Shown here piece after piece: positions 1 through 64,000 of a stretch of 64,000 bases of DNA (position 1 is its first letter; every line of letters begins with the position of its first letter). Source of the stretch: Streptomyces sp. NBC_00335 (GTDB lineage Bacteria; Actinomycetota; Actinomycetes; Streptomycetales; Streptomycetaceae); NCBI RefSeq assembly GCF_036127095.1, contig NZ_CP108006.1, positions 310,001-374,000 of the forward strand, in the 5' to 3' direction. The position numbers and the translations under genes are program-made. Under the pieces are notes generated by a model that had not been told where the DNA came from, searched no databases, and saw only the letters and a list, made by a program, of their open reading frames with translations.

Positions 1-2254
1 TGGCGGTGGAGACGTACACGCTCGCCGCGTAGGTGCCCGGCGCGAGGCCGGTGAGCTGCTGCGACACGGAGGTGGCGCCCTGCCCGACGGTCAGCTGCGA
101 CTGGCCCACCGCGTTGCGTGTGACGGACGCGGCCCCGGCGACCGTCCACTTCGACAGGTTTCCGGAGGTGAAGCCCGGGTCGCGGACGGGGCCTCCCTCG
201 CCGAATCCGGCGTCCGCCTGGGCGGGCGCCGCGGACGGGTAGACCACGTAGGGGGTCTTCGCCGCGGCGGTGACGGTGACCTTGCCGCCGGTCACCGGGA
301 GGTCCGAGACCAGGACGCGGCCCTGGTCGGTGAGCTTGTACAGCTTTGCCGTGCCGTTCTGGGCCCAGGAGGCGGGCACGTTCCAGGTGGAGGTGCCGCC
401 CGCGCCGCTCCAGTGGTAGAGCTTGGACTCTCCGCTCTGGTTCCAGGGGAGCAGGTAGGTGTCGCCGATCAGGACGGGATGGCCGTCCTTGCTGATGGTG
501 CGGGTGTTGCCGCTCAGGGTGGCGCTGACTCCGCCGTCGAAGTCGATGCGGTTCGCGGCCCACTTGCGGATGGTGAAGCCCTGGAGGTACTTGGTGGGCA
601 GGTTGGTGGTGAAGGTGGTGTTGATGAAGTTCGCGAAGTCCTTGGTGCCCTGCCAGCCCTCGTAGGCGGTCAGGGTGCCGCCGCCGAGCAGCGGGTGTCC
701 GGCGATCCAGTCGTCACGCTGCTGGTTGCGGATGAAGCGCACCACCTGGGAGTTGACCCCCTTGTAGTTGCTGCCGCCGTAGTTGAGGTCGTTGGCCCAG
801 TGGGACCAGAGGGACTGGTCCTCGAACTTGTCGGGGAACTCGGTGGTGAGCTGGTAGCCGAGGCCGTTGATCTCGCGGGCCAGCGCCTGGGAGGTGTAGC
901 CGTCTCCGTACCAGGTGTCCACGTAGAGGAACTTCAAGTCCGGTGCCACCGCCTTGAGTTCCTGCAGGCGGGCCAGGCGTTTGCCGCTGGTGCCGTCCAG
1001 CCGGTAGTTGAGGTGGTAGGACTGGTCGAGGTAGTCCCATCCCTTGTCGGCGCCGCCGTTGTTGAGGAGCGTCGGGTCGAAGGTGCGGGCGACCGGGTAG
1101 GCCTCGGTGTCGTTGATGTGCACGCCGATGTCGGCGTTGTAGCCGGCGCCCGCCGCGACGAGGGTGTTCAGGTCGGTGGCGCCGCCCTGCCGGGTGCCGA
1201 CCAGCCCGTAGTCGGGGTGGGCCGAGTCGTGGCCCTCGGAACCGTAGCCCTTGAGCAGGACGAACTGGCCGAGCCCGTCGGTGGCCCGGGCCACACGCTT
1301 GGTCTCGTCCAGGGTCTGGAGGAAGGGGTGCGTGGCCTGGGAGGCGAAGTTGTACGGGATGCGCTGCACCACTCGGCGGGCGGTGTCCTGCCAGCCCTGG
1401 GGGCTGGTCATGATCGAGCGGAAGGCGATGGCTCCGTCCTGCCAGTCCACGGTGGAGTCGGCGTTGCGGTCCCCGGTCACCACCACCTTGGCGTAGGGCA
1501 GCGGTTCGGTGCCCGGCGCGCCGGCGGCCCGGTGCAGCCAGTCGCCGCTCCACAGACCGGCCCTGCGGTAGCCGGACTTGGCCACGGTCTGCTTCTGGAT
1601 CCGTCCGCTGTCCGCCGCGTTCTGGCCGGACGGGTTGTCGTAGGAGGAGTTCGTGGCGATCGACGCGGCGAGTGAACCGGTGTTGAGGATCGCGTACATG
1701 GCCCCCTGCGGGGAGCCGTCCGCCGTCGTGCCCGAGGTGAGGGTGGTGAAGGTGTCGCCGGTGCCGGTGGTGTTGGTGTTCATGCGGGTGGTCTCGACGG
1801 CGGCGCCGGGCTGGGCGCTGCGCACCGACACCAGGTTGTGCTGCGGGATCGACAGCGAGGTGATGGGTACGGCGCTGTCCGCGATCGAGGTGACGGCGAA
1901 GGTGAGGGTGCTGCCGCTGACGGACAGGGTGGCCTTGACCGTGTCCCCGTTGGTGAAGGCCAGCGTGTAGTCGACGTGGTCGGCCGAGACGGCGCTGGTC
2001 ACGGCCGGGGTCTGCGCGGAGCCGTTGAGGTTCACCTGGGTGAGGGGGTCCTCGTTGCCGTAGAGGACGGCGCCGGTGGCCTGGTCGGTGTACTGGACGA
2101 CCCGGGGGAAGGCCGTGTCGACCTGCACGGCGAGGGCGGGTGAGGCGATGGTGACGGTCCCGGCGGCGGTGGCCGGCACCGCGGCGGCCACCAGCGTGGT
2201 GCCGAGGCCCAGGGCGGCGGCGCAGAGGAGGGACGTGGGGCGGAGCGGTCTCAT
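1..2254 (-). CDS. Secreted GH101 endo-alpha-N-acetylgalactosaminidase (3' end outside window)
   Basis: An open frame runs from an ATG at 2254 to the window edge (about 751 codons, C-terminus missing). It begins with a Sec signal peptide (MRPLRP, hydrophobic core, ATAAG cleavage region). The middle matches GH101, which releases Gal-beta-1,3-GalNAc from mucin-type O-glycans: a DIGVHINDTEAYP stretch, then KFLYVDTWYGDG with Asp446 as the likely nucleophile, then TTEFPDKFED with Glu472 as candidate acid/base. The spacing between these two is somewhat shorter than I recall for characterised enzymes, so the Glu assignment is tentative. After about residue 670 the sequence becomes a carbohydrate-binding-like beta-sandwich (GFTSGNLSKWTVAG). 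It is the second gene after the glycosidase-like protein at 2425-4443, and probably shares the ROK-controlled promoter. Confidence 0.88.
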   Translation of the reverse strand, partial: MRPLRPTSLLCAAALGLGTTLVAAAVPATAAGTVTIASPALAVQVDTAFPRVVQYTDQATGAVLYGNEDPLTQVNLNGSAQTPAVTSAVSADHVDYTLAFTNGDTVKATLSVSGSTLTFAVTSIADSAVPITSLSIPQHNLVSVRSAQPGAAVETTRMNTNTTGTGDTFTTLTSGTTADGSPQGAMYAILNTGSLAASIATNSSYDNPSGQNAADSGRIQKQTVAKSGYRRAGLWSGDWLHRAAGAPGTEPLPYAKVVVTGDRNADSTVDWQDGAIAFRSIMTSPQGWQDTARRVVQRIPYNFASQATHPFLQTLDETKRVARATDGLGQFVLLKGYGSEGHDSAHPDYGLVGTRQGGATDLNTLVAAGAGYNADIGVHINDTEAYPVARTFDPTLLNNGGADKGWDYLDQSYHLNYRLDGTSGKRLARLQELKAVAPDLKFLYVDTWYGDGYTSQALAREINGLGYQLTTEFPDKFEDQSLWSHWANDLNYGGSNYKGVNSQVVRFIRNQQRDDWIAGHPLLGGGTLTAYEGWQGTKDFANFINTTFTTNLPTKYLQGFTIRKWAANRIDFDGGVSATLSGNTRTISKDGHPVLIGDTYLLPWNQSGESKLYHWSGAGGTSTWNVPASWAQNGTAKLYKLTDQGRVLVSDLPVTGGKVTVTAAAKTPYVVYPSAAPAQADAGFGEGGPVRDPGFTSGNLSKWTVAGAASVTRNAVGQSQLTVGQGATSVSQQLTGLAPGTYAASVYVSTA

Positions 2255-2272
2255 GGGACTCCCTGGTGGTGG

Positions 2273-2385
2273 GTCCGGTACGGGTTCCTTGCGGGGGTTC
2301 GGTACGGGGCCTTGCGGGGGTCGGTACGGAGGTCTCGCGCGGGTCGGCACGGGGTTCTGTGCGGTCGGTACGGCGCCTTGCGCGT
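2273..2385. repeat. Degenerate tandem repeat, about 23-bp unit, five copies
   Basis: Between two same-strand genes, units of 22-24 bp built around GGTCGGTACGGGGCCTTGCG repeat about five times with drift. It separates the GH101 start from the upstream stop, so it lies in the presumed GH101 leader. Function unknown; it could be slippage-derived spacer or form RNA structure. Confidence 0.7.
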
Positions 2386-2424
2386 GGGCTTACGGGCCCC
2401 CGGGCGGGGTGTCGGGCCGGTGGG

Positions 2425-4443
2425 TCACCAGCGCAGGACGGCCCAGCCCCGGTGGGGCAGTTCGGGGTCCAGGCGCAGGGTGCGGTCCTGCCGTTCGGTG
2501 TCCGCCGGGCGGGGCTCGGCGAGGGGCGCCAGGACGGTGGCCGCGACCGCGACCGCGTCCGGGAGGGCGGGCAGGTGCACCGTCGGCCGGGCGGGGTCCT
2601 GGCAGCCGTTGGCCACGGTCAGGGTGGTGACTCCGTCCGCGTACGAGAGGTGCGGGATCAGGTACGGGCCGCCGCTGACCAGGGGGAGGCGGGGATCCTC
2701 CCCCTCCAGGAAGCGGACCGTGCGGTGCAGCAGCCGCTGCGCGTGGTCGTCGGCCGGCAGCGCGCGGGGGTCGGTCGCGGCGAGTACGGCGACGCGTCCG
2801 CCGAGGGCGTTGGTGAAGACGGTGCGGCCCGCCCCCCAGGCGCGGCCGTCCGGGGTGCGGACCTCGCTCCACCGCAGGGCCCCGGGTGCCTCCCGGAGCC
2901 GGGCCAGGGCGGGTTGGGTGTTGACGCTGAGGAGGAGGCCCGCGAGGTCCCCGCCCGCTGCGGCGCACAGCTGCTCGGTGGCGTACGGGCCCGGTCCCCC
3001 GACGGTGGCGGCCGGGGCCTCCCGGTCCACCGGATCGGCCGCGGCCAGCCCGATGAGGGGGCCGAAGCCGCGCCGGTGCAGGATCGTCGCGGCGGTCCCG
3101 TCGAGCAGCAGCCCTCCGGCCAGCAGGGCCCGTACCGCCTGATCGTCGAAGGCCCAGGCCGCGGGGCCGAACAGGGCCTGGACCGGAGCCGGTTCGGCCG
3201 TGACGGGCACTCCGTAGCGCAGCAGGAAATCGGCCGCCGGGCCCGGGTCCACGGCCAGCTCGCCCAAGCCCGCGCCGTGCGCCCGTACGTGGGCGGCGGC
3301 GTCCTGGGCGAAGGGCAGGCCGACGCCCAGGGTGCGCTGTCCGCGCGGATGCTGCCGGCGGACGTGGTCCAGGGCGGGCCGGGCGCGGCGCAGCAGTTCG
3401 GCGATCCGGGGGTGGCGGCCGGGGCTCGCTCCGTGCAGGGGGTACAGGTTGAGCAGGAGGGCGTCGGCCCCGGAGAGCTGGGCGGCGACCATCTCGGACC
3501 AGGTCTGGACATCGGATTTGGACCAGGCGGTGTGCGGCCAGTTCTCGATCTCCGGCTCGCTGTCCACGAACTCGGGCCGCAGGGAGCGCTGGAGTTCCGG
3601 CATCCACAGCTGCCGGGCGAGTTCGCGTCCGGGGGCGTCGGCGTACGGGGCGAAGTGCGGGCGGTGCGCGGCGCGGCCCCCGGGGGCCAGGGCCCCGAAG
3701 AGCGCGCCCCAGTCCCGGCCCTCCACGGAGGCGGCGTCCAGGCCCGAGCTCATCAGCCCGGTCCGGGAGCGGCCGCCCGAGCGCCGGTGCACTTCGACGG
3801 CCACCTGCGCGGCCACCTCCTGCTGCGCGGTCCGCCAGACCCGTTGCCACAGGGCCCGGAGCGGGTGCGGGGGGCCGGGGGCGGTGAGTGCGGAGACGAG
3901 CTCCGGTCGGGGGACCGGGCGTCCGGCGAGGGCGGCCAGCCGGTCGAGCATGAGGGGTTCGAAACCGCCGCCCCAGCCGAGCGGGGCGTGGTTGTGGAAG
4001 CGGAAGTCGTCCTCCAGCCACAGGACGCGGAAGCCCAGCTCGGCGAAGCGTCCGTAGTGTCCGGTCAGCCAGGCGCGCCAGCGCGGGCAGGCGAAGGAGG
4101 CCTGGGACGTGGAGACTTCCCCGGCCGGGGACACCATCGGGGCGAAGCCGTGGGTGTCGGTGCGGCCCCGGTCGGCGTGGCCCGTGGTCACCCAGGGGTT
4201 GAGGCTCACGTCCAGGCCGGCGCCGAGGAGGACCTCTTGCGCGGTGGCCGCGGCCTCGTACCAGAGGTCCTCGTGGGGTCCGGTGAGATGCCCGGTGAAG
4301 TGCTCCTCGGCCCCGAGGAGCAGCACCACTTCCGCCACACCCGCGTCGGTGCAGGTCTTGGCCAGTTCGGCCGCCGTGGCCGCGACGGCGTCCGTGCCTT
4401 CGTACGGATGGATCTGGAACCGCAGGTGGTACCGGGCATTCAC
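2425..4443 (-). CDS. Uncharacterised glycoside-hydrolase-like protein
   Basis: A 672-residue soluble protein with no signal peptide or membrane segment. I do not recognise a named family. Several features suggest a TIM-barrel glycosidase of the GH42/GH-A type: an acidic strand-end motif WLEDDFRFHNH near residue 140, a second acidic motif SEPEIENWPHTAW near residue 295, and Trp/His-rich segments, with a beta-sandwich-like tail (HRGWAVLRW) at the C-terminus. Which acids are catalytic cannot be read from sequence alone. It is transcribed away from the ROK regulator at 4623 and precedes the GH101 gene. That context fits intracellular or surface processing of the O-glycan disaccharide or GalNAc, which is inference from neighbours only. 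Confidence 0.8.
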   Translation of the reverse strand: MNARYHLRFQIHPYEGTDAVAATAAELAKTCTDAGVAEVVLLLGAEEHFTGHLTGPHEDLWYEAAATAQEVLLGAGLDVSLNPWVTTGHADRGRTDTHGFAPMVSPAGEVSTSQASFACPRWRAWLTGHYGRFAELGFRVLWLEDDFRFHNHAPLGWGGGFEPLMLDRLAALAGRPVPRPELVSALTAPGPPHPLRALWQRVWRTAQQEVAAQVAVEVHRRSGGRSRTGLMSSGLDAASVEGRDWGALFGALAPGGRAAHRPHFAPYADAPGRELARQLWMPELQRSLRPEFVDSEPEIENWPHTAWSKSDVQTWSEMVAAQLSGADALLLNLYPLHGASPGRHPRIAELLRRARPALDHVRRQHPRGQRTLGVGLPFAQDAAAHVRAHGAGLGELAVDPGPAADFLLRYGVPVTAEPAPVQALFGPAAWAFDDQAVRALLAGGLLLDGTAATILHRRGFGPLIGLAAADPVDREAPAATVGGPGPYATEQLCAAAGGDLAGLLLSVNTQPALARLREAPGALRWSEVRTPDGRAWGAGRTVFTNALGGRVAVLAATDPRALPADDHAQRLLHRTVRFLEGEDPRLPLVSGGPYLIPHLSYADGVTTLTVANGCQDPARPTVHLPALPDAVAVAATVLAPLAEPRPADTERQDRTLRLDPELPHRGWAVLRW

Positions 4444-4492
4444 GCCGTGGGCCTCCTCGCCGTCAGCTCGCGGCCGAACTCACCGCCGCAGC

Positions 4493-4520
4493 AATTAGTT
4501 TGGTTAGGATCTGAATTAAT
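4493..4520. promoter_or_regulatory. Candidate ROK operator in divergent promoter region
   Basis: An AT-rich island in otherwise about 75% GC DNA, between the divergent starts at 4443 and 4623. It reads AATTAG-TTTGGTTAGGAT-CTGAATT, an imperfect inverted repeat, with the GTTAGGA core often seen in operators of Streptomyces ROK regulators. It probably binds the product of 4623-5939. Exact boundaries are not certain. Confidence 0.5.
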
Positions 4521-4622
4521 GAGAGTCCCGTCAACCCCGCGTGCCGCATCCGCTCCGGAAGGGGGCAGCGGGACCCGGGGGCACGGGTGGCAGACTCTCG
4601 GGGACGGCAGTGAGGAGCACCG

Positions 4623-5939
4623 GTGAGGACTGATCCACGAAGCACGCAGCGCAGCGACGACGGGGGCGGGCGGGGTGACGCCGGCATCGGACCCGTCGTG
4701 ATCAACGGCCCGGCCAGGCCGGCCGGGAGGGCCTCCATCCGCCGCGCCAACCTCGGTCTCGTACTGCGCCTCCTGCGCGACGCCGGACCGCGCTCACGCG
4801 CGCGGATCGCCGATGACGCGGGGCTGCCGAGGCCCACGGTCACCGGGCTGGTCACCGAGCTCATCGAGCTCGGCCTGGTGTGCGAGGGGGACGCGGAACG
4901 GGACGGCTCGGTGGGCCGCCCGGGCCAGAGCGTCCGGATCGACGGGCGCGCCCTGTGCGGGATCGGCCTGGAGATCAACGTCGACTACCTGGCCGCCGTT
5001 GCCCTCACCCTGGGCGGGGACACCGTCTTCGAACGGCGGGTCGCCATGGACGTCCGCGGCGCCGGACCCGAGGCCGTCCTGGACTGCGCCGCCGAGCTGG
5101 TCCGTGAGGCCCTCGGCGTCCTCGACGCCGCCGCGATCGCCACGGCCGGGGTCACCGTCGCCGCCCCCGGGGTCGTCGACATCGCCGCGGGCACCGTCGT
5201 CTACGCCGCGAACATCGACTGGCACGACGTGGAGGCGGTCAGCGGGATCCGCGCCCGCCTGGGGCGCGGGGCTCCCCCGCTGCGCCTGGAGAACGACGCC
5301 AAACTCGGCGCGGTGGCGGAGTACTTGGAGGCCTCCGCGGCCGGCATCCACGACCTGATCTACGTCACCGGCGAGACGGGCGTGGGCGGCGGCATCATCA
5401 GCGGTGGCCGCCTCCACCGCGGCGCCGCCGGCTTCGCCGGGGAGATCGGCCACATGCCGCTCGACCCGGGCGGCGCGCTCTGCGCCTGCGGGCGCCGGGG
5501 CTGCTGGGAGACCATGGTCGGCCTCACGGCCCTGCTGCGGCACGCCGCCGCCCCCGAGGATCCCGTACACGACCCCTCCCTCGACCTGGAGGCGCGGCTC
5601 ACGGACCTCCAGGCACGGGCGGCCGCCGGGGACGCCCGCACCCTGGAGGCCCTGGACCGGGTCGCGGACGGGCTCGGCCTCGGGCTGGCACTGCTGGCGG
5701 ACGTCCTGAACCCGCGCGCGGTCGTGCTCGGCGGGTACTTCACCTACTTCGGCGACCGGCTCGCCCCGCGGGTGGAGCGGCTGATGGCCGAACGCGTGAT
5801 GGCCCCGGACACGGGCGGCTGCCGTCTCCTGCTGTCCACCCTCGGCTTCACCGCCCCGGCCCGCGGCGGTGCGCTGCTGGCCCTCGACCCGGTGTACGAG
5901 GACCCGGCGCAGACCGTGGCGACGGCCACGGGGGCCTGA
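4623..5939 (+). CDS. ROK-family transcriptional regulator
   Basis: A 438-residue ROK (repressor, ORF, kinase) protein. It starts at GTG 4623, five bases after GAGGAG. An N-terminal winged helix-turn-helix spans about residues 35-90 (RRANLGLVLRLLRDAGPRSRARIADDAGLPRPTVTGLVTELIELGLV). The sugar-kinase-like domain follows, with the ENDAKLGAVAEY and GVGGGIISGG motifs and the ROK zinc/sugar motif GHMPLDPGG-CACGRRGCWE near residue 290. The HTH makes this a regulator rather than a glucokinase. It is divergent from the glycosidase-like/GH101 pair, with an AT-rich candidate operator between them, so it probably represses those genes until a sugar (GalNAc or Gal-beta-1,3-GalNAc would fit) is present. 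Confidence 0.93.
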   Translation: MRTDPRSTQRSDDGGGRGDAGIGPVVINGPARPAGRASIRRANLGLVLRLLRDAGPRSRARIADDAGLPRPTVTGLVTELIELGLVCEGDAERDGSVGRPGQSVRIDGRALCGIGLEINVDYLAAVALTLGGDTVFERRVAMDVRGAGPEAVLDCAAELVREALGVLDAAAIATAGVTVAAPGVVDIAAGTVVYAANIDWHDVEAVSGIRARLGRGAPPLRLENDAKLGAVAEYLEASAAGIHDLIYVTGETGVGGGIISGGRLHRGAAGFAGEIGHMPLDPGGALCACGRRGCWETMVGLTALLRHAAAPEDPVHDPSLDLEARLTDLQARAAAGDARTLEALDRVADGLGLGLALLADVLNPRAVVLGGYFTYFGDRLAPRVERLMAERVMAPDTGGCRLLLSTLGFTAPARGGALLALDPVYEDPAQTVATATGA

Positions 5940-5993
5940 CCTCGGAGGGGGAAGCCGGGGCCGGCCTGACCTCGGAGGGGGAGGCCGGGGCCC
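5934..5993. repeat. 30-bp tandem duplication covering the ROK stop codon
   Basis: GCCTGACCTCGGAGGGGGAA recurs exactly 30 bp later with one A-to-G change (GCCTGAC at 5934 and at 5964). The first copy contains the TGA stop (5937-5939), so the second copy is an untranslated duplicate of the gene end. Confidence 0.85.
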
Positions 5994-6005
5994 GAGACCC
6001 CGGCC
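5983..6005. terminator. Stem-loop between convergent genes
   Basis: GGCCGGGG (5983-5990) and CCCCGGCC (5998-6005) form an 8-bp perfect stem with a 7-nt loop, about 45 bp after the ROK stop and before the convergent gene end at 6090. There is no U-tract, as is usual in Streptomyces. Confidence 0.5.
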
Positions 6006-6089
6006 GCCGGGCGTACCCGCGTCACCGGCAGCGCTCACGCCCCGACGTCGCCGCCGGGCCCGCTCACGCCACACGTCACCGCCGGTGCC

Positions 6090-6641
6090 TCACTCCCCCT
6101 CGGCCCAGAACGGCCGGGCCCGGAGGGACGCGGCGCGCACCGCGTCCCCGTCCAGGACCAGGACGGCGTCCCGCAGCCCGCGTTCCGGCCACGCGCACGA
6201 CAGCGTGAGCGGGCCCGGCGGCGGCAGCGGCCGGATCCACAAGGTCAGGCGCACGTCCCCGCCACCGTCCGGGCCGCCCCAGCTGCCCTCGTACCCGCTG
6301 ACGACCATCGTCGGTCCGCGCCCGTCCCGCGGGCCGGTCGTCTCGTCCTGCACCACGTCCCGGCCGTCGGCGAGCCGGAGACGGAATTCCGGTTGCGCGG
6401 GCCCGTCGGGGCCCAGGGGATCGGGCTCCCGCCCAACGGGGTTCGAGGACGCCCCGCGCGCGTGGGCTTCCACGTCGATCTCCAGGCCGACCGGGTGGGC
6501 CAGGACCTGCCGGGCCACCACCACGACCCCGTCCGTCCGGCCGATCACCACCGGTCCCGCGACGTGTCCGCCGATCATCCGCGGCGGTGACCGCCACTCG
6601 GGCAGATCGCCGGTACTCCCCTTAGCCGAATCGTCAACCAT
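6090..6641 (-). CDS. Conserved hypothetical protein
   Basis: About 183 residues, beginning MVDDSAKG. I chose the ATG at 6641 because the longer frame to 6725 adds a low-complexity Gly/Pro stretch. No obvious ribosome site precedes it. It is soluble, beta-rich and acidic, with segments such as GPVVIGRTDGVVVVARQVLAHPVGLEIDVEAHARG and MVVSGYEGSWGG. Small proteins of this type occur widely in Streptomyces without an assigned role. It is divergent from the exopolysaccharide operon and convergent with the ROK gene. No function is proposed. Confidence 0.7.
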   Translation of the reverse strand: MVDDSAKGSTGDLPEWRSPPRMIGGHVAGPVVIGRTDGVVVVARQVLAHPVGLEIDVEAHARGASSNPVGREPDPLGPDGPAQPEFRLRLADGRDVVQDETTGPRDGRGPTMVVSGYEGSWGGPDGGGDVRLTLWIRPLPPPGPLTLSCAWPERGLRDAVLVLDGDAVRAASLRARPFWAEGE

Positions 6642-6806
6642 GATCAGAGCGTAGCCAGTTGGGGTGGCCCCGGTACGGCCGAAGCAGAACGCCGCCGCAA
6701 GGCCCGGCCGGCCCGGCCCGGCCACGCAAGTCTTCGACGCCTGTTCACTCCCCCGTGACCTGCATCTTCCCGGCGGGGGCGGTGTGGGCGGTCAAATAAT
6801 CAGAGC

Positions 6807-6822
6807 ACAGGTCTGGACCATA
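6807..6822. promoter_or_regulatory. DasR-box-like palindrome 1
   Basis: Reads ACAGGTCTGGACCATA and contains the palindrome GGTCTGGACC. It agrees at 11 of 16 positions with the Streptomyces dre consensus AGTGGTCTAGACCACT bound by the GlcNAc-responsive GntR regulator DasR. It is about 120 bp upstream of the GT2 start. Confidence 0.45.
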
Positions 6823-6873
6823 TGAGATGCGCCAATCCCGTGGCCGATTGGCCTTGTTGGCCGCGCTGAAACA

Positions 6874-6889
6874 ATTGGTCTATACCTTT
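6874..6889. promoter_or_regulatory. DasR-box-like palindrome 2
   Basis: Reads ATTGGTCTATACCTTT, 12 of 16 positions matching the dre consensus, and lies 52 bp upstream of the GT2 start. A second dre-like site in the same intergenic region strengthens both calls. Other HutC-type GntR proteins use similar TGGTCTA/TAGACCA half-sites. Confidence 0.5.
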
Positions 6890-6941
6890 GACGCTATGGT
6901 GGCCACCTGAAACAGGCGCAAAAACAGCTGTTGAGGGATTT

Positions 6942-8678
6942 ATGACCTTGTCTCACCTTCCGCAACCTCCTTCCGACGAAGAGCTCTACTGGTACTTCGG
7001 CCCGCAACGGCGCTGGGTCCTGATCAGCACCAGCCTCGCCTTCGTCTTCACCGCCGCGACCATGTTCACCTTCGCGCTGCGCACCCCGGCCCTGTGGGCC
7101 TTCCTCGCCGTCCTGGGGCTCAACCTGGTGGCCCTCGTGCTCTCCTCGGTGAACAGCCTGCGCCAGCGCAGGCTGACCCGGCCCTCCCACGAGGTGCTCG
7201 TACGCGCCTGGCAGCCCGCCCGACTGCCGGGAGTGGACCTCTACTTGCCGACCTGCGGGGAGCCGCTCGCCATCCTGGACAACGCCTACCGCGCGGTCTC
7301 GGCCGTCGACTGGCCCGGCTCACTCACCACTTGGGTCCTGGACGACGCCGACCGGCCCGAAGTCGCCGCACTGGCGGCCTCGTACGGGTACGAGTACGTC
7401 GTACGGCCCGACCGGGGACACCTGAAGAAGGCCGGGAACCTCAATCACGCACTGACCCTGAGCAGTGCCGAGTTCATCGCCATCCTCGACGCCGACTTCG
7501 CACCCCGGCCGGACTTCCTGCGCCATCTCGTGCCCTATCTGGCCGACCCGGGCGTCGGGATCGTGCAGAGCCCGCAGTGCTTCGACACCGACGGCACCAT
7601 GGGCTGGGTCCAGCGGGCCGCGGGCTCCGCCCAGGAGTGGTTCTTCCGCTGGATCCAGCCCTCCCGCGACGCCAGCGACGCCGCCATCTGCTGCGGCAGC
7701 AACGCCGTCTACCGGCGCGCCGCCATCGACCTGGCCGGCGGCTTCGCCCGCCTCGACCACAGCGAGGACCTGTACACCGGCCTCGCCCTGCACGCCCAGG
7801 GGTTCCGCACCGTGTACGTGCCGGTGCTGGTCGCCAAGGGCACCTCCCCCGACGAGGTCACCTCCTTCGTCAACCAGCAGTACCGGTGGGCGATGGGCAA
7901 CCTCCACCTGCTCACCTCGCCCGTCCTGCGGGGCATGGGCGCGCCCTGGCGGATGCGGCTGTGCTTCTACGAGGGCATCGTCGGCTACCTGGCCGCCGCC
8001 GTGAACACCTTCGCGGCGCCGCTGCCGCCCCTGGTGATGATGTTCTGGTACCCGGACGACATCCGGCCCTGGCACGTGCTGCCGCTGCTCGCCCCGCTGT
8101 GGCTCTGGCACGTGCTGCTGCCGCGGATCAGCCGGACCCGCTGGCGGGTGGAAGTGATCCGGGCGAACGTCCTGACGAGCGTCGCCGCCGCCACCGCCTT
8201 CCTGCACACGCTGCGCGGCCGCAGCGCCGACTGGGTGCCCACCGGCACCCGGGGCCCCGCACGTTCCGGCGGGATGGCCCGCCGGGTGGTGGGCGTCTCG
8301 CTGATCTGGCTGGTCCTGTCCAACGGCGCGGCCGGGACGGGCCTGGCGCTGGCCGTGGCCCGCAACGGCTGGGAGCCCAACTGGGGTCTGCTCCTCTACT
8401 TCGTGGTGCAGTGCCAGATCAACGGCCCGCTGGTCCGCGACCTGATCGCCGAGCTGCGTCCGGGGACGCGCTCCGGGCGGGTGCGGACCGCCGCGGAGTC
8501 CGGCCCGGCTCCGGCCGGCGGCCGCCCGCGCAGCCTCGTACGGGCCTTCGCCGACCGCTCCCGCAGCGGCGTCCTGCCACGCCGCTGGCCCGAGACCCTC
8601 GCCGCCTCGGCGGTGCTCCTGCTCACCGGCCTGCTGGCATCCGGGTGGGTCAACCCCATGCTTCCCTGGCTGAGTTGA
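6942..8678 (+). CDS. Cellulose-synthase-like family 2 glycosyltransferase
   Basis: A 578-residue membrane synthase. The start at ATG 6942 has GAGGG five bases upstream; an earlier in-frame codon at 6888 lacks one. Two N-terminal membrane segments (residues about 24-67) are followed by a processive GT2 domain with DDAD (D134-D137), DAD (D183-D185), HSED (E275-D276) and QQYRW (Q312, R315, W316), the D,D,D,QxxRW signature of cellulose, curdlan and hyaluronan synthases. At least four more membrane spans follow from about residue 345. There is no PilZ domain, so no sign of c-di-GMP control within the chain. It would polymerise a beta-linked glycan at the membrane and export it. Fourteen bases separate it from the acyltransferase-GH16 fusion. 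The GH16 partner makes a beta-1,3 or mixed-linkage glucan plausible, but the polymer is not determined by sequence. Confidence 0.9.
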   Translation: MTLSHLPQPPSDEELYWYFGPQRRWVLISTSLAFVFTAATMFTFALRTPALWAFLAVLGLNLVALVLSSVNSLRQRRLTRPSHEVLVRAWQPARLPGVDLYLPTCGEPLAILDNAYRAVSAVDWPGSLTTWVLDDADRPEVAALAASYGYEYVVRPDRGHLKKAGNLNHALTLSSAEFIAILDADFAPRPDFLRHLVPYLADPGVGIVQSPQCFDTDGTMGWVQRAAGSAQEWFFRWIQPSRDASDAAICCGSNAVYRRAAIDLAGGFARLDHSEDLYTGLALHAQGFRTVYVPVLVAKGTSPDEVTSFVNQQYRWAMGNLHLLTSPVLRGMGAPWRMRLCFYEGIVGYLAAAVNTFAAPLPPLVMMFWYPDDIRPWHVLPLLAPLWLWHVLLPRISRTRWRVEVIRANVLTSVAAATAFLHTLRGRSADWVPTGTRGPARSGGMARRVVGVSLIWLVLSNGAAGTGLALAVARNGWEPNWGLLLYFVVQCQINGPLVRDLIAELRPGTRSGRVRTAAESGPAPAGGRPRSLVRAFADRSRSGVLPRRWPETLAASAVLLLTGLLASGWVNPMLPWLS

Positions 8679-8692
8679 AAGGCTCCACCTCC

Positions 8693-11600
8693 ATGCACTC
8701 CCCCGCACCACCTCCCTCACCCTCCCCCGCGCCGTCTCCCGCGCCGGCCACGCCGACGCCCGACGCACGGCACGACCCACCGCGCGCCGAGCCACCGCGC
8801 GACGCCGCCCCGCCGACCGGCCCCCCGGGCGCCCCGGCCCGCTCCGGCGGCGAGTCCGGGCCCAGCCCGCACCGCTCGGCGTTCCGGCCCGACATCGAGG
8901 GGCTGCGCGCCGTCGCCGTCCTCGCGGTCCTCGCCTTCCACGCCGGGGTTCCGGGTCTCGCGGGCGGATTCGTCGGCGTGGACGTCTTCTTCGTCGTGTC
9001 CGGCTACCTCATCACCGGCCTGCTCGTCCGTGAGGCGATCACCACCGGCCGGATCCGGCTTCTGGACTTCTTCTCCCGGCGGGCCCGTCGGCTCCTGCCC
9101 TCCGCCGCCGTCGTCCTCGGCGCGGTGGCCCTGGCCGGGGCCTGGCTGACCGTTCCGCTGCGGCGCGCCGACCTGGAGTACGACGTGGTCGTGGCGGCGC
9201 TCTCCGCCGCCAACTGGCGCTTCGTCGCGCAGCGGACCGACTACCTCGCCGCCGGGCAGGAGCAGAGCCCGCTGCTGCACTTCTGGTCCCTCGCTGTCGA
9301 GGAGCAGTTCTATCTCCTCTGGGCGCCGCTGCTCGCCCTGATCGTGCTCGGCACGGTACGGGCCGTGCGCCGTGGACGCGCCGTGCGCTCCGCCGTCGCC
9401 CTGGCGGCCGTACCGCTGGTACTCGCGTCGTTCGCGCTGTCGCTGCGCTGGACGGACCACTCCCCCTCCCTCGCCTACCTCGCCACGCCCTCGCGGGTCT
9501 GGCAGTTCGGGGCCGGGGCTCTGGTGGCCCTGCTGCCCTGGCACCTCATGCGCGGCCCGCGCCCGCTGCGGCTGCTGTGCGGCTGGGCCGGGGGTGCGGC
9601 GATCGTCTGGAGCGTCTTCGCGTACGACGCGGCCACGCCCTACCCCGGCCACGCGGCCCTGGTGCCGACCCTGGGTGCGGCAGCCGTGATCCTCGCCGCG
9701 ATACCCGGCCGGGGCGAGCGCAGCACACCGGGGATCTACGGGATCGGCCGGCTCCTCGCCGGGCGCGGTCCCCGGGCGGTGGGGCGGCTCTCCTACAACC
9801 TGTACCTGTGGCACTGGCCGGTGCTCGTCTTCGCCGAGGCCCGCTTCGGCACGCAGGACTGGCCGGTGAAGGCCGCGCTCACCCTGGGCGCCGTCCTCCC
9901 CGCCTACGCGACCATGCGCTGGGTCGAGCAGCCGCTGCGCCGCAGCCGTACCGTCTCCGAACTCCCGCGCCGCGGGCTGTCGGTGGGCATCACGGCCGTG
10001 GTCATGCCGGTGCTCCTCGCGCTCGTGGTGGGCACCACGACGCTGAACCTGCTGGGTCCGGCAACGCCCGTCCAGATGGGCGGGCTGCCGCCGGGCGCCG
10101 CTTCCGGCCCGCACCTGCTCGCCCGTACGGGCTCCGCGCCGCTGGAGGCCGGTCCGGTCGTACCCGGCCCGGCGCAGGCGCGGGGGGACTTCCCGCCGGA
10201 CGGGGAGTGCGAGGTGGCCCCGGCCGTGACGCGCAGCCCGGACTGCCTGTTCGGCGCGGTGGACAGCCCGGACCGGATCGTGCTGCTCGGCGATTCGCAC
10301 GCCGGCCAGTGGTTCTCGGCGATGCTGGCCATGGCCGCGCAACGGGGCTGGGCACTGCAGGAGTTGGTCAAGCAGGGCTGCCCACTGCCGCAGCTTGCGG
10401 TGGACAGTCCCCAACTCGGCCGCGCCTACCGGGAGTGCGACACCTGGCGCGCCGACACCCTGGAGCGGCTGCGGGAGCAGCCGAAGCCCCGGCTCATCGT
10501 GATCTCCTCGCTCAACCGCTACACCTCCGATTCCGGACTCCTCGCCGAGGGCTGGGAGAAGACCCTCGAACCCCTGCGGGCGATCGGTGCGCCGATCGTC
10601 TACATCGAGGACACCCCCGTACCGGGTACGGACGTCCCCGCGTGCGTGTCCGGCAGCCCCGAGGAGCCCGCCGCCTGCGCGTTCAGCCGTACGCAGGCCC
10701 GGCAGCCCGATCCGCTGGCCCGGCTGATCGCCTCCGGCGCCCTGCCCGGCGTACGCGCCGTGAGCGTGAATCCGGTCCTGTGCCCGGGTGACGGGCCGAC
10801 GTGCCCGGCCGTACTGGACCGCATCCTGCTCTACCGGGACGACGCCCACCTGACCAACGTGGCGGTCGTCGTACTGACCCCCCGGCTGGAACGGCTGCTC
10901 ACGGATTCCGGGGCGCTGCCCGCCGTGGGCGCAGCGGCTTCCGCGGCCGGGGAGGCCCGCTCGGCGGGGTGGACCGAGGTGTTCCGCGACGAGTTCGACG
11001 GCCCCGCGGGAAGCCCGCCGTCCGCCGCCAACTGGCTGCACGACATCGGAACTTGCTACCCGGGCTGCCCCGCGGCCCAGTGGGGCACGGGTGAGATCGA
11101 GACGATGACCGACTCGACCGACAACGTCCGCCTCGACGGCAAGGGCGCACTGGAGATCGTCCCCACCCGTACGGACGACGGCGCGTGGAGCTCGGGCCGC
11201 ATCGAAACCCGGCGCGCCGACTTCGCGGCCCCGCCCGGCGGAACCCTGCGGATCGAGGCGGCGATCGCCCTGCCCGGGGTGACCGGCGCCAAGGCGGCGG
11301 GTTACTGGCCGGCGTTCTGGACCCTCGGGGCGCCGCTGCGCGACGGGTACACGGGCTGGCCGGGCGTCGGGGAGCTCGACATCATGGAATCGGTCAACGG
11401 CCGGGACAGCGTCTTCGCCACCATGCACTGCGGCACCCTCGAAGGCGGCCCGTGCCGGGAACCGGCGGGCCTGAGCTCGGGCCCCCAGCCGTGCGGGGAC
11501 TGCCGTACGGGCTTCCACACGTACGCCGTCGAGGTCGACCTCTCCCCCGGGGCCGAGGAGGTGCGCTGGTACCTGGACGGCCGGGTGCACCACCGGGTGG

Positions 11601-11779
11601 CGGCCTCCCGGATGGACCCGGACACGTGGAAGCGGGCGGTGGACCACGGCCTGTTCCTGATCCTCAACGTGGCCATCGGCGGCGGCCTCCCCCTGGCCGA
11701 CGGCGCGACCCCGGGCCCGGACACCGAACCGGGCCACCCGATGCGGGTCGACCGGGTGACCGTTTCCACGCGGCGGTGA
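8693..11779 (+). CDS. Acyltransferase-3 / SGNH / GH16 three-domain fusion protein
   Basis: A 1028-residue single chain. Residues 1-60 are a Pro/Ala-rich cytosolic leader. Residues about 65-440 form an OafA-type acyltransferase-3 with ten or so membrane spans: FRPDIEGLRAVAVLAVLAFHAG with His83, FFVVSGYLITG, and LLHFWSLAVEEQFYLLW. Residues about 500-760 are an exported SGNH domain: GDSH (D534-S535) and DDAHL (D716, H719). From about 764 to the end is a GH16 glycanase, with TEVFRDEFDG and the catalytic ELDIMES motif (E894, D896, E899). Acyltransferase-SGNH fusions that O-acetylate surface polymers are common; a GH16 glucanase added to the same chain is unusual. Co-transcribed with the GT2, it could acetylate and trim the nascent polymer on the outer face of the membrane. 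The frame is uninterrupted, so this is not an assembly join. Confidence 0.92.
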   Translation: MHSPAPPPSPSPAPSPAPATPTPDARHDPPRAEPPRDAAPPTGPPGAPARSGGESGPSPHRSAFRPDIEGLRAVAVLAVLAFHAGVPGLAGGFVGVDVFFVVSGYLITGLLVREAITTGRIRLLDFFSRRARRLLPSAAVVLGAVALAGAWLTVPLRRADLEYDVVVAALSAANWRFVAQRTDYLAAGQEQSPLLHFWSLAVEEQFYLLWAPLLALIVLGTVRAVRRGRAVRSAVALAAVPLVLASFALSLRWTDHSPSLAYLATPSRVWQFGAGALVALLPWHLMRGPRPLRLLCGWAGGAAIVWSVFAYDAATPYPGHAALVPTLGAAAVILAAIPGRGERSTPGIYGIGRLLAGRGPRAVGRLSYNLYLWHWPVLVFAEARFGTQDWPVKAALTLGAVLPAYATMRWVEQPLRRSRTVSELPRRGLSVGITAVVMPVLLALVVGTTTLNLLGPATPVQMGGLPPGAASGPHLLARTGSAPLEAGPVVPGPAQARGDFPPDGECEVAPAVTRSPDCLFGAVDSPDRIVLLGDSHAGQWFSAMLAMAAQRGWALQELVKQGCPLPQLAVDSPQLGRAYRECDTWRADTLERLREQPKPRLIVISSLNRYTSDSGLLAEGWEKTLEPLRAIGAPIVYIEDTPVPGTDVPACVSGSPEEPAACAFSRTQARQPDPLARLIASGALPGVRAVSVNPVLCPGDGPTCPAVLDRILLYRDDAHLTNVAVVVLTPRLERLLTDSGALPAVGAAASAAGEARSAGWTEVFRDEFDGPAGSPPSAANWLHDIGTCYPGCPAAQWGTGEIETMTDSTDNVRLDGKGALEIVPTRTDDGAWSSGRIETRRADFAAPPGGTLRIEAAIALPGVTGAKAAGYWPAFWTLGAPLRDGYTGWPGVGELDIMESVNGRDSVFATMHCGTLEGGPCREPAGLSSGPQPCGDCRTGFHTYAVEVDLSPGAEEVRWYLDGRVHHRVAASRMDPDTWKRAVDHGLFLILNVAIGGGLPLADGATPGPDTEPGHPMRVDRVTVSTRR

Positions 11780-11783
11780 GGCG

Positions 11784-12206
11784 TCAGTCCCCGCCGAAGC
11801 CGCGGAAGGTCCCTGAGCCATCGGCCAGGTCGGCGTACTCCGCAAAGTCCATGTTCGAGAGGCTGAGGTTGGCCGAGACCGCGGGAAACCAGCGGACCGG
11901 AACCCTGAACGTCCGTCCCGGTTCGATCCAGAGGTCCACGGCCAGGAGCGGGTGGACCGGGTCGTCCATCGCGGTGGCGTCCGCCAGGAACAGGTGGGTG
12001 ATCCCTACCTGTTCTTCCGCGGCGGCCGCTTCGTCCACCAGCGCCCGGACGTCCGCCTGCGCGAAGCGGAGGTCGCTCACATGCGTGGCGTGGCTCCACT
12101 CGTCGGCGCCCTCGACCGCGGCCCGCAGGGCGTCCCAGGCTCCCTCGTCGCCGAAGTGGGTGCGCAGCACCAGCGACGTCAGGTCATGGGGCTGAGGCAG
12201 GGGCAT
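11784..12206 (-). CDS. DUF6924-type conserved hypothetical protein
   Basis: A 140-residue protein starting MPLPQPHDLTSLVLRTHFGDEGAWDALRAAV. The ATG at 12206 is chosen because the longer frame adds an Arg/Gly/Pro tail with no conserved look. The N-terminal LVLRT-FGDEGAWDAL and the central HLFLADATAMDDPVHPLLAVDLW are typical of small actinobacterial DUF6924 proteins of unknown role. It is soluble and has no signal. It is convergent with the fusion gene (4 bp apart) and divergent from the SRAP gene. Confidence 0.75.
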   Translation of the reverse strand: MPLPQPHDLTSLVLRTHFGDEGAWDALRAAVEGADEWSHATHVSDLRFAQADVRALVDEAAAAEEQVGITHLFLADATAMDDPVHPLLAVDLWIEPGRTFRVPVRWFPAVSANLSLSNMDFAEYADLADGSGTFRGFGGD

Positions 12207-12265
12207 GGGGCCGATGCTCCCACCCGGCGCTGACATCGGCCGGACGCCGCCCCGGGCCGCCGGAC

Positions 12266-12288
12266 GGGGTCTGCCGGCCGGCAGCCCC
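12266..12288. promoter_or_regulatory. GC-rich palindrome in divergent intergenic region
   Basis: CTGCCGGCCGGCAG (12271-12284) is a perfect 14-bp palindrome flanked by GGGG and CCCC. It lies between the divergent starts at 12206 and 12341 and is a possible operator or cruciform. Chance is not excluded at this base composition. Confidence 0.3.
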
Positions 12289-12340
12289 CGTCCGGCGAGC
12301 TCTGCCCCTCCCCGCCCGGGAAGAGTGGGACAGTGGAGGC

Positions 12341-13069
12341 ATGTGTGGTCGATATGCCTCCACCCGGGCACCCGAAGACCTTGCCGGCCTCTTCGATGCC
12401 CGGCTCGATCCCGGCCGGGAGCTGGGGCCCTCGTGGAACGTCGCGCCCACCGACGAGGTGTGGGCGGTACTGGAGCGCGCCGACCGGGAGACCGGGGAGC
12501 TCGGGCGGCAGTTGCGTCCCGTGCGGTGGGGTCTGGTGCCGTCCTGGGCCAAGGACCCCGCCGTGGGATCCCGGATGATCAACGCGCGGGTGGAAACCGT
12601 CCACGAGAAGCCGGCCTACCGGCGGGCCCTGGCCAAACGCCGGTGCCTGCTGCCCGCGGACGGGTTCTTCGAGTGGGTCGCCGTACCCGCCACCGGTACG
12701 GCCAAGGCCTACAAGCAGCCCTACTTCATCCGGCCCGAGACCGGCTCGGTCATGGCCATGGCCGGGCTGTACGAGTTCTGGCGCGACCCGGCCGTCACCG
12801 ACCGGGACGACCCGGACGCCTGGCTGACCACGGCCACGATCATCACCACCGAGGCCACCGACGCGGCCGGCCGCATCCATCCCCGGATGCCGCTCGCCCT
12901 CGACCCCGGCGACTACGAGGCCTGGCTCGACCCCTCCCACGAGGACACGACGGATCTGCGGGCCCTGCTCCACACCCCCGCCGGCGGCCGGCTCGCGGTG
13001 ACCGCGGTCTCGACCGCCGTCAACAGCGTCCGCAACAACGGCCCCCAGCTCCTCGACCCGGCCGGCTGA
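12341..13069 (+). CDS. SRAP/YedK-HMCES family DNA-protein crosslink protein
   Basis: A 242-residue protein starting MCGRYAST. The invariant Cys2, once the initiator Met is removed, forms a thiazolidine crosslink with abasic sites in single-stranded DNA. Other SRAP signatures are visible: NVAPTDEVWAVL, RWGLVPSWAKDP, MINARVETV, DGFFEWV with Glu111, AGLYEFW, and RIHPRMPLAL with His180. Length is normal for bacterial members, so it appears intact. The family shields abasic sites in ssDNA and is often linked with SOS-response operons. Here it stands alone, with no visible SOS box, next to unrelated genes. Confidence 0.95.
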   Translation: MCGRYASTRAPEDLAGLFDARLDPGRELGPSWNVAPTDEVWAVLERADRETGELGRQLRPVRWGLVPSWAKDPAVGSRMINARVETVHEKPAYRRALAKRRCLLPADGFFEWVAVPATGTAKAYKQPYFIRPETGSVMAMAGLYEFWRDPAVTDRDDPDAWLTTATIITTEATDAAGRIHPRMPLALDPGDYEAWLDPSHEDTTDLRALLHTPAGGRLAVTAVSTAVNSVRNNGPQLLDPAG

Positions 13070-13430
13070 AGGCACCGGGCCGAGGCACCGGCCGACGGCA
13101 GCGGCTGACGACACCGGCTGAGGCACCGCGACACGACAACCTCGCATCCTCTCGGATATCCGTACGAGTGTGGTGGCCGATTTCGGGGTTTCCAACGGTT
13201 TGGCGGGACGATCCGGCATTTGCCGCCCGCCGCGCCCCGGCCGCTGCGATGCTTCCGCCGGTATCACCGGGCCGCCGTCCTCCAACGGGCCCCGGAATAC
13301 CGGCGATCGGGCGGCGCCGCCGGAGCAAGCTGCACTCGGGCGGTTCGTCGTACGGGAGCGTCCGGCCGCGGCTTCCCGGGAGTATGCGACTCCGGCCGCT
13401 GCCGGGCGGAGGCGAGAGGGGGAGACTTCG
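13070..13430. other. Intergenic region upstream of the secreted Gly-rich protein
   Basis: About 360 bp without a convincing gene. The first 60 bp are a decayed repeat of GAGGCACCG/GACACCGGCTGA-like units after the SRAP stop. The rest presumably carries the promoter of the gene at 13431, but I cannot point to a clear -35/-10 pair. Confidence 0.5.
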
Positions 13431-15260
13431 ATGTCTTCGACTGCTGTGTTACACGGACCGCGCGCCCCGTGGCGGCGCCGGCTGCTGGCGGTGGCCGCGT
13501 CCTCGGCGCTGGCCGCGGGCGGTCTGACGGTTCTGGCGCCCCCGGCGTCGGCGGAGGGGGTGTGCGCCGCCCCGGTCCTGGTGGGTGCCACGACCACGAT
13601 CACCTGCTCGGCGGGGGGTTCCGGAAGCGTCACCGTGCCCGACGGAGTCTCCAGCGGTGTGGTGACCCTGGACGGCGCCGGGGGCGGCAGCGCCGCCGAC
13701 GGCACCGCCGGCGGCAAGGGCGCGCACCTCGTCGCGACCGTCCCGGCCACGCCCGGACAGACCTTCAACGTGACCGTCGGCCGGCGCGGTGCCAACGGGG
13801 CGTCCAGTGCCCAGTTCGGCGTGCCGGGATCGGGCGGCGCCCTGGTCGCGGTGACCACGGCCACGGGCGCGCCGCTGCTGACGGCCGGTTCGGGCGGCGG
13901 CGCGGGCGGAGCGGGCATCGGCTCCCCGGCCTACCCGGGAGCGGCCGGCGGTGACAGCGGCAGACCGGGCGCCGACGGCAACGGCCTGGTCCCCGACGCG
14001 CAGGGCGGTACGGGCGGCGGCCCGGGCACCGCCGCGGCCGGCGGGGCCGCGGGGACCGGAGGTCCCGGCACCGACAACGAGGGCCCGAACGGCTCCCCGG
14101 GCGCGTACCCGAACGGCTCCGGCGGCTCCGCCGCCCAGGGCGTGTTCAGCCCGACCGGCGCGGGCGGCCGCGGCGGAGCCGGGTACGGCGGCGGCGGCCG
14201 GGGCGGGGGCGGCGGCAGATACGGCGCCACCGGTGGTGGCGGAGGAGGCGGTGGCGGCGGATCCAGCCTGGTCTCCGGGACGGTTTCCGGCTCGTCCGTC
14301 ACCCTGACCGAGGGCGCCAACGCCGGAGACGGCCGGATCGTGTTCGCCTTCACCCTCCCGCCGACGGTCACGGCCGTCGGCCCGGCCGCCGGACCCACGG
14401 CCGGCGGTACGGCCGTGACGGTCACCGGCACCAATCTGACGGGCGCCGTCCTCACCTTCGGTGCGGGCAACCCCGCCACCGACGTCACGTGCACGGCGAC
14501 CTCCTGCACCGCCACCGCTCCGGCCGGAACCGGCGCCGTGGACGTACAGGCCACCACCGCCGGCGGCACCAGCAGCCCCTCCCCCGCCGGCCGGTACACC
14601 TACGTACCCGTCCCCGTGGTGACCTCGCTCAGCCCCGCCGTCGGCACGACGGCCGGCGGTACGGTCGTCACCGTCAGCGGCACCGGTCTGGACGGCGCCA
14701 CCGCGATCGTCTTCGGCTCGGGCAACCCGGCCACCAACCTCTCCTGCACCCCCACGTCCTGCGCCGCCACCGCGCCCGCCCACGCCGCGGGCACCGTGGA
14801 CGTCCAGGTCACCACGGCCGGCGGCACCAGTGCCGTGACCGGCGCGGGCCGGTACACCTATCAGCTCCCGCCCGCCGACATCGACGTCGACCTGACCGCA
14901 CAGCCGGGCTTCAGCCTGCTGGTCCCCTACCTCTCCTACACCCTGACCGCCCGCAACACCGGTCCCGGTACGGTCACTTCGGCGACACTCACCGCCACCC
15001 TGCCGTCGGGTGCGTCCGCGAACACCCTGTCCCCGGGTTGCACGGCCGCCGGGTCCACCGTGACGTGCGTCTACGGGACCATCGCCTACGGCGCCACCGC
15101 CACCAAGACGTTCCGGGTACCGCTGGGCCTGCTCTCGCTGGGCCGCGTCTCGGTCTCCGCCACCCGCACGGCGTCCGCGCCGACCGACCCCGGCCCGCTC
15201 AACGACAGCGCGACCGCCAGCTGCACGGTCGTCTCCGTCCTCCTGGCCACCTGCCCCTGA
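13431..15260 (+). CDS. Large secreted Gly-rich protein with two IPT/TIG domains
   Basis: A 609-residue predicted extracellular protein. The ATG at 13431 follows a purine-rich GAGAGGGGGAGA; upstream in-frame codons give an atypical N-terminus. A signal peptide (RRRLLAVAASSALAAGG...PASAEG) ends near residue 43. Residues about 55-310 are Gly/Ala-rich and include an octaglycine run, resembling secreted glycine-rich adhesin-like proteins. Two tandem IPT/TIG Ig-like domains follow (each PTVTAVGPAAGPTAGGTAVTVTG-like, with a Cys pair VTCTATSCTAT), about residues 315-480. A DUF11-type repeat (IDVDLTAQPGFSLLVPYLSYTLTARNTGPGTVTSATLTATLPSGAS) closes the protein. There is no LPXTG signal or C-terminal membrane span. 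A surface or matrix protein is likely; the ligand is unknown. Confidence 0.85.
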   Translation: MSSTAVLHGPRAPWRRRLLAVAASSALAAGGLTVLAPPASAEGVCAAPVLVGATTTITCSAGGSGSVTVPDGVSSGVVTLDGAGGGSAADGTAGGKGAHLVATVPATPGQTFNVTVGRRGANGASSAQFGVPGSGGALVAVTTATGAPLLTAGSGGGAGGAGIGSPAYPGAAGGDSGRPGADGNGLVPDAQGGTGGGPGTAAAGGAAGTGGPGTDNEGPNGSPGAYPNGSGGSAAQGVFSPTGAGGRGGAGYGGGGRGGGGGRYGATGGGGGGGGGGSSLVSGTVSGSSVTLTEGANAGDGRIVFAFTLPPTVTAVGPAAGPTAGGTAVTVTGTNLTGAVLTFGAGNPATDVTCTATSCTATAPAGTGAVDVQATTAGGTSSPSPAGRYTYVPVPVVTSLSPAVGTTAGGTVVTVSGTGLDGATAIVFGSGNPATNLSCTPTSCAATAPAHAAGTVDVQVTTAGGTSAVTGAGRYTYQLPPADIDVDLTAQPGFSLLVPYLSYTLTARNTGPGTVTSATLTATLPSGASANTLSPGCTAAGSTVTCVYGTIAYGATATKTFRVPLGLLSLGRVSVSATRTASAPTDPGPLNDSATASCTVVSVLLATCP

Positions 15261-15306
15261 CCCGGCGCCGGCGTCGCCGCCCACGCGACGCCCCGCACGC
15301 ATGACG

Positions 15307-15343
15307 GCCGCCGGCCCGCCTCGTCACGAGGCGGGCCGGCGGC
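15307..15343. terminator. Strong bidirectional stem-loop terminator
   Basis: GCCGCCGGCCCGCCTCGT (15307-15324) is the exact reverse complement of 15326-15343, giving a perfect hairpin with a minimal loop. It lies between the convergent genes ending at 15260 and 15359. Confidence 0.85.
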
Positions 15344-15358
15344 GCGTCCGGGCCGTAC

Positions 15359-15982
15359 TCAGGAGGGGTCGGCCGGTTCCTGCCCGGTCAGCTCGTGGCC
15401 CGTGACGGCGCGGGCGTAGGAGCGCAGGGCGGCGATGACCTCGGTGCGCGTGCGCCGCCCGGCGAGGACCTCCATCTGGTAACCGTCCTCCATGGCGACG
15501 AAGTTCGCGGCGAGCAGGCGGGGAGGATCCTGGAGCAGGAAGTGCCCCTGGGCCTGCCCGAGCACCAAGATGCCGGAGTAGACGGCGATCTGGCGTTCCG
15601 TCAGCGCGCTGTCGAGGGCCGCCGCCCGGGCGTCGCGCAGGCAGCGCGGCCAGTATTCGAAGAGCAGCCGGGTCAGCGCGTCGTCGGGGCCGCCGGCGAC
15701 TCCGTGATCGATGCAGGCCCGCAGTTTGTCGCGGGCGTCCTCGAAGCGGTCGGCGGCCTCCTCGCGCTCCTGGCTGTAGCGCTCGATGGCCTGCTGGTAC
15801 GTGGCGTGGACGAGGGCGTCCAGATCGCCGTAGTAGAGCACCGCGGCGGGGGTGACCCCGGCCTGATCGGCGACGTCGCGCAGCCGCAGGCCCTCCAGTC
15901 CGCGTACCAGTACGGCGCGCTCCACCGCCTTGCCCAGCTCGGCCCGGCGGCTCTCCTTGCCGGTCCCCTTCCTGGCTGCCAC
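15359..15982 (-). CDS. TetR-family repressor of the permease-amidase operon
   Basis: A 207-residue TetR protein. The start is GTG 15982, preceded by GGAGGAG with 5-nt spacing. An overlapping ATG at 15987 is out of frame. The N-terminal helix-turn-helix is at residues about 10-55 (GLEGLRLRDVADQAGVTPAAVLYYGDLDALVHATYQQAIERY), and an all-helical ligand domain follows. It is divergent from the APC permease at 16131. Two near-identical palindromes and a promoter lie between them, so it probably represses the permease and nitrilase genes as well as itself. The inducer is likely the transported amine or amino acid (inference). Confidence 0.93.
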   Translation of the reverse strand: MAARKGTGKESRRAELGKAVERAVLVRGLEGLRLRDVADQAGVTPAAVLYYGDLDALVHATYQQAIERYSQEREEAADRFEDARDKLRACIDHGVAGGPDDALTRLLFEYWPRCLRDARAAALDSALTERQIAVYSGILVLGQAQGHFLLQDPPRLLAANFVAMEDGYQMEVLAGRRTRTEVIAALRSYARAVTGHELTGQEPADPS

Positions 15983-16008
15983 GCCATCTCCTCCAGAGGT
16001 TGATCATC

Positions 16009-16079
16009 TAAATCTCGATTTAACGATATCGCTCGATCTATTGACGGTCCAGGAGGCCGGGGTCTTAAATCTCGGTTTA
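16009..16079. promoter_or_regulatory. Two TetR-type operators
   Basis: TAAATCTCGATTTA (16009-16022) and TAAATCTCGGTTTA (16066-16079) are near-identical palindromes 57 bp apart in the divergent region. The first is close to the regulator start. The second overlaps the -10 of the permease promoter, an ideal layout for repression. Confidence 0.85.
16041..16070 (+). promoter_or_regulatory. Promoter of the APC permease operon
   Basis: -35 TTGACG (16041-16046), an 18-bp spacer and -10 TTAAAT (16065-16070). The -10 lies inside the second operator palindrome. Confidence 0.7.
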
Positions 16080-16130
16080 ACGCAGCGGCTCAGGCTCTGC
16101 GCACCACACCTGCGGCGTCCAGGAGGCATC

Positions 16131-17633
16131 ATGACCAACCCGACCGACACCGGGACCAGAACCGGGCCGGCGCCCGCCCCCGTCGGCAAGGGGCTGCGCG
16201 GCGGCTCCGTGGGCCTGCTCGCCTCCGTCACCCTCGGGCTGTCGTCCGTGGCGCCGGCCTACAGCATCGCCGTCACCCTCGGCTTCGTGACGCTCGCCGT
16301 GGGAGACCTGGCTCCGGCCGCCCTGCTCCTGGGATTCGTACCGATCCTGCTCACCGCCTTCGCGTTCCGCGAGCTGAACCGCGAGATGCCGGACTGCGGC
16401 ACCAACTTCGTGTGGACCACCCGCGCCTTCGGGCCGGTGGCCGGCTGGTTCACCGGGGGCTGGGTCGTCATCGTCGCCACCCTCATCGCGATGACCGCAC
16501 TGTCCCAGGTCGGCGCCGTGTACCTGCTGGGCCTGCTCGGCCTGCACTCCCTCGCCGAGAACGACGTCGTCGTCACGGTGACCGCCCTCCTCCTGCTGGC
16601 CGCGTGCACCTTGGTCTCCGTCCGGGGACTGCACCTGGCGGCCTCCGTGCAGTACGTGCTCCTCGGCCTGCAAATGGCGGCCCTGCTCGGTTTCGGCGCG
16701 GCCGCCTTCGCCCACGACGGCGCCGCCACCCCCTCGCTGGAGTGGCTCGACCCCAGCGCCTTCGACGGATTCGGGCCCTTCGCCGAAGCCGTCCTGCTCT
16801 GCCTGTTCATCTACTGGGGGTGGGACTCGCTGCTCGCGGCGAACGAGGAGACCCGCAACGGCGAGCGCGTGGCCGGTCAGGCCGCCGTCATCTCGACGCT
16901 CCTGCTGCTGGGCACCTACCTGTTCACCGCGTTCGCGGCGATCAGCTTCGCCGGCACCGGCACCACGGGCCTGGGACTGGGCAACCCGGAGAACGCCACC
17001 GACGTCCTCACGACCCTCGCGCCTCCCGTACTCGGCGGGGCCCTCGCCAAGGTGATGCAGCTCGCCGTCTGCGTCTCGGCGGTCTCGGCCCTGCTCACCT
17101 GCCTCGTCGGCAATTCCCGGGGCACCTTGTCCATGGCCGCCCACGGCGCCCTGCCCCGCGTCTTCACCCGGATCCACCCCCGGCACCGCACGCCCGCCTT
17201 CGGCACCCTGGCCTGCGGCACGGCAGCGGCCGGCACCCTGATCCTGCTCCGGCTCGTCTCCGCGGACATCCTCGGCGACGCCGTCCTCTGCGTCGGGCTG
17301 CTCATCGCCTGCTACTACGGCACCACCGCCCTGAGCTGCGTCTGGTACTTCCGGCGGAGCCTGCGGGACTCCCCGCGCGACCTCCTGCTGCGCGGCGTCC
17401 TGCCCCTGCTGGGCGGCGTGCTGATGCTGGCGGCCTTCGCCCGCAGCGCCTACGACATGTACGACCCCGCGTACGGGACCACCTCCTTCCACGGCGTCGG
17501 CGGGGTCTTCCTCCTCGGCGCCGGCACCATCGCCGCGGGCGCCCTGGCCCTGCTGCTCGCCCGCACCCGGTTCCGCCGCTTCTTCCGCGAAGGCCGCACG
17601 TCGGTCGCCGCGCTCACCATCACCGAGGACTGA
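16131..17633 (+). CDS. APC-superfamily amino acid/amine permease
   Basis: A 500-residue integral membrane protein with about 12 to 14 hydrophobic spans. AGGAGG lies 5 nt before ATG 16131. The N-terminal LRGGSVGLLASVTLGLSSVAPAYSIAVTLGFV is the APC TM1 signature, with its unwound GLSSVAPAYS segment. FRELNREMPDCGTNFVWTTRAFGPVAGWFTGGWV and NEETRNGERVAGQAAVIS are family-conserved loops. The substrate is probably an amino acid or polyamine, but specificity cannot be read out. It is followed 8 bp later by a nitrilase-family amidase and controlled by the TetR at 15359-15982, so import and amide hydrolysis of one compound are likely coupled. Confidence 0.92.
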   Translation: MTNPTDTGTRTGPAPAPVGKGLRGGSVGLLASVTLGLSSVAPAYSIAVTLGFVTLAVGDLAPAALLLGFVPILLTAFAFRELNREMPDCGTNFVWTTRAFGPVAGWFTGGWVVIVATLIAMTALSQVGAVYLLGLLGLHSLAENDVVVTVTALLLLAACTLVSVRGLHLAASVQYVLLGLQMAALLGFGAAAFAHDGAATPSLEWLDPSAFDGFGPFAEAVLLCLFIYWGWDSLLAANEETRNGERVAGQAAVISTLLLLGTYLFTAFAAISFAGTGTTGLGLGNPENATDVLTTLAPPVLGGALAKVMQLAVCVSAVSALLTCLVGNSRGTLSMAAHGALPRVFTRIHPRHRTPAFGTLACGTAAAGTLILLRLVSADILGDAVLCVGLLIACYYGTTALSCVWYFRRSLRDSPRDLLLRGVLPLLGGVLMLAAFARSAYDMYDPAYGTTSFHGVGGVFLLGAGTIAAGALALLLARTRFRRFFREGRTSVAALTITED

Positions 17634-17641
17634 CCACACCC

Positions 17642-18523
17642 ATGCGCACTCTCGCCATCGCCGCCCTGCAGACCACGCCCGTGGCCCACGACCTCGAAGC
17701 GAGCCGACAGCGCTTCAGCGACCAGGTCCGCGCCACGCACGAGCTCTTCCCCCACGTCCAGCTCGTCGTCGCCCCCGAGCTCCTGCTCGCCGCCGAGGGC
17801 CCGCTGCTGCGGCCCGCCCCCGACGACTGGATGGAGCAGGCGGCCGTCACCATCCCCGGCCCGCTCACCGACCGGATCTGCGACCTCGCCAGGGAGACCG
17901 GGCTGTGGCTGGTCCCGGGGAGCCTCTACGAACGAGCGGAGGACGGCCACATCTACAACACGGCCATAGCGGTCTCGCCCGAGGGTGAGATCGTCGCCCG
18001 CTACCGCAAGGTCTTCCCCTGGCAGCCGTACGAAAAGGCCCGCCCCGGCCACGAGTTCACGGTCTTCGACCTCCCCGGGATCGGGCGGGTGGGCCTGGCC
18101 ATCTGCTATGACGGCTCCTTCCCGGAGACGGTCCGCCAACTCGCCTGGCTGGGAGCGGAGATCGTCATCCAGCCCACCCTGACGCCCACCCGGGACCGGG
18201 AGATGGAACTGGTCTGCGCCCGCGCCAACGCCTGGACCAACCAGGTGTACGTGGTCAACGTCAACGCCGCCGACCCGGCCGGGGTCGGCGCCAGCGCGAT
18301 CGTCGACCCCGAGGGCACCGTCCGCCAGCAGGCCGGACCCGGCGAGGAGGTGCTCGTCGACGTCCTGGACCTCGACACCGTCACCCGGGTGCGCCGCTAC
18401 GGCTCCACCGGAATCAACCGGCCCTGGAGCCAGCTGGCCCGGCACGGGGAGTCGATCGCCCTCCCGATGTACGGCGGCGCGGTCTTCCGTACACCGCACT
18501 GGCTGCAGGACGGGACCGCGTAA
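17642..18523 (+). CDS. Nitrilase-superfamily carbon-nitrogen hydrolase
   Basis: A 293-residue amidase. The catalytic triad is visible: Glu46 (VVAPELLLA), Lys123 (RYRKVFPW) and Cys155 (LAICYDGSFPE). The second Glu of the fold is probably in YEKARPGHEF. Length and motifs fit branches of the superfamily that hydrolyse linear or omega-amides and carbamoyl compounds rather than true nitriles. It is cytosolic and co-transcribed with the APC permease. It presumably hydrolyses the imported substrate or an intermediate, releasing ammonia for nitrogen supply. Substrate unknown. Confidence 0.93.
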   Translation: MRTLAIAALQTTPVAHDLEASRQRFSDQVRATHELFPHVQLVVAPELLLAAEGPLLRPAPDDWMEQAAVTIPGPLTDRICDLARETGLWLVPGSLYERAEDGHIYNTAIAVSPEGEIVARYRKVFPWQPYEKARPGHEFTVFDLPGIGRVGLAICYDGSFPETVRQLAWLGAEIVIQPTLTPTRDREMELVCARANAWTNQVYVVNVNAADPAGVGASAIVDPEGTVRQQAGPGEEVLVDVLDLDTVTRVRRYGSTGINRPWSQLARHGESIALPMYGGAVFRTPHWLQDGTA

Positions 18524-18566
18524 CCGCTCCCCGCCCCGGCCGGATCCGACCACGTGATCTGGTCCC

Positions 18567-19346
18567 TCACCACATCTTGGCGAGGAAGGCGCGGGTGCGG
18601 GGGTGCCGCGGGTCGTCCAGGACGGCCCCGGGCGCTCCCTGCTCCACGACGACCCCGCCGTCCATGAAGACGACGGTGTCGGCGGCCTCCCGGGCGAAGC
18701 CGAGCTCGTGGGTGACGACGAGCATCGTGGTTCCGGTACGGGCCAGGTCCTTGATGACGTCCAGGACCTCGCCGACCAGTTCCGGGTCGAGCGCCGAGGT
18801 CGGCTCGTCGAAGAGCAGCACCTTGGGTTCGAGGGCGAGCGCGCGGGCGATGGCGACCCGCTGCTGCTGCCCGCCGGACAGCTGGCGCGGGTAGGCGTCC
18901 GCCTTGTCGCTCAGCCCCACGCGCTCCAGCAGCCGGCGGGCCGTCGCCCCGGCCTCCTCCCGTGTCCGGCGCAGCGCGGAGACGGGAGCCTCGACGAGGT
19001 TCTCCAGCACCGTGAGGTGCGTGAAGAGGTTGAAGTTCTGGAAGACGAACCCGATGTGGGTCCGCTGTTTCAGCACCTCCTTCTCTTTGAGTTCGTGCAG
19101 CTTGCCCCGGTGGCCGCGGTAACCGATGAGCTCGCCGTCGACGCTGATCCAGCCGCGGTCGACCTTCTCCAAGTGGTTGATGGTGCGCAGGAGCGTGGAC
19201 TTCCCGGAGCCGGAGGGGCCGAGGATCACGGTGACTTCCCCGGCGCGGACCTTCAGGTCGACCCCGCGCAGCACTTCCAGGGGTCCGAAGCTCTTGTGGA
19301 CGCCCCGGACCTCGACCATGACCCGTTCGGGTGCGGGCTCGCTCAC
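18567..19346 (-). CDS. Polar-amino-acid-type ABC transporter ATPase (system A)
   Basis: A 259-residue GlnQ/HisP-type ATPase. The GTG start at 19346 overlaps the TGA of the binding-protein gene (GTGA), implying translational coupling. Walker A GPSGSGKST, Q-loop FVFQNFNLF, signature LSGGQQQRVAIARAL, Walker B VLLFDEPTSALDPE and the H-loop VTHE are all intact. It is the last gene of the operon monooxygenase - binding protein - ATPase. No permease is in this operon; the nearest candidate is the HisM-type permease at 22063, across the divergent promoter. It probably powers uptake of a sulfur-containing amino acid or sulfonate-like solute, judging from the SsuD-like neighbour. Confidence 0.93.
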   Translation of the reverse strand: MSEPAPERVMVEVRGVHKSFGPLEVLRGVDLKVRAGEVTVILGPSGSGKSTLLRTINHLEKVDRGWISVDGELIGYRGHRGKLHELKEKEVLKQRTHIGFVFQNFNLFTHLTVLENLVEAPVSALRRTREEAGATARRLLERVGLSDKADAYPRQLSGGQQQRVAIARALALEPKVLLFDEPTSALDPELVGEVLDVIKDLARTGTTMLVVTHELGFAREAADTVVFMDGGVVVEQGAPGAVLDDPRHPRTRAFLAKMW

Positions 19347-20317
19347 GTGTGCTCGGGCGGGTTGATCTGCGAGGTGTCGATCGCGGAGGGAGTGGTGCCC
19401 CATTTCTTCAGGATCCGCGCGTAGGTGCCGTCCTTGATCAGCTCGTTGACGGCCGCCTGGAACGCGGGGGTGAGCGGGGAGCCCTTCTTGAAGGCGAACC
19501 CGACGTCGAGGCGGTGGTACTCGCCGAGGAAGGTCGTCTGCGCGGCGGGCTGCGCGGCCTGGTGGCGCAGGCCGTTGATGGTCGACATGACGACGTCGAT
19601 CCGGCCCTGCTGGAGGGCCGTGGTCACGGCCCCGGACTCGGAGAAGACCTTGACCTCGTACGGCTTCTTCCCCGCGGTGGCGCAGACCTCCTTCTGCCGG
19701 GTGAGGGTCTTCTCGAACGTCGTGCCCGCGCCGGTGCCGATGGTCAGCCCGCACAGCTGGGTGAGGTCGGAGACCTGGCCGGTCAGTGCGGTGTTGCCCG
19801 TCCGGACGGCGAAGCCCTGGCCGTCGTTGATGTAGGTGACGAAGTCGACGGACTTCAGGCGTTCGGTGGTGACGCCGAAGTTGCCCGTGCCCACGTCGTA
19901 CTTGCCGCTGCCGAGGGCGGGGAGGATCGTCTCGAAGGAGGCGTCCTGCCGCTCCAGCTTCACGCCGAGGACCTTGGCCACGGCGGCCGCGATGTCGATG
20001 TCCTGGCCGGCGGGCGGCTTGTCCTGCCCGTTCGGGTAGTACGCCGACGGAGGGGATCCGACGGAGCCGCCGAGCCGCAGGCTGCCCGCCTTGCGGACCT
20101 CGGCGGGAAGCAGGGCGGCGATCGGCTCCAGGGTCCGTACCCCGGCGACCGGATCGTCGGCCGGCGCGGGAGAGGCGAGGGCGGCGGCCGACGGAGCGGA
20201 TCCGTCACCGGAGCCGCAGGCCGTCAGGGTGGCCAGCAGGGGAAGGGCCGTCAGGAGTACGAGCGCGGTGCGCAGGCCTCCTCCGAGCCCGGCGCCCTTG
20301 TTCACCAGGGGGCTCAT
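19343..20317 (-). CDS. Extracytoplasmic solute-binding lipoprotein (system A)
   Basis: A 324-residue family-3 type binding protein. A lipoprotein signal ends in LTAC with Cys34 as the lipidation site. The SBP_bac_3 core is visible: KAGSLRLGGSVGSPPSAYYPNGQDKPPAGQDIDIAAAVAKVLGVKLERQDASFETILPALGSGKYDVGTGNFGVTTERLKSVDFV. It starts with an ATGA overlap on the monooxygenase gene and ends with a GTGA overlap on the ATPase gene. It belongs to the polar amino acid class; the ligand is unknown, but a sulfur compound is suggested by the flanking flavin monooxygenase and the Cys-Cys leader peptide. Confidence 0.92.
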   Translation of the reverse strand: MSPLVNKGAGLGGGLRTALVLLTALPLLATLTACGSGDGSAPSAAALASPAPADDPVAGVRTLEPIAALLPAEVRKAGSLRLGGSVGSPPSAYYPNGQDKPPAGQDIDIAAAVAKVLGVKLERQDASFETILPALGSGKYDVGTGNFGVTTERLKSVDFVTYINDGQGFAVRTGNTALTGQVSDLTQLCGLTIGTGAGTTFEKTLTRQKEVCATAGKKPYEVKVFSESGAVTTALQQGRIDVVMSTINGLRHQAAQPAAQTTFLGEYHRLDVGFAFKKGSPLTPAFQAAVNELIKDGTYARILKKWGTTPSAIDTSQINPPEHT

Positions 20318-21483
20318 CCGCGGACCGCCGTCAAGGTCTGGCGCGGGAAACCGGCCTCGGGCCGGGCATCGCGTACGGCGTCCCGCGCGGCGTCACGCTT
20401 CGCCACCTCCTCGCGGACGAGCGGGATCACGTACCGGCCGAAGTCGACGGCGTCGCCGAGGAGGTCGTAGCCCCGGGCCGACAGGATGTCCACGCCGAGG
20501 TCGTAATAGTCCAGCAGTGCCTGGGCCACCGTCTCCGGGGTGCCGACCAGGGCGTTGGAATTGCCCGCGCCCCCGGTGGCGGCCGCCGTCGGCGTCCAGA
20601 GCGCCCGGTCGTAGCGCTCCCCCGCCTCGGCGATGGCGATCAGCCGCTGCGATCCGGTGTTCTGAGGGGCCGTGGCCTCGGACACCCCGTTGCGGTGGCG
20701 CTGTACGGTCCCCGCCCGCCTGCGCTCCCGGATGGCGCCGACCGTGCGGTGGGCCTTCTCCCAGGCCAGCTCCTCGGTCGGGGCGATGATCGGGCGGAAC
20801 GCGACCTGGATGCGGGGCGCGTCTGTGCGGCCCGCGGCCCGCGCGGCGTCCCGTACGGCCTCGATCTGCTGGGCCGTCTGTTCCAGGGGCTCACCCCACA
20901 GGCAGTAGATGTCGGCCTCCGCGCCTCCGGCCGCGTAGGCGGCGGGCGAGGAGCCGCCGAACGAGACCTTCGGGTGGGGCTGCTGGACGGGGAAGACGTC
21001 GCTGACGAAGTCGTGGAAGCGGTAGTGCTCGCCTTCGTGGTCGAAGGGCTCGTGGGTGGTCCAGATCTTCTTGACGATGCGGATGTACTCGCGGGTGCGG
21101 GCGTAGCGCTCGTCCTTGGTGAGGACGTCGCCTTCGCGGCCCTGCTCGTGGTCGTTGCCGCCGGTGATGAAGTGGACGGCCAGTCGGCCGTCGCTGATCT
21201 GGTCGAGGGTCGCGAAGGTCTTGGCGGCGTAGGTGGGGTAGGAGACGTTGGGCCGGTGGGCCAGCAGGATCTGCAGGCGATCCAGCTTGCTCGCGATGAA
21301 CGCGGCGGCCGGCGCCGGGTCCGGGGTGCCGGAACCGTAGGCGAACAGCACCCGGTCCCAGCCGTGCTCCTCGTGCGCCCTGGCGAGTCTGAGCGTGTAG
21401 TCCTTGTCGAAGGCGGCGCCGGATCGTGCGGTGGTTTCGGAGCCGTCGTTGGTGGCGGCTATGCCGAGGAACTCCACGGGCAT
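20314..21483 (-). CDS. SsuD-like LLM-class flavin-dependent monooxygenase
   Basis: A 389-residue luciferase-like protein starting MPVEFLGIAATNDGSE at ATG 21483. SsuD/MsuD-like motifs include RVLFAYGSGTPDPAPAAAFIASKLDRLQILLAHRPN, HFITGGNDHEQGREGDVL and YTRTREYIRIVKKIWT-like helices. Such enzymes use reduced FMN and O2 to split C-S bonds of sulfonates, sulfones or oxidised thioethers. The reductase partner is not in the window's sulfur island. It is the first gene of the operon and lies behind a leader peptide ending in Cys-Cys, consistent with cysteine-responsive attenuation. The C-terminal tail (YVIPLVREEVAKRDAARDAVRDARPEAGF) is normal for the family. Confidence 0.93.
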   Translation of the reverse strand: MPVEFLGIAATNDGSETTARSGAAFDKDYTLRLARAHEEHGWDRVLFAYGSGTPDPAPAAAFIASKLDRLQILLAHRPNVSYPTYAAKTFATLDQISDGRLAVHFITGGNDHEQGREGDVLTKDERYARTREYIRIVKKIWTTHEPFDHEGEHYRFHDFVSDVFPVQQPHPKVSFGGSSPAAYAAGGAEADIYCLWGEPLEQTAQQIEAVRDAARAAGRTDAPRIQVAFRPIIAPTEELAWEKAHRTVGAIRERRRAGTVQRHRNGVSEATAPQNTGSQRLIAIAEAGERYDRALWTPTAAATGGAGNSNALVGTPETVAQALLDYYDLGVDILSARGYDLLGDAVDFGRYVIPLVREEVAKRDAARDAVRDARPEAGFPRQTLTAVRG

Positions 21484-21730
21484 GGGTGTGGCCTTTCGGA
21501 AGGTGCGGCGGATCGCGGCAGGGCAGGGTGAACCACCCCCCGGCACGGCGATGCGGGCGTGACGACGCTGGGCGAGGGAAGCAGGTGCGGCGGCAGCGCG
21601 CGTCCGGGTTCGCGACAGCCCGGCCCGGCGGCGGCCACAGGGCCCGCAGGACGGGTGCGCAAAGGGAATTCTCGGCCCGCGACGGGGTCACCGAGGGAGG
21701 GAAGGGCCGGTCAGACGGCCCGCTGCCGCG
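21484..21730 (-). promoter_or_regulatory. Leader region with candidate attenuator hairpins
   Basis: This 247-bp untranslated leader lies between the leader peptide stop and the monooxygenase start. Just after the leader stop, GGGCCG (21704-21709) pairs with CGGCCC (21716-21721). Further downstream, CTCGG (21671-21675) can pair with CCGAG (21691-21695). These could be alternative stems whose formation depends on ribosome stalling at the Cys codons. The pairing model is inference. Confidence 0.4.
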
Positions 21731-21808
21731 TCAGGCGCAACAGGCCGCGGACCACACCCGACCGAAGTCGATGTAGTCGCGCGAGACCAGGCGCTGATGG
21801 GCGTTCAT
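21731..21808 (-). CDS. Cys-Cys leader peptide upstream of the sulfur operon
   Basis: A 25-residue peptide starting MNAHQRLVSRDYIDFGRV and ending AACCA, with two adjacent Cys codons (TGTTGC) next to the stop. It belongs to the group of short actinobacterial leader peptides (Arg/His/Asp-rich middle, LC or CC near the end) found in front of sulfur-assimilation genes. The ATG is six bases after a -10-like hexamer, so it is probably translated from a leaderless transcript. Scarce charged tRNA-Cys would stall the ribosome at the Cys codons and change leader RNA folding, raising expression of the monooxygenase/transport operon. Too short to be found by most gene finders. Confidence 0.8.
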   Translation of the reverse strand: MNAHQRLVSRDYIDFGRVWSAACCA

Positions 21809-21814
21809 GCGACT

Positions 21815-21844
21815 ACTTGAACAGTACGGAGCGCTCTTCGTCAA
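21815..21844 (-). promoter_or_regulatory. Leaderless promoter of the monooxygenase operon
   Basis: On the minus strand: -35 TTGACG (21844-21839), 18-bp spacer, -10-like TCAAGT (21820-21815), then six bases to the leader-peptide ATG at 21808. Transcription would start on or near that A. The -10 is weak. Confidence 0.5.
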
Positions 21845-21894
21845 GCAACGGACCGGATGGCGGACGGGCCCGACCGCCCCCGGACCGCGCACTG

Positions 21895-21923
21895 TTGACA
21901 CGTTCGTGCGGTCGGCGCATACG
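21895..21923 (+). promoter_or_regulatory. Promoter of the system permease at 22063
   Basis: -35 TTGACA (21895-21900), 17-bp spacer, -10-like CATACG (21918-21923). It lies divergent to the leader-peptide promoter, leaving a leader of about 135 nt before the permease ATG. Confidence 0.5.
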
Positions 21924-22062
21924 ATCGGCGGCGTTCCGGCTCCGCGCTGCGCGCGGGCCGGTCCGGCCGTGTTGAGGGACACGGCGAGCGTGACGGCGAC
22001 CGTACCCGTGCCCGGCATCCCCTGCCGCGCCCGGGATCCCTCCCACTCTCCGGAGCACCCCC

Positions 22063-23049
22063 ATGACCACCGTTTCCGACGTCTCCGACGCGCCCCGCGT
22101 GTCCGACGGGTTCCCCGTGTCCGCCCCCGGCGCGGAGCCGCCGCCGATCGTGCCCCGCCGGCGCCCCGGCCGCCGGTTGTCCGCCGCCGCCGCGCTGCTG
22201 GTCTTCGCGACGGTGCTGGTCTCCGTCGTCCGCAACGACGCCTTCCAATGGGGCCTGGTGGGGCAGTACTTCACCACCTCCGCCGTGCTCGACGGGCTGC
22301 TGCTGACCCTCTGGCTGACCGGCGTGGTGATGGTGCTCGGGTTCCTGCTCGGCACCGTGCTCGCCGTGATGCGACTGTCGGCCAACCCCGTCCTGCGCAC
22401 CCTGAGCTGGGGCTACGTGTGGATCTTCCGGTCCACGCCGCTCCTGGTGCAGCTGCTGTTCTGGTTCAACATCGGCGCCCTGTACCCGACGCTCGGCCTG
22501 GGCATCCCCTACGGCCCCCAGCTCTTCACCGTCACCACGGTGAACCTGCTCGGCCCGACCCTCACCGCCGTCATCGGCCTGACCCTGCACGAGACCGCGT
22601 ACGCCGCCGAGGTGGTGCGCGGCGGCATCCTCTCCGTGGACCCCGGCCAGACCGAGGCCGCGCAGGCGCTCGGGCTGAGCAGGCGCCGCACCCTGTACCG
22701 GATCGTGGTTCCCCAGGCGATGCGCTCGATCGTGCCGACCGCCGGAAACATGCTGATCGGCACGCTCAAGGGCACCAGCATCGTCAGCGTGCTGGCCGTG
22801 CACGACCTGCTGTACTCGGTGCAGTTGGTCTACAACCAGAACTACCAGGTCATCCCGCTGCTGATGGTGGCCACCCTCTGGTACGTGGCCGTCACCACGG
22901 TGCTGAGCGCCGGCCAGTACTACGTGGAGCGGCACTACGCGCGCGGCAGCTCGCGCGGCCTTCCGCCCACGCCGCTGCGGCTGCTGCGCGTCCGGCTGGC
23001 CGGCCTGCGGGGCCGCCTGAACTCGGTGACCGCACCGGGCTCCCGCTGA
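22063..23049 (+). CDS. Polar-amino-acid ABC transporter permease 1 (HisM type)
   Basis: A 328-residue membrane protein with a Pro-rich cytosolic N-terminus (residues 1-36), a first span (LSAAAALLVFATVLVSVV), then the HisM/GlnP core. The core includes LDGLLLTLWLTGVVMVLGFLLGTVLAVMRLS, the WIFRSTPLLVQLLFW motif, and the ATPase-contact EAA loop EAAQALGLSRRRTLYRIVVPQAMRSIVPTAGN. It starts its own transcript, divergent from the monooxygenase operon, whose ATPase and binding protein lack a permease. It may complete that system, or pair with permease 2 (195 bp downstream) as a HisQM-like heterodimer. Confidence 0.93.
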   Translation: MTTVSDVSDAPRVSDGFPVSAPGAEPPPIVPRRRPGRRLSAAAALLVFATVLVSVVRNDAFQWGLVGQYFTTSAVLDGLLLTLWLTGVVMVLGFLLGTVLAVMRLSANPVLRTLSWGYVWIFRSTPLLVQLLFWFNIGALYPTLGLGIPYGPQLFTVTTVNLLGPTLTAVIGLTLHETAYAAEVVRGGILSVDPGQTEAAQALGLSRRRTLYRIVVPQAMRSIVPTAGNMLIGTLKGTSIVSVLAVHDLLYSVQLVYNQNYQVIPLLMVATLWYVAVTTVLSAGQYYVERHYARGSSRGLPPTPLRLLRVRLAGLRGRLNSVTAPGSR

Positions 23050-23128
23050 GTTTCATTTCACCAAGAGGCGTTGTATGTACGGCGGATGAAATCGGAACAT
23101 GATTTCACGCATCCCGATATCAAGGCCG

Positions 23129-23158
23129 TTGACACCCCTTCTCCGGGCTGCCTAGCTT
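23129..23158 (+). promoter_or_regulatory. Promoter of the second transport operon
   Basis: A consensus-like sigma-HrdB-type promoter: TTGACA (23129-23134), 18-bp spacer, TAGCTT (23153-23158). It lies in a locally AT-rich gap between the two permease genes. It makes 23244-28091 a separate transcription unit, starting near 23165. Confidence 0.75.
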
Positions 23159-23243
23159 ACGCCGCAGACAAAGAGATATCGGCGGCCTCTCCTGTTCTGC
23201 TTGACGGCTGCTTTTCGATTCTGCTCCCATTCGAAGCCGTGGA

Positions 23244-24221
23244 GTGTCCTTGACCGAATCACTGCTCCTCTCCGCGCCCGCCGGCCCCTCCGGGCCACCA
23301 GGGCCGCCCGGGCCCGCCGAGCGGGTCCTGCCGCTGCGCCGGCCCGGGCGGTGGGTCGCCGGCGTCGTCGTCCTGGTGCTGGTTTCGCAGGCCGCCCACG
23401 GGCTGATCACCAATCCCTTCTACCAATGGGACCGCTTCGCGTACTGGTTCACCCGCCCGGTGATCCTGGAGGGGCTGCTCATCACCCTCCAGGTGGCCGC
23501 GTACAGTGCGGTCCTCGGCCTGGCCGGCGGCGTCCTGCTGGCCCTCGGACGGCTCTCGGGCAGCCCGGTGCTGCGCTCGGTGAGCTGGACCTACATCTGG
23601 CTCCTGCGCTCCGTGCCGCTGATCGTCGTCCTGCTCTTCCTCTACAACCTCAGCGCCCTGTACCCCACCCTCAGCATCGGCGTGCCGTTCGGACCCGCCT
23701 TCCTGACCTTCGACGAGTCGCGGCTCGCCACCGACATGGTGGTCGCGGTGGTCGGCCTGAGCCTCAGCGAGGCCGCGTACGCCGCCGAGATCGTCCGGGC
23801 CGGGGTGCTCTCCGTCGACCAGGGCCAGCACGAGGCGGCCGCGGCCCTGGGACTGCCCAAGCGGTACCAGTTCGCCAGGATCGTCTTCCCGCAGGCTCTC
23901 CGCTCGATCGTGCCCTCGTACGTCAACCAGCTGATCGGCCTGCTCAAGGCCACCTCCCTGGTCTTCTACGTCTCCCTGCTCGACCTGTTCGGCTCGGTGC
24001 AGAGCCTGGGCAGCACCTATCCCGGCGACGTGGTGCCGCTGCTGCTCGTGGCCACCGTCTGGTACGTGATCCTCACCAGCCTGGTCTCCGTCGTCCAGTA
24101 CTACGTCGAGCGGCACTACGCCCGCGGAGCGCTGCGCACCCCCACGCCGACTCCCCTCCAGCGGGCCCGGACGGGCCTGCGCGACCTACGGATCCGCTAC
24201 CGGAAGGAGACGGCCCGATGA
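23244..24221 (+). CDS. Polar-amino-acid ABC transporter permease 2 (HisM type)
   Basis: A 325-residue permease with a Pro/Gly-rich N-terminus, a first span, and the HisM core: LEGLLITLQVAAYSAVLGLAGGVLLALGRLSG, WLLRSVPLIVVLLFLYNL, and the EAA loop EAAAALGLPKRYQFARIVFPQALRSIVPSYVNQLIGLLKATSL. The start is uncertain: GTG 23244 or TTG 23250. The latter has GGAG at 23241-23244 with 5-nt spacing. It ends with an ATGA overlap on the ATPase gene. It is about 50% similar by eye to permease 1, with the same ERHYARG tail, so the two arose by duplication. Confidence 0.92.
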   Translation: MSLTESLLLSAPAGPSGPPGPPGPAERVLPLRRPGRWVAGVVVLVLVSQAAHGLITNPFYQWDRFAYWFTRPVILEGLLITLQVAAYSAVLGLAGGVLLALGRLSGSPVLRSVSWTYIWLLRSVPLIVVLLFLYNLSALYPTLSIGVPFGPAFLTFDESRLATDMVVAVVGLSLSEAAYAAEIVRAGVLSVDQGQHEAAAALGLPKRYQFARIVFPQALRSIVPSYVNQLIGLLKATSLVFYVSLLDLFGSVQSLGSTYPGDVVPLLLVATVWYVILTSLVSVVQYYVERHYARGALRTPTPTPLQRARTGLRDLRIRYRKETAR

Positions 24222-25018
24222 CCGGGAACGCGAGCGGCACCGTCGCCACGGCCTCCCGGCCGGCCGCGATCGAGGTGCACGACGTGCACAAGTGGTTCGG
24301 CGGCCGGCGGGTCCTCGACGGGGTGAGCCTGACCGTCGCGCCCGGCACCGTCACCGTGATCCTGGGGCGCTCCGGATCGGGCAAGTCGACCCTGCTGCGG
24401 GTCCTCAACCACCTGGAGAAGCCCGAGGCCGGCCACGTCAGCGTCGGCGGCGAACTGATCGGCGTCCAGCGGCACGGGGGCCGGCTCAAGGAGCTGAAGG
24501 AACGGGCGATCCTCGCCCAGCGCGGCCGGATCGGCTTCGTCTTCCAGAACTTCAACCTCTTCCCGCACCTGACCGTACTGGACAACGTCGCCGCCGCCCC
24601 GGTGGCCACGGGCAGGCTGTCCCGGCCGCAGGCTCAGGCCCTGGCGCAGGAGTTGCTGCGCCGCGTAGGGCTCGGGGACCGCGGCGGCGCCTACCCGCGA
24701 CAGCTGTCCGGCGGGCAGCAGCAGCGGGTGGCCATCGCGCGGGCCCTGGCCCTGCGGCCCGGGGTCATCCTCTTCGACGAGCCCACGTCGGCGCTCGACC
24801 CCGAGCTGGTCGGCGAGGTGCTCTCCGTGATCAAGGACCTGGCCACCGGGGGCACCACCCTCGTGATCGTGACCCACGAGATCGGCTTCGCCCGCGAGGT
24901 CGCCGACGAGATCGTCTTCCTCCACGAGGGCCGCGTCGTGGAGCAGGGCCCGCCCGCGCAGGTGCTGGACCACCCCGCGCACCCGCGGACCCGGGAGTTC
25001 CTCAGCAAGGTGCTCTGA
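24218..25018 (+). CDS. Polar-amino-acid-type ABC transporter ATPase (system B)
   Basis: A 266-residue GlnQ-type ATPase starting MTGNASG at an ATGA overlap with permease 2. Walker A GRSGSGKST, Q-loop FVFQNFNLFPHL, signature LSGGQQQRVAIARAL, Walker B VILFDEPTSALDPE and VTHE are intact. It is closely related to the system A ATPase at 18567-19346, including the rare insertion containing RLKELKERAILAQ after the Walker A region. The two systems are therefore sister copies. It energises uptake through permease 2 with the lipoprotein at 25116. Confidence 0.94.
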   Translation: MTGNASGTVATASRPAAIEVHDVHKWFGGRRVLDGVSLTVAPGTVTVILGRSGSGKSTLLRVLNHLEKPEAGHVSVGGELIGVQRHGGRLKELKERAILAQRGRIGFVFQNFNLFPHLTVLDNVAAAPVATGRLSRPQAQALAQELLRRVGLGDRGGAYPRQLSGGQQQRVAIARALALRPGVILFDEPTSALDPELVGEVLSVIKDLATGGTTLVIVTHEIGFAREVADEIVFLHEGRVVEQGPPAQVLDHPAHPRTREFLSKVL

Positions 25019-25115
25019 CCTCCCTGCCCCGCCCCTTCCAGAGCTTTCCCTTCCCACCCACCGCTTTCCCCACCTCGGCCTTCCCCGCATCGCCGCACAC
25101 CCGAAAGGCAACGCC

Positions 25116-26138
25116 ATGCACCGCCCCTCCCTCCTGCGCAACAGACTTCTCCGCGGCCTCGGCGCCACGACCGCCGCCGTCGCCCTCGCCGCCGGACTCA
25201 CCGCGTGCGGCGGCGACGCGAAGGCCACCGGCACCGAGGCGGGCTCCGGCAAGGTGACCATCGGCGCCGTCTCCAACGGGGCCGCGCAGCAGGCAGAACT
25301 GACCGTCCCCGTCGTCGAGTCCCTGCGCGCAAAGCTCCCGAAGGCCGTGCGCGACCGCGGTGAGCTGGTCATCGGGGTCGGCGCCCTGCCCGCCGGGTTC
25401 CCGCCCCTCACCTACGTCGGCACCGACCAGAAGACCATCACCGGCTCGGAGCCCGACCTCGGCCGGCTCGTCGCCGCGACCCTGGGTCTGAAGCCCGTGG
25501 TGAAGAACTCCACGTGGGAGAACCTCTTCGTCGGCATCGACAGCGGCAAGGTCGACGTGGCCTTCACCAACGTGACGGTCACCGAGGAGCGCAAGAAGAA
25601 GTACGACTTCGCGTCCTACCGGCAGGACAACCTGGCCTTCGAGTCCCTGAAGGAGAGCACCTGGGAGTTCGGCGGCGACTACCGCAACCTGGCGGGCAAG
25701 ACGGTGTCGGTCAGCAAGGGCACCAACCAGGAGAAGATCCTCCTGGAGTGGCAGAAGAAGCTCCAGTCCGAGGGCAAGGACTTCACGGTCAAGTACTTCC
25801 CCGACGCCAACAGCGTCTACCTGGCCCTGAGCGGCAAGAAGATCGACCTCAACTTCGGCCCGAACCCGTCGATCGCCTACCACATCCCCCAGACCGCGAG
25901 CGGCAACGCCCCGACCCGCAAGGCCGGTTCGTTCTCCGGCGCCGGCGAGACCCTCCAGGGGCTGATCGCCGCGACCGCGAAGAAGGACAGCGGACTGGCC
26001 GAGCCCGTGGCCCAGGCCATCAACCACCTCGTCGGAACCGGCCAGTACGCGCAGCTCCTCAAGGCCTGGAACCTCTCCGACGAGGCCGTGACCACCTCCC
26101 AGGTCAACCCGCCCGGCCTGCCCCTCACCAACTCCTGA
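25116..26138 (+). CDS. Solute-binding lipoprotein (system B)
   Basis: A 340-residue SBP_bac_3-type lipoprotein. The signal ends in LTAC with Cys31 as the lipid anchor. The core is RGELVIGVGALPAGFPPLTYVGTDQKTITGSEPDLGRLVAATLGLKPVVKNSTWENLFVGIDSGKVDVAFTNVTVTEERKKKYDFASY, typical of polar amino acid receptors. The 97-bp gap before it is strikingly pyrimidine-rich on the plus strand. The product would capture the substrate at the cell surface for permease 2 and the ATPase at 24218. The downstream acetyltransferase and monooxygenase suggest an S-substituted cysteine or a related sulfur amino acid as ligand (inference). Confidence 0.92.
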   Translation: MHRPSLLRNRLLRGLGATTAAVALAAGLTACGGDAKATGTEAGSGKVTIGAVSNGAAQQAELTVPVVESLRAKLPKAVRDRGELVIGVGALPAGFPPLTYVGTDQKTITGSEPDLGRLVAATLGLKPVVKNSTWENLFVGIDSGKVDVAFTNVTVTEERKKKYDFASYRQDNLAFESLKESTWEFGGDYRNLAGKTVSVSKGTNQEKILLEWQKKLQSEGKDFTVKYFPDANSVYLALSGKKIDLNFGPNPSIAYHIPQTASGNAPTRKAGSFSGAGETLQGLIAATAKKDSGLAEPVAQAINHLVGTGQYAQLLKAWNLSDEAVTTSQVNPPGLPLTNS

Positions 26139-26190
26139 CCCCGCGGCCGTCCCCGGCCCGGGCACCCCACGGAAGGAGGGTTCCGCCCCC

Positions 26191-26967
26191 ATGAGCACGA
26201 GCACCACCACCCCGAGCCCGGTGACCTCAGGGATCCCGGCGGCCCCGGCGGCCCCGCACGTCCTCGACAACCCGGCCTGGGCCTCGCTGTCCGGCGCGCA
26301 CGCGGCCTTCGCCGTGCGGGCCGGCGGCCGCGCCGCCCGCTACGCCCCGGACGTCGCCGTGTTCTCCGCGATCTCCGATCCGGCCGACCCCCGGTCCTGG
26401 GACGCGCTGCGCTCCCTGGCCGGCTCCGACGGGATCGTCGCGCTCTCCGGGGTGCTGACCCCGCCCCCCGGCTGGGAGACCGTCGGGTCCACCCCGGGGG
26501 TCCAGCTCGTCGACACCTCGCTGCGCGCCGAGCCCGCCCCCGAGGCGGTGCTGCTCGGGCCCGCGGACGTGCCCGAGGTGCTGGAGCTGATCGAGCTGAC
26601 GAAGCCGGGGCCCTTCCTGCCCCGCACCGTCGAGTTGGGCACGTACCTCGGCATCCGGCACCGGGGCCGGCTGGTGGCCATGGCCGGGGAACGGCTGCGG
26701 CCGCCCGGCTGGACGGAGATCAGCGCGGTCTGCACCCATCCCGGCTTCCGCGGCCGGGGCCTGGCGACGCGCCTGGTCCGCGCCGTCGCCGCGGGCATCC
26801 GGGACCGGGGAGACGTGCCGTTCCTGCACACGGCCGCCGAGAACACCGGCGCCATCCGCCTCTACGAGTCGATCGGTTTCACCGTGCGCCACAGGCCCTT
26901 CTTCATGGCCTTCCGGGCTCCGGGCAGCGCAGACGACACGGATGACATTGCAGCCACACGTATTTAA
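26191..26967 (+). CDS. GNAT-family N-acetyltransferase of the sulfur island
   Basis: A 258-residue protein. The C-terminal half is a GNAT/FR47 domain: GRLVAMAGERLRPPGWTEISAVCTHPGFRGRGLATRLVRAVAAGIRDRGDVPFLHTAAENTGAIRLYESIGFTVRHRPFFMAF. The acetyl-CoA pyrophosphate loop is in GFRGRGLATRL, near residue 190. The N-terminal half is a degenerate GNAT-like region. AAGGAGG precedes the ATG. It lies between a transporter and a flavin monooxygenase. In the Bacillus ytmI locus an acetyltransferase of this kind N-acetylates S-alkylcysteine before oxidation, so the same role is a reasonable working hypothesis here, not proven. Confidence 0.88.
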   Translation: MSTSTTTPSPVTSGIPAAPAAPHVLDNPAWASLSGAHAAFAVRAGGRAARYAPDVAVFSAISDPADPRSWDALRSLAGSDGIVALSGVLTPPPGWETVGSTPGVQLVDTSLRAEPAPEAVLLGPADVPEVLELIELTKPGPFLPRTVELGTYLGIRHRGRLVAMAGERLRPPGWTEISAVCTHPGFRGRGLATRLVRAVAAGIRDRGDVPFLHTAAENTGAIRLYESIGFTVRHRPFFMAFRAPGSADDTDDIAATRI

Positions 26968-27044
26968 CAATTCCGAGTTCTTTTCATACTCCCGACATTT
27001 CCGCGTCCCGTATTCCGGGCATGCCCTTTCCGAGGAGCGCCGAC

Positions 27045-28091
27045 GTGAAATTCCTGGCCATCACCCTGATCACGGACGGCACGGATCCGGCGACGGGCGC
27101 TCCGACCCCCACGCGCGAGCGGTTCCGGCAGGTCGTCGACGCGGCGCTGCTGGCGGATGAGCTCGGCTTCGACGGCTTCGGGGTGGGTGAGCGCCACGAG
27201 CGGCCGTTCCTGTCGTCCTCGCCGCCCGTGGTGCTCTCCCACATCGCCGCCCTGACCCGCCGCATCCGGCTCTACACCGCCGTGACCACCCTGAGCCTGC
27301 TCGACCCGGTGCGGGCGTACGAGGACTACGCGACGCTGGACCACCTCAGCGACGGCCGGCTGGAGCTGATGATCGGCAAGGGGAACGGCACCGCGCAGCG
27401 CGAGCTGTTCGACGTGACCCCCGAGGACCAGTGGGAGCGCAACTCCGAGGGCTACGAGCTGTTCCGGCAGATCTGGAGCGAGGACAAGGTGACGGCGCAG
27501 CCTCGCTTCCGGCCCGCGCTGACCGGCGCCGAGGTGCTGCCCCGGCCGTACCAGAAGACGCTGCGGGTCTGGCACGGAAGCGCCACGAGCCGGGAGTCCG
27601 TGGATCTCGCGGCGCGCTACGGCGACCCGCTCTTCTCCGCGAACGTCACCCATCCCATCGGCCCGTACGCCGCGTTGATCCGCCACTACCGCGAGCGCTG
27701 GGAGCACTACGGACACGATCCGGCGCACGCGGTCGTGGGAGCGGGCACGGCGGGCTTCCACACGGCGCCCACCTCGCAGCAGGCGGTCGCCGCGTACCGG
27801 CCGGCGTTCGCCCGGTACCTCGCGGCCCACGCCGCGCAGGGGCTGGATCCGGTGTTCCCGACCCTGGAGGACTTCGTCGAGCGGAGTTCGGCACTGATCG
27901 GCAGCCCCGAGCAGGTGATCGAGAAGGTGCACCGCTACCACGAGGAGTTCGGCCACACGGTCCTGCACCTCCAGGCCGAGCCCGGGGGGCTGACCGAGGC
28001 CCAACACCGGGACTCCCTGGCACTGTTCCAGTCACGGATCGCGCCGGTGCTGCGCCGCTCGATTCCGGACCCGGCGTTCGCGGTGAGGTAG
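27045..28091 (+). CDS. LLM-class flavin-dependent monooxygenase (CmoO/YtmO-like)
   Basis: A 348-residue luciferase-like oxidoreductase. The start is taken as GTG 27045 (MKFLAITLITDG), because GAGGAG at 27032-27037 sits 7 nt before it. An ATG at 27021 gives eight extra residues. Family motifs are DELGFDGFGVGERH, LSHIAALTRRIRLYTAVTTLSLLDPVRAYEDYATLDHLSDGRLELMIGKGNG, and a C-terminal GSPEQVIEKVHRYHEEFGHTVLHLQ. It uses reduced FMN and O2. It is clearly a different subfamily from the SsuD-like enzyme at 20314, so the island has two distinct flavin oxygenases, as the Bacillus S-alkylcysteine locus does (CmoO and CmoJ). It is the last gene of the second transport operon. Confidence 0.9.
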   Translation: MKFLAITLITDGTDPATGAPTPTRERFRQVVDAALLADELGFDGFGVGERHERPFLSSSPPVVLSHIAALTRRIRLYTAVTTLSLLDPVRAYEDYATLDHLSDGRLELMIGKGNGTAQRELFDVTPEDQWERNSEGYELFRQIWSEDKVTAQPRFRPALTGAEVLPRPYQKTLRVWHGSATSRESVDLAARYGDPLFSANVTHPIGPYAALIRHYRERWEHYGHDPAHAVVGAGTAGFHTAPTSQQAVAAYRPAFARYLAAHAAQGLDPVFPTLEDFVERSSALIGSPEQVIEKVHRYHEEFGHTVLHLQAEPGGLTEAQHRDSLALFQSRIAPVLRRSIPDPAFAVR

Positions 28092-28121
28092 CGGAGGACT
28101 GTTGACAGAAGCACCCTCCTG

Positions 28122-28159
28122 CACCACCCTTTCACTACTTGCCTAGTGAAAGGGTGGTG
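28122..28159. promoter_or_regulatory. 16-bp-arm inverted repeat, YtrA-type operator
   Basis: CACCACCCTTTCACTA (28122-28137) and its exact reverse complement (28144-28159) flank CTTGCC, just before the GntR start at 28165. A TTGACA at 28102-28107 is a likely -35. A perfect 32-base dyad here fits autoregulation by the downstream regulator. It could also fold as an RNA hairpin in the leader. Confidence 0.8.
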
Positions 28160-28164
28160 TTGTC

Positions 28165-28554
28165 GTGCTCGAGTACCGCATCGACCGGCGTAGCGGCATC
28201 GCCACGTACCTGCAGATCGTCCAGCAGACCAAACAGGCCCTGCGCCTGGGCCTGTTGGAGCCGGGCGACAAACTGCCGACCGCGCGCGAGGTCGTCGAGG
28301 CCACCGCCATCAACCCGAACACCGTCCTCAAGGCCTACCGCGAGCTGGAACGCGAGGGGCTCGTCGAGGCGAAGCGGGGCCTGGGCACCTTCATCCGCAA
28401 GTCCCTGGGCGGCGCGCCGGCGGAGTCGCCGCTGCGCGCCGAACTCGCCGACTGGGCGCGGCGGGCCCGGGAGGCCGGGATGGAGCGGGACGACGCGGCC
28501 GCGCTCTTCTCGGCCGTACTGGAAGAGCACTTCAAGGGGGACGAACGCGCATGA
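28165..28554 (+). CDS. YtrA-subfamily GntR transcriptional regulator
   Basis: A 129-residue regulator starting GTG (MLEYRIDRRSGIATYLQIVQQ). It is a winged helix-turn-helix of the GntR type (GDKLPTAREVVEATAINPNTVLKAYRELEREGLVEAKRGLGTFI, residues about 33-78), with only a short helical tail for dimerisation, as in YtrA proteins. Its stop overlaps the ABC ATPase start (ATGA). YtrA regulators usually repress linked ABC export operons and respond to cell-envelope stress or antibiotics. The 38-bp dyad immediately upstream is its probable binding site. Confidence 0.93.
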   Translation: MLEYRIDRRSGIATYLQIVQQTKQALRLGLLEPGDKLPTAREVVEATAINPNTVLKAYRELEREGLVEAKRGLGTFIRKSLGGAPAESPLRAELADWARRAREAGMERDDAAALFSAVLEEHFKGDERA

Positions 28555-29438
28555 CGCACACCGTGATCGAGGCGGACGGCCTCGGCCTGCGCTACGGACG
28601 CCGGGGAAGGTGGGCGCTGCGCGACTGCACCTTCCGGCTGCCCGAAGGCCGGGTCTGTGCACTCGTAGGACCCAACGGGGCTGGAAAGTCGACCCTGTTG
28701 GCGATCGCCGCGGGGCTCGTTTCCGCGACGGAGGGCCACCTCCGCTCGGTGCCGCGCGAGGAACTGGCCTTCGTGGCACAGGAAAAGCCGCTCTACCCGC
28801 AGCTCACCGTGGGCGAGACGCTGCGCATGGGCAGCGAGCTCAACCCCGGCCGCTGGGACGCGAGCAGGGCGGAACAGATCGTGGAGGCGGGGGACCTCGA
28901 CCCGCACGCGAAGGTCCGTACCCTCTCCGGCGGGCAGCGCACCCGGGTCGCCCTGGCCCTGGCCCTCGGCAAACGCCCGGGCCTGCTCCTGCTCGACGAG
29001 CCGATGGCCGACCTCGATCCGCTCGCCCGGCACCGGCTCATGGGCACGCTGATGGCCGACGCCGCCGAGAACGGCACCTCGGTGGTGATGTCCTCGCACA
29101 TCCTCACCGAGCTGGAGGGCGCCTGCGACCACCTCCTGCTGGTGGACGGCGGCCGGGTCCGCCTCGCCGGCCCCATCGACGAGGTCGGCGCCGCGCACCT
29201 GCTGCTCACCGGCCCCGCCGCCGCCCTCGACGAACTCTCCGCATCCCACACCGTCGTCGAGGCCCGCACGACGGGCCGCCAGCTCACGGCGCTCGTACGG
29301 CCGCGGGGCCCGATCGACAGCGGCACCTGGCAGACGACCCATCCGTCCCTGGAGGAACTCTTGCTCGCCCATCTGCGCGCGCCCGAAGCCCCGGCGCTCG
29401 CCGTGGACACCGATGTCACCGAGGGGGTGCCGGCATGA
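28551..29438 (+). CDS. ABC transporter ATPase of the YtrA operon
   Basis: A 295-residue export-type ATPase. Walker A GPNGAGKST, Q-loop FVAQEKPLYPQLT, signature LSGGQRTRVALALALG, Walker B LLLLDEPMADLDP and H-loop SSHILTELE are intact. It belongs to the CcmA/DrrA-like class that pairs with a separate membrane subunit. ATGA overlaps at both ends tie it to the GntR gene and the permease. A C-terminal extension of about 70 residues follows the core. Cargo unknown; antibiotic or lipid export/sensing is typical of this arrangement. Confidence 0.94.
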   Translation: MTHTVIEADGLGLRYGRRGRWALRDCTFRLPEGRVCALVGPNGAGKSTLLAIAAGLVSATEGHLRSVPREELAFVAQEKPLYPQLTVGETLRMGSELNPGRWDASRAEQIVEAGDLDPHAKVRTLSGGQRTRVALALALGKRPGLLLLDEPMADLDPLARHRLMGTLMADAAENGTSVVMSSHILTELEGACDHLLLVDGGRVRLAGPIDEVGAAHLLLTGPAAALDELSASHTVVEARTTGRQLTALVRPRGPIDSGTWQTTHPSLEELLLAHLRAPEAPALAVDTDVTEGVPA

Positions 29439-30367
29439 GCACGCTGACGCTGAAGGGGCCGTATTGGGTGGCGGCCCGCCAGCACCGGCGCGTGCTGTGG
29501 GCGGTGCCCATCCTCCTCGCCGTGGGCCTCGTCGTGATGGTCGCGCTGCGCGTGTGGAGCGCGTACCCAACCTACGACGCGATGCACCGGCCGCTCCTGA
29601 CCCCGGGATACGACCTGCTCCGGGGATACATGCAGTCCGCGACCAGGGTCCTGGTGTTCCTCCCGCTGCTGGTGGGAGCCTTCGTCGCCGGTCCCATGAT
29701 CGCCCGCGAGCTGGAGAGCGGGACCTGGCGGCTCGCCCTCACCCAGTCCACGACGGCGAAGGCCTGGCTCGGGTCGAAGGTGCTGGTTGCGGCCGCGGTC
29801 TCCGTGCTCGGCTCCCTCGCCCTGATCGGGATCTACCGCCTCGGATGGACCCAGGTTTCCGACACCTACGAGCTCTACTGGTACGAGCGCGGGGTGTACG
29901 CGGCCACCGGCCCGGTACTCGTCGCCTACTGCCTGCTCGGCGTGGCCATCGCAGCCCTCGTCGGTCAGCTGGTCCGGCGGACCCTGCCCGCCATGGCGGT
30001 CGCCGGCCTCCTGACCGGTCTCGTCCTGCTCGTTCTCAGCGCACTGCGGTGGTCCTTCCTTCCCGTAGTAGCCGTTACCGCTCCCTACACTGTGGACGCG
30101 GACTCGCTCCTGCCGCCCTCCGCCAAGAACATGGGCACAGGACTCACCCTTACCACCGGCGAGCGCGCGTCGGGGTACCGCTGCTTCCCGGAGCCCCCGA
30201 CCTCCGGGGGCTGCCGCGACGACATGGACGCCACCGCTTCCTACGCCGATTTCCACCCCACCTCCCACTACTGGCCGACCCAGCTCATCGAAACCTCCAT
30301 CGTCCTCGTCCTGGCCGCCGCCGTCCTCTACGCCGCCTTCCGCCTGGTGCAGAAGCGACACCCCTGA
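29435..30367 (+). CDS. ABC transporter membrane subunit of the YtrA operon
   Basis: A 310-residue ABC-2-like membrane protein with six hydrophobic spans: about residues 18-37, 72-90, 110-133, 152-175, 185-205 and 285-305. The DSLLPP... loop of about 75 residues between spans 5 and 6 is extracytoplasmic, with two Cys (YRCFPEPPTSGGCRDDM) that may form a disulfide. FVAGPMIARELESGTWRLALTQSTTAKAWLGSKVLV is the conserved ABC-2 ATPase-contact region. It is translationally coupled to the ATPase. Confidence 0.9.
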   Translation: MSTLTLKGPYWVAARQHRRVLWAVPILLAVGLVVMVALRVWSAYPTYDAMHRPLLTPGYDLLRGYMQSATRVLVFLPLLVGAFVAGPMIARELESGTWRLALTQSTTAKAWLGSKVLVAAAVSVLGSLALIGIYRLGWTQVSDTYELYWYERGVYAATGPVLVAYCLLGVAIAALVGQLVRRTLPAMAVAGLLTGLVLLVLSALRWSFLPVVAVTAPYTVDADSLLPPSAKNMGTGLTLTTGERASGYRCFPEPPTSGGCRDDMDATASYADFHPTSHYWPTQLIETSIVLVLAAAVLYAAFRLVQKRHP

Positions 30368-30520
30368 ACCTCCCGCGAGCAGCGCGAACGGCCCGTTCGG
30401 CCCGGGGCGAAGGTCCCGGCCGGGCGGGTCCTGTGCTGCTCCGTTCGCGACCATCGCCGCTGGTCAGTGCCGTACGCCGGACTGTCCAATGGAGGGAGGT
30501 CTTCGAGCCAGGAGGATGTC

Positions 30521-33500
30521 GTGTCCGAGGAGAAGCGAGGGTTCTGCACCCTCTGCAAGTCGCGCTGCGGCGCGATCTTCACCATCGAGGACGGCCGCCT
30601 GACCGGCGTCCGACCGGACCCCGACCATCCCACCGGCACCGCGATGTGCCCCAAGGGCCGCTCCGCCCCCGAGATCGCGCACAGTACGAACCGGCTGGCC
30701 ACCCCGCTGCGCCGGACCAACCCCAAGACCGACCCGGACCCGGGCTGGGTGCCCGTCTCCTGGGACGAGGCGATGGAAGAGATCGCCGCGAAGATCGGGG
30801 CGATCGCCGCCGAGAGCGGCCCGGAATCGGTGGCCTTCGCCGTGGCCACGCCCTCGGGGACGATGGTCTCGGACGCCACCGAGTGGATCGAGCGCTTCGT
30901 ACGCCTCTTCGGCAGCCCGAACACGGTGTACAGCGCGGAGATCTGCAACTGGCACAAGGACTTCGCGCACGCCTTCACCTTCGGCTCGCCGATCCCGCCG
31001 CCCGACTACGCGAACGCCGACCTCGCCCTGCTGTGGGGCTTCAACCCGGCCAAGACCTGGCTCGCCCAGTCCGCCGCCCTCTCCGCCGCCCAGGCGACCG
31101 GCACCAAGCTCGCCGTCGTGGACCCGCGCCGCTCCACCAGCGCGCTGCGGGCCGACCACTGGCTGCGGGTCCGGCCCGGCACCGACGCCGCGCTCGCCCT
31201 GGGCCTCGCCCACCTGCTCATCGCCGACGAGGGCTACGACGCGGCCTTCGTGCGCGCCTGGACCAACGGCCCCCTCCTCGTCCGCGCCGACACCGGACGG
31301 TTCCTGCGCGCGGACGAGCTCCCCGGCATCACCCCGGATCTCCCGGGCTTCGCCGTCTTCGACGAGGTGACCGGCCGGGCCGAGGCGTACGACACCGCGC
31401 GCGCAGCCCACCGTCCGGAGCGCTTCGCGCTGCGCGGCACCCGCCCGATCCCCCTCCGCGACGGCTCGGTCGTCGACTGCGCGCCCGCCTTCGAGCGGTA
31501 CGCCGCCGCCTGCGCGGCCTGGACTCCGGACAGGGTCGCCGCCACCACCTGGATCCCCGAGCGGGAGATCCGCGCGCTCGCCGCGGAGATCGCGGCCGCG
31601 CCCTCGGTCACCTACTACGGGTGGACCGGAGTGGGGCAGAGCGCGAACGCCGCGCAGACCGAGCGTGCCCTGGCCACCCTCTACGCGCTGACCGGCTCCT
31701 ACGACGCCCCGGGCGGCAACCACGTCGTCCCCGCCCCGCCCTACAACCCGGCTGCTTCCTTCGCCCAGTTCGCCCCCGAACAGCGCGCCAAGGCCCTCGG
31801 GCTCGACAAGCACCCGCTGGGCCCGCCGGCCTTCGGCTACATCAACTCCGGCGACCTGTGCACCGCCATCGAGACGGGCCGGCCCTACCCCGTCCGCGCC
31901 CTCGTCGGCTTCGGATCGAACCTCGTCGTCGCCCAGCCCGACTCCGACCGCACCGCCCGGGCGCTGGCCGCGCTCGACTTCCAGGTCCACCTCGACCTCT
32001 TCCACAACCCGACCAGCAGCAGCGCCGACATCGTCCTGCCGGTCAACAGCTCCTACGAGCACGAGGCCCTGCGCTTCGGTTTCGAGGTCAGCCACCGGGC
32101 CCAGGAGCAGGTCCAGCTCCGGCCCCGGATGGTGGAGCCGCAGGGCGAGTCCCGCAGCGACACCGAGTTCGTCTTCGACCTCGCCTGCCGTCTGGGCATG
32201 GGCGGGGAGTTCTTCGAAGGAGACATCGAGGCCGCCTGGAACTGGCAGCTCGAACCGCTGGGCCTGACCGTCGAGGAGCTGCGCGGCCGACCGGGCGGCG
32301 TCCGGGTGCCCCGCGAGGAGTCCTACCGCAAGTACGCCGCCCCCGTACGGGGCGACGCGGACACGGTGACCGGCTTCGCCACGCCCACCCGGCGCGTGGA
32401 GCTGTACTCCGAGCGGCTGCTGGAGCACGGGTATCCGGCGGCGCCCGAGCACCACGACCCCGCGCCCACGGACGCCGCGTACCCGCTCGTGCTGACCTGC
32501 GCCAAGCACGGGTACTTCGTCCACAGCCAGCAGAGGTCGCTCACCTCGCTGCGCCGCCGGGCCACCGACCCCTCGGTGGACCTGCACCCGCAGACGGCCG
32601 CCGCCCACGGCATCGGCGAGGGCCAGTGGGTGGAGCTCGCCACGCGCCTCGGCTCGATCCGGCTGCGGGCCCGCTTCGACGACTCCCTGCACCCCTCCGT
32701 CGTCGTGGGCGAGTACGGCTGGTGGCAGGAGGCCACCGACCTCGCCCTCCCGGGCGCCGACCCGACCGCCGCCACGGGCAGCAACTTCAACCGGCTCATC
32801 GACCACGCCGAGACCGACCCGCTCAGCGGCTCCGCACCGATGCGGGCTGCGGCCTGCCGGATCAGCCCCGTACCCGGAGACGGCGCCTGGACCGGAACCC
32901 GCCCCTTCACCGTGACGGCCCTCACCGAGGTGAGCCCCGGCATACGCGCCCTACGGATCGCCCCCGAGGACGGCGGAGCCCTGCCGAACTTCCGGCCCGG
33001 CCAGCACCTGACCGTCCGCGCCGAGAACCCGGACGGCACCGTCCAGGATCCGGCCGACGGCCGCAGCTACTCCCTCACCGGGCCCGCCCTCGCGGCCGGC
33101 CGCACCGACTACGGGCTCGCCGTACGCCACATCCCCGGCGGAGCCTTCTCCACCCGGATCCACGAGGAGCTCAAGGCCGGGGACCGGCTCCACCTGGCGA
33201 GCCCGGGAGGCGTCTTCGCCCTCCCCACGCACACCGGCAACCCGGTCGTGCTGCTCGCCGGCGGCATCGGCATCACCCCGTTCCTCAGCTACCTCGAAAC
33301 CCTCGCCGCCACCGGCGGCACGGTCCCCGAGGTCGTCCTGCACTACGGCAACAACAACGCGGCCGACCACCCCTTCCGGGACCGGCTGCGCGAACTGGCC
33401 GCCCGCATACCGGCCCTCACGGTCGTCGACCACTACGCCGCTCCCGGTACGGACGACGTCCCCGGCCGGGACTACGACCGCACCGGGTTCATCACCGTCG

Positions 33501-33928
33501 ACGACATCGACCCCGGCCTCATCGCACGCCGCGCCCGCTTCTACATGTGCGGACCACAGCCCATGCTCGACGCCCTCACCGGCGCCCTGATCGCGCGCGG
33601 CGTCCCCCGCTTCGAGGTGTTCAGCGAGAAGTTCCGCCCGGCCCGGCGGGAGGTAACCGTGCCCGACGACGCCGAGTACACCGTCACCTTCGCCCGGTCC
33701 GGACGCAGCGCCGTCTGGCGCAAGAACGACGGACCGCTCCTCGCCCTGGGCGAGGCGGCCGGGGTCGCGATGCCGAGCGGCTGCCGGGTCGGGCAGTGCG
33801 AGAGCTGTGCGTGCGGCGTGCTGGGGGGCACGGCGGCGCACCTGGTGACCCCCTCGGAGGACCTGCCCGACACCGACGTCCTGACCTGTCAGTCCCTGCC
33901 GACCTCGGACCTGGTGCTCGACATCTGA
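30521..33928 (+). CDS. Molybdopterin oxidoreductase fused to FAD/NAD reductase and 2Fe-2S domain
   Basis: An 1135-residue soluble redox enzyme. GTG 30521 follows GGAGG by 5 nt. The N-terminal [4Fe-4S] cysteines are C9, C12, C16 and C43. A Mo-bis-MGD catalytic domain of the assimilatory nitrate reductase/formate dehydrogenase class follows, to about residue 600 (AEICNWHKDF, WGFNPAKTWLAQ, YYGWTGVGQSANAAQTERAL, VLPVNSSYEHEALRFG). The MGD-binding domain is at about 650-790. From about 800 there is a ferredoxin-reductase module: FAD motif RSYSLTG (848-854) and NAD motif GGIGITPF near 913. The chain ends with a plant-type [2Fe-2S] ferredoxin (C1088, C1093, C1096, C1123). No Tat signal, so cytosolic. 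It resembles a nitrate reductase carrying its own electron-input chain. I see no nitrite reductase or nitrate transporter nearby, so the substrate is open. Confidence 0.92.
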   Translation: MSEEKRGFCTLCKSRCGAIFTIEDGRLTGVRPDPDHPTGTAMCPKGRSAPEIAHSTNRLATPLRRTNPKTDPDPGWVPVSWDEAMEEIAAKIGAIAAESGPESVAFAVATPSGTMVSDATEWIERFVRLFGSPNTVYSAEICNWHKDFAHAFTFGSPIPPPDYANADLALLWGFNPAKTWLAQSAALSAAQATGTKLAVVDPRRSTSALRADHWLRVRPGTDAALALGLAHLLIADEGYDAAFVRAWTNGPLLVRADTGRFLRADELPGITPDLPGFAVFDEVTGRAEAYDTARAAHRPERFALRGTRPIPLRDGSVVDCAPAFERYAAACAAWTPDRVAATTWIPEREIRALAAEIAAAPSVTYYGWTGVGQSANAAQTERALATLYALTGSYDAPGGNHVVPAPPYNPAASFAQFAPEQRAKALGLDKHPLGPPAFGYINSGDLCTAIETGRPYPVRALVGFGSNLVVAQPDSDRTARALAALDFQVHLDLFHNPTSSSADIVLPVNSSYEHEALRFGFEVSHRAQEQVQLRPRMVEPQGESRSDTEFVFDLACRLGMGGEFFEGDIEAAWNWQLEPLGLTVEELRGRPGGVRVPREESYRKYAAPVRGDADTVTGFATPTRRVELYSERLLEHGYPAAPEHHDPAPTDAAYPLVLTCAKHGYFVHSQQRSLTSLRRRATDPSVDLHPQTAAAHGIGEGQWVELATRLGSIRLRARFDDSLHPSVVVGEYGWWQEATDLALPGADPTAATGSNFNRLIDHAETDPLSGSAPMRAAACRISPVPGDGAWTGTRPFTVTALTEVSPGIRALRIAPEDGGALPNFRPGQHLTVRAENPDGTVQDPADGRSYSLTGPALAAGRTDYGLAVRHIPGGAFSTRIHEELKAGDRLHLASPGGVFALPTHTGNPVVLLAGGIGITPFLSYLETLAATGGTVPEVVLHYGNNNAADHPFRDRLRELAARIPALTVVDHYAAPGTDDVPGRDYDRTGFITVDDIDPGLIARRARFYMCGPQPMLDALTGALIARGVPRFEVFSEKFRPARREVTVPDDAEYTVTFARSGRSAVWRKNDGPLLALGEAAGVAMPSGCRVGQCESCACGVLGGTAAHLVTPSEDLPDTDVLTCQSLPTSDLVLDI

Positions 33929-33938
33929 GGGCCGTCGG

Positions 33939-35282
33939 TCAGGAGGCGGTCTCCTCCGTCGCCTCCAGCCCCTCCAGGCTGTCCATGAAGGAGGAGACGG
34001 AGAACACCGCGCGCCCGGGACCGGCCGGACCGTAGCCGGGCGGGGAGCTCAGGCCGAACTCCTCCAGCGTCGCGCGGTAGGTCTCCAGCAGGCGGACGTG
34101 GTATTCGAGGGGCGCGCCCATCGGGTTGGCCTTGCCCAGCGGGGTCGTCGGCTCCGGGCACCAGGTGGTGAAGCGCGGGACGACACCGTGCGACATGAAG
34201 AACCGCAGGCCCTCCTGGGTCGACGCGATCGCCTCGCTCACCTTGGTGAAGCCGAAGGGCTCGGCCATCTCGATGCCCGCCACGAAGTTCGGGATCACGT
34301 TGCGCGGGCCGAACACCTCGGTGGAGTCCAGGATCCTGCGGTGCCATTCGTCGCGGCCGACGTAGCGCTCCTTGCCCGGGCAGTGGAGCTTGAACAGGTA
34401 CTCGTCCCACACCTCGAAGTTGGGGTGGTAGATCTTGACGCCGTGGTCGTGGAAGCGCTGCACGGCGTCGCGCGGCAGGGCCTGCGCGACGACCTTGCCC
34501 GTCCAGCGGCCGGGGAAGCGCTCCTCGATGGCCTGCGCGTACTGGCCGTAGAAGTCGGCCTCGTCACGGCCGCCGACCTGGGAGGTGATCGAGCCGCCCG
34601 TGAGGGTGTAGGCCCGGGAGATGCCCGCCGTGTCGTACCGGTCGATGATCTCCAGCGCCTCCAGCACCTCCTCGACCGGCTTCACCCCGGTGTAGGGGCG
34701 GCCGGCCGCCTTGTGCTGGCGCCAGTTGTGGTTGATGTCGCAGAACTGGCACTCCTCCTTGGCGCCGAAGTACTGGCACACCCGGAAGACCGTCAGGTAG
34801 ATGAGGTAGCCCCACTGGATGGTCGGCGCGACCTCCATCACCGACTTGCCGTTGGACAGCTTGTGCTTGTAGTACTCCGGCATCGGCGGCAGGCCGACGT
34901 CCGAGATCCGTACGCCGTCCAGGTACAGGCCGAGCGCGCCGTCCTCCCCGCCGCGCACGACGTACGGGGAGTCCGGGTTGACCCGTACGGAGACCACGGT
35001 GCGGCGCAGCTCGTACGGGCCGCCGGTGAGCACGATCTCCTCCGGGGGCCGGTTCAGCGCTGCGGCGCCGAGCTCCGGGAGGGTGCGGTGGTCGAAGGAG
35101 AAGATGAAGTACGACTTGGGCTTGATGTCGCCCGAAGACCCGTCGGCGCCCCCGCTGAGCGCGGACTCGTCGAAGGCCATGCCGCCCCGCAGGAGGTCTT
35201 CCTTGATCACGGCTTCCCGGGGCACGTGCGGGAAGCGCCCCATCAGGTCCTCGATCAGCGCGGTACGGCTGGGACTCTCCAT
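33939..35282 (-). CDS. Radical-SAM-like protein with CX8CX2C motif
   Basis: A 447-residue soluble protein. The ATG at 35282 has GGAG 6 nt upstream; an ATG at 35294 is an alternative. It carries VFRVCQYFGAKEECQFCDINHNWRQ with C169, C178 and C181, a CX8CX2C spacing rather than canonical CX3CX2C. Then come an SAM-like GG motif (YTLTGGSITSQVGG), a barrel strand GKVVAQALP, and IYHPNFEVWDEYLFKLHCPGKERYVGRDEWHRRIL. I recognise a conserved Streptomyces radical-SAM-annotated family of unknown reaction. It ends 10 bp from the convergent molybdo-enzyme. Cobalamin-binding, SPASM or leader-peptide-binding (RRE) domains are not visible. A role in cofactor or small-molecule biosynthesis is possible. Confidence 0.85.
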   Translation of the reverse strand: MESPSRTALIEDLMGRFPHVPREAVIKEDLLRGGMAFDESALSGGADGSSGDIKPKSYFIFSFDHRTLPELGAAALNRPPEEIVLTGGPYELRRTVVSVRVNPDSPYVVRGGEDGALGLYLDGVRISDVGLPPMPEYYKHKLSNGKSVMEVAPTIQWGYLIYLTVFRVCQYFGAKEECQFCDINHNWRQHKAAGRPYTGVKPVEEVLEALEIIDRYDTAGISRAYTLTGGSITSQVGGRDEADFYGQYAQAIEERFPGRWTGKVVAQALPRDAVQRFHDHGVKIYHPNFEVWDEYLFKLHCPGKERYVGRDEWHRRILDSTEVFGPRNVIPNFVAGIEMAEPFGFTKVSEAIASTQEGLRFFMSHGVVPRFTTWCPEPTTPLGKANPMGAPLEYHVRLLETYRATLEEFGLSSPPGYGPAGPGRAVFSVSSFMDSLEGLEATEETAS

Positions 35283-35364
35283 CTGCGGCTCCATTCCAGG
35301 CTTTGCCGGTCCGGCGGCCCGCCCCCTTGGCGTTCCGCGCGGCACGGCGGTGATCTCACTGTAA

Positions 35365-35595
35365 TCAGGACGCCCGGGCCCCGGTGCAGCGCCTCCTGGG
35401 CAGCCCGCCGGCCTCGAAACCTTCGCCTCGTACCACCACGCGGTGCTCGACCCGGCCACGGGAGCGCAGCTCACCAGCTCGTTCCTGGGCATCGGGCTGG
35501 TCTGCAACCCGCTGCGGATGACCGGCACCACCGGCCCGGACGGCACCCTCTACCAGGGCACCGAGACCGGCGTGGTCAGGATCACCAGGGGGTGA
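35365..35595 (+). pseudogene. C-terminal remnant of a lost plus-strand gene
   Basis: After an in-frame TAA at 35362, the plus strand reads about 76 sense codons to a TGA at 35593, including FASYHHAVLDPATGAQLTSS, FLGIGLVCNPLRMTGTTGPD and TLYQGTETGVVRITRG. This looks like a genuine folded C-terminus, not antisense noise, yet it has no plausible start or N-terminus and overlaps the 3' end of the lipoprotein gene at 35550. It is probably what remains of a deleted gene. Low-to-moderate confidence, since high-GC DNA often holds long spurious frames. Confidence 0.4.
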
Positions 35596-36047
35596 GCGCC
35601 GCCGTGGGGGTGCGCGGGGGCTGATTCCAGGGTTCCGCCGAGGCGGGCGCGGGCCGGGGCCAGGGCGTCCGCCGAGGGCGCCGTGATGATCCAGCGCTCT
35701 CCGACGAGGTACGTGCCACCGTACTGCCGGGACTCCGCCAGCCAGGCGGAGCGGCCCTGCGCCGTACTGAAGGTGGCGAGCCGGAAGGCCTGCGCGTCCA
35801 CTGCGCAGGCGCCCTCGCGCACCTCCTGCGCGTCGACCGTCACCTCGGGGACGCAGCCCAGGGCGGCCGCGATCCGGTCCAGTTGCTCGGGGGCGGGGGG
35901 CGGGGGCGCCGCTCGCCCCCCGGCGCCGCCCGCGCTGCCTGCTCCTCCCGTACCTCCCGCGCCCGCGGTGCAGCCGACGCAGAGGAGGGTGGCGAGCAAG
36001 GCGATCGCGCGGGGCACGCGTCGTGCCCCGTTTCCCGTGCCGGGCAC
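35550..36047 (-). CDS. Small secreted lipoprotein
   Basis: A 165-residue protein with an Arg-rich start, a hydrophobic helix (AIALLATLLCVGC) and a lipobox cysteine near residue 26, followed by a Gly/Ala/Pro-rich linker. The mature domain (LDRIAAALGCVPEVTVDAQEVREGACAV...FRLATFSTAQGRSAWLAESRQYGGTYLVGERWIITAPSADALAPARARLGG) has two cysteines that may pair, and a pattern seen in small actinobacterial lipoproteins of unknown function. It starts 6 bp after the preceding lipoprotein stop, so the two are co-translated. It may interact with that protein or with the membrane redox proteins upstream. Confidence 0.75.
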   Translation of the reverse strand: MPGTGNGARRVPRAIALLATLLCVGCTAGAGGTGGAGSAGGAGGRAAPPPPAPEQLDRIAAALGCVPEVTVDAQEVREGACAVDAQAFRLATFSTAQGRSAWLAESRQYGGTYLVGERWIITAPSADALAPARARLGGTLESAPAHPHGGAHPLVILTTPVSVPW

Positions 36048-36053
36048 GGCCGG

Positions 36054-37055
36054 TCAGCCCGCCGCCGGGATCTTCTTGCCCGCGTCGTCCACCGCGAACC
36101 AGAGTCCCTGCAGGCCGTGTCCGTTGGTCTGGCCCGGTGCGGTGTCTCCGGTGAAGAGGTAGACCGGCCAGCAGTCGATCGTCAATTGGCGGGTTCCGTC
36201 GGGACGTTGTACGGAGCCGACCAGTCCTGCGGGAATTCCGACGGCCTTTTCCCCTTCTACGGGTTCTGCGGGCTTCCAGGTGTCCAAACAGGAATCGAGG
36301 CAGCCGAATTTCATCGGCCAGGCGCTGTCCTTTCCGAACCGGTAGAGGGTGCGCCCCCGGGAGTCCACCATGAGCTTTCCGAGTTTCGCGTCCTCCACGG
36401 CGGAGAGCGGTGCGGATTCCTTTTCCGGCTCCGCCTCCGCCGCCTTTCCTCCGTCCCGCGCCAGTGCGCGCCAGGTGCCGCCGACGCCCTCGCCCTTCGC
36501 GTCGCCCGGCCCGGTGTCCTTCGCGTACCGGTACACGGGCCACCCCGCGAGCGTGAGCTGGCGGGTACCGTCGGACCGCTCGACCGAGCCGAGCAGCCCT
36601 GCGTCGATGCCGGCCGGGGCCTGGGCCCCGTCCGCCGGGACCGGGGGCCAGAGGGTGGCGCAGGCGTCCTCGCAGTTCGACCGGGACGGCCGGGCGGTGT
36701 CCTTGTCGAACCGGTAGAGCGTGGCTCCGGCCGCGTCGGTGACCGCGCTGCCGACCTCGGGGATCTCCCTGACCGCCAGCCTGCCGGCCGGGGTCGCGTC
36801 CGCGTCGGCGGGGTCCGCGCCCGAACCGGCGTCGGCATCGGCGTCCGCCTCCGCCTCCGTGCCCGTGTCCGCCTCCGACCCCGCTCCGTAGCCCTTGCCG
36901 TCCCCGGCGCCGTGCCCCACAGCCCGTTCCGCTCCCGCCGCCCGGACGGTCACCGTACGGGCGCCCCCGTCCTCGCTGCCGCATCCCGACGCCAGCAGAA
37001 GCACCGTCAGCATCGATCCGGCGGCGGCCGTGGTCGCCCGGTTCCTGTTGCCCAT
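36054..37055 (-). CDS. Lipoprotein with Secreted_repeat (PF03640/COG4315) domains
   Basis: A 333-residue lipoprotein (lipobox LLASGC near residue 25). After a low-complexity acidic linker rich in Asp/Ala/Gly (residues about 50-85), there are four repeats of the YxFxxD/WPVY type in two pairs: TLYRFDKDT with GWPVYRYAKD, and TLYRFGKDSA with CWPVYLFTGD. Each pair contains a CxxxCxxxWxP-like segment (NCEDACATLWPP; GCLDSCLDTWKP). The domain is common in Streptomyces lipoproteins; its ligand is unknown, and some members are linked with redox operons. It lies downstream of the NuoF-like and ferric-reductase-like genes on the same strand. Confidence 0.9.
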   Translation of the reverse strand: MGNRNRATTAAAGSMLTVLLLASGCGSEDGGARTVTVRAAGAERAVGHGAGDGKGYGAGSEADTGTEAEADADADAGSGADPADADATPAGRLAVREIPEVGSAVTDAAGATLYRFDKDTARPSRSNCEDACATLWPPVPADGAQAPAGIDAGLLGSVERSDGTRQLTLAGWPVYRYAKDTGPGDAKGEGVGGTWRALARDGGKAAEAEPEKESAPLSAVEDAKLGKLMVDSRGRTLYRFGKDSAWPMKFGCLDSCLDTWKPAEPVEGEKAVGIPAGLVGSVQRPDGTRQLTIDCWPVYLFTGDTAPGQTNGHGLQGLWFAVDDAGKKIPAAG

Positions 37056-37172
37056 GGGAGTTCTCTCCTTAGATTTCCATCCGGCGCGCTTCCGTCGGGA
37101 TATTCATAAGGGCTGCGGGGACCGCCGTAATCAATGGCGCGGGAATTTGTCAGATCACGCCAAAGCGTGAAC

Positions 37173-38627
37173 TCATTCCTGGATGCGGAGCGCGAGCGCC
37201 GGGCAACGGCGCACCGCACGCAGTGCTTTCGGCCGCAAGGGGCCGGGCACCGGCATGACGCCGCGTGCCGGATATCCGTCCTCGTCGAGGCGCACGACAT
37301 CGGGGAGAAGGTCCACGCAGAGGCCGTGCCCCTTGCACAACGTCCAGTCCACGACGAGCCGTTCGGGGCTCTCGTCCGCGGGCAGCGGCAGGGCGCCCAG
37401 CACGCGCCGTCCACAGCCGCTGCCCAGCGCATGGTCACGGAACTCGTCGGGGAAGACGGCCAGCGCAGAGGCCACGAACGAGGAGGTGCCGTCCGGGTGT
37501 GAGCAGGCTCCCCGGCCGCGCACCCCCCGCATCCGGGCCTGTACGGCGTCGAGGGCCGCCCCGCCCCCGCCGGCCACGAGCCGTTCCACGGCGTCGGCGA
37601 GCGAGGGCAGGCCCCGTACGCACGGTCCGCACTGGCCCGCCGACTCCCGTGCCAGCCAGCGCGCGACCCGGGCCACCTCGCCCGCCGGGCACGTGTCCTC
37701 GGGTAGCGGCAGTACCGCGCCGGCGCCCAGGACCGCGTCGTAGGCCGCCAGCGACTTCCGCGAGATCAGCGCCTCGCGCGCCGCCCCCGGGTCCAGCCAG
37801 CGGCCGTGGAAGCCGCCCACCAGCACCCCTTGTCCGGGCACGGTGCCGCACAGGTCCAGTACGTACGCCAGGGACGTGCCCAGGGGCACCTCGACGACGG
37901 TCGTCCCGGCGACGGTCAGCAGGGTCGTGCCGGGTTCGTCGGGCAGTCCGGCCGTGCCGTACGCGGGCGCGCCGAGGCGGGCGGCGACGGCGAGCTGTGC
38001 GTACGTCTCCGCGTTGGACAGCAGGGTGGGCAGGCCGCCGAGTCCTCGCTCGCTGGTCCGCGTCCGGTGCCCGGAGGGTACGGCGGCGCCGCCGTCCAGG
38101 CCGTTCACGAGGGCGCTGCCCTCGCCCGTGACGAAGCGTTCGGGGAGCCGGACGACACGCACCCGCCGCCCGGCCGGTCCCCGTTCGGCGACGGCTTCGG
38201 TGAGCGAGCGCTCCACGTCGGGCCGGGTGACGCCGACGACCACGTCCTCGGCACCGAGCGCGGCGGCGGCCACCAGCGCGCCGTCGAGCACGAGGTGCGG
38301 CACGTAGAGGAGCAGGGCGGCGTCCTTGAGGCAACTCGGTTCGCCTTCGGTCCCGTTGACGACCACGGCGGTGCTTCCGTCCTGCCCCCGGGCGGACCGG
38401 ATGACGGCCCGGAGCTTGCGGGCGAAGGGGAAGCCCGCTCCCCCGCGCCCGCCCAGGGCGATGCCCTCGGCGAGTTCGACGAGTTCGTCGGAGGGGTAGC
38501 GGGGCAGCGCGCCGTGCACGCTCAGATGCCCGGCCCGGTCCAGCCGCTCGGCGGTGTCGAGTCCGGCCAGCAGCCGGGGCGCTCCCACGCAGCCGAGGGC
38601 GGGCCGCGTGCCGGAGCCGCCGTTCAC
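37173..38627 (-). CDS. NuoF-like iron-sulfur flavoprotein with C-terminal ferredoxin domain
   Basis: A 484-residue protein. GTG 38627 overlaps the upstream gene's TGA (GTGA). Residues about 45-300 match the 51-kDa (NuoF) FMN/NADH domain: GRGGAGFPFARK and VVNGTEGEPSCLKD, but with divergence from canonical NuoF (NADEGEPGT). The SLBB-like segment is VLVGGFHGRWL. The NuoF Fe-S motif is changed to ESAGQCGPCVRG...GACSHPDG. A C-terminal ferredoxin-like part (WTLCKGHGLCVDLLPDVVRLDEDGYP...CPALAL) has three Cys in a 3Fe-4S/4Fe-4S pattern. There is no other complex I gene here. It probably passes electrons from NAD(P)H to the ferric-reductase-like membrane partner encoded just upstream. Confidence 0.88.
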   Translation of the reverse strand: MNGGSGTRPALGCVGAPRLLAGLDTAERLDRAGHLSVHGALPRYPSDELVELAEGIALGGRGGAGFPFARKLRAVIRSARGQDGSTAVVVNGTEGEPSCLKDAALLLYVPHLVLDGALVAAAALGAEDVVVGVTRPDVERSLTEAVAERGPAGRRVRVVRLPERFVTGEGSALVNGLDGGAAVPSGHRTRTSERGLGGLPTLLSNAETYAQLAVAARLGAPAYGTAGLPDEPGTTLLTVAGTTVVEVPLGTSLAYVLDLCGTVPGQGVLVGGFHGRWLDPGAAREALISRKSLAAYDAVLGAGAVLPLPEDTCPAGEVARVARWLARESAGQCGPCVRGLPSLADAVERLVAGGGGAALDAVQARMRGVRGRGACSHPDGTSSFVASALAVFPDEFRDHALGSGCGRRVLGALPLPADESPERLVVDWTLCKGHGLCVDLLPDVVRLDEDGYPARGVMPVPGPLRPKALRAVRRCPALALRIQE

Positions 38628-39775
38628 CGTCCGCTCCGTACGCCGTCGAGCGGCCCGGGCGACGGCGGGACGGACGGCGGCGGGACGCGCGGCCCCGCGG
38701 ACGGCTCCGCTGCCCGTTCCGGGCGGGCGGGGAACACCGTGACACCGGGCTGCCGGGTCAGGCGCGCGGTCAGCAGCTCCGCCGCCCACTCCGCCGGCCT
38801 GCGCACGAAGGGCGCCGGCCGGTGAGGCGGCGCCTGCCCGGGCACCCGGGACGGTACGGACGGCGCGTGCGGCGGGGACGGCGCCGGCGGCTCGGCCGGT
38901 GCGGCCGGCGTGCCGGACGGGCGCGCGGCGGCGAGCGTACGGAGCTTCGCGCGCAGCCGCAACGCGAGCAGGCCGGCGACGGCGACCAGGCACAGGGCGT
39001 ACCCGACGGTCACCCAACCACTGGCGGCGCGACCGGACTTGAGTCCGTGCACCAGCGAGGCCCCCCAGGCCGGGTACGCACCCATGTGCAGGGCCCGCCA
39101 CCACAGCGACCGCCCCCGGGTGGCGAAGGCGCCGCGGACGGCTCCGGAGACGGCCACGGCGACGAACCCGTATCCGGCCAGGCTGCCGAGGCCGATGAGC
39201 AGGGGGCGCTGTCCGTCCGTGAACGGCAGGACCACGGCGGCGGCGTCGGTCCGCGAGCGCGCGACCTTGATCCACACGTGCAGGAGGAGGAAGCCGAGTC
39301 CGGCGACGGCCAGGCCGCGGTGCGCGGCTTGGGCGACGAGCCGGTGCCCGGAGGCGAGCAGTCTGCGGTCGGTGGCCGCCAGGCCCCACAGGACGGCGCC
39401 GGTCAGGGAGACCAGCGAGAGCACCCCGGCCGCGTAGTCGAGGAAGTCCCACAGGCGGGTCAGCGCGCCGGCGCGGGCCGCCACGAGCAGGGCGGCCAGG
39501 GCCGCGAGGCCCGCCGCGCCCAGGGCCGCGGGGTGCGGTCCCCCGGCGGCGGACAGCAGCGGGGGACGCCGCACCGCCCGCCGGCCGGAGCCGCTCGGCG
39601 TCGCCGGCGTCGACGCCGTCGGGGAGAAGGCTGCGGATGCGGGGCCGGACACGGAGCGGCCGGATTCCGGGCCCGCTACCGGCCCGGATGGCGTTCCGGC
39701 GTGGCGTCGGGTACCGCCTCTCGTGCGGCGGGCCCGGTGCGAACGGCCGGGCGGGCGGGGCTGGAGCAAGGGCAT
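38624..39775 (-). CDS. Ferric-reductase-like/cytochrome b-type membrane protein
   Basis: A 383-residue protein, starting at ATG 39775 with GGGAG 5 nt upstream. Residues about 80-275 hold six membrane spans (AALGAAGLAALAALLVAARAG; YAAGVLSLVSLTGAVLWGL; GLAVAGLGFLLLHVWIKVA; GSLAGYGFVAVAVSGAV; HMGAYPAWGASLVHGLKSG; GYALCLVAVAGLLALRL). Histidines in the spans (AAHRGLAVAG, LLLHVW, LHMGAYP, SLVHGL) suit bis-heme b ligation. The Pro/Ala-rich C-terminus (about 100 residues) is cytosolic and disordered. It is translationally coupled to the NuoF-like gene, forming a probable transmembrane electron-transfer pair whose acceptor might be the lipoproteins downstream. Confidence 0.87.
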   Translation of the reverse strand: MPLLQPRPPGRSHRARRTRGGTRRHAGTPSGPVAGPESGRSVSGPASAAFSPTASTPATPSGSGRRAVRRPPLLSAAGGPHPAALGAAGLAALAALLVAARAGALTRLWDFLDYAAGVLSLVSLTGAVLWGLAATDRRLLASGHRLVAQAAHRGLAVAGLGFLLLHVWIKVARSRTDAAAVVLPFTDGQRPLLIGLGSLAGYGFVAVAVSGAVRGAFATRGRSLWWRALHMGAYPAWGASLVHGLKSGRAASGWVTVGYALCLVAVAGLLALRLRAKLRTLAAARPSGTPAAPAEPPAPSPPHAPSVPSRVPGQAPPHRPAPFVRRPAEWAAELLTARLTRQPGVTVFPARPERAAEPSAGPRVPPPSVPPSPGPLDGVRSGR

Positions 39776-40155
39776 GTGGTCTCCCATACGTCCGGACCCG
39801 AGCACTTCCACCTCGCGCTCGGCGCCCGGGGGTCGACGTCGTAACCGCTCCTCGGCGGGCGGGAGATGGGCGCCTGGCCCACCGCGCCGGCCGGGAGCGG
39901 GGGCCGGAGTGCAGAAGCATCGTGGAGGTATGCAAGCGCTCCACAGGATTTATCGAAACGTGATAATTTCTGGCCCTCGCACAGCCATCGCATCGAACAT
40001 CCCCGGAAGATTCCCTTCCAGTGGTGCGGTTGCGACGGGGTTGACACCTGATCCGCCGCCGCACCTCCCCGACGGCGATCGAGCCGATGCCGCGGGACTG
40101 CGGGCTTGCCACCGTCCCACGGGGCAGGCGATACCCCGGCTTGAACGAGGTAACA
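39776..40155. other. Divergent intergenic region
   Basis: About 380 bp between the membrane redox operon (leftward) and the PucR-type regulator (rightward). No convincing gene. The stretch 39950-40010 is AT-rich (GATTTATCGAAACGTGATAA) and is the best candidate for promoters or an operator. A TTGACA occurs at 40041-40046 without a clear -10. Confidence 0.5.
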
Positions 40156-41448
40156 ATGTGCGAACTTCTGAACCGCATCTGGTCCCGCCCCCGCGGCGAG
40201 TGGACCCGGGTCCTGCGCAAGGAACTGCCCACGCTCGCGGCGGGGATGGTGGAGGAGCTACGGGAGACCGTCCCCGGATTCTCGGCGCTCGTCGAGGACA
40301 TCGGCGACGAGGTGGTCAGACGGAGGATGGAGGGCGCCCTGCTCACCGCCCTCGGTTACCGCGAGGGCGCCGGCGGCGCGGGGTGCGGGGAGACCACCCG
40401 CGCGGCCGACGGAGCCGACCCGGCCCGCGCGCAGGAGCCGTCTGACGACCACGCGCAGCCCCGGTCCGGCCCCGGACCCACCGCCCCGACGGCCGCGGCC
40501 TTCGAAACCGAGCACGCCCGGCCCCACCCACACGCCCACGCCCACCCCGACTCGGACCCGGACCCGCACCCGGCCTTTCGCGGAGGGGAGTTGCCACCGC
40601 TCCAAGCAGTCCCCTTACAACGCTTCGGCTCGGTCCGTGAGCAGGCCCGGCGCGAGCTCTTCGCCCTGCTCACGGGTGACACCCCGCACCGCGAAGCGGG
40701 CCTCGCCGAGCTGGCCGAGCTGGCCGGACCGGCCGGATGGCCGCTCCCCGTAGCCGTACGGGCGGTGGCGCTGGCCTCGCCCGGCGAGACTCAGCAGCTC
40801 GCGGCCCTCCTCGACGACTGCCTCGGCGGGATGGTCGCGGGCCAGCCCTGCCTGCTCGTCCCGACCGCCGACCCGGAGGCCCGTACCGCCCTGGACGGCG
40901 CGCTGCGCGGCCGGCTCGCCGTGGTCGGCCACCCGGTGGCCCCGGGCGACACCGCCTCCTCCCTGCGCTGGGCGGTACGTCTGCTCGCGCTGGTCCCGGC
41001 GCACAGCAGGTCCGGGCCGGACGCCCGGACCGTGTTCGTGGACGACCACCTCTCGACGCTGCTCCTCCTCCAGGACGAGCCGCTGGCCCACGCGCTCGCC
41101 GCGCGCTGGCTGCGGCCGCTGGCGGACCTCACCCCGCGCCAGAGCGAGCGGCTCGAAGTGACCCTGCTCGCCTGGCTGGAGGGCGGCGGAGCTCCCGAGG
41201 CGGCGAAGGCGCTCAGCGTGCACCCCCAGACGGTCCGCTACCGGATGCGCCAGCTGGAGAAGCTCTTCGGGCCCGGTCTGCGCGACCCGCGCACCCGCTT
41301 CGAACTGGAACTGGCGCTGCGCAGCCGCCGGTTGATGGCCCAGGTGCGGCTGCGGCCGGTCCGCGGCAGCCGCCGGGCGCGCGTGGTGGCCGCCGACTTC
41401 CGCCCGTCTCCGGGCGACGGCCGCATCGCCCGCGTCAACGGCCTCTAG
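40156..41448 (+). CDS. PucR-type helix-turn-helix regulator
   Basis: A 430-residue protein, starting ATG 40156 with GAGG 5 nt upstream. The N-terminal helical domain (MCELLNRIWSRPRGEWTRVLRKELPTLAAGMVEELRETVPGFSALVED) is followed by a Gly/Ala/Asp-rich linker with a His-Pro run (residues about 75-140), a central GAF-like part, and the PucR C-terminal HTH: SERLEVTLLAWLEGGGAPEAAKALSVHPQTVRYRMRQLEKLFGPGLRDPRTRFELELALRSRRL. PucR proteins usually activate a neighbouring catabolic or secondary-metabolite gene. Its divergent neighbour is the ferric-reductase/NuoF-like operon, its most likely target. Confidence 0.88.
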   Translation: MCELLNRIWSRPRGEWTRVLRKELPTLAAGMVEELRETVPGFSALVEDIGDEVVRRRMEGALLTALGYREGAGGAGCGETTRAADGADPARAQEPSDDHAQPRSGPGPTAPTAAAFETEHARPHPHAHAHPDSDPDPHPAFRGGELPPLQAVPLQRFGSVREQARRELFALLTGDTPHREAGLAELAELAGPAGWPLPVAVRAVALASPGETQQLAALLDDCLGGMVAGQPCLLVPTADPEARTALDGALRGRLAVVGHPVAPGDTASSLRWAVRLLALVPAHSRSGPDARTVFVDDHLSTLLLLQDEPLAHALAARWLRPLADLTPRQSERLEVTLLAWLEGGGAPEAAKALSVHPQTVRYRMRQLEKLFGPGLRDPRTRFELELALRSRRLMAQVRLRPVRGSRRARVVAADFRPSPGDGRIARVNGL

Positions 41449-41479
41449 ATGATGGGGCAGCACCCCTCGTTTCTCACGT

Positions 41480-41514
41480 GAGGCCCTCTTGGGCGCGACG
41501 CCCAGGAGGGCCTC
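41480..41514. terminator. Stem-loop between convergent genes
   Basis: GAGGCCCTCTTGGGC (41480-41494) pairs with GCCCAGGAGGGCCTC (41500-41514), with one internal mismatch and a short loop. It lies between the PucR-type stop (41448) and the LysE stop (41535) and probably serves both. Confidence 0.85.
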
Positions 41515-41534
41515 GGATCCGTCGACGGTGGTCG

Positions 41535-42206
41535 TCAGACCACCCGGGCGCGAGCAGGCACCTCGCGGACGAGGAGCAGTGCCACGGTGCCCAGGAGGGT
41601 CCCGGTGATGCGGCGTTGCACGGTGGCCCAGGTGGGACGTCGCCCGAGGAAGGTGGCGATGGCGCCGGCGCCGATGACGATCAGGGCATTGACGGTCAGG
41701 CTCACCGCGATCTGAAGCGACCCGAGCGTCAGGCCCTGCACCGTCGGACTCCCGCGATGCGGGTCGATGAACTGCGGGATCAGGGTCAGGTACATGATCG
41801 CGGCCTTGGGATTGAGCAGGTTCGTCACCAGCCCCATGCGGAAGAGTCGGGCCGGACTGTCACGGGGAACGTCACGGACCTCGAACACCCCTCGCCCTCC
41901 GGGGCGCAGGGCCTGCCAGGCGAGGTGGACCAGATAGAGGACGCCCGCGGCTTTGAAGCCGATGAACAACCAGGGCACGGCGACGAACACGACCGCGAGG
42001 CCGAGGTTGCCCATCAGCATGTAGACGACGAAGCCGACGCCGGTGCCGGCCAGGGAGACGAGCCCCGCGGCGCGCCCCTGGCTGATGCTGCGCGAAACGA
42101 GGTAGATCATGTTGGGCCCGGGGGTCAGGGCCATGACCAGCGCGGTGAGTGTCATTCCGAGGACGGACGCACCGAGGACGGGTGAGGACAACGGGGTGAG
42201 GGACAT
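41535..42206 (-). CDS. LysE/RhtB-family amino acid exporter
   Basis: A 223-residue membrane protein starting MSLTPLSSPVLGAS at ATG 42206, with six spans. The RhtB signature MALTPGPNMIYLVSRSISQGRAAGLVSLAGTGVGF and NLLNPKAAIMYLTLIPQF are intact. It exports amino acids or related small metabolites. It is divergent from the CGNR zinc-finger regulator at 42232, with only 25 bp between the start codons, so the two promoters overlap within each other's genes. This pairing of LysE exporter and CGNR protein is common in actinomycetes and suggests direct control. Confidence 0.93.
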   Translation of the reverse strand: MSLTPLSSPVLGASVLGMTLTALVMALTPGPNMIYLVSRSISQGRAAGLVSLAGTGVGFVVYMLMGNLGLAVVFVAVPWLFIGFKAAGVLYLVHLAWQALRPGGRGVFEVRDVPRDSPARLFRMGLVTNLLNPKAAIMYLTLIPQFIDPHRGSPTVQGLTLGSLQIAVSLTVNALIVIGAGAIATFLGRRPTWATVQRRITGTLLGTVALLLVREVPARARVV

Positions 42207-42231
42207 GACCCCACCCTGATGTAATGGCCTT

Positions 42232-42756
42232 ATGCACCTCAACCCTTACGGCGAGTATGCCGTGCTCCTCGCCCGTTCCCTGGCCGACGACTGGCCCGGC
42301 ACCCGGTCCGGGATCGTCGAGCGGACGCGCGAGTTCGGCATGACGATGCCCTTCCCCGAGCGGCCCGACGATCACGCCCGCTGCCGGGCGGTGCTGGATG
42401 ACTGGATCCGGGTCGTCGACGCCCGCGACCCGGACGAGCGGGCGGCGATCCTCAACGAGCAGATGGCCACCGCGACCGCGTATCCACGCCTGACCGACCA
42501 CAACGGCGAGGGCTGGCACCTGCACTACCGCGACGTCGACGACGACCTGGCGCGAGTCCTGCACGCCGTGTTCAGCGTCGGCACGGCCCTCCACCTGACG
42601 ACTCGCGGCATGAACCGCCTCGGCCGGTGCGCGGCCGACCCCTGCACGAACGTCGTCGTCGACACCTCGCGCAACGGCACCCAGCGGTACTGCTCACCGC
42701 GCTGCGGCAGCCGCGACGCCGTCCGCCGCCACCGCGCTCGCCTGCGCGAGCGGTGA
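42232..42756 (+). CDS. CGNR zinc-finger (ABATE) regulator
   Basis: A 174-residue protein. The ABATE-type N-terminal domain (NPYGEYAVLLARSLADDWPGT...LRDWIRVVDA-like) is followed by the zinc finger CAADPCTNVVVDTSRNGTQRYCSPRCGSRDAVRRHR, with the Cys residues at about 143, 148, 164 and 168. Such proteins are putative stress-inducible regulators. The ATG is 6 bases after TGTAAT (42220-42225), so the transcript may be leaderless. Its short divergent spacing from the LysE gene implies shared control. Confidence 0.9.
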   Translation: MHLNPYGEYAVLLARSLADDWPGTRSGIVERTREFGMTMPFPERPDDHARCRAVLDDWIRVVDARDPDERAAILNEQMATATAYPRLTDHNGEGWHLHYRDVDDDLARVLHAVFSVGTALHLTTRGMNRLGRCAADPCTNVVVDTSRNGTQRYCSPRCGSRDAVRRHRARLRER

Positions 42757-43022
42757 CGGCTCGCGCCGCGCGCCTGCTCGCCGAGGACGGCCTCGTGCCA
42801 CCGTCCCGGTCGCGGCCGTCAAGGGACGGCCGTGACGACACGGCCGCACCGGCCTCCGGTTAATCCTTTGCCGAGGAACCGACGGACCGGCTACGTTCTC
42901 CCGGCCGTCCCTGTTGATCCGGACCGGCACCGTCGACGAGGAGGTGTGGAGCACATGCGCAGGAGTGCCCGGCAGTTGAGCCCGCGTACTGACCTTTGCC
43001 ACCTCCTCACGACGGAGACACC

Positions 43023-43901
43023 TTGTCGCTCCACATCACGCCGCTGACCGACCCCGCTCACGGGGCGCACAGCCGGCGCCTTGCATGGCTGGCGTCCGAC
43101 GCCGATGCCAACCCTGTCGGGACGGCCTTTCTGCGCCTGTTCGACGGCGGACAAGCGCACTTGGCCGAACTCACCCTCCACGTCCACCCCGTGGAGCGCC
43201 GCGAGGGCGTCGGCTCCCGGCTGCTCGACACTGCCGTGGCCGCCGCCCGGGACGACAACCGGCGCTGCGTCGTGGCGCAGGCCGGGGCCGGATCGCCCGG
43301 CGACGACTTCTTGGCGGCCCGCGGCTTCCGCAAGGTCCTCACTCTGAGGTTCGCCCGCCTGCCCCTGGCCGATGTGGACATCCCCTCCCTGGCGGAGATC
43401 ATCGAGCGTCCGCATTCCGGCTACCGGCTGGCGTCCTGGCAGGGAACCGTCCCCGACGATCTCGCCCAGACCTTCGCCGACTCACGTCGCGCCATGGACG
43501 ACATGCCCATGGAGGACACCGACCACGGCACCACGGCCTGGGACGTGGACCGGGTCCGGGCTGCGGCCAAGGCGGTCGAACAGCGCGGCGACCACCTGCA
43601 CACCGTCGTCGCCATCGACACCTCCAACGGCTCGATCGCCGGGTTCACCGAACTCGTCGTGCCCGGCGACGGCACAGGTGATGCCCAGCACTACGGCACC
43701 GGCGTCCTGCCCGAGCACCGCGGACACGGCCTCGGCCGATGGATGAAGGCCGAGTCGATCCGACAGGCCCACGGGGACCATCCGAACCTCGGCGGCCTCC
43801 TGACCGACACCGCCGACAGCAACACGCACATGAGACACATCAGCGACAGCCTGGGCTACCTGCCCACGCACACGACGCGCCAGTACCAGCTCGACCTGTA
43901 G
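43023..43901 (+). CDS. Tandem-domain GNAT acetyltransferase
   Basis: A 292-residue protein. TTG 43023 is chosen because ACGGAG lies 5 nt before it; a codon 27 bp earlier lacks a site. The first GNAT domain (LHVHPVERREGVGSRLLDTAVAAARDDN) and second GNAT domain (TGVLPEHRGHGLGRWMKAESIRQ...TDTADSNTHMRHISDSLGYLPT) each keep the acetyl-CoA loop (RREGVGSR; HRGHGLGR). The layout resembles mycothiol-synthase-like double-GNAT proteins, but the length and motifs indicate a general acetyltransferase. Substrate unknown. It is monocistronic. Confidence 0.88.
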   Translation: MSLHITPLTDPAHGAHSRRLAWLASDADANPVGTAFLRLFDGGQAHLAELTLHVHPVERREGVGSRLLDTAVAAARDDNRRCVVAQAGAGSPGDDFLAARGFRKVLTLRFARLPLADVDIPSLAEIIERPHSGYRLASWQGTVPDDLAQTFADSRRAMDDMPMEDTDHGTTAWDVDRVRAAAKAVEQRGDHLHTVVAIDTSNGSIAGFTELVVPGDGTGDAQHYGTGVLPEHRGHGLGRWMKAESIRQAHGDHPNLGGLLTDTADSNTHMRHISDSLGYLPTHTTRQYQLDL

Positions 43902-43913
43902 GGACGAGCAGGC

Positions 43914-43959
43914 GAGGCGGCGCCGGCCCCTGAACGTGCCTCGGGGCCGGCGCCGCCTC
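43914..43959. terminator. Strong bidirectional terminator
   Basis: GAGGCGGCGCCGGCCCC (43914-43930) and its exact reverse complement (43943-43959) form a 17-bp stem with a 12-nt loop between convergent genes. Confidence 0.88.
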
Positions 43960-43967
43960 TCGTCGGG

Positions 43968-45359
43968 TCAGCGGCAGGTGCGGCCGCCGTTGACGCAGCG
44001 CACCGCCCGGGCCATCAGCTGGTCCGGCATGACGTTGATGAAGTCCCCGTGGTCGGTGACCGGCTTGTGCAGTTGCTCGGGGAAGCTGTCCACCGCGAAG
44101 CGTGCGCCGGGGGGCGTCGCGTAGACGATCCGCTGCACCAGTTGCGGGACGGCCTTGAAGCCCGCCGGGCAGGAACCGTCGCGGGCGGCGAAGGCCACGT
44201 GGGTGCGGTGGTTGGCGCTGTCGGTGTTCTTTCCGTCCCAGCAGCTCTGGAAGGCGAACGTCCGTACCACGTCGGTGCCCTTGGGGCAGATCGGGTACTT
44301 GTCCTTCAGCTGGCGGTTTTCGAAGCCGGTGCAGCTCCACGAGGCGTTGGCGTTGGCCGGGCCGTTGGTGAAGGCCTTGGCGTCGCCCGTGATGATCCTC
44401 AGGAAGCGGGGCATGGCGGTGACCCGGGAGACGGGGCTGCCCTTGAACTGGATGGTCACCTGCTTGGGCCGCAGGATCGTGCCCACGTTGGCGTCCTGGC
44501 CGCCGCCGGGGGCTCCCGCGTCCTGCTCGGCCTTGCCGTCGCGCAGCCTCAGCACCGGCCAGTAGTAGGTGGACAGGTCTCCGTTCGTGCAGGTGGTCGC
44601 GGAGGCGGCGAGGCTGTTGTTGGTGGAGAAGGCGTCCGTGGTCTTGTTGCCGACGTAGTCGTGCATGTGGTGGGCGCCGTTGCTCACCCCGGGGGCGACG
44701 ATCACGTTGTCGGGGTTGAGGTGGCGCTCGTCGTTGCGGCCGCATTCCACGGAGAAGGAGCCCTTGGAGGCACCGGACTTGGGGTCCGGGCGCCGGACGT
44801 TCGGCTTCACCGATCCGATGGCCACGAAGTCGGAGCGGGCCGGCCCTCCCTTCAGGACGGTGTCCGCGCCGGCCCGGGCGGCCTCCTCCTCGGCGGCCGG
44901 TGCCTCCCGCATCGCGCAGGCGCTCAGCTCCGCCAGCCCGTCGGGGCGGGCGGCGGTCCGTCCGATCGCTTCGGAGACCCGGCCGATCGACGTGTCGCGC
45001 CGGTCCTTCAGCTCGCCCAGCAGCGCGTCCGCCGGCGCCCGGCCGGTGGCGAGCCGCTGGTAGGCCTCGGCGATCTGGGTGTCCAGACCGGCGAGTTCCC
45101 GGTCCACCTCGCCGCGCACCTGATCGGGAACCTCGCGCAGCCGCTCGCCGACGTCGGGGCAGTCAATGGTGGCCGTCACCGGCGCCGACCGCGCCGGGTC
45201 CTGGCCCGCGGAGGCCACCTGGCCCGCGATCACCACCCCGGCGCCGCCCAGGAGCAGTGCGGACGCCGCGGCGAGCGCCTTGTACAGGGGACGGACCTTG
45301 CGTTTGTGCCCTGCACCGTCCCGGCGCGCCGGGCCTTGCGTGGAGTCGTTGTCGTGCAT
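43968..45359 (-). CDS. Secreted DUF1996 protein
   Basis: A 463-residue protein. A cytosolic basic start (HKRKVRPLYKALAAASALLLGGAGVVIAGQVASAG) acts as a signal/anchor. Residues about 50-165 are helical. The DUF1996 domain follows from about 175: ECGRNDERHLNPDNVIVAPGVSNGAHHMHDYVGN, YYWPVLRLRDG, SWSCTGFENRQLKDKYPICPKGT, FQSCWDGKNTDSANHRTHVAF, CPAGFKAVPQLVQRIVYATPPG and DFINVM. The conserved His and Asp in HHMHDY suggest metal or catalytic function. Related fungal and bacterial proteins are secreted and some are linked with polysaccharide-binding modules; the activity is not established. It starts 9 bp after the DUF4142 stop. Confidence 0.9.
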   Translation of the reverse strand: MHDNDSTQGPARRDGAGHKRKVRPLYKALAAASALLLGGAGVVIAGQVASAGQDPARSAPVTATIDCPDVGERLREVPDQVRGEVDRELAGLDTQIAEAYQRLATGRAPADALLGELKDRRDTSIGRVSEAIGRTAARPDGLAELSACAMREAPAAEEEAARAGADTVLKGGPARSDFVAIGSVKPNVRRPDPKSGASKGSFSVECGRNDERHLNPDNVIVAPGVSNGAHHMHDYVGNKTTDAFSTNNSLAASATTCTNGDLSTYYWPVLRLRDGKAEQDAGAPGGGQDANVGTILRPKQVTIQFKGSPVSRVTAMPRFLRIITGDAKAFTNGPANANASWSCTGFENRQLKDKYPICPKGTDVVRTFAFQSCWDGKNTDSANHRTHVAFAARDGSCPAGFKAVPQLVQRIVYATPPGARFAVDSFPEQLHKPVTDHGDFINVMPDQLMARAVRCVNGGRTCR

Positions 45360-45368
45360 GTGATCACT

Positions 45369-46115
45369 TCACTTCCTCGGTCGGGTGTCGGTGGGAGGGG
45401 CGGGCGCGGGGACGGGGGGAGGGCTGTCCGCGAGACCCTCGAAATCGACCAGTCCGCTGGCTTCGAGGACCGCGATGTGGTCCAGGACCGTGGCGTTGGC
45501 GTCCGTGGCGAGCTCGCGGACCACGGAGTTGCGGGTCTGCGCCCGCACTTGGGCGACGAGCGTGAAGACCTTGCCGTGCGCCCGCCGCAGCAGCTGCACG
45601 AACAGCCGCTCGTACGTCGCCCCTTGGGCCCGTTCCAACTGGTCGAGCCAGGCCTGCTGCTGACCGGACGGCCGGTCCGGCAGTTCGACGCCGAGCGCCT
45701 GGCCCACCTCCAGGACCCTCCGGTCCAGTTCGGCGTGCCCTTCCACGAGGTGCTCGCCGGCCGTCCGCACCGATCTGCGGGTCCCCCGTTCCTGGGCCTG
45801 CTTGCCCGCGGGCAGTTCCCACAGGCCGGCGAGGCGGACCTTGCGCACGAACTCGCGGTCCTGCGCGGTCAGCGGCCCGAAGGCCGTGTTCATCACCCCG
45901 GCACCGTCGTCATCGGCGGAGGCGGAGGCGGGCGAGGCGGCGGGGGCGGACGCCGGGGCCGGGGCGGCCGTGGCGGTTCTTCCGCCGAAGCTCCGTACCG
46001 GTATCAGCAGCGCGATCAGCGTGAGGGCGAGGGCGCCGATGACGATGCCCGTGCCCATCACGTGTCGCGAAGCGACCGACATGCCGCCGACGTTCGTCCG
46101 ACGGATTGACAGCAC
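45369..46115 (-). CDS. DUF4142 membrane-anchored/secreted protein
   Basis: A 248-residue protein. GTG 46115 has AAGGAGG 4 nt upstream. A hydrophobic signal/anchor (GTGIVIGALALTLIALLIPV) is followed by an Ala/Pro-rich linker and the helical, ferritin-like DUF4142 domain: LTAQDREFVRKVRLAGLWELPAGKQAQERG...RRVLEVGQALGVELPDRPSGQQQAWLDQLERAQGATYERLFVQLLRRAHGKVFTLVAQVRAQTRNSVVRELATDANATVLDHIAVLEAS. It ends in a Pro-rich tail. DUF4142 proteins are periplasmic or secreted, of unknown function. Together with the DUF1996 gene it forms a two-gene cell-surface operon. Confidence 0.88.
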   Translation of the reverse strand: MLSIRRTNVGGMSVASRHVMGTGIVIGALALTLIALLIPVRSFGGRTATAAPAPASAPAASPASASADDDGAGVMNTAFGPLTAQDREFVRKVRLAGLWELPAGKQAQERGTRRSVRTAGEHLVEGHAELDRRVLEVGQALGVELPDRPSGQQQAWLDQLERAQGATYERLFVQLLRRAHGKVFTLVAQVRAQTRNSVVRELATDANATVLDHIAVLEASGLVDFEGLADSPPPVPAPAPPTDTRPRK

Positions 46116-46474
46116 TGTGCCTCCTTGGCTCCCGGGACGATCCGGGAGCCGCACGGAGCACGCCGCTCCCCGGTCCCCGGGTGCCAAGGGACGCTAGCGC
46201 CGACCACGCCTCCCCCACCGAAGGCCCATCCGGACTGGACAAACATCCGGGCGACCCGCCGAAAGGCTGCTACGGTGCCGCGCGCCCGGCCGCCGCACGG
46301 CCCGCGCTCCCGACGCCTGACGTGAGGACAAAAACCCCGGCGCGTCGGCCAGTTGTCCGGATTTCCGGTCATTCGCGAGGAGTAGAGGGACCCGCCCCTC
46401 AGGTGGATTCGCCCGGGCCGCGGGGTGACCCAGGGTGGGGGCGTACCACCGCCCACCCGAAAGGAACGGCCCTC
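46116..46474. other. Divergent intergenic region
   Basis: About 360 bp between the DUF4142 operon and the S33 peptidase gene. No convincing gene. It carries short inverted motifs such as GGTCCCCGGGTGCC-like sequence near 46170 and ATTTCCGGTCATT near 46360, but I cannot assign promoters. Confidence 0.4.
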
Positions 46475-48133
46475 GTGCGCAAGAAACGACTGGCATCCCT
46501 CCTGGCCTCCGCCGCGCTCCTCGCGAGCTCCGTGCCGCTGCTCGCGGCCGCCCAGGCTTCCGCCCTGCCCGCCGGTGCATCCCTGTCCGCCGACAGCGTC
46601 CTGTCCACCGACACCGAGATGTCCGCCGATACCTTCCGGGCCGATGCCGCGTACCTGCGGCAGAAGCCGGCCTGGCACCGGTGCGCCGCCGATCAGCCGG
46701 CCACCTACGAGTGCGCCAGCATCAAGGTGCCGCTCGACTACCGGCGGCCCGCCGGACGCACCCTCGACCTGGCGATATCCCGGGTGCGGAGCACGAACCC
46801 CGCCAAGCGCCACGGGGTCCTCCTGATGAACCCGGGCGGACCGGGCGGGAGCGGGCTCGATCTGCCGCTGGCCCTCGGCGAGGTGGTCCCCCCGGAGGTG
46901 GCCGAACAGTACGACCTCATCGGCTTCGATCCGCGCGGGGTCGGCGCCAGCAGTCCCATCAGCTGCGGGCTGACCGAGGCCGAGCAGGGCATCGACCGGC
47001 CGTACCGGCCCGGGTCCTTCCCCTCCGACGTGGCCTGGGCGCGGAACATCGCCGAGAAGTGCCGGGAGAAGGCCGGCTCCGTGCTCCCGTACATCACGAC
47101 CCGCAACACCGCACGCGACATGGACACGATCCGTGCCGTCCTGGGCGAGCGGAAGCTCTCGTACCTGGGCTACTCCTACGGGACGTACCTCGGCGCGGTG
47201 TACACGCAGATGTTCCCCGGCCGGACCGACCGCTTCGTACTCGACAGCGGCGTCGACCCGGACCTGATCTGGCGGAACATGTTCCGGAGCTGGGCCACGG
47301 AGTCCGAGCCGGCTTTCGCCCGGTGGACGCGGTGGGCGGCGGAACGCTCGGGCGAGTACCACCTGGGCGAGAGCCCCTCGGCCGTGTCGAAGACCTTCTG
47401 GGACCTGGTGGCGCGGGCCGACCGGGATCCGATCGTCTTCCAGGGGGAGAAGATCAACGGCGACGACATCCGCGGCGCCCGCGCGCTGTTCTTCTATCCG
47501 TCGCAGGTCACCCCGCTGGTGGCGGCCCTGAAGGACGCGGCCGACGGAAAGCCCGCCGTCACTCCCGGCGCCTCCGGGCCCGACTTCAACATGAAGCGGG
47601 CGCTCGCCGGCGAGTCCGGGCCGGCCCCGGCCGGGCCGGCCTCCGACAACGGCGTCGCCGTCCTCTGGAGCGTGGTGTGCGGGGACACGGACTCCTGGCC
47701 GCGCAATCCCGAGCGGTACCGTCGCGACGCGGTCCGGGACAAGGCCGCGTACCCGCTGTACGGCGACTTCGCCTCGAACATCAAGCCCTGCGCCTTCTGG
47801 CCGCGGCCGCTGGAGGCCGAGACCCCGATGAAGACGCGGGCCGCGGTGCTGACCGTGCAGAACGAGTGGGACTCGCAGACCCCGCTGGCCAGCGGCCAGG
47901 GCATGCACCGGGCGCTGAAAGGCTCGCGGATGGTGCTGGCTCTGGGCGCCGAGGGGCACGGGGTGTACCTGGCCGATCCCTCCTCCTGCGCCGCAGCCCC
48001 GGTCACCGCGTACCTGACCACCGGGCGGCTGCCCGCCGAGGACATCGCCTGCCGTACGCCGGCGCCCGGCGGGAACCGTCAGGTGGCGCCGGTGAAGCCG
48101 CTGCCGATTCCGTCCGGGCCCGGACGCTTCTGA
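46475..48133 (+). CDS. Secreted S33-family tripeptidyl aminopeptidase
   Basis: A 552-residue alpha/beta hydrolase, starting GTG 46475 with AAGGA 9 nt upstream. A signal peptide (VRKKRLASLLASAALLASSVPLLAAAQASA) is followed by a short Ser/Thr/Ala propeptide-like stretch. The catalytic Ser234 is in GYSYG, Asp466 in NEWDSQTP and His495 in GAEGHGVY. The oxyanion loop is MNPGGPGGSG. This is the Streptomyces SlpD/Tap class that removes tripeptides from extracellular proteins. C-terminal Cys residues (CAAAPV, CRTP) suit the family's C-terminal cap. It acts outside the cell in peptide scavenging or development. Confidence 0.93.
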   Translation: MRKKRLASLLASAALLASSVPLLAAAQASALPAGASLSADSVLSTDTEMSADTFRADAAYLRQKPAWHRCAADQPATYECASIKVPLDYRRPAGRTLDLAISRVRSTNPAKRHGVLLMNPGGPGGSGLDLPLALGEVVPPEVAEQYDLIGFDPRGVGASSPISCGLTEAEQGIDRPYRPGSFPSDVAWARNIAEKCREKAGSVLPYITTRNTARDMDTIRAVLGERKLSYLGYSYGTYLGAVYTQMFPGRTDRFVLDSGVDPDLIWRNMFRSWATESEPAFARWTRWAAERSGEYHLGESPSAVSKTFWDLVARADRDPIVFQGEKINGDDIRGARALFFYPSQVTPLVAALKDAADGKPAVTPGASGPDFNMKRALAGESGPAPAGPASDNGVAVLWSVVCGDTDSWPRNPERYRRDAVRDKAAYPLYGDFASNIKPCAFWPRPLEAETPMKTRAAVLTVQNEWDSQTPLASGQGMHRALKGSRMVLALGAEGHGVYLADPSSCAAAPVTAYLTTGRLPAEDIACRTPAPGGNRQVAPVKPLPIPSGPGRF

Positions 48134-48193
48134 TCCGGCGATCCGGTGACCCGGTGACCTAGCGATCCGGTGACCTGGCGATCCGGAGACCCG
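48131..48193. repeat. Degenerate GATCCGG-TGACC tandem repeat
   Basis: Beginning at the peptidase stop codon, units of CGATCCGGTGACCTGG recur about four times with drift up to 48193. It fills the gap before the convergent gene end at 48203. No clear hairpin. Confidence 0.7.
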
Positions 48194-48202
48194 GCCCGGG
48201 CC

Positions 48203-48658
48203 TCAGCCCAGCCGTGGGGACGCCTCCGCCGCCGCCTTGATCCGGCGGCCGAAGTCGGGGGCGTCCTTGCGCGCCGCGCTCAGGGCGAGGCCGACCAGGA
48301 GACGGCCGAAGCCGTGCCCGGTCAGGGTGTTGAAGACGCGCAACCGCGTCCGGCCTCCGGGGAGTTCGGACAGGTCGTAGCCGCCTTCGGCGGTCACCAG
48401 GTTGTGGCTCAGCTCCGTCCAGCGGATCCGCCCCGGCGCATCGAGTTCGGTGATCTGGAACTCCCGGGCGGTCTTCATTCCGGCGTCCTTCACCGTGCTG
48501 CGGAAGACCGTCCCGACGGCGGTCGGGGCGTCCGGGCTCCGGGTGATCCGCTGGACGCGCGGGCTGAACTCCGGGTCGTTGCGCCCGTCCGCGAGATACG
48601 CGAACACCTCGGCGACGGGCCGGTCGATCTCGACGCTCGCCTCGAACAGTCCGGACAT
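48203..48658 (-). CDS. SRPBCC/polyketide-cyclase-like protein
   Basis: A 151-residue START-like fold: MSGLFEASVEIDRPVAEVFAYLADGRNDPEFSPRVQRI, then RSTVKDAGMKTAREFQITELDAPGRIRWTELSHNLVTAEGGYDLSELPGGRTRLRVFNTLTGHGF, with a C-terminal helix. It has the hydrophobic-ligand pocket of the SRPBCC superfamily and no visible catalytic motif. It is soluble and monocistronic, and follows the FUSC gene on the same strand after 95 bp. Ligand unknown. Confidence 0.85.
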   Translation of the reverse strand: MSGLFEASVEIDRPVAEVFAYLADGRNDPEFSPRVQRITRSPDAPTAVGTVFRSTVKDAGMKTAREFQITELDAPGRIRWTELSHNLVTAEGGYDLSELPGGRTRLRVFNTLTGHGFGRLLVGLALSAARKDAPDFGRRIKAAAEASPRLG

Positions 48659-48753
48659 GTCCGCTCCTCACCACACGCCCCGCCGCCGGAGACAGAACCG
48701 GAACCCCTTCTTCCACGATCGCAGAGCCCCGCTCCGGCCGCACCGCCGCACCC

Positions 48754-50883
48754 TCAGGCCCCACCGGAGGCCGAGGGCCCGGCCCCGGCCCCCCGGTCGA
48801 ACAGCGCCACGTCCGCGGTCAGCGAGTCCAGCCAGGCCATCGCGGTGTAGAACACCGGCGGCGCGCCCTCGGGTCCGGCCCGGCGGGGGGCGGGACCGGC
48901 GGGACCGGGCTCCGGCGGCCCCGCGGTGTGGACGGGGTCCGCGGCCGCCGCCGCGCGGTGCAGCCCGGCTGCCACCCAGGCCCCGTACTCCCGGACCATC
49001 GCCTCCTCGCACGGGCCGGGTGGGGTGCCGGGGGGCCTGCGGCCGCCCCACAGGACGTGGTGGCCGGTCATCATCGCCGCCTGCCAGTCCTCGCCCGCGG
49101 CGGCGGCCGGACGCTGCCGTTCCGTCTGGTACTGGGCGTACGCGCTCTCCGCCAGGGCCAGCGCGTGCCGCACCCGCTGGTCGGGCTCCACCGCGCGGGC
49201 CCGGCCGAAGGCCGCCGTGGCCGCCTGGACGTCGTCGGCCGCGGCGTGCAGCAGCCCGGCCACGGCACGCCCCAGTTCGTCGTGGGCGCCGCGCGGCCAG
49301 GCCAACAGTCCGCACACCATCCCGATCGCACTGCCGACCAGTACGTCCAGGAACCGGACCTCGGCCAACTGCCACGTCACGGGGGCGAGCTGGGCGAAGG
49401 CCATGGCCACCACCAGGGTGAACATGGCCTGCGCCCAGCCGACGCCGCGCACGGGCCCGACGCAGAACGCGAACAGCATCAGCGGCGGCAACAGAAACGC
49501 GTACACCGTGCTCGCCTCCCCGGCCAGCGCGAGGACCCCGCCCGCGGCGACCGCGCCCACCAGGGTGCCGATCAGGGCGAGCCGGACGGTGGCCCGGGTC
49601 TGCACGGCGTTGGTGCGGGTCAGGCTGATGACGGCGAGCATCGCCCAGAACCCGTGCGGCAGGGAGTCCAGTCCGGCGACGGCCCGGGCGACGGCGAGGG
49701 CCACGCCGAGCCGGACGGCGTTCTGGAAGTGCACGGACCGGGGCCCGGTGTTCCCGGCCAGCCGGTACCACCAGAGCCGCACCGGCCCCTCCTCGGCGTA
49801 CCAGAACCGGTCGGGTGGCCCGGCGGCCGGTCCCACGCCCGGCCCCACCACGTCCGCGGCCCCCGCACGCCCCCGTACCGCGATCCCGGCGGCGCCGCGC
49901 AGCACGAGCGCGGCCTCCGCCAGCTCGACCAGGGCGGCGTTGCGGAACCCGGGCCCGGGCCCCGTCACGGGGGCCCGGGCGAGGGAGACCTGCAGGTCCC
50001 GCAGCCGCGAGGAGTCCGTCGCGGGCGGGCTCCCCGCAGCGAGCAGCCCGGCCGTCCCGGCGGCCGACTCGCGCACGGCCGCCACGAGGTCCAGCCCGGC
50101 CGTCGCGGTGGCCGGGCCGGGTTCCGGCGGGGGCAGGGACCGGAGGCGGGCCAGCAGGGTGCGGGCCGCCAGCCCGGTGTGGGCCAGCGCGCGTTCCCGT
50201 ACGCCGGGCCCCGCGGGCCGCTGCGCCTCCCCGACCCGGGAGGGCCGCAGGGACTGCTCCCGCTCCGCGGCGCGGGCGGCCTCCGCCGCGCGGAGGGTGT
50301 GGGGCGGCCGCTCCAGCACGGCGGCGTACCGCGACGCCTCGGCCGCGGCTGCGGCGGCCAGGTCCCGGTAGCCGGGGACGACCGGGTCGGGCAGGACGGT
50401 GGCTTCGGCGAGGATCAGCAGCAGGATCCCGACGACGGTGCCGGTCAGCCGCTGGCCGAGGGTGTCGGGGGCGTACGGCGGGAAGCTGGGCAGGATGTAC
50501 AGCAGCTGGAGCCCGGGCGCGGCGCCGGCCAGGCGGGGTCCGGCCGCCGAGGAGAAGGCCACGCAGAAACCGATGACCAGCATGCCCGCCACGGCGGCCC
50601 AGGTCCGCACCGACAGCCAGGTTCCCAGGGCCACCAGCGCGCAGGCGGCGGGGAGCACCCGGGCGACGACCCGGGCCCGCAGGTGTCCGCTGCCGGGGAT
50701 CCGGGAGAGCCCGGCCAGCGCGACGGCGGCGAAGAGCGCGTAGGTGGCCTCGACGGGCCGGTCCAGCCCGTACAGGAACACGTAGAAGCCGATGCCGGCG
50801 GCGAGGGTGACCCGGACGGCCCGCCGCGCGGCCGCCGGCAGGGGGCCGGTGCCCGTACGGAGCTCCATGAGGGCGGCACGCAC
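48754..50883 (-). CDS. FUSC-family membrane protein
   Basis: About 709 residues. GTG 50883 touches an AAAGG; ATG 50868 (MELRTGTG) is a possible later start. Two blocks of six hydrophobic helices (residues about 20-160 and 380-520) flank and are followed by soluble helical domains, as in fusaric-acid-resistance/aromatic-acid efflux FUSC proteins. ARAVAGLDSLPHGFWAMLAVISLTRTNAVQTRATVRLALIGTLVG is the FUSC_2 signature. It probably exports aromatic or amphipathic acids, or supports envelope stress tolerance. It is divergent from the TetR-P450 operon across 220 bp that contain a palindromic operator, so it could be co-regulated. Confidence 0.88.
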   Translation of the reverse strand: MRAALMELRTGTGPLPAAARRAVRVTLAAGIGFYVFLYGLDRPVEATYALFAAVALAGLSRIPGSGHLRARVVARVLPAACALVALGTWLSVRTWAAVAGMLVIGFCVAFSSAAGPRLAGAAPGLQLLYILPSFPPYAPDTLGQRLTGTVVGILLLILAEATVLPDPVVPGYRDLAAAAAAEASRYAAVLERPPHTLRAAEAARAAEREQSLRPSRVGEAQRPAGPGVRERALAHTGLAARTLLARLRSLPPPEPGPATATAGLDLVAAVRESAAGTAGLLAAGSPPATDSSRLRDLQVSLARAPVTGPGPGFRNAALVELAEAALVLRGAAGIAVRGRAGAADVVGPGVGPAAGPPDRFWYAEEGPVRLWWYRLAGNTGPRSVHFQNAVRLGVALAVARAVAGLDSLPHGFWAMLAVISLTRTNAVQTRATVRLALIGTLVGAVAAGGVLALAGEASTVYAFLLPPLMLFAFCVGPVRGVGWAQAMFTLVVAMAFAQLAPVTWQLAEVRFLDVLVGSAIGMVCGLLAWPRGAHDELGRAVAGLLHAAADDVQAATAAFGRARAVEPDQRVRHALALAESAYAQYQTERQRPAAAAGEDWQAAMMTGHHVLWGGRRPPGTPPGPCEEAMVREYGAWVAAGLHRAAAAADPVHTAGPPEPGPAGPAPRRAGPEGAPPVFYTAMAWLDSLTADVALFDRGAGAGPSASGGA

Positions 50884-50928
50884 CCTTTCAGCGTGCCACC
50901 GGGAGCCCGCGCGGTCCTGCGGTATCGC

Positions 50929-50978
50929 TTGACACTTCGTCAGGGAGGGCGCAACTTATATCGGCAGCCCGATATAAG
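50929..50978. promoter_or_regulatory. Promoter and TetR operator of the TetR-P450 operon
   Basis: CTTATATCGG (50955-50964) and CCGATATAAG (50969-50978) are perfect 10-bp arms around CAGC. TTGACA lies at 50929-50934, and an AT-rich -10 (AACTTA or TTATAT) overlaps the left arm, so a bound repressor would block transcription toward 51105. Two further CCCGATA half-sites follow at 50985 and 51072. Confidence 0.82.
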
Positions 50979-51104
50979 TAGGCACCCGATACAGGTCGGC
51001 ACCCGACAGGGACGCGGCACCCGGCGCGGCCCGGCATCCGACGCGGCCCGGCCCCCGACACGGGTCGCCGTCCCGATACGACCAGCACCCACCCCGGAGG
51101 CCCG

Positions 51105-51767
51105 GTGGAGCCGTCCCCCACACGAGAACAGCCCCGGCGCCGCACCCCGCAGGCGCAGCGCACCCCGCAGGCGCAGCGCAAGTCCGAGAGCCGCGCCCGC
51201 CTCATCGACGCGGCGGCCGACCTCTTCGCCCGCAAAGGGTTCCACGCCGTCTCCGCCGAGGCCGTCGCCGAGGCGGCCGGGCGCACCACGGGCGCGCTCT
51301 ACAGCCATTTCGGCGGCAAGGAGGGCCTGCTGCTGGCGCTCCTGGAGGTGTGGAAGGAGCGCACCAGCGAGGAGCTGGCCGCCGAGATCGCGGCCGGCGA
51401 CCCGGCCGACCCCGCCGTCCACTTCTCCGCGATGTGGGGCAGCCTCACCCGCCCGCACCCCGAGCACGGCGACTCCTGGCTGCTGCTGGAGACGGAGCTG
51501 TGGCTGCACGCCGCCCGCGGCCCCCTCATCGGGGACCGGCTCGCCCAGCGGTACACCGAGGTCCGCGCCCAGCTCGGCGAGGGCCTGGCCGACTGGGCCG
51601 AGGCCACCGGCACCCCCCTGCCCCGTACGCCGGAGGAGACGGGCACCCTCGTGCTCGGCATCCTCCTGGGACTCGCGATGCAGCACCGTCTCGAACCGGG
51701 CGCCGTCCCCGACGCGCTCGTCGTCGAGGCCCTCGGCGCCGTCCTGGGACTCGGCAGGGCCTGCTGA
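51105..51767 (+). CDS. TetR-family regulator of the P450 gene
   Basis: A 220-residue TetR protein starting GTG 51105 after GGAGG. The disordered N-terminus contains RTPQAQ twice, from an exact 18-bp tandem duplication (51141-51176). The helix-turn-helix is SRARLIDAAADLFARKGFHAVSAEAVAEAAGRTTGALYSHFGGKEGLLLALLEVW, residues about 28-80. The ligand domain is all helical, with a TetR_C-like WLLLETELWLHAARGPL. It is followed by a cytochrome P450 gene after 95 bp. It probably represses itself and the P450, and possibly the divergent FUSC exporter, through the palindrome at 50955-50978. Confidence 0.92.
   Translation: MEPSPTREQPRRRTPQAQRTPQAQRKSESRARLIDAAADLFARKGFHAVSAEAVAEAAGRTTGALYSHFGGKEGLLLALLEVWKERTSEELAAEIAAGDPADPAVHFSAMWGSLTRPHPEHGDSWLLLETELWLHAARGPLIGDRLAQRYTEVRAQLGEGLADWAEATGTPLPRTPEETGTLVLGILLGLAMQHRLEPGAVPDALVVEALGAVLGLGRAC
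51141..51176. repeat. Exact 18-bp in-frame tandem duplication
   Basis: CGCACCCCGCAGGCGCAG occurs twice in direct succession inside the TetR N-terminus and adds six residues (RTPQAQ). Length may vary between strains. Confidence 0.9.
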
Positions 51768-51774
51768 CCCGTAG

Positions 51775-51858
51775 ACCCCGATCCGTCCGACCCTGCCGTA
51801 CAACCCCGATCCGTACGACCCCGCCGCGCCACCCCGATCCGTCCGACGAAGGGAACCG
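51775..51858. repeat. 28-bp tandem repeat between TetR and P450 genes
   Basis: ACCCCGATCCGTCCGACC-like units begin at 51775, 51803 and 51831 (period 28, nearly three copies) and fill the gap up to the P450 ribosome site (GAAGGGA). The CCCCGATCCG core echoes the CCCGATA half-sites upstream of the operon. Confidence 0.85.
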
Positions 51859-51862
51859 TCCC

Positions 51863-53080
51863 GTGCTGCCCACCGGCGAAATAGACCTCCTCGAGGACAC
51901 CTGGGCCCGTGAGGTCCCGCACGCCCAGTTCACCCGGCTGCGCCGCGAGGACCCGGTCCACTGGCACGAGGTGCCGGGTCCGCACGCCGGCTTCTACGCC
52001 GTCACCCGGCACGCCGACGTGAAGGCCGTCAGCCGCGACCCCGAGCTGTGGTCCACCGAACTCGGCTCGTTCATGATCCGCGACCAGAACCCCGAGTCCC
52101 TGGAGACCCTGCGCCTGGTCCTCCTGGGCATGGACGCCCCGCGCCACTCCCGGTACCGCTCGCTGGTCAGCGCGGGTTTCACGCCCCGGGTCGTACGCAG
52201 GCTCGCGGCCCGGATCCAGGAGCGGGCGGTCACCCTGGTGGAGCGCGCGGTCACCCCGGGCCGGGACATGGACTTCGTCGCGGAGGTCGCCGCGTGGCTG
52301 CCGATCCAGACGATCTGCGAGATGGTCGGCGTGCCCGAGGGGGACGAGCGGCTGATCTTCGACTGGAGCAACCGGATGGCGGGCTCCCAGGACCCCGAGC
52401 TCTCGGCCGGCAAGCACGACAGCGATCTCGCGGCCGCCGAGATCTACGCCTACTGCGACGCGCTGGCCGACGAGCGGCGGGCCCGCCCCCGCGAGGACAT
52501 CCTCTCGACGCTGGTGCACGCCGAGGTCGACGGGGACCGGCTGTCGCCGGACGAGATCAACATGTTCTTCGTACTGCTCTGCGTCGCGGGCAACGAGACC
52601 ACCCGCAACCTGCTCTCCGGTGCCCTGATCGCCCTGATCGACCACCCTTCGGCGCGCGCCGAGCTGGCCGCGGCCCCCGAGGACGAGGCCCTGTGGACCA
52701 CGGCGACGGAGGAGTTCCTGCGCTGGGGCGGTTCCATCCACAACTTCCGGCGCACCGCCACCCGTGACACCGTCCTGCACGGGCGGCCCGTCGCCGAGGG
52801 GCAGAAGGTGGTCACGTACTACACCTCCGCCAACCGCGACGAGGAGGTCTTTGCCGACCCCTTCGCCTTCGACATCCGCCGCACCCCGAACGAACACCTC
52901 ACCTTCGGGGGCGGCGGTCCCCACTTCTGCCTGGGGGCCGGCCTCGCACGCACCCAGATCAAGGCCCTGGTCCGGGAGCTCCTGCGGCGCCATCCGGAGG
53001 TGTCCCTCACGGGGGAGGTACGCCGCCTGCGCTCGGACTTCATCAACGGGGTCAAGTACCTCCCCGTCCGTTTCGGATAG
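51863..53080 (+). CDS. Cytochrome P450
   Basis: A 405-residue soluble bacterial P450. GTG 51863 has GAAGGGA 8 nt upstream. The I-helix oxygen-activation motif is AGNETT (242-247), the ExxR pair is E284/R287, and the heme loop FGGGGPHFCLGAG carries ligand Cys356. The INMFFVLLCVAGNETTRNLLSGAL helix resembles CYP124/125/142-like lipid or steroid hydroxylases, but the substrate cannot be assigned. No ferredoxin or ferredoxin reductase gene is adjacent, so electrons come from elsewhere. It is co-transcribed with its TetR repressor, pointing to xenobiotic or metabolite-inducible oxidation. Confidence 0.95.
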   Translation: MLPTGEIDLLEDTWAREVPHAQFTRLRREDPVHWHEVPGPHAGFYAVTRHADVKAVSRDPELWSTELGSFMIRDQNPESLETLRLVLLGMDAPRHSRYRSLVSAGFTPRVVRRLAARIQERAVTLVERAVTPGRDMDFVAEVAAWLPIQTICEMVGVPEGDERLIFDWSNRMAGSQDPELSAGKHDSDLAAAEIYAYCDALADERRARPREDILSTLVHAEVDGDRLSPDEINMFFVLLCVAGNETTRNLLSGALIALIDHPSARAELAAAPEDEALWTTATEEFLRWGGSIHNFRRTATRDTVLHGRPVAEGQKVVTYYTSANRDEEVFADPFAFDIRRTPNEHLTFGGGGPHFCLGAGLARTQIKALVRELLRRHPEVSLTGEVRRLRSDFINGVKYLPVRFG

Positions 53081-53138
53081 CGGCCCCGGGACCTTCGGCC
53101 CTCCGGGAGCACCCGACGCCCCTGTTACAGTGGTCGGC

Positions 53139-53248
53139 AGCGAAGGGGAGTAGTCCCGAAAACCGCTGGTCGACATACTGGACGCCTCGACGGGTCCCGG
53201 CCACCGGGCCACCGCGCTTCACGTGCGGGGCGGACGAGACCTTCGGCC
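53139..53248 (+). ncRNA. yybP-ykoY manganese riboswitch
   Basis: A GCGAAGGGGAGTAG loop-1 motif lies at 53140-53153, followed by GTCGACATACTGG near 53170 and GACGAGACCTTCGG near 53234-53246. These match, in order, the conserved parts of the yybP-ykoY aptamer (AAGGGGAGUAG, GACAUAC, AGACCUU). GAAGG pairs with CCTTC to close the P1 helix. A TACAGT -10-like element at 53126-53131 places the transcript start just upstream. A CCCAC/GTGGG hairpin near 53263-53280 may be the expression platform. The downstream gene is a GDT1-type cation transporter, exactly as expected. Confidence 0.85.
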
Positions 53249-53380
53249 AAGGCATGACCCGTCCCACATCACCGTGTGGGCCGCTTCGTCGTGCCGGGCC
53301 GAGTGGTTCTTCCCGTCGCCTCCCGCTGGGTGCCGATCCGAGCCATCAGAGCCCGGCTCCAGCAGAAAGCAGCACCCGGA

Positions 53381-53965
53381 ATGGCTCTCGACCCCGTGGC
53401 GATCTTCACCGCCTTCGGTCTGATCTTCCTTGCCGAGCTCCCCGACAAGACCATGTTCGCCTCGCTGGCCATGGGCACCCGGATGCGGCCGCTGTACGTG
53501 TGGTTCGGCACCTCCGCCGCGTTCATCGTGCACGTGGCCATCGCGGTCGGTGCCGGAAGCCTGATCGGCATGCTGCCGAACATGGCCGTCAAGCTGACCT
53601 CCGCCGCCCTGTTCGCCTTCGGCGCCGTCGTCATGCTGCGCTCCGGGGCGGACGACGACGAGGCGGACTCGGCGGCCAAGGCCGTCACCGGCTTCTGGCC
53701 CGTATTCGCCACGGCGTTCATGGCCGTCTTCATCGGCGAATGGGGTGACCTGACGCAGATCACCACCGCCAACCTCGCCGCCACCAACGGCTGGCTGCCC
53801 ACCGCGATCGGTTCCGCCGCGGCCCTCATGTCGGTCTCCGCCCTCGCCCTGGTCGTGGGCCGGTTCATCGCCAAGCGGGTTCCCCTCAAGACCGTCCAGC
53901 GCTTCGGCGCCCTCTGCATGGCCGTCCTGGCCGTCTGGACGCTCGTCGAGGCCTTCACCGGCTAG
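53381..53965 (+). CDS. TMEM165/GDT1 (UPF0016) family Mn2+ transporter
   Basis: A 194-residue membrane protein with six spans, starting ATG 53381. The two family signatures E-x-x-D-K/L-T are present: AELPDKTMFA (E19, D22, K23, T24) and GEWGDLTQI (E120, D123, T125). This cation/Ca2+ exchanger family moves Mn2+ and Ca2+ across membranes. Upstream in-frame codons from 53276 would be translated through the riboswitch and are rejected as start. The manganese riboswitch in the 5' leader suggests that the gene is switched on at high Mn2+ for export. Confidence 0.92.
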   Translation: MALDPVAIFTAFGLIFLAELPDKTMFASLAMGTRMRPLYVWFGTSAAFIVHVAIAVGAGSLIGMLPNMAVKLTSAALFAFGAVVMLRSGADDDEADSAAKAVTGFWPVFATAFMAVFIGEWGDLTQITTANLAATNGWLPTAIGSAAALMSVSALALVVGRFIAKRVPLKTVQRFGALCMAVLAVWTLVEAFTG

Positions 53966-53975
53966 ACCACAGCCG

Positions 53976-54755
53976 TCACTGCGCCGGCGGCAAGGCCTTG
54001 AGCAGGGCGAAGACCGCCCCGCTCGGGTCGGCCAGCCAGGCGATCCGCCCCACGTCGGGCACGTCCGCGCCCGGCATCAGCACCGCGCCGCCGGAGGTCC
54101 GCGCGGCGCCCACCACTGCGTCCACGTCCGCGACCGCGAAGTACGGCACCCAGCGCGCGTCGCTCTCCCCCTCCATCAGCGGCGCCACCCCGCCGAAGGA
54201 GCCGTCCTCCTGGTCCCCGTCGGCGGTGCTGAGCACCTGGTAGGTCATGCCGGGCGCCTCCATCTCCCGTGCGCGCATCCCGAAGAGGGCTCCGTAGAAG
54301 GCGAGCGCCGCCGTCGGATCCGGGACGTGCAGCTCGACCCAGCACAGCGAGTTGTCGGCGGAGGTCAGCTCCAGTCCCGGTGTCCGGCCCGGCTGCCAGA
54401 CGGCGAACTCGGCGCCCTGCTGATCGGTGTACTGCGCGAGCCACCCCTCCCCCATGACGTCCATCGGCTCGACGCGGACGGCGCCCCCGCCGTCGCGCAC
54501 GCCACGGGTGGTGGCCTCCAGGTCGTCGGTCCGGAAGTACACGGTCCACGCGGAGGTCGCCCCCGGGTCGAGCTGCCCGACCGCGGCGACGTTCTTCCCG
54601 TCCGCCCGGAAGAACCCGTACCCGCCGGTCTCGGGTCCGAGCAGGTGGAACTCCCAGCCGAAGACGGCCCGGTAGAAGGCCGCGGCCCGGGGGATGTCGG
54701 GGCTCCCGAGGTCGATCCAGTTGGGCGAGCCGGTGCGGTAGTCGGTACCGAGCAT
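53976..54755 (-). CDS. VOC-family protein with two glyoxalase-like domains
   Basis: A 259-residue protein starting MLGTDYRTGSPNWIDLGSPDIPRAAAFYRAVFGWEF. AGGAGG lies 5 nt before ATG 54755. The second VOC domain begins near residue 135 (LCWVELHVPDPTAALAFYGALFGMRA). Each has the beta-alpha-beta-beta-beta module used in glyoxalase, dioxygenase and antibiotic-binding proteins. Metal ligands are not obvious; similar Streptomyces proteins are often called hydroxylases, but the activity is unproven. It is convergent with the GDT1 gene, 10 bp apart. Confidence 0.9.
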   Translation of the reverse strand: MLGTDYRTGSPNWIDLGSPDIPRAAAFYRAVFGWEFHLLGPETGGYGFFRADGKNVAAVGQLDPGATSAWTVYFRTDDLEATTRGVRDGGGAVRVEPMDVMGEGWLAQYTDQQGAEFAVWQPGRTPGLELTSADNSLCWVELHVPDPTAALAFYGALFGMRAREMEAPGMTYQVLSTADGDQEDGSFGGVAPLMEGESDARWVPYFAVADVDAVVGAARTSGGAVLMPGADVPDVGRIAWLADPSGAVFALLKALPPAQ

Positions 54756-54902
54756 GGGTTCCTCCTGCGAAGGGGTTTCGCATGCGAGGTACCCGCACGG
54801 CGGCCCCTCACCCCGCTCTCCCCTCCCACCGCCACACGTACGGGTACCCCCGGCGCACCGCATTCGGCCGGTGCGCGCCTCGGCGTCCCACCGGTCCGGC
54901 TC

Positions 54903-55583
54903 CTAGTACGGACCGCCGCGGACCAGCACGCTGCCCTGGTGGCGCGGGCGGTCGCCCCGGTCGTGGGCCGCGTCGGAACGGTCGGCGGGGGCCGAGAGCC
55001 CGGCGAGGGTCCGCAGGGTCTCCAGACCGGCCATGACCTCGTCACGGCGTGCCGCGGACTTCATCCAGGCCGGCAGCCGGGCGAACATCGACAGCGTCGG
55101 GGAGGTGTGCCGTTCCCGCAGCCGGGCGCCCACGTAGGCGGCGAGGGCTTCGACGTGCTCCAGGTCGTAGGCCCACAGGATCCGTCCCGCGCAGCGGGTC
55201 TGCAGCCAGAGCGGACGCCGGAAGAACGGGTCCTCGGTGCCGCCGACCGAGACCCCGACCAGGGCGGGCCCCCGCTGCTGTGCCGTCCAGTCGGCAAGGG
55301 CCCCGCAGCCCCCACAGACGAGGCGGCGGGGCTCGAAGAGCAGGTGCCGGACGTACTTCGGCTCCGCGAGCCCGGGCCGCGGCACGACGAGGGCGCGTCC
55401 GCCGCACCCCGGGCAGACCACGAGCACCCGGCCGGTGAACTGGGCCAGCCACGTGCCGTGGTCCCGATGGCGGACCGGTTCGGTGGTCGCGGTCTCGGAA
55501 CTCGCCGAGGAAGAGGAGGGCGAGGAGGGAGGGTTCGATGAGGGAGGGGTCGACGAGGAGGGAGGGGAAGGCATGGGGGACAT
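54903..55583 (-). CDS. Hypothetical protein with zinc-ribbon cysteines
   Basis: A 226-residue protein starting MSPMPSPPSS at ATG 55583 with a purine-rich GGAGGGG upstream. The N-terminus is a long Ser/Pro low-complexity tract. The core has two CxxC knuckles, VVCPGCGGRALVVP and LVCGGCGALADW, which together form a zinc ribbon (residues about 73-110). A conserved region GVSVGGTEDPFFRRPLWLQTRCAGRILWAYDLEHVEALAAYVGARLRERH follows. I recognise this as a conserved actinobacterial protein type without known role. It follows the sigma factor gene on the same strand with a 41-bp gap, so it may belong to that operon. Confidence 0.8.
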   Translation of the reverse strand: MSPMPSPPSSSTPPSSNPPSSPSSSSASSETATTEPVRHRDHGTWLAQFTGRVLVVCPGCGGRALVVPRPGLAEPKYVRHLLFEPRRLVCGGCGALADWTAQQRGPALVGVSVGGTEDPFFRRPLWLQTRCAGRILWAYDLEHVEALAAYVGARLRERHTSPTLSMFARLPAWMKSAARRDEVMAGLETLRTLAGLSAPADRSDAAHDRGDRPRHQGSVLVRGGPY

Positions 55584-55624
55584 GCTGCCAGCCCCTCCCC
55601 CGCCGGTCAGGTGCCGCCCGGCGC

Positions 55625-56536
55625 TCACCGCAGGGTGGGCGTGGTCTCGGTTCCGATGTGGGACAGCTTCTCCGGGTTGCGGACGAAGTAGAGGCCGGTG
55701 ATGCGGGTGTCCTCGACGTGGAAGGCGATGACTCCGTCGAACTCCCCGTCGATGTGGACGGCCAGGGCCGGGGTGCCGTTGACCATGGTGGGGGCGAGGG
55801 AGAACGAGATGCCGCCCTTGTCGGCCTTGCCCGACATGCCGGCGAAGACGCGGGCCACGCTGACGGCGCCGACGATCGGCCGCAGTGCGGCGTGCTTGAT
55901 GCCGCCGCCGTCGCCCATGTAGACGACCTCGGGGGCGAGCACGTCGAGGAGGCCCTGCAGGTCCCCGGTTTCGAACGCCCGCCGGAACGATTCCACGGCT
56001 GCCCGGGTCTCTCTCGCGGAGACCGTCCGGCGGGGGCGGCGGGCGTCGACGTGCTTGCGGGACCGGTGCGCGATCTGCCGGACGGCCGCCGGTGTCTTGT
56101 CGACGGCGGTCGCGATCTCCTCGTAGTCGAGGCCGAACACCTCGCGGAGCACGAAGACGGCCCGCTCGGTCGGCCCGAGCGTCTCCAGGACCAGCATCAT
56201 CGCCATCGACATGCTCTCGGCCAGTTCCACGTCCTCGGCCACGTCCGGCGCCGTGAGCAGGGGCTCGGGCAGCCACTGGCCCACGTACGCCTCCTTGCGG
56301 CGGCTCATCGTCCGCAGCCGGTTCAGTGCCTGGCGGGTGGTGATCCGCACCAGGTAGGCGCGCGGATCGGTGACCGTGCCGAGATCGACGCCCGCCCAGC
56401 GCAGCCAGGTCTCCTGGAGGACGTCCTCGGCGTCGGCCGCCGAGCCGAGCATTTCGTAGGCGACGGTGAACAGCAGGTTGCGGTGGGCGACGAAGGTCTC
56501 GGTCGCCGTATCAGGGCCCTGCGAAGGGATGTCCAT
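55625..56536 (-). CDS. ECF41-group sigma factor with SnoaL-like C-terminal domain
   Basis: A 303-residue sigma factor: region 2 (FVAHRNLLFTVAYEMLGSAADAEDVLQETWLRWAG), region 4 (LGPTERAVFVLREVFGLDYEEIATAVDKTPAAVRQIAHRSRKHV), then an extension of about 120 residues with a SnoaL/NTF2-like fold. The ECF41 hallmarks are visible: WLPEP in the linker, DGGGI near residue 212 and the C-terminal NPEKLS motif. In this group the extension itself regulates the sigma factor, with no separate anti-sigma factor. It lies downstream of its usual type of partner, an oxidoreductase, whose promoter carries the ECF41 signature. Confidence 0.93.
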   Translation of the reverse strand: MDIPSQGPDTATETFVAHRNLLFTVAYEMLGSAADAEDVLQETWLRWAGVDLGTVTDPRAYLVRITTRQALNRLRTMSRRKEAYVGQWLPEPLLTAPDVAEDVELAESMSMAMMLVLETLGPTERAVFVLREVFGLDYEEIATAVDKTPAAVRQIAHRSRKHVDARRPRRTVSARETRAAVESFRRAFETGDLQGLLDVLAPEVVYMGDGGGIKHAALRPIVGAVSVARVFAGMSGKADKGGISFSLAPTMVNGTPALAVHIDGEFDGVIAFHVEDTRITGLYFVRNPEKLSHIGTETTPTLR

Positions 56537-56615
56537 GGTCAGTTCTCTTCCGTCAGTTTCCGTCGGCCTTCGGGCAGTTCGAATCCGTTCATGATCATCG
56601 GATCGGCCGTTCGGC

Positions 56616-57821
56616 TCAAGCGGTCTGTTCGGCGGCGGCCCTGATCCCGCTCTTCTCGGCTTCCAGACGCCGGCCGCGGGCGTCGCCTCCCGACACCCGG
56701 TGCAAGCCGTACGAACCCGGCTTGCCCGCCTCCTCGGCGAGGTGCTTGACGGTGCCCTTGCACACGACTTCCTTGAGCTTCGCGCCGGGCCGGCCGCCGA
56801 TGTGGAACCACAGCGCGGTGTCGTTCTTGTGGGCGAACTGGAAGATGCCGGCGCCCCGGCCCAGGCTGATGCACTGGCCGGCGAACACCGAGTTGAGGGT
56901 TTCCGGCTGCTCGCCCTCGATCCGGCTCAGCACCGTGTCGGCGACCCGCGCGCCCATCGGCGTCGCGGCCTGGCAGCTCATCCGCGGCGCCAGGCCCGAG
57001 GGCGCCGCCGAGTCCCCGGCCGCGAAAACGCGCCCGTCGTCCACGCTGGTCAGCGTCTCGTCCGTGAGGAGGCGGCCCAGGGCGTCGGTGCTCAGCCCGC
57101 TGCGCGCGGCCAGGTCCGGGACGCCGAAGCCGGCGGTCCAGATGGTCACCGCGGACGCCGGTTCGCGGCCGTCGGCGAGCCGGACGGCGTCGGCCGTCAC
57201 GGCCGTCACCTTGGTGTCCGGGCCTTCGAGCACGGTCACGCCGAGCGCCGTCAGCCGCCGGGCCACGGAGCGCCGCCCGCGGGCGTGCAGGTACGGGCCG
57301 AGGACCCCGCCGCAGACCAGGGTCACGGCCCGGCCCTGCTCGGCCAGTTCGGCGGCGGTCTCGATGCCGGTCGGACCGGCCCCGACCACCGTCACCGCGG
57401 CCGTCCGGGGCGCGGCGTCGAGGACCGGGCGCAGCCGCTGCGCGTCTTCCAGGGTGGCGATCGGGTGGGCGAACTCGGCCGCTCCCGGCACGGTCGGGTC
57501 CGCGCTGCCGCTGCCCACCGCGTAGACGAGGTAGTCGTAGGCGACCCGGCCTCCCGAGGCCAGGGTCACGCTGCGTTCGGCGGCGTCGATCCGTTCGACG
57601 GAGTCGACGCGCAGGGCCACCCCGTCGGCCAGGACCTTCTCGTACGCGACCACGGCGTCGTCGGTTCCGCCCGCGAGCTGGTGCAGGCGGATCCGCTCCA
57701 CGAAGACCGCACGCGGATTGACCAGCGTCACGGTGACGTCCTCGCGCTGCTTCAGGCGGTTGGCGGCCATCACTCCGGCGTATCCGCCGCCGATCACGAT
57801 CACCTGGGTGTTCTCGGTCAT
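56616..57821 (-). CDS. NAD(P)/FAD-dependent oxidoreductase of the ECF41 locus
   Basis: A 401-residue pyridine nucleotide-disulfide-type flavoprotein (NDH-2-like). ATG 57821 follows AAGGAG. FAD Rossmann motif VIVIGGGYAGVMAANRL at the N-terminus; second nucleotide motif VVGAGPTGIETAAELAEQG near residue 150; ATG-like VFAAGDSAAP near residue 280. There is no CxxxxC disulfide pair, so it acts as an NADH:acceptor or quinone-type reductase. It precedes the sigma factor by 79 bp and is the expected ECF41 target. The promoter is seen at 57859-57885. Confidence 0.92.
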   Translation of the reverse strand: MTENTQVIVIGGGYAGVMAANRLKQREDVTVTLVNPRAVFVERIRLHQLAGGTDDAVVAYEKVLADGVALRVDSVERIDAAERSVTLASGGRVAYDYLVYAVGSGSADPTVPGAAEFAHPIATLEDAQRLRPVLDAAPRTAAVTVVGAGPTGIETAAELAEQGRAVTLVCGGVLGPYLHARGRRSVARRLTALGVTVLEGPDTKVTAVTADAVRLADGREPASAVTIWTAGFGVPDLAARSGLSTDALGRLLTDETLTSVDDGRVFAAGDSAAPSGLAPRMSCQAATPMGARVADTVLSRIEGEQPETLNSVFAGQCISLGRGAGIFQFAHKNDTALWFHIGGRPGAKLKEVVCKGTVKHLAEEAGKPGSYGLHRVSGGDARGRRLEAEKSGIRAAAEQTA

Positions 57822-57858
57822 GGTGTCCGTCTCCTTCGTTTCGAGGGTTCGGACACAA

Positions 57859-57885
57859 GACACCGGCCGGCCGGCGGTTGTGACA
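57859..57885 (-). promoter_or_regulatory. ECF41-type autoregulated promoter
   Basis: On the minus strand: -35 TGTCACA (57885-57879), 16-bp spacer, -10 TGTC (57862-57859). The published ECF41 signature is TGTCACA-N16-CGTC, so only one base differs. It lies 38 bp upstream of the oxidoreductase start and also serves the sigma gene. Confidence 0.85.
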
Positions 57886-57937
57886 GCTTGCGCTCAACAT
57901 TCTTTTCGGTCGTTCCGAAGGGCTCTCGCCTCAGCGG

Positions 57938-58303
57938 TCAGCAGGCCTTCCCGGGACCGGCCGCCGTGGCCCGCAGCAGGTCCTGAAGGAGTGCGAAGTC
58001 GATCTTCTCGGGCTTGCGGAAGCGCAGGCAGCCCTTGCCCATGTCGTGGCCCGCGAGCCGCTCCGCGAAGGCTTCGCGGACGTCCTCGCGCAACAGGTAG
58101 ACGGAGATGTACTGCTTCTGGCTCGCGAAGGCGACCTCGCCGACGCCTTCCCGTTCGTACACGGGCATTCCGTACGCCATCACTTCGCCGAATCCGCGCA
58201 GTTCGGTACGGCACAGCTCGCGCAGCCGGGTCAGCGCCTCCCTGCGCTCCTCGGTGACCTCGGCGAGGTACGCGTCCACGTCTTCCGCCTTGCTCTGCAC
58301 CAT
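57938..58303 (-). CDS. DUF1801 protein
   Basis: A 121-residue protein: MVQSKAEDVDAYLAEVTEERREALTRLRELCRTELRGFGEVMAYGMPVYER, then VAFASQKQYISVYLL and GKGCLRFRKPEKIDFALLQDLL. These are DUF1801 (YdhG-like) motifs; the fold resembles iron-chaperone frataxin-like proteins, and some are annotated intracellular iron chaperones. It is soluble. It is divergent from the SRPBCC-ArsR pair, sharing the intergenic region with two palindromes. Confidence 0.9.
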   Translation of the reverse strand: MVQSKAEDVDAYLAEVTEERREALTRLRELCRTELRGFGEVMAYGMPVYEREGVGEVAFASQKQYISVYLLREDVREAFAERLAGHDMGKGCLRFRKPEKIDFALLQDLLRATAAGPGKAC

Positions 58304-58342
58304 GCACCCGAGCGTATGCGAACCCGCACCACCCGTCCTGGT

Positions 58343-58392
58343 GCAACCTCACGGTTGCGCGATGTGGAGCGACGTGCAACCCTGGAGTTGCA
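58343..58392. promoter_or_regulatory. Two ArsR-type operator palindromes
   Basis: GCAACC-TCAC-GGTTGC (58343-58358) and TGCAAC-CCTGGA-GTTGCA (58375-58392) share the GCAAC half-site and lie just upstream of the SRPBCC-ArsR operon, 38 bp before its start. They are probably bound by the ArsR product at 58873. Confidence 0.75.
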
Positions 58393-58429
58393 CTAAACCA
58401 CTCGATGGCTTGCGACGAAGGAGTCCCTG

Positions 58430-58876
58430 ATGAACGCGGACCGGATCGAACGCGACACCCTGATCGAAGCGTCCCTGGAGCGGGTCTGGTCCCTGGTGGC
58501 CGAGCCGGGCTTCTGGGTGGCCGACGAGGGGAGCCTGGCCGGCACGGTGGCCAGGGAAGGGGAGTCGGTCGTGGCGAGGAACAGCGAGTACGGAGAGTTC
58601 CCGGTACGGGTGGAGAAGGTCGAGCCGCCGACCTACCTGGCGTACCGGTGGGCCAGCGCCTTCCCCGGACAGGAGCTGCGCGAGGACAACAGCACCCTGG
58701 TGGAGTTCACGCTGAGCCGCGAGGGGGACAAGACGCGGCTCCGCGTCGTGGAGAGCGGGTTCGCGGCCCTGGCCGGGTCCGAGGAACTGCGCGACAAGGC
58801 GCTGAAGGACAACACGGGCGGCTGGCCGCAGGTGCTCGACGCCTTCAAGAAGCGCGTCGAACAACCGGCCGCGTGA
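58430..58876 (+). CDS. SRPBCC/AHSA1-like protein
   Basis: A 148-residue START-like protein: MNADRIERDTLIEASLERVWSLVAEPGFWVADEG..., YGEFPVRVEKVEPPTYLAYRWASAFPGQ, STLVEFTLSREGDKTRLRVVESGFAAL, NTGGWPQVLDAFKKRVE. This is the ASHA1/AHSA1 type commonly paired with an ArsR regulator. Its stop overlaps the ArsR start (GTGA), so both are made together. The ligand is unknown; the pair often responds to organic solutes or stress. Confidence 0.92.
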   Translation: MNADRIERDTLIEASLERVWSLVAEPGFWVADEGSLAGTVAREGESVVARNSEYGEFPVRVEKVEPPTYLAYRWASAFPGQELREDNSTLVEFTLSREGDKTRLRVVESGFAALAGSEELRDKALKDNTGGWPQVLDAFKKRVEQPAA

Positions 58877-59244
58877 GCGGGGAACTCCCCGGCGCCGAAG
58901 AGGCCGTCGACCACGTCCTCGTCGCACTGGCAGATCCGACCCGGCGCAAGCTGCTCGGCCTGCTCGCCGCTCACGGCGAGGTCAGCGCGACCACTCTGGC
59001 CGAGGGGCTGCCCGTCTCCCGGCAGGCGGTGGTCAAGCACCTCGCCGTCCTGGACGCCGCCGGGCTGGTCTCCGGCAGCCGGGTCGGGCGCGAGGTCCGG
59101 TACACCGTGCGGCCCGCCGCCCTGGACGCGACGGCCAGGTGGATGGCCACCCTCGCCGCGGACTGGGACCGACGGCTGGCAGCGGTCAAACGGATCGCCG
59201 AGGCGGCGGAACGGGATGCGGGCCGGGCCCCCACGGCCGGATAG
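58873..59244 (+). CDS. ArsR-family regulator
   Basis: A 123-residue winged-helix protein starting GTG 58873. The HTH is VLVALADPTRRKLLGLLAAHGEVSATTLAEGLPVSRQAVVKHLAVLDAAGLVSGSRVGREVRYTV (residues about 14-80), followed by a C-terminal dimer helix (ATARWMATLAADWDRRLAAVKRIAEAAE). It has no metal-binding CxC or ELCVCDL motif, so it is not a classical metal sensor. It probably represses the SRPBCC-ArsR operon through the GCAAC palindromes. Confidence 0.93.
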   Translation: MSGELPGAEEAVDHVLVALADPTRRKLLGLLAAHGEVSATTLAEGLPVSRQAVVKHLAVLDAAGLVSGSRVGREVRYTVRPAALDATARWMATLAADWDRRLAAVKRIAEAAERDAGRAPTAG

Positions 59245-59252
59245 TGGGAACC

Positions 59253-60086
59253 GTGAGCGAGTGGCCGGAGGGAACCGGACGAGCGGCGCGAGCCGCAGCG
59301 GGCGACGCGGACCACGGCGGCGGGCAGGAGCCCGTCGCCTGGTCCGGGCCGGAGGGCGCGCGGGCCTTCGCCGCCGTGGAGGCGGCCACGGACTGGCTGC
59401 TCGGGTACCCCTTCGTCTTGCGGACCCTGGCCCCGTGGGTCGGCAGCGGATCCGTCCTGGTGGACTACGGATGCGGGCCGGGCAAGGTCGCCGACCACGC
59501 GGCCCGGCAGCTCGGAGCCAAGGTGCTGGGCGTGGACACCTCCCCGGAGATGCTCGCGCTGGCCCGCGGCGCGGGGACGGCCGTCGCCGAATTCCATCTG
59601 GTCACGGACGGCCGGACGGCCTGTCTGGCGGACGGCAGCGCCGACGCCGTGATGTGCAACCACGTCCTGGCTTCGCTGCCCACCTCGGAGGCGGTGCTCG
59701 CGGTCTTCCGGGAGATCCGGCGGATCCTGCGGCCCGGCGGCCCCTTCGTCCTGCTGGCCACCGATCCCGCGTGCAGCGGGACGGAGTACGCCTCGCTGAG
59801 CATCGGCGACCCGGGTGGGGAGTACGCCCCGGGCGACGAGCTGCCCGTACGGCTCCGGCGCACGGACGGCAGCTGGCAGGTGATGCCCAACCACGCGTGG
59901 CCGGTCGACTTCTACCCGGCCCTGCTGTTGCGGGCCGGGTTCGCGGACCTCGGCCAGCACCGCCCGACGGTGGACGAGGCCCTCGGCCTTCCCGGCCTCG
60001 TCGACCCCGGCCTCGCCGCCGGCCGCGCCTGGTCGGCCGAGCGGGCGAAGCCTCCCCTGGTGATCACGACGGCACTGGCGGTCTGA
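59253..60086 (+). CDS. Class I SAM-dependent methyltransferase
   Basis: About 277 residues from GTG 59253 (an alternative GTG at 59244 overlaps the ArsR stop). SAM motif I is VLVDYGCGPGKVADHAA, motif II VLGVDTSPEMLALAR, then DAVMCNHVLASLPTSEAVLAVFREIRRILRPGGPFVLLATDP. The C-terminal half (WPVDFYPALLLRAGFADL) is typical of small-molecule methyltransferases. Probably soluble, with unknown acceptor. It lies immediately downstream of ArsR and may be in its operon. Confidence 0.9.
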   Translation: MSEWPEGTGRAARAAAGDADHGGGQEPVAWSGPEGARAFAAVEAATDWLLGYPFVLRTLAPWVGSGSVLVDYGCGPGKVADHAARQLGAKVLGVDTSPEMLALARGAGTAVAEFHLVTDGRTACLADGSADAVMCNHVLASLPTSEAVLAVFREIRRILRPGGPFVLLATDPACSGTEYASLSIGDPGGEYAPGDELPVRLRRTDGSWQVMPNHAWPVDFYPALLLRAGFADLGQHRPTVDEALGLPGLVDPGLAAGRAWSAERAKPPLVITTALAV

Positions 60087-60087
60087 G

Positions 60088-60119
60088 CGTACGGGCCCGC
60101 CGGCAACCGGGACCGTACG
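60088..60119. terminator. Stem-loop between convergent genes
   Basis: CGTACGG (60088-60094) pairs with CCGTACG (60113-60119), with an inner CCCG/CGGG helix, between the methyltransferase stop (60086) and the rhodanese stop (60124). Confidence 0.7.
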
Positions 60120-60123
60120 GCGT

Positions 60124-60639
60124 TCAGCAGGCGCAGGAGATGCCCGAGCGCGGGGCGGTCAGATCGTCGATCGCCCGCTGGTCGGTGCCCTGGGCGGTCT
60201 CGAAGGCGAAGCCCTCGCGGACCCAGTACTCGAACCCGCCGAGCATTTCCTTCACCTGGTAGCCGAGCCGGGCGAAGGCCAGCGCCGCACGCGTGGCGCC
60301 GTTGCAGCCGGGGCCCCAGCAGTAGGTGACGACCGTCAGCGCCGGGTCGATCAGCGAGGGCGCCAGCTCCGCGATCCGCGCCGTCGGAAGGTGCAGCGCC
60401 CCCGGGATGTGGCCCTGGTCCCAGGCGGCCTCGCTGCGGGAGTCGACCACCACCAGACCCGGGACACCGGCGAGCAGGTCGGCCCGTACGTCCGAGACGT
60501 CCGCCTCGAAGGCGAGCCGGGCGGCGTAGTGGGCCGCGGCGACGCCCGGAGCGGCGGCCGGGACCGAGAGGACGGCGCTGGCGGGCTCAGCGAAAACGGC
60601 GGAGGGGGCGGCGGCGATGGAGGCGGCGGTCGCGGACAT
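60124..60639 (-). CDS. Rhodanese-like domain protein
   Basis: A 171-residue protein starting MSATAASIAAAPS at ATG 60639 with AGGAG upstream. A single rhodanese domain has VVVDSRSEAAWDQGHIPGALHLP and the active-site loop TYCWGPGCNGATRAALAFARLGYQVKEMLGGFEYWVREGF. The loop CWGPGC is unusual: the persulfide Cys is followed by a second Cys five residues on and lacks the usual basic residue. The C-terminus ends in CAC. It may be a sulfurtransferase or a redox or arsenate-binding variant. It lies 123 bp downstream of the GlxA-type regulator on the same strand. Confidence 0.88.
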   Translation of the reverse strand: MSATAASIAAAPSAVFAEPASAVLSVPAAAPGVAAAHYAARLAFEADVSDVRADLLAGVPGLVVVDSRSEAAWDQGHIPGALHLPTARIAELAPSLIDPALTVVTYCWGPGCNGATRAALAFARLGYQVKEMLGGFEYWVREGFAFETAQGTDQRAIDDLTAPRSGISCAC

Positions 60640-60735
60640 GGGGGAACTCCTTGTGCGGGGCGAAGGGCGGGTGCTCGCCGGCCGGGTGGACTCCCTTGCG
60701 GCGATGACTCCATCCTCTGTTCCCGCCACGCCGGC

Positions 60736-60764
60736 GACGAGTGGCGTAAACGCCTCCACTCGTC
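60736..60764. promoter_or_regulatory. Inverted repeat upstream of the rhodanese gene
   Basis: GACGAGTGG (60736-60744) and CCACTCGTC (60756-60764) form 9-bp perfect arms with an 11-bp spacer, reaching into the GlxA-type gene's stop. It could be an operator for that regulator acting on the rhodanese gene, or an intercistronic terminator. Confidence 0.55.
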
Positions 60765-61794
60765 AAGATCCCGCCAGGGGTGCGGAGACCCTGACGAACG
60801 CCTTCCGGTAGGCCGTCGGCGTCGTCCGCATCTGCCGGGTGAAGTGGTGGCGGTACGTCGCGGTGGAATCGAAGCCGACCGCCGCGGCCACCTCGTCCAC
60901 CGTCCCCTCCCCCGACTCCAGCAACGGCAGGCTCGCCGCGATCCGCTGGGAGACCACCCAGCGGATCGGGCTCACACCATTGCGGCGGGTGAAGTGGCGG
61001 AGGAAGGAACGCTCCGACATGTTCGCCGCGCGGGCCAGCGCCGGGACCGAGAGCGGGCTGTACAGCCGCTGAAGGGCCCAGGCCATGCTCCGCGAGATGC
61101 CGTCGTCGGCGCCGTCGGGGCCTATCTCCCCGACCGCCGCCTCGATGAACTGGGCCTGCCCGCCCTCGCGATGGGGCGGTACGACGAAGCGCCGGGCCAC
61201 GGTGTTGGCGACGGCGGCGCCGTGGTCGGCGCGGACCAGGTAGAGGCAGAGGTCGATGCCGGCGGCGCTGCCGGCACTGCTCAGCACGTCGCCGTTGTCG
61301 ACGTAGAGGACGTCCGGGTCGACCTCGATCGCGGGGTGGCGCTCGGCGAGGGTGCGGGCGTAGCGCCAGTGGGTGGTGGCCCGGCGTCCGTCGAGGAGGC
61401 CGGTCGCGGCGAGCGCGAAGGCGCCCGAGCAGATGGAGACCAGGCGCGCACCCCGGGCATGGGCCTTCAGGAGGGCGTCGACCAGTGAGGGGGCGATGGT
61501 GCCGCCCGCCGGGGAGACTCCGGGGATGATCACGGTGTCCGCGGCGGCGAGGGCGTCGAGCCCGTGTTCGGCGCGGAGCGTGAACCCGCCCACCACGCGC
61601 AGGTCCCGGCCGGGTTCCGCCGAGCAGACCCGCAGCTCGTACCAGGGCAGGTCCCCCAGCTCGGGCCGGGCGAGGCCGAACACCTCGACCACCACGCCCA
61701 GTTCGAAGGGCGCCATTCCGTCGAAGGCGAGTACGGCCACCACATGGGCCGGGGCCGGCTTCGTGAGGTGAAGGGATACGGCCTCGGAAGTCAT
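60763..61794 (-). CDS. GlxA-type regulator (DJ-1/PfpI plus AraC HTH)
   Basis: A 343-residue regulator from ATG 61794. The N-terminal DJ-1/PfpI-like domain (VVAVLAFDGMAPFELGVVVEVFGLARPELG, ARLVSICSGAFALAATGLLDGRRATTHW) includes the SICSGAF elbow with a Cys. The C-terminal AraC HTH is about residues 235-330 (SVPALARAANMSERSFLRHFTRRNGVSPIRWVVSQRIAASLPLLESGEGTVDEVAAAVGFDSTATYRHHFTRQMRTTPTAYRKAF). This is the GlxA class, common upstream of oxidative or thiol-related genes. It probably controls the rhodanese gene. Confidence 0.93.
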   Translation of the reverse strand: MTSEAVSLHLTKPAPAHVVAVLAFDGMAPFELGVVVEVFGLARPELGDLPWYELRVCSAEPGRDLRVVGGFTLRAEHGLDALAAADTVIIPGVSPAGGTIAPSLVDALLKAHARGARLVSICSGAFALAATGLLDGRRATTHWRYARTLAERHPAIEVDPDVLYVDNGDVLSSAGSAAGIDLCLYLVRADHGAAVANTVARRFVVPPHREGGQAQFIEAAVGEIGPDGADDGISRSMAWALQRLYSPLSVPALARAANMSERSFLRHFTRRNGVSPIRWVVSQRIAASLPLLESGEGTVDEVAAAVGFDSTATYRHHFTRQMRTTPTAYRKAFVRVSAPLAGS

Positions 61795-61930
61795 GGCCGT
61801 ACTGTAGCCAGCCGTCCCCACAGCCCTCACCAGGCCTCATCGGGCGGTGAAGGAAGGAAACTCGGGAGGGTGAGCAGAAGGGTGAGGAGGAATACGCACT
61901 CCTTGCCACTTACAACATATAGCGCACTGG

Positions 61931-61950
61931 GGGGCTTGCGGCAAGGCCCC
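61931..61950. promoter_or_regulatory. Rifamycin-associated element (RAE)
   Basis: The 20-bp sequence GGGGCTTGCGGCAAGGCCCC is the published RAE found upstream of rifampin-inducible genes in actinomycetes. It lies 61 bp before the HelR-type start. A TTGCGG inside it and a CAAAAT at 61961-61966 could be promoter elements. Confidence 0.92.
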
Positions 61951-62011
61951 CCGCCTGGGGCAAAATCGCGGCTCGAGGCCAGAACTTGCCGAAAAATGGG
62001 AGATTCACTCA

Positions 62012-64000
62012 GTGCATGCCGCTATGTCAGCTCTTGGATCACACGGTTCCGTCGAGGCGGTGGCGACCGCCACCAGTGCGTTCGAACTTCCCGACCACCT
62101 GTCCCCCAAGGCCGACCCGGCTCTGATCGACGGCGACGAACGGCATTTCGCGGCCATCTCGCACTGCCTGGAGCAGACGCTCGCCGAACTGTCCGACCGC
62201 CTGGAGGCCACGCGCAAGGCGCCCGGCGGCATCGGCCGGGAGGCGATGGACCGCGACGCGGAGATCCACCGCCTGACCAGCCGGCTGCGCACCCTGCGCC
62301 GCTTCGGGCTGGACCTGTGTCTGGGGCACATCGTCCCCTCCGACGGCTCCAAGCCCGTGTACATCGGACGCCTCGGCCTCACCGACAGTGCCGGAAACCG
62401 GCTGCTGCTGGACTGGCGCTCCCCCGCGGCCGAGCCCTTCTTCGCCGCGACGCACGCCGTTCCGATGGGTCTGACGAGCCGCCGCAGGTACCGCTGGACC
62501 CGCGGCCGGATCAGCGACTACTGGGACGAGGTGTTCTGCGCCGACGGCCTCGAAGGGCGCGCCGCGCTCGACGACCAGTCCGCTTTCATCGCCGGCCTGG
62601 GCGCCAACCGGTCGGAGCGGATGCGCGACGTGCTCGCCACCATCCAGACCGACCAGGACGCCATCATCCGGGCCGGCTCCCGGGGCGCCCTCGTCGTCGA
62701 CGGCGGTCCGGGTACGGGCAAGACCGTCGTCGCCCTGCACCGCACCGCCCACCTCCTCTACTCCGACCCCCGGCTGGGTCACCGCCGCGGCGGCGTGCTG
62801 TTCGTCGGCCCGAGCCGCCCCTACCTGGCCTACGTCTCGGACGTGCTGCCGAGCCTCGGTGAGGAGGGCGTACAGACCTGCACCCTGCGCGACCTCGTCA
62901 CCGAGGGAGCCGGCGCCGGGGTCGAGGCCGACCCGCGCGTCGCCCTCCTCAAGTCCTCCGCGGACCTGGTGAAGGCAGTGGAGGCGGCGGTCCGCATCTA
63001 CGAGGAGCCGCCCACCGAGGGGATGACGGTCTCCAGCCACTGGTCCGACATCCGGCTGAGCGCCGACGACTGGGCGGCCGCGTTCGAGGCGGTGGAACCG
63101 GGTACCCCGCACAACGAGGCGCGCGACCAGATCCTGGAGGAGCTGCTCACCATCCTGATGGACAAGGACGACAGCGACGTCTCGCCCCAGCTGCTGCGCC
63201 GTTCGCTGCTCCAGGACCGGGACCTGATCACCGCCCTCAACCGCGCCTGGCCGATGCTCGATGCGGGCGAACTCGTCGGAGACCTGTGGTCGGTGCCCGC
63301 CTACCTGCGCAAGTGCGCTCCGCGGCTCGGCCGCGATGACGTGTCCCTCCTGCAGCGCGCGGACGCCCAGGCCTGGACGGTGTCGGACCTGCCGATCCTG
63401 GACGCGGCCCGGCAGCGGCTCGGCGACGCCGAGGCCTCCGTACGCAAGCGCCGGCACGAGGCCGCCGTCGCCGCCGAGCGTGCGCGCAGGTCCGACGTCA
63501 TCGACCGGCTGCTCCAGGACACCGAGATCGACGAGAGCGAGGGCGCGGTGGGGATGCTGCGCGGACGGGACCTGCAGGACGCGCTGATCGACGGTGACGC
63601 CCTGCCCGGAGCCGAACCGGACCTGCTCGCCGGCCCGTTCGCCCACATCATCGTGGACGAGGCGCAGGAGCTGACCGACGCCGAGTGGCAGATGCTGCTG
63701 GCCCGCTGCCCGTCGCGGAGCTTCACCATCGTCGGGGACCGCGCGCAGGCCCGCCACGGGTTCACGGAGTCCTGGCAGGAGCGCCTCGAACGGGCCGGGC
63801 TGGACCGGATCACGATGGCCTCCCTGAGCGTCAACTACCGCACCCCGGAAGAGGTCATGGCCGAGGCGGCGCCGGCCATCCGCGCCGCACTGCCCGACGC
63901 CAACGTCCCGGCCTCCGTCCGCAGCAGCGGCATCCCCGTCACGCACAGGCCGGTCTCGGACCTGGCCGCGGTCCTCGAAGACTGGCTCGCCGCCCAGGCC
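62012..64000 (+). CDS. helR: HelR-type RNA polymerase recycling ATPase (3' end outside window)
   Basis: 663 codons to the window end. GTG 62012 is preceded by GGGAG; the next candidate is ATG 62024. The N-terminal coiled-coil (about residues 35-80: AISHCLEQTLAELSDRLEATRKAP...IHRLTSRLRTLRRF) inserts into the RNA polymerase secondary channel in HelD proteins. A UvrD-like ATPase core has Walker A GGPGTGKT (231-238) and DEAQE (549-553). The C-terminal helicase lobe is cut off by the window end. HelD/HelR frees stalled polymerase from DNA; in Streptomyces, HelR also displaces rifamycins and gives tolerance. The RAE directly upstream makes this identity strong. Confidence 0.95.
   Translation, partial: MHAAMSALGSHGSVEAVATATSAFELPDHLSPKADPALIDGDERHFAAISHCLEQTLAELSDRLEATRKAPGGIGREAMDRDAEIHRLTSRLRTLRRFGLDLCLGHIVPSDGSKPVYIGRLGLTDSAGNRLLLDWRSPAAEPFFAATHAVPMGLTSRRRYRWTRGRISDYWDEVFCADGLEGRAALDDQSAFIAGLGANRSERMRDVLATIQTDQDAIIRAGSRGALVVDGGPGTGKTVVALHRTAHLLYSDPRLGHRRGGVLFVGPSRPYLAYVSDVLPSLGEEGVQTCTLRDLVTEGAGAGVEADPRVALLKSSADLVKAVEAAVRIYEEPPTEGMTVSSHWSDIRLSADDWAAAFEAVEPGTPHNEARDQILEELLTILMDKDDSDVSPQLLRRSLLQDRDLITALNRAWPMLDAGELVGDLWSVPAYLRKCAPRLGRDDVSLLQRADAQAWTVSDLPILDAARQRLGDAEASVRKRRHEAAVAAERARRSDVIDRLLQDTEIDESEGAVGMLRGRDLQDALIDGDALPGAEPDLLAGPFAHIIVDEAQELTDAEWQMLLARCPSRSFTIVGDRAQARHGFTESWQERLERAGLDRITMASLSVNYRTPEEVMAEAAPAIRAALPDANVPASVRSSGIPVTHRPVSDLAAVLEDWLAAQA

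Follow-up and report, generated by a model that had tools for sequence, protein, structure and literature searches.

A polymer synthase and an AT3-SGNH-GH16 fusion protein as a putative DasR-controlled acylated beta-glucan module in Streptomyces sp. NBC_00335

The window (the whole analysed stretch of 64,000 nucleotides from contig NZ_CP108006.1 of Streptomyces sp. NBC_00335) contains a gene for a GT2 polymer synthase and, 14 bp after its stop in the ORF calls, a single ORF encoding AT3, SGNH and GH16 domains, in frame and in this order (Table 1). The ORFs, Pfam and structure matches confirm this arrangement as given in the preliminary description, including an intact GH16 motif ExDxxE (GELDIMES in the window). 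When positions 6700-12200 were scanned for promoters and terminators, no sigma-70 promoter turned up, and the two terminator-like sites seen, both weak, lie within the ORF; the tRNA scan was empty.

Table 1. Features of the gene pair and its upstream region in window coordinates.
Feature	Positions	Strand	Remarks
GT2 polymer synthase, cellulose-synthase-like	6942..8678	+	ATG 6942, 578 aa; PF13632
AT3-SGNH-GH16 fusion protein	8693..11779	+	ATG 8693, 1028 aa; Pfam and structure similarity
AT3 (acyltransferase-3) membrane domain	8891..9910	+	PF01757, E 3.4e-27
SGNH domain, putative final acyl-transfer step	10208..10891	+	PF19040, E 2.2e-30
GH16 endo-beta-1,3-glucanase-like domain, ExDxxE	10961..11767	+	3dgt, E 3e-96
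DasR/NagR-type operator core TGGTCTATACCT	6876..6887	+	66 bp upstream of GT2 start
Weaker second DasR-type operator-like site, GGTCTGGACCA on + strand	6810..6820	-	1 mismatch to TGGTCTADACC

The synthase matches its Pfam family with an E value of 1.3e-21 and, in a structure sequence comparison, BcsA chains with 1.6e-39; its D, DxD, ED and QQYRW motifs are invariant in nine aligned sequences, the window's included, and Pfam matched no PilZ domain in it. The identity of a true cellulose synthase was rejected by the family cut-off, as the protein reaches 174.7 bits against TIGR03030, far short of the 699.1 required by this equivalog, so that the linkage of the product is not readable from the synthase.

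In the fusion protein, Pfam places AT3 (95.8 bits, cut-off 31) and SGNH (106.6 bits, cut-off 27) on one chain, as in the AT3-SGNH acyltransferases OafA/OafB and OatA, within what the consulted sections of PMC9558356 and PMC7448272 describe. The features checked were taken from such sections of PMC7448272: R-X10-H in TMH1, GGFVGVD, RXXR, the serine of loop 3-4 and the glutamate after TMH10 are kept in 15/15 unbroken loci (16 aligned), and the SGNH Ser-Asp-His triad in 16/16. Among them are positions at which, according to the same sections, mutations cost OafA all or much of its activity; those checked are retained in the fusion protein. A hydropathy scan of the AT3 part gave nine segments, two of them overlapping, where the family expectation is eleven transmembrane helices with SGNH outside. 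Since acyl transfer by AT3-SGNH proteins is described as requiring SGNH, which probably carries out its last step (PMC9558356 and PMC7448272, sections consulted), the "acetylase-esterase-glycanase" first proposed for this protein holds as a real single chain with acylation and GH16 domains, but its acetylase and esterase are probably one acylation machine and not two activities, the SGNH part being better read as a second acyl-transfer step. Nor does the group transferred have to be acetyl.

The GH16 part is closest to solved endo-1,3-beta-glucanases (3dgt, aligned to residues 3-271 of the query part; 7eo3, E 3.4e-85), while its Pfam score for PF00722 (E 0.032, 14.1 bits) lies below the gathering score of 22. 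The E, D and E of ExDxxE are retained in 15/15 unbroken loci (16 aligned), and the median dN/dS of this part is 0.216 (66 pairs). A hydropathy peak within it (987-1005) was taken as false. Fungal GH16 enzymes held at the membrane crosslink glucans, and the part has a weak match, under the cut-off, to the SKN1/KRE6 beta-glucan synthesis proteins (E 3.3e-05); both would suit a transglycosylase role, in which GH16 links the acylated polymer to a different glycan of the cell surface instead of trimming it. This is rather unlikely, as the closest solved relatives carry glucanase names and no acceptor is known.

Distinct fusion loci numbered 31: 23 from genus genomes (23/392 genomes, the own one included), three from the class survey and five among 80 loci kept from a capped contig scan, with the remnant L194 left out. 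AT3-SGNH-GH16 forms one open frame in 30 of them, which rules out a sequencing error, and GC by codon position is coding-like along the whole fusion ORF, also across the junction. Median dN/dS is 0.20-0.28 in every domain, and an artefact, be it an error joining two genes or a decaying pseudogene, can be practically dismissed, even though one fusion locus (L036) is frame-broken and the related L194 is truncated. In G732, SGNH-GH16 occurs with neither AT3 nor GT2 and is probably a remnant. The GT2 gene lies immediately upstream on the same strand in 31/31 fusion loci (in one, the contig holds only the GT2 end), which is the outcome of the architecture search and co-occurrence count that had been suggested as a check. 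GT2 orthologues (85-91%) were found in exactly the 8/61 genomes that have the fusion, and when eight other window genes were sought in 12 loci, two recurred, in one locus only.

The predicted hydrolase family changes among relatives around the same GT2. In L167, from a distant actinomycete, the order is unchanged, but GH16 (68%) is a gene of its own after GT2 and AT3-SGNH; this GH16 passes the PF00722 cut-off (29.8 bits) and has a lipobox-like leader, judged by eye, which makes it lipoprotein-like. In the quick tree it clusters with the fused GH16 (SH-aLRT 98; L167 flagged as a long branch), and the L167 GT2 clusters with that of the fusion loci (support 100/99). A capture of GH16 unrelated to the synthase was rejected because the separate GH16 of L167 falls into one clade with the fused domains. 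Pengzhenrongella frigida has GT2-AT3-SGNH as one chain of 1268 aa with a GH26 gene alongside. The set of 30 unfused GT2 loci comprises all 23 unfused class-survey hits at E <= 1e-90, four of ten divergent hits of a GT2 search and three of five GT2-bearing control loci (L037, L042, L085; L084 and L091 were omitted from it and from the tree). A GH26, GH16 or GH6 match lies at most 6.5 kb away in 27 of these, on the same strand in 23 and on the opposite one in four, some matches being weak (54 bits in L177) and those in L037, L085, L168, L169, L173 and L174 arising by construction, as the GH26 and GH6 queries were drawn from these loci; none was found within 6.5 kb in L042, L181 and L182. Among 75 AT3-SGNH control loci (59 of at least 14 kb), such a match occurs in 4/5 with GT2, two of which (L037, L085) are the query genes themselves, and in 0/70 without GT2. 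These controls, the adjacency in all fusion loci and the same-genome co-occurrence rule out a chance neighbourhood of GT2 and fusion. Two GH26 proteins compared with solved structures were both nearest to endoglucanase H, with mannanases ranking after lichenase-type structures; because the linkage preferences of GH16, GH26 and GH6 differ and mannanases are among the GH26 matches, the relatives may make different glycans. Given the separate GH16 gene in the same order, GT2-AT3-SGNH as a single chain, and a GH26 gene near the GT2 in 22 of the 30 unfused relatives, the pair is most likely a module of synthase, acylation and glycanase for an acylated beta-glucan.

Upstream of GT2, the core at 6876 is the sole exact match to TGGTCTADACC in the window, and it differs at two positions from the 12 central bases of the DasR consensus A(G/C)TGGTCTAGACCA(G/C)T (PMC4398421). 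A DasR-type core precedes GT2 in 30/30 fusion loci whose contig covers the promoter and was found in none of 102 other loci. The 9.0-Mb genome has TGGTCTADACCW at eight places, the 6876 site being one; genes for a GH19 chitinase, an LPMO and a NagB-like protein also have this core in front of them. The genome also has a gene for DasR (match to 4zs8, E 2.7e-141). The second site occurs as AGGTCTGGACCA in 10 of 12 aligned Streptomyces promoters, as the variant AGGTCTAAACCA in L166 and not at all in L165. When 9 of 12 matching bases were accepted, operator-like sites were also seen in the unfused GT2 promoters L037, L189 and L192, a score reached by 3, 4 and 10 of 60 shuffles, respectively. By its sequence, the pair has what marks a DasR regulon member, a dre-like operator in its promoter within a genome that encodes DasR, and it is apparently switched by an amino-sugar (chitin) signal, which hints at a chitin-linked role that a glucan synthase does not predict.

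The core shared with the GH19 chitinase and the LPMO, and the closeness of the GH16 part to secreted Streptomyces endo-1,3-beta-glucanases, would also suit an enzyme tethered to the surface that attacks fungal beta-1,3-glucan, as a weapon or for feeding, under joint DasR control with chitinases, while GT2 and AT3-SGNH serve another polymer, e.g., a capsule. This is unlikely: here GH16 is fused to an acyltransferase adjoining a synthase, GH26 or GH6 replaces it near the same GT2 in relatives, the fused GH16 is a clade separate from the stand-alone GH16 sampled (quick tree), and Pfam matched no carbohydrate-binding module in the fusion protein. It is quite improbable that the polymer is an amino-sugar polymer on which a re-purposed GH16 acts, in line with the GlcNAc-type operator and a weak similarity of GT2 to the NodC and PgaC models (61.9 and 22.3 bits), since GT2 fits the cellulose synthase model far better (174.7 bits) and the neighbouring hydrolase families target beta-glucans or mannans.

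A membrane GT2 synthase adjacent to a hydrolase and a modification enzyme is the composition of a synthase-dependent exopolysaccharide operon. Here it is proposed, with a probability of about 0.58, that the gene pair is a two-gene module of this kind, repressed by DasR, for an acylated beta-glucan trimmed by GH16. GT2 would synthesize and extrude a beta-glucan (beta-1,3 or mixed 1,3;1,4), the AT3 part would pass an acyl group (acetyl or succinyl) outward from cytoplasmic acyl-CoA, and the SGNH part would set it on the emerging chain. Tethered to the membrane through the AT3 helices, GH16 may cut or transglycosylate poorly acylated stretches, governing length, release or attachment. DasR would repress transcription at one or two operators before GT2, and GlcNAc-derived sugar phosphates would lift this repression. 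The acetylated beta-glucan-like polymer envisaged at the outset survives as the best guess in its beta-glucan type, while its acyl group may be acetyl or another. More tentatively, and at somewhat under even odds, the locus may stand for a class of acylated beta-glucan exopolysaccharides that has yet to be described, made by Streptomycetaceae under DasR control, where a single membrane protein decorates and cuts the chain and the acylation pattern decides the cut sites.

That a synthase gene is flanked by genes for a hydrolase and for O-acylation is a known theme, e.g., ccsZABHI; what is unusual is to find AT3-SGNH-GH16 as a single chain, and its apparent control. The CslA-GlxA-CslZ beta-glucan locus of Streptomyces, in its general description, likewise pairs a cellulose-synthase-like GT2 of actinobacterial origin with an adjacent endoglucanase, but with a copper radical oxidase and GH6 and no acyltransferase. 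PgaB, which belongs to the PNAG system, has other domains and takes acetyl groups off its polymer, where the window protein is predicted to add acyl groups. Like the window protein, it joins polymer-modifying and glycoside hydrolase domains on one chain in a GT2-synthase operon (PMC5933820, in part). The operons for acetylated cellulose, ccsZABHI of clostridia and wss of Pseudomonas, also combine a GT2 synthase with adjacent hydrolase and O-acylation genes, but acylation relies on PatA/PatB- and alginate-type proteins from separate genes, ccs has a GH5 hydrolase and a PilZ-bearing synthase, and AT3-SGNH or GH16 does not appear in the consulted sections of PMC7710045. The (1,3;1,4)-beta-glucan synthases RiGT2 and BgsA are GT2 enzymes with D, D, D and QXXRW as well, BgsA without PilZ, like the window GT2, and RiGT2 with it, and no AT3-SGNH or GH16 partner is given for them in the sections of PMC10374906 used. 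Unlike OafA/OafB and OatA as described in PMC9558356 and PMC7448272 (sections consulted), the window system has GH16 as a third domain after SGNH and a GT2 gene upstream; "glycoside hydrolase" and "glycosyl hydrolase" have 0 occurrences in the main texts of both papers.

In titles and abstract openings of the openly available literature, no description was found of an AT3-SGNH-GH16 fusion beside GT2 or of its DasR link, nor was GH16 mentioned in the openly available AT3/SGNH fusion papers examined; the preliminary judgement that the system was not known to be described is upheld for the single-chain version but not for the gene-cluster theme. Added to it here are the operators of DasR type, the relatives with GH26 or GH6 and the known theme. 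Genes are known for few of the surface polymers of Streptomyces. The pair suggests that some Streptomyces-type soil bacteria have a modified beta-glucan coat not yet described, and offers a compact two-gene handle, easily deleted or expressed, with a predicted product class and a predicted switch (GlcNAc via DasR). If true, the chitin or amino-sugar signal that governs feeding and development would also switch the coat. Its relatives form a natural series, with split and fused versions and with GH26 or GH6, that makes the coupling of acylation to cutting testable, and a single-chain acyltransferase-glycanase could become a tool for acylated glucans of set length.

The gene for the cellulose-synthase-like polymer synthase (GT2) and the gene for the single-chain AT3-SGNH-GH16 protein (the fusion) belong together. 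Both open reading frames are present within 6942..11779, where the preliminary description had placed them, in the window at C1:310001-374000 of the 9.0-Mb genome. The proposed co-occurrence with a synthase holds, as GT2 lies directly upstream of the fusion on the same strand in 31/31 loci, including one (L239) where only the last part of GT2 is present, at a contig end. With ten window genes as queries against 12 loci, the GT2 and fusion genes were found in all 12, and two of the other eight genes recurred, both in a single locus (L112). GT2 orthologues occur in exactly the same 8 of 61 genomes as the fusion; the chance value of this co-occurrence (3.4e-10) is only illustrative because the genomes are related.

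Features of the window and of compared loci, with the places of TGGTCTADACCW in the Streptomyces sp. NBC_00335 genome
Feature	Position	Strand	Remarks
672-aa protein	window 2425-4443	-	no Pfam or NCBIfam match
ROK-family regulator	window 4623-5939	+	PF00480, E 5.3e-49; beside the 672-aa protein
GT2 synthase	window 6942-8678	+	ATG start
AT3-SGNH-GH16 fusion	window 8693-11779	+	ATG start, 14 bp past GT2 end
GT2-AT3-SGNH chain	L085 6228-10034		Pengzhenrongella frigida, 1268 residues
SGNH-GH16 piece	L194 10269-11879		genome G732, without AT3 or GT2
AT3-SGNH-SGNH frame	L180 5626-9612		AT3, then two SGNH matches, one 1328-aa frame
TGGTCTADACCW			before nagB-like gene (PF01182)
TGGTCTADACCW			before GH19 chitinase with CBM5/12
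TGGTCTADACCW			before AA10 LPMO, likely start ~120 bp past site
TGGTCTADACCW	L202 1501		perfect palindrome TGGTCTAGACCA, just ahead of polysaccharide deacetylase gene, past unknown gene
TGGTCTADACCW	L199		between end of siderophore-type IucA/IucC gene and GntR gene
TGGTCTADACCW	L200, L204		without evident GlcNAc link

In the fusion, AT3 and SGNH both score well over their Pfam cut-offs, and the last 274 residues resemble solved endo-1,3-beta-glucanases (E 3e-96 and 3.4e-85) and contain GELDIMES, which bears out the GH16 domain with an ExDxxE motif noticed earlier. The Pfam GH16 model scores under its cut-off on this C-terminal part, which might therefore go unnoticed by an annotation pipeline. 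The AT3-SGNH-GH16 architecture, which the preliminary description had proposed to count in databases, was found in 31 distinct loci (pairwise DNA identity of at most 94.8% over 1.5 kb or more). Of 61 genus genomes (own included), 7 besides the own one carry the GH16 part within a long open frame, with 80-86% identity; of 392 (own included), 23 carry it, every frame having at least 991 residues. A capped GTDB contig scan, which retained 80 of the 584 relatives found, contributed the GH16 part of S. amritsarensis as well as of three Kitasatospora and one Streptacidiphilus, and a class survey contributed three further genomes with the fusion. The piece in G732, apparently an operon remnant, was left out of the count. 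The alternative that the fusion is an artefact was rejected: AT3 through GH16 forms one open frame in 30 of the 31 loci, the sole exception being a frame-broken copy (L036), all tested AT3, SGNH and GH16 residues are kept in the 15 unbroken of 16 loci aligned in detail, codon-position GC keeps its coding pattern at the junction, and 66 sequence pairs gave median dN/dS values of 0.204 for GT2, 0.225 for AT3, 0.281 for SGNH and 0.216 for GH16.

GT2 relatives at E <= 1e-90 were found in 25 of 394 genomes in the class survey. In G533 (L167), GT2, AT3-SGNH and GH16 are three genes in the same order as the fusion domains, and the separate GH16 has a lipoprotein-like leader at its N-terminus, as judged by eye; thus, the AT3 helices may have replaced a lipid anchor upon fusion. 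Other arrangements include a GH26 gene upstream of the single GT2-AT3-SGNH chain of P. frigida, GT2, AT3-SGNH and GH26 in L168, GT2 and AT3-SGNH with a GH6 gene on the opposite strand in Kineosporia (L037), and GT2 and AT3-SGNH alone within the DNA stretch examined in Gordonia desulfuricans (L042). In the GT2 tree, rooted at midpoint only, L168, L042 and L167, all flagged as long branches, form one clade with 16 fusion rows (100/99), and L167 adjoins these rows (100/99). In this tree the S. amritsarensis GT2 lies within the group from the own genus, which points to Streptomyces as that genus. Within 6.5 kb of 30 unfused GT2 loci, the hydrolase match was GH26 in 22, GH16 in 4, GH6 in 1 and none in 3, with 23 of the 27 matches on the same strand and the GH26 and GH6 queries taken from six of these loci; AT3-SGNH lies within 4.5 kb of GT2 in 12 of the 30. 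Among 75 control AT3-SGNH loci from other organisms, a GH26/GH6 match was found in 4 of 5 with GT2 (two being the query genes themselves) and 0 of 70 without it, and a GH16 match in none of the 75. In L180, GH16 and GH26 matches lie downstream of the AT3-SGNH-SGNH frame, the start of which is overlapped by a GT2 match with two stops. In six further loci (L184, L186, L187, L188, L190 and L191), a GH26 match accompanies a divergent GT2, a PMT-like match is also present in 5/6, and the adjoining genes are ones that we take by eye to be ribosomal or RNA polymerase genes; this looks like another exopolysaccharide locus.

Compared with solved structures, two of the GH26 proteins are nearest to endoglucanase H, the GH26 domain of which is a lichenase, and mannanases score lower. 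Taken together, the partner hydrolases make a beta-glucan-type product more likely but do not prove it. Acetyl as the acyl group is not assured because the best NCBIfam match is to SucT, and far under cut-off (215.4 against 1275 bits). According to PMC9558356 and PMC7448272, AT3-SGNH proteins have an essential SGNH domain that probably carries out the last step of acyl transfer, and the residues checked from these papers are kept in the fusion. Gene sets combining synthase, hydrolase and O-acylation are already known (ccsZABHI and wss, in parts of PMC7710045), and PgaB joins a modifying domain to a hydrolase domain (parts of PMC5933820). No description of the AT3-SGNH-GH16 architecture was found in the open literature searched; the system is therefore a new version of a known theme.

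The GT2 promoter contains a putative DasR-type operator. The sequence TGGTCTATACC, located 66 bp ahead of the GT2 start in the window, is strongly conserved in aligned promoters, reading TGGTCTATACCA in three Kitasatospora and TGGTCTAGACCA in Streptacidiphilus, and a second site, AGGTCTGGACCA, lies ~66 bp farther upstream in 10 of 12 Streptomyces promoters. The DasR consensus is A(G/C)TGGTCTAGACCA(G/C)T (in part of PMC4398421), the related NagR is released by amino-sugar phosphates (in part of PMC4333415), and DasR is encoded in the own genome (E 2.7e-141 to 4zs8). TGGTCTADACC is present in each of the first 16 fusion loci and in 14/14 later ones with the promoter in view, at the GT2 promoter only within the stretches examined; it had 0 occurrences in 102 other loci (1.66 Mb), a contrast that may partly reflect lineage, since most of these loci either belong to other genera or surround other GT2 genes. 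A one-mismatch search of the window gave two matches, both in the GT2 promoter; since 15 of 100 shuffles gave at least two anywhere, this count is weak alone, and conservation carries the claim. A search of the own genome for TGGTCTADACCW gave 8 places, against 1 for a backward-read control; one is the GT2 promoter and the other seven are those in the table, of which the site at the polysaccharide deacetylase gene is a possible DasR target. Elsewhere in the window, the 672-aa protein and the ROK-family regulator possibly form a sugar-related pair.
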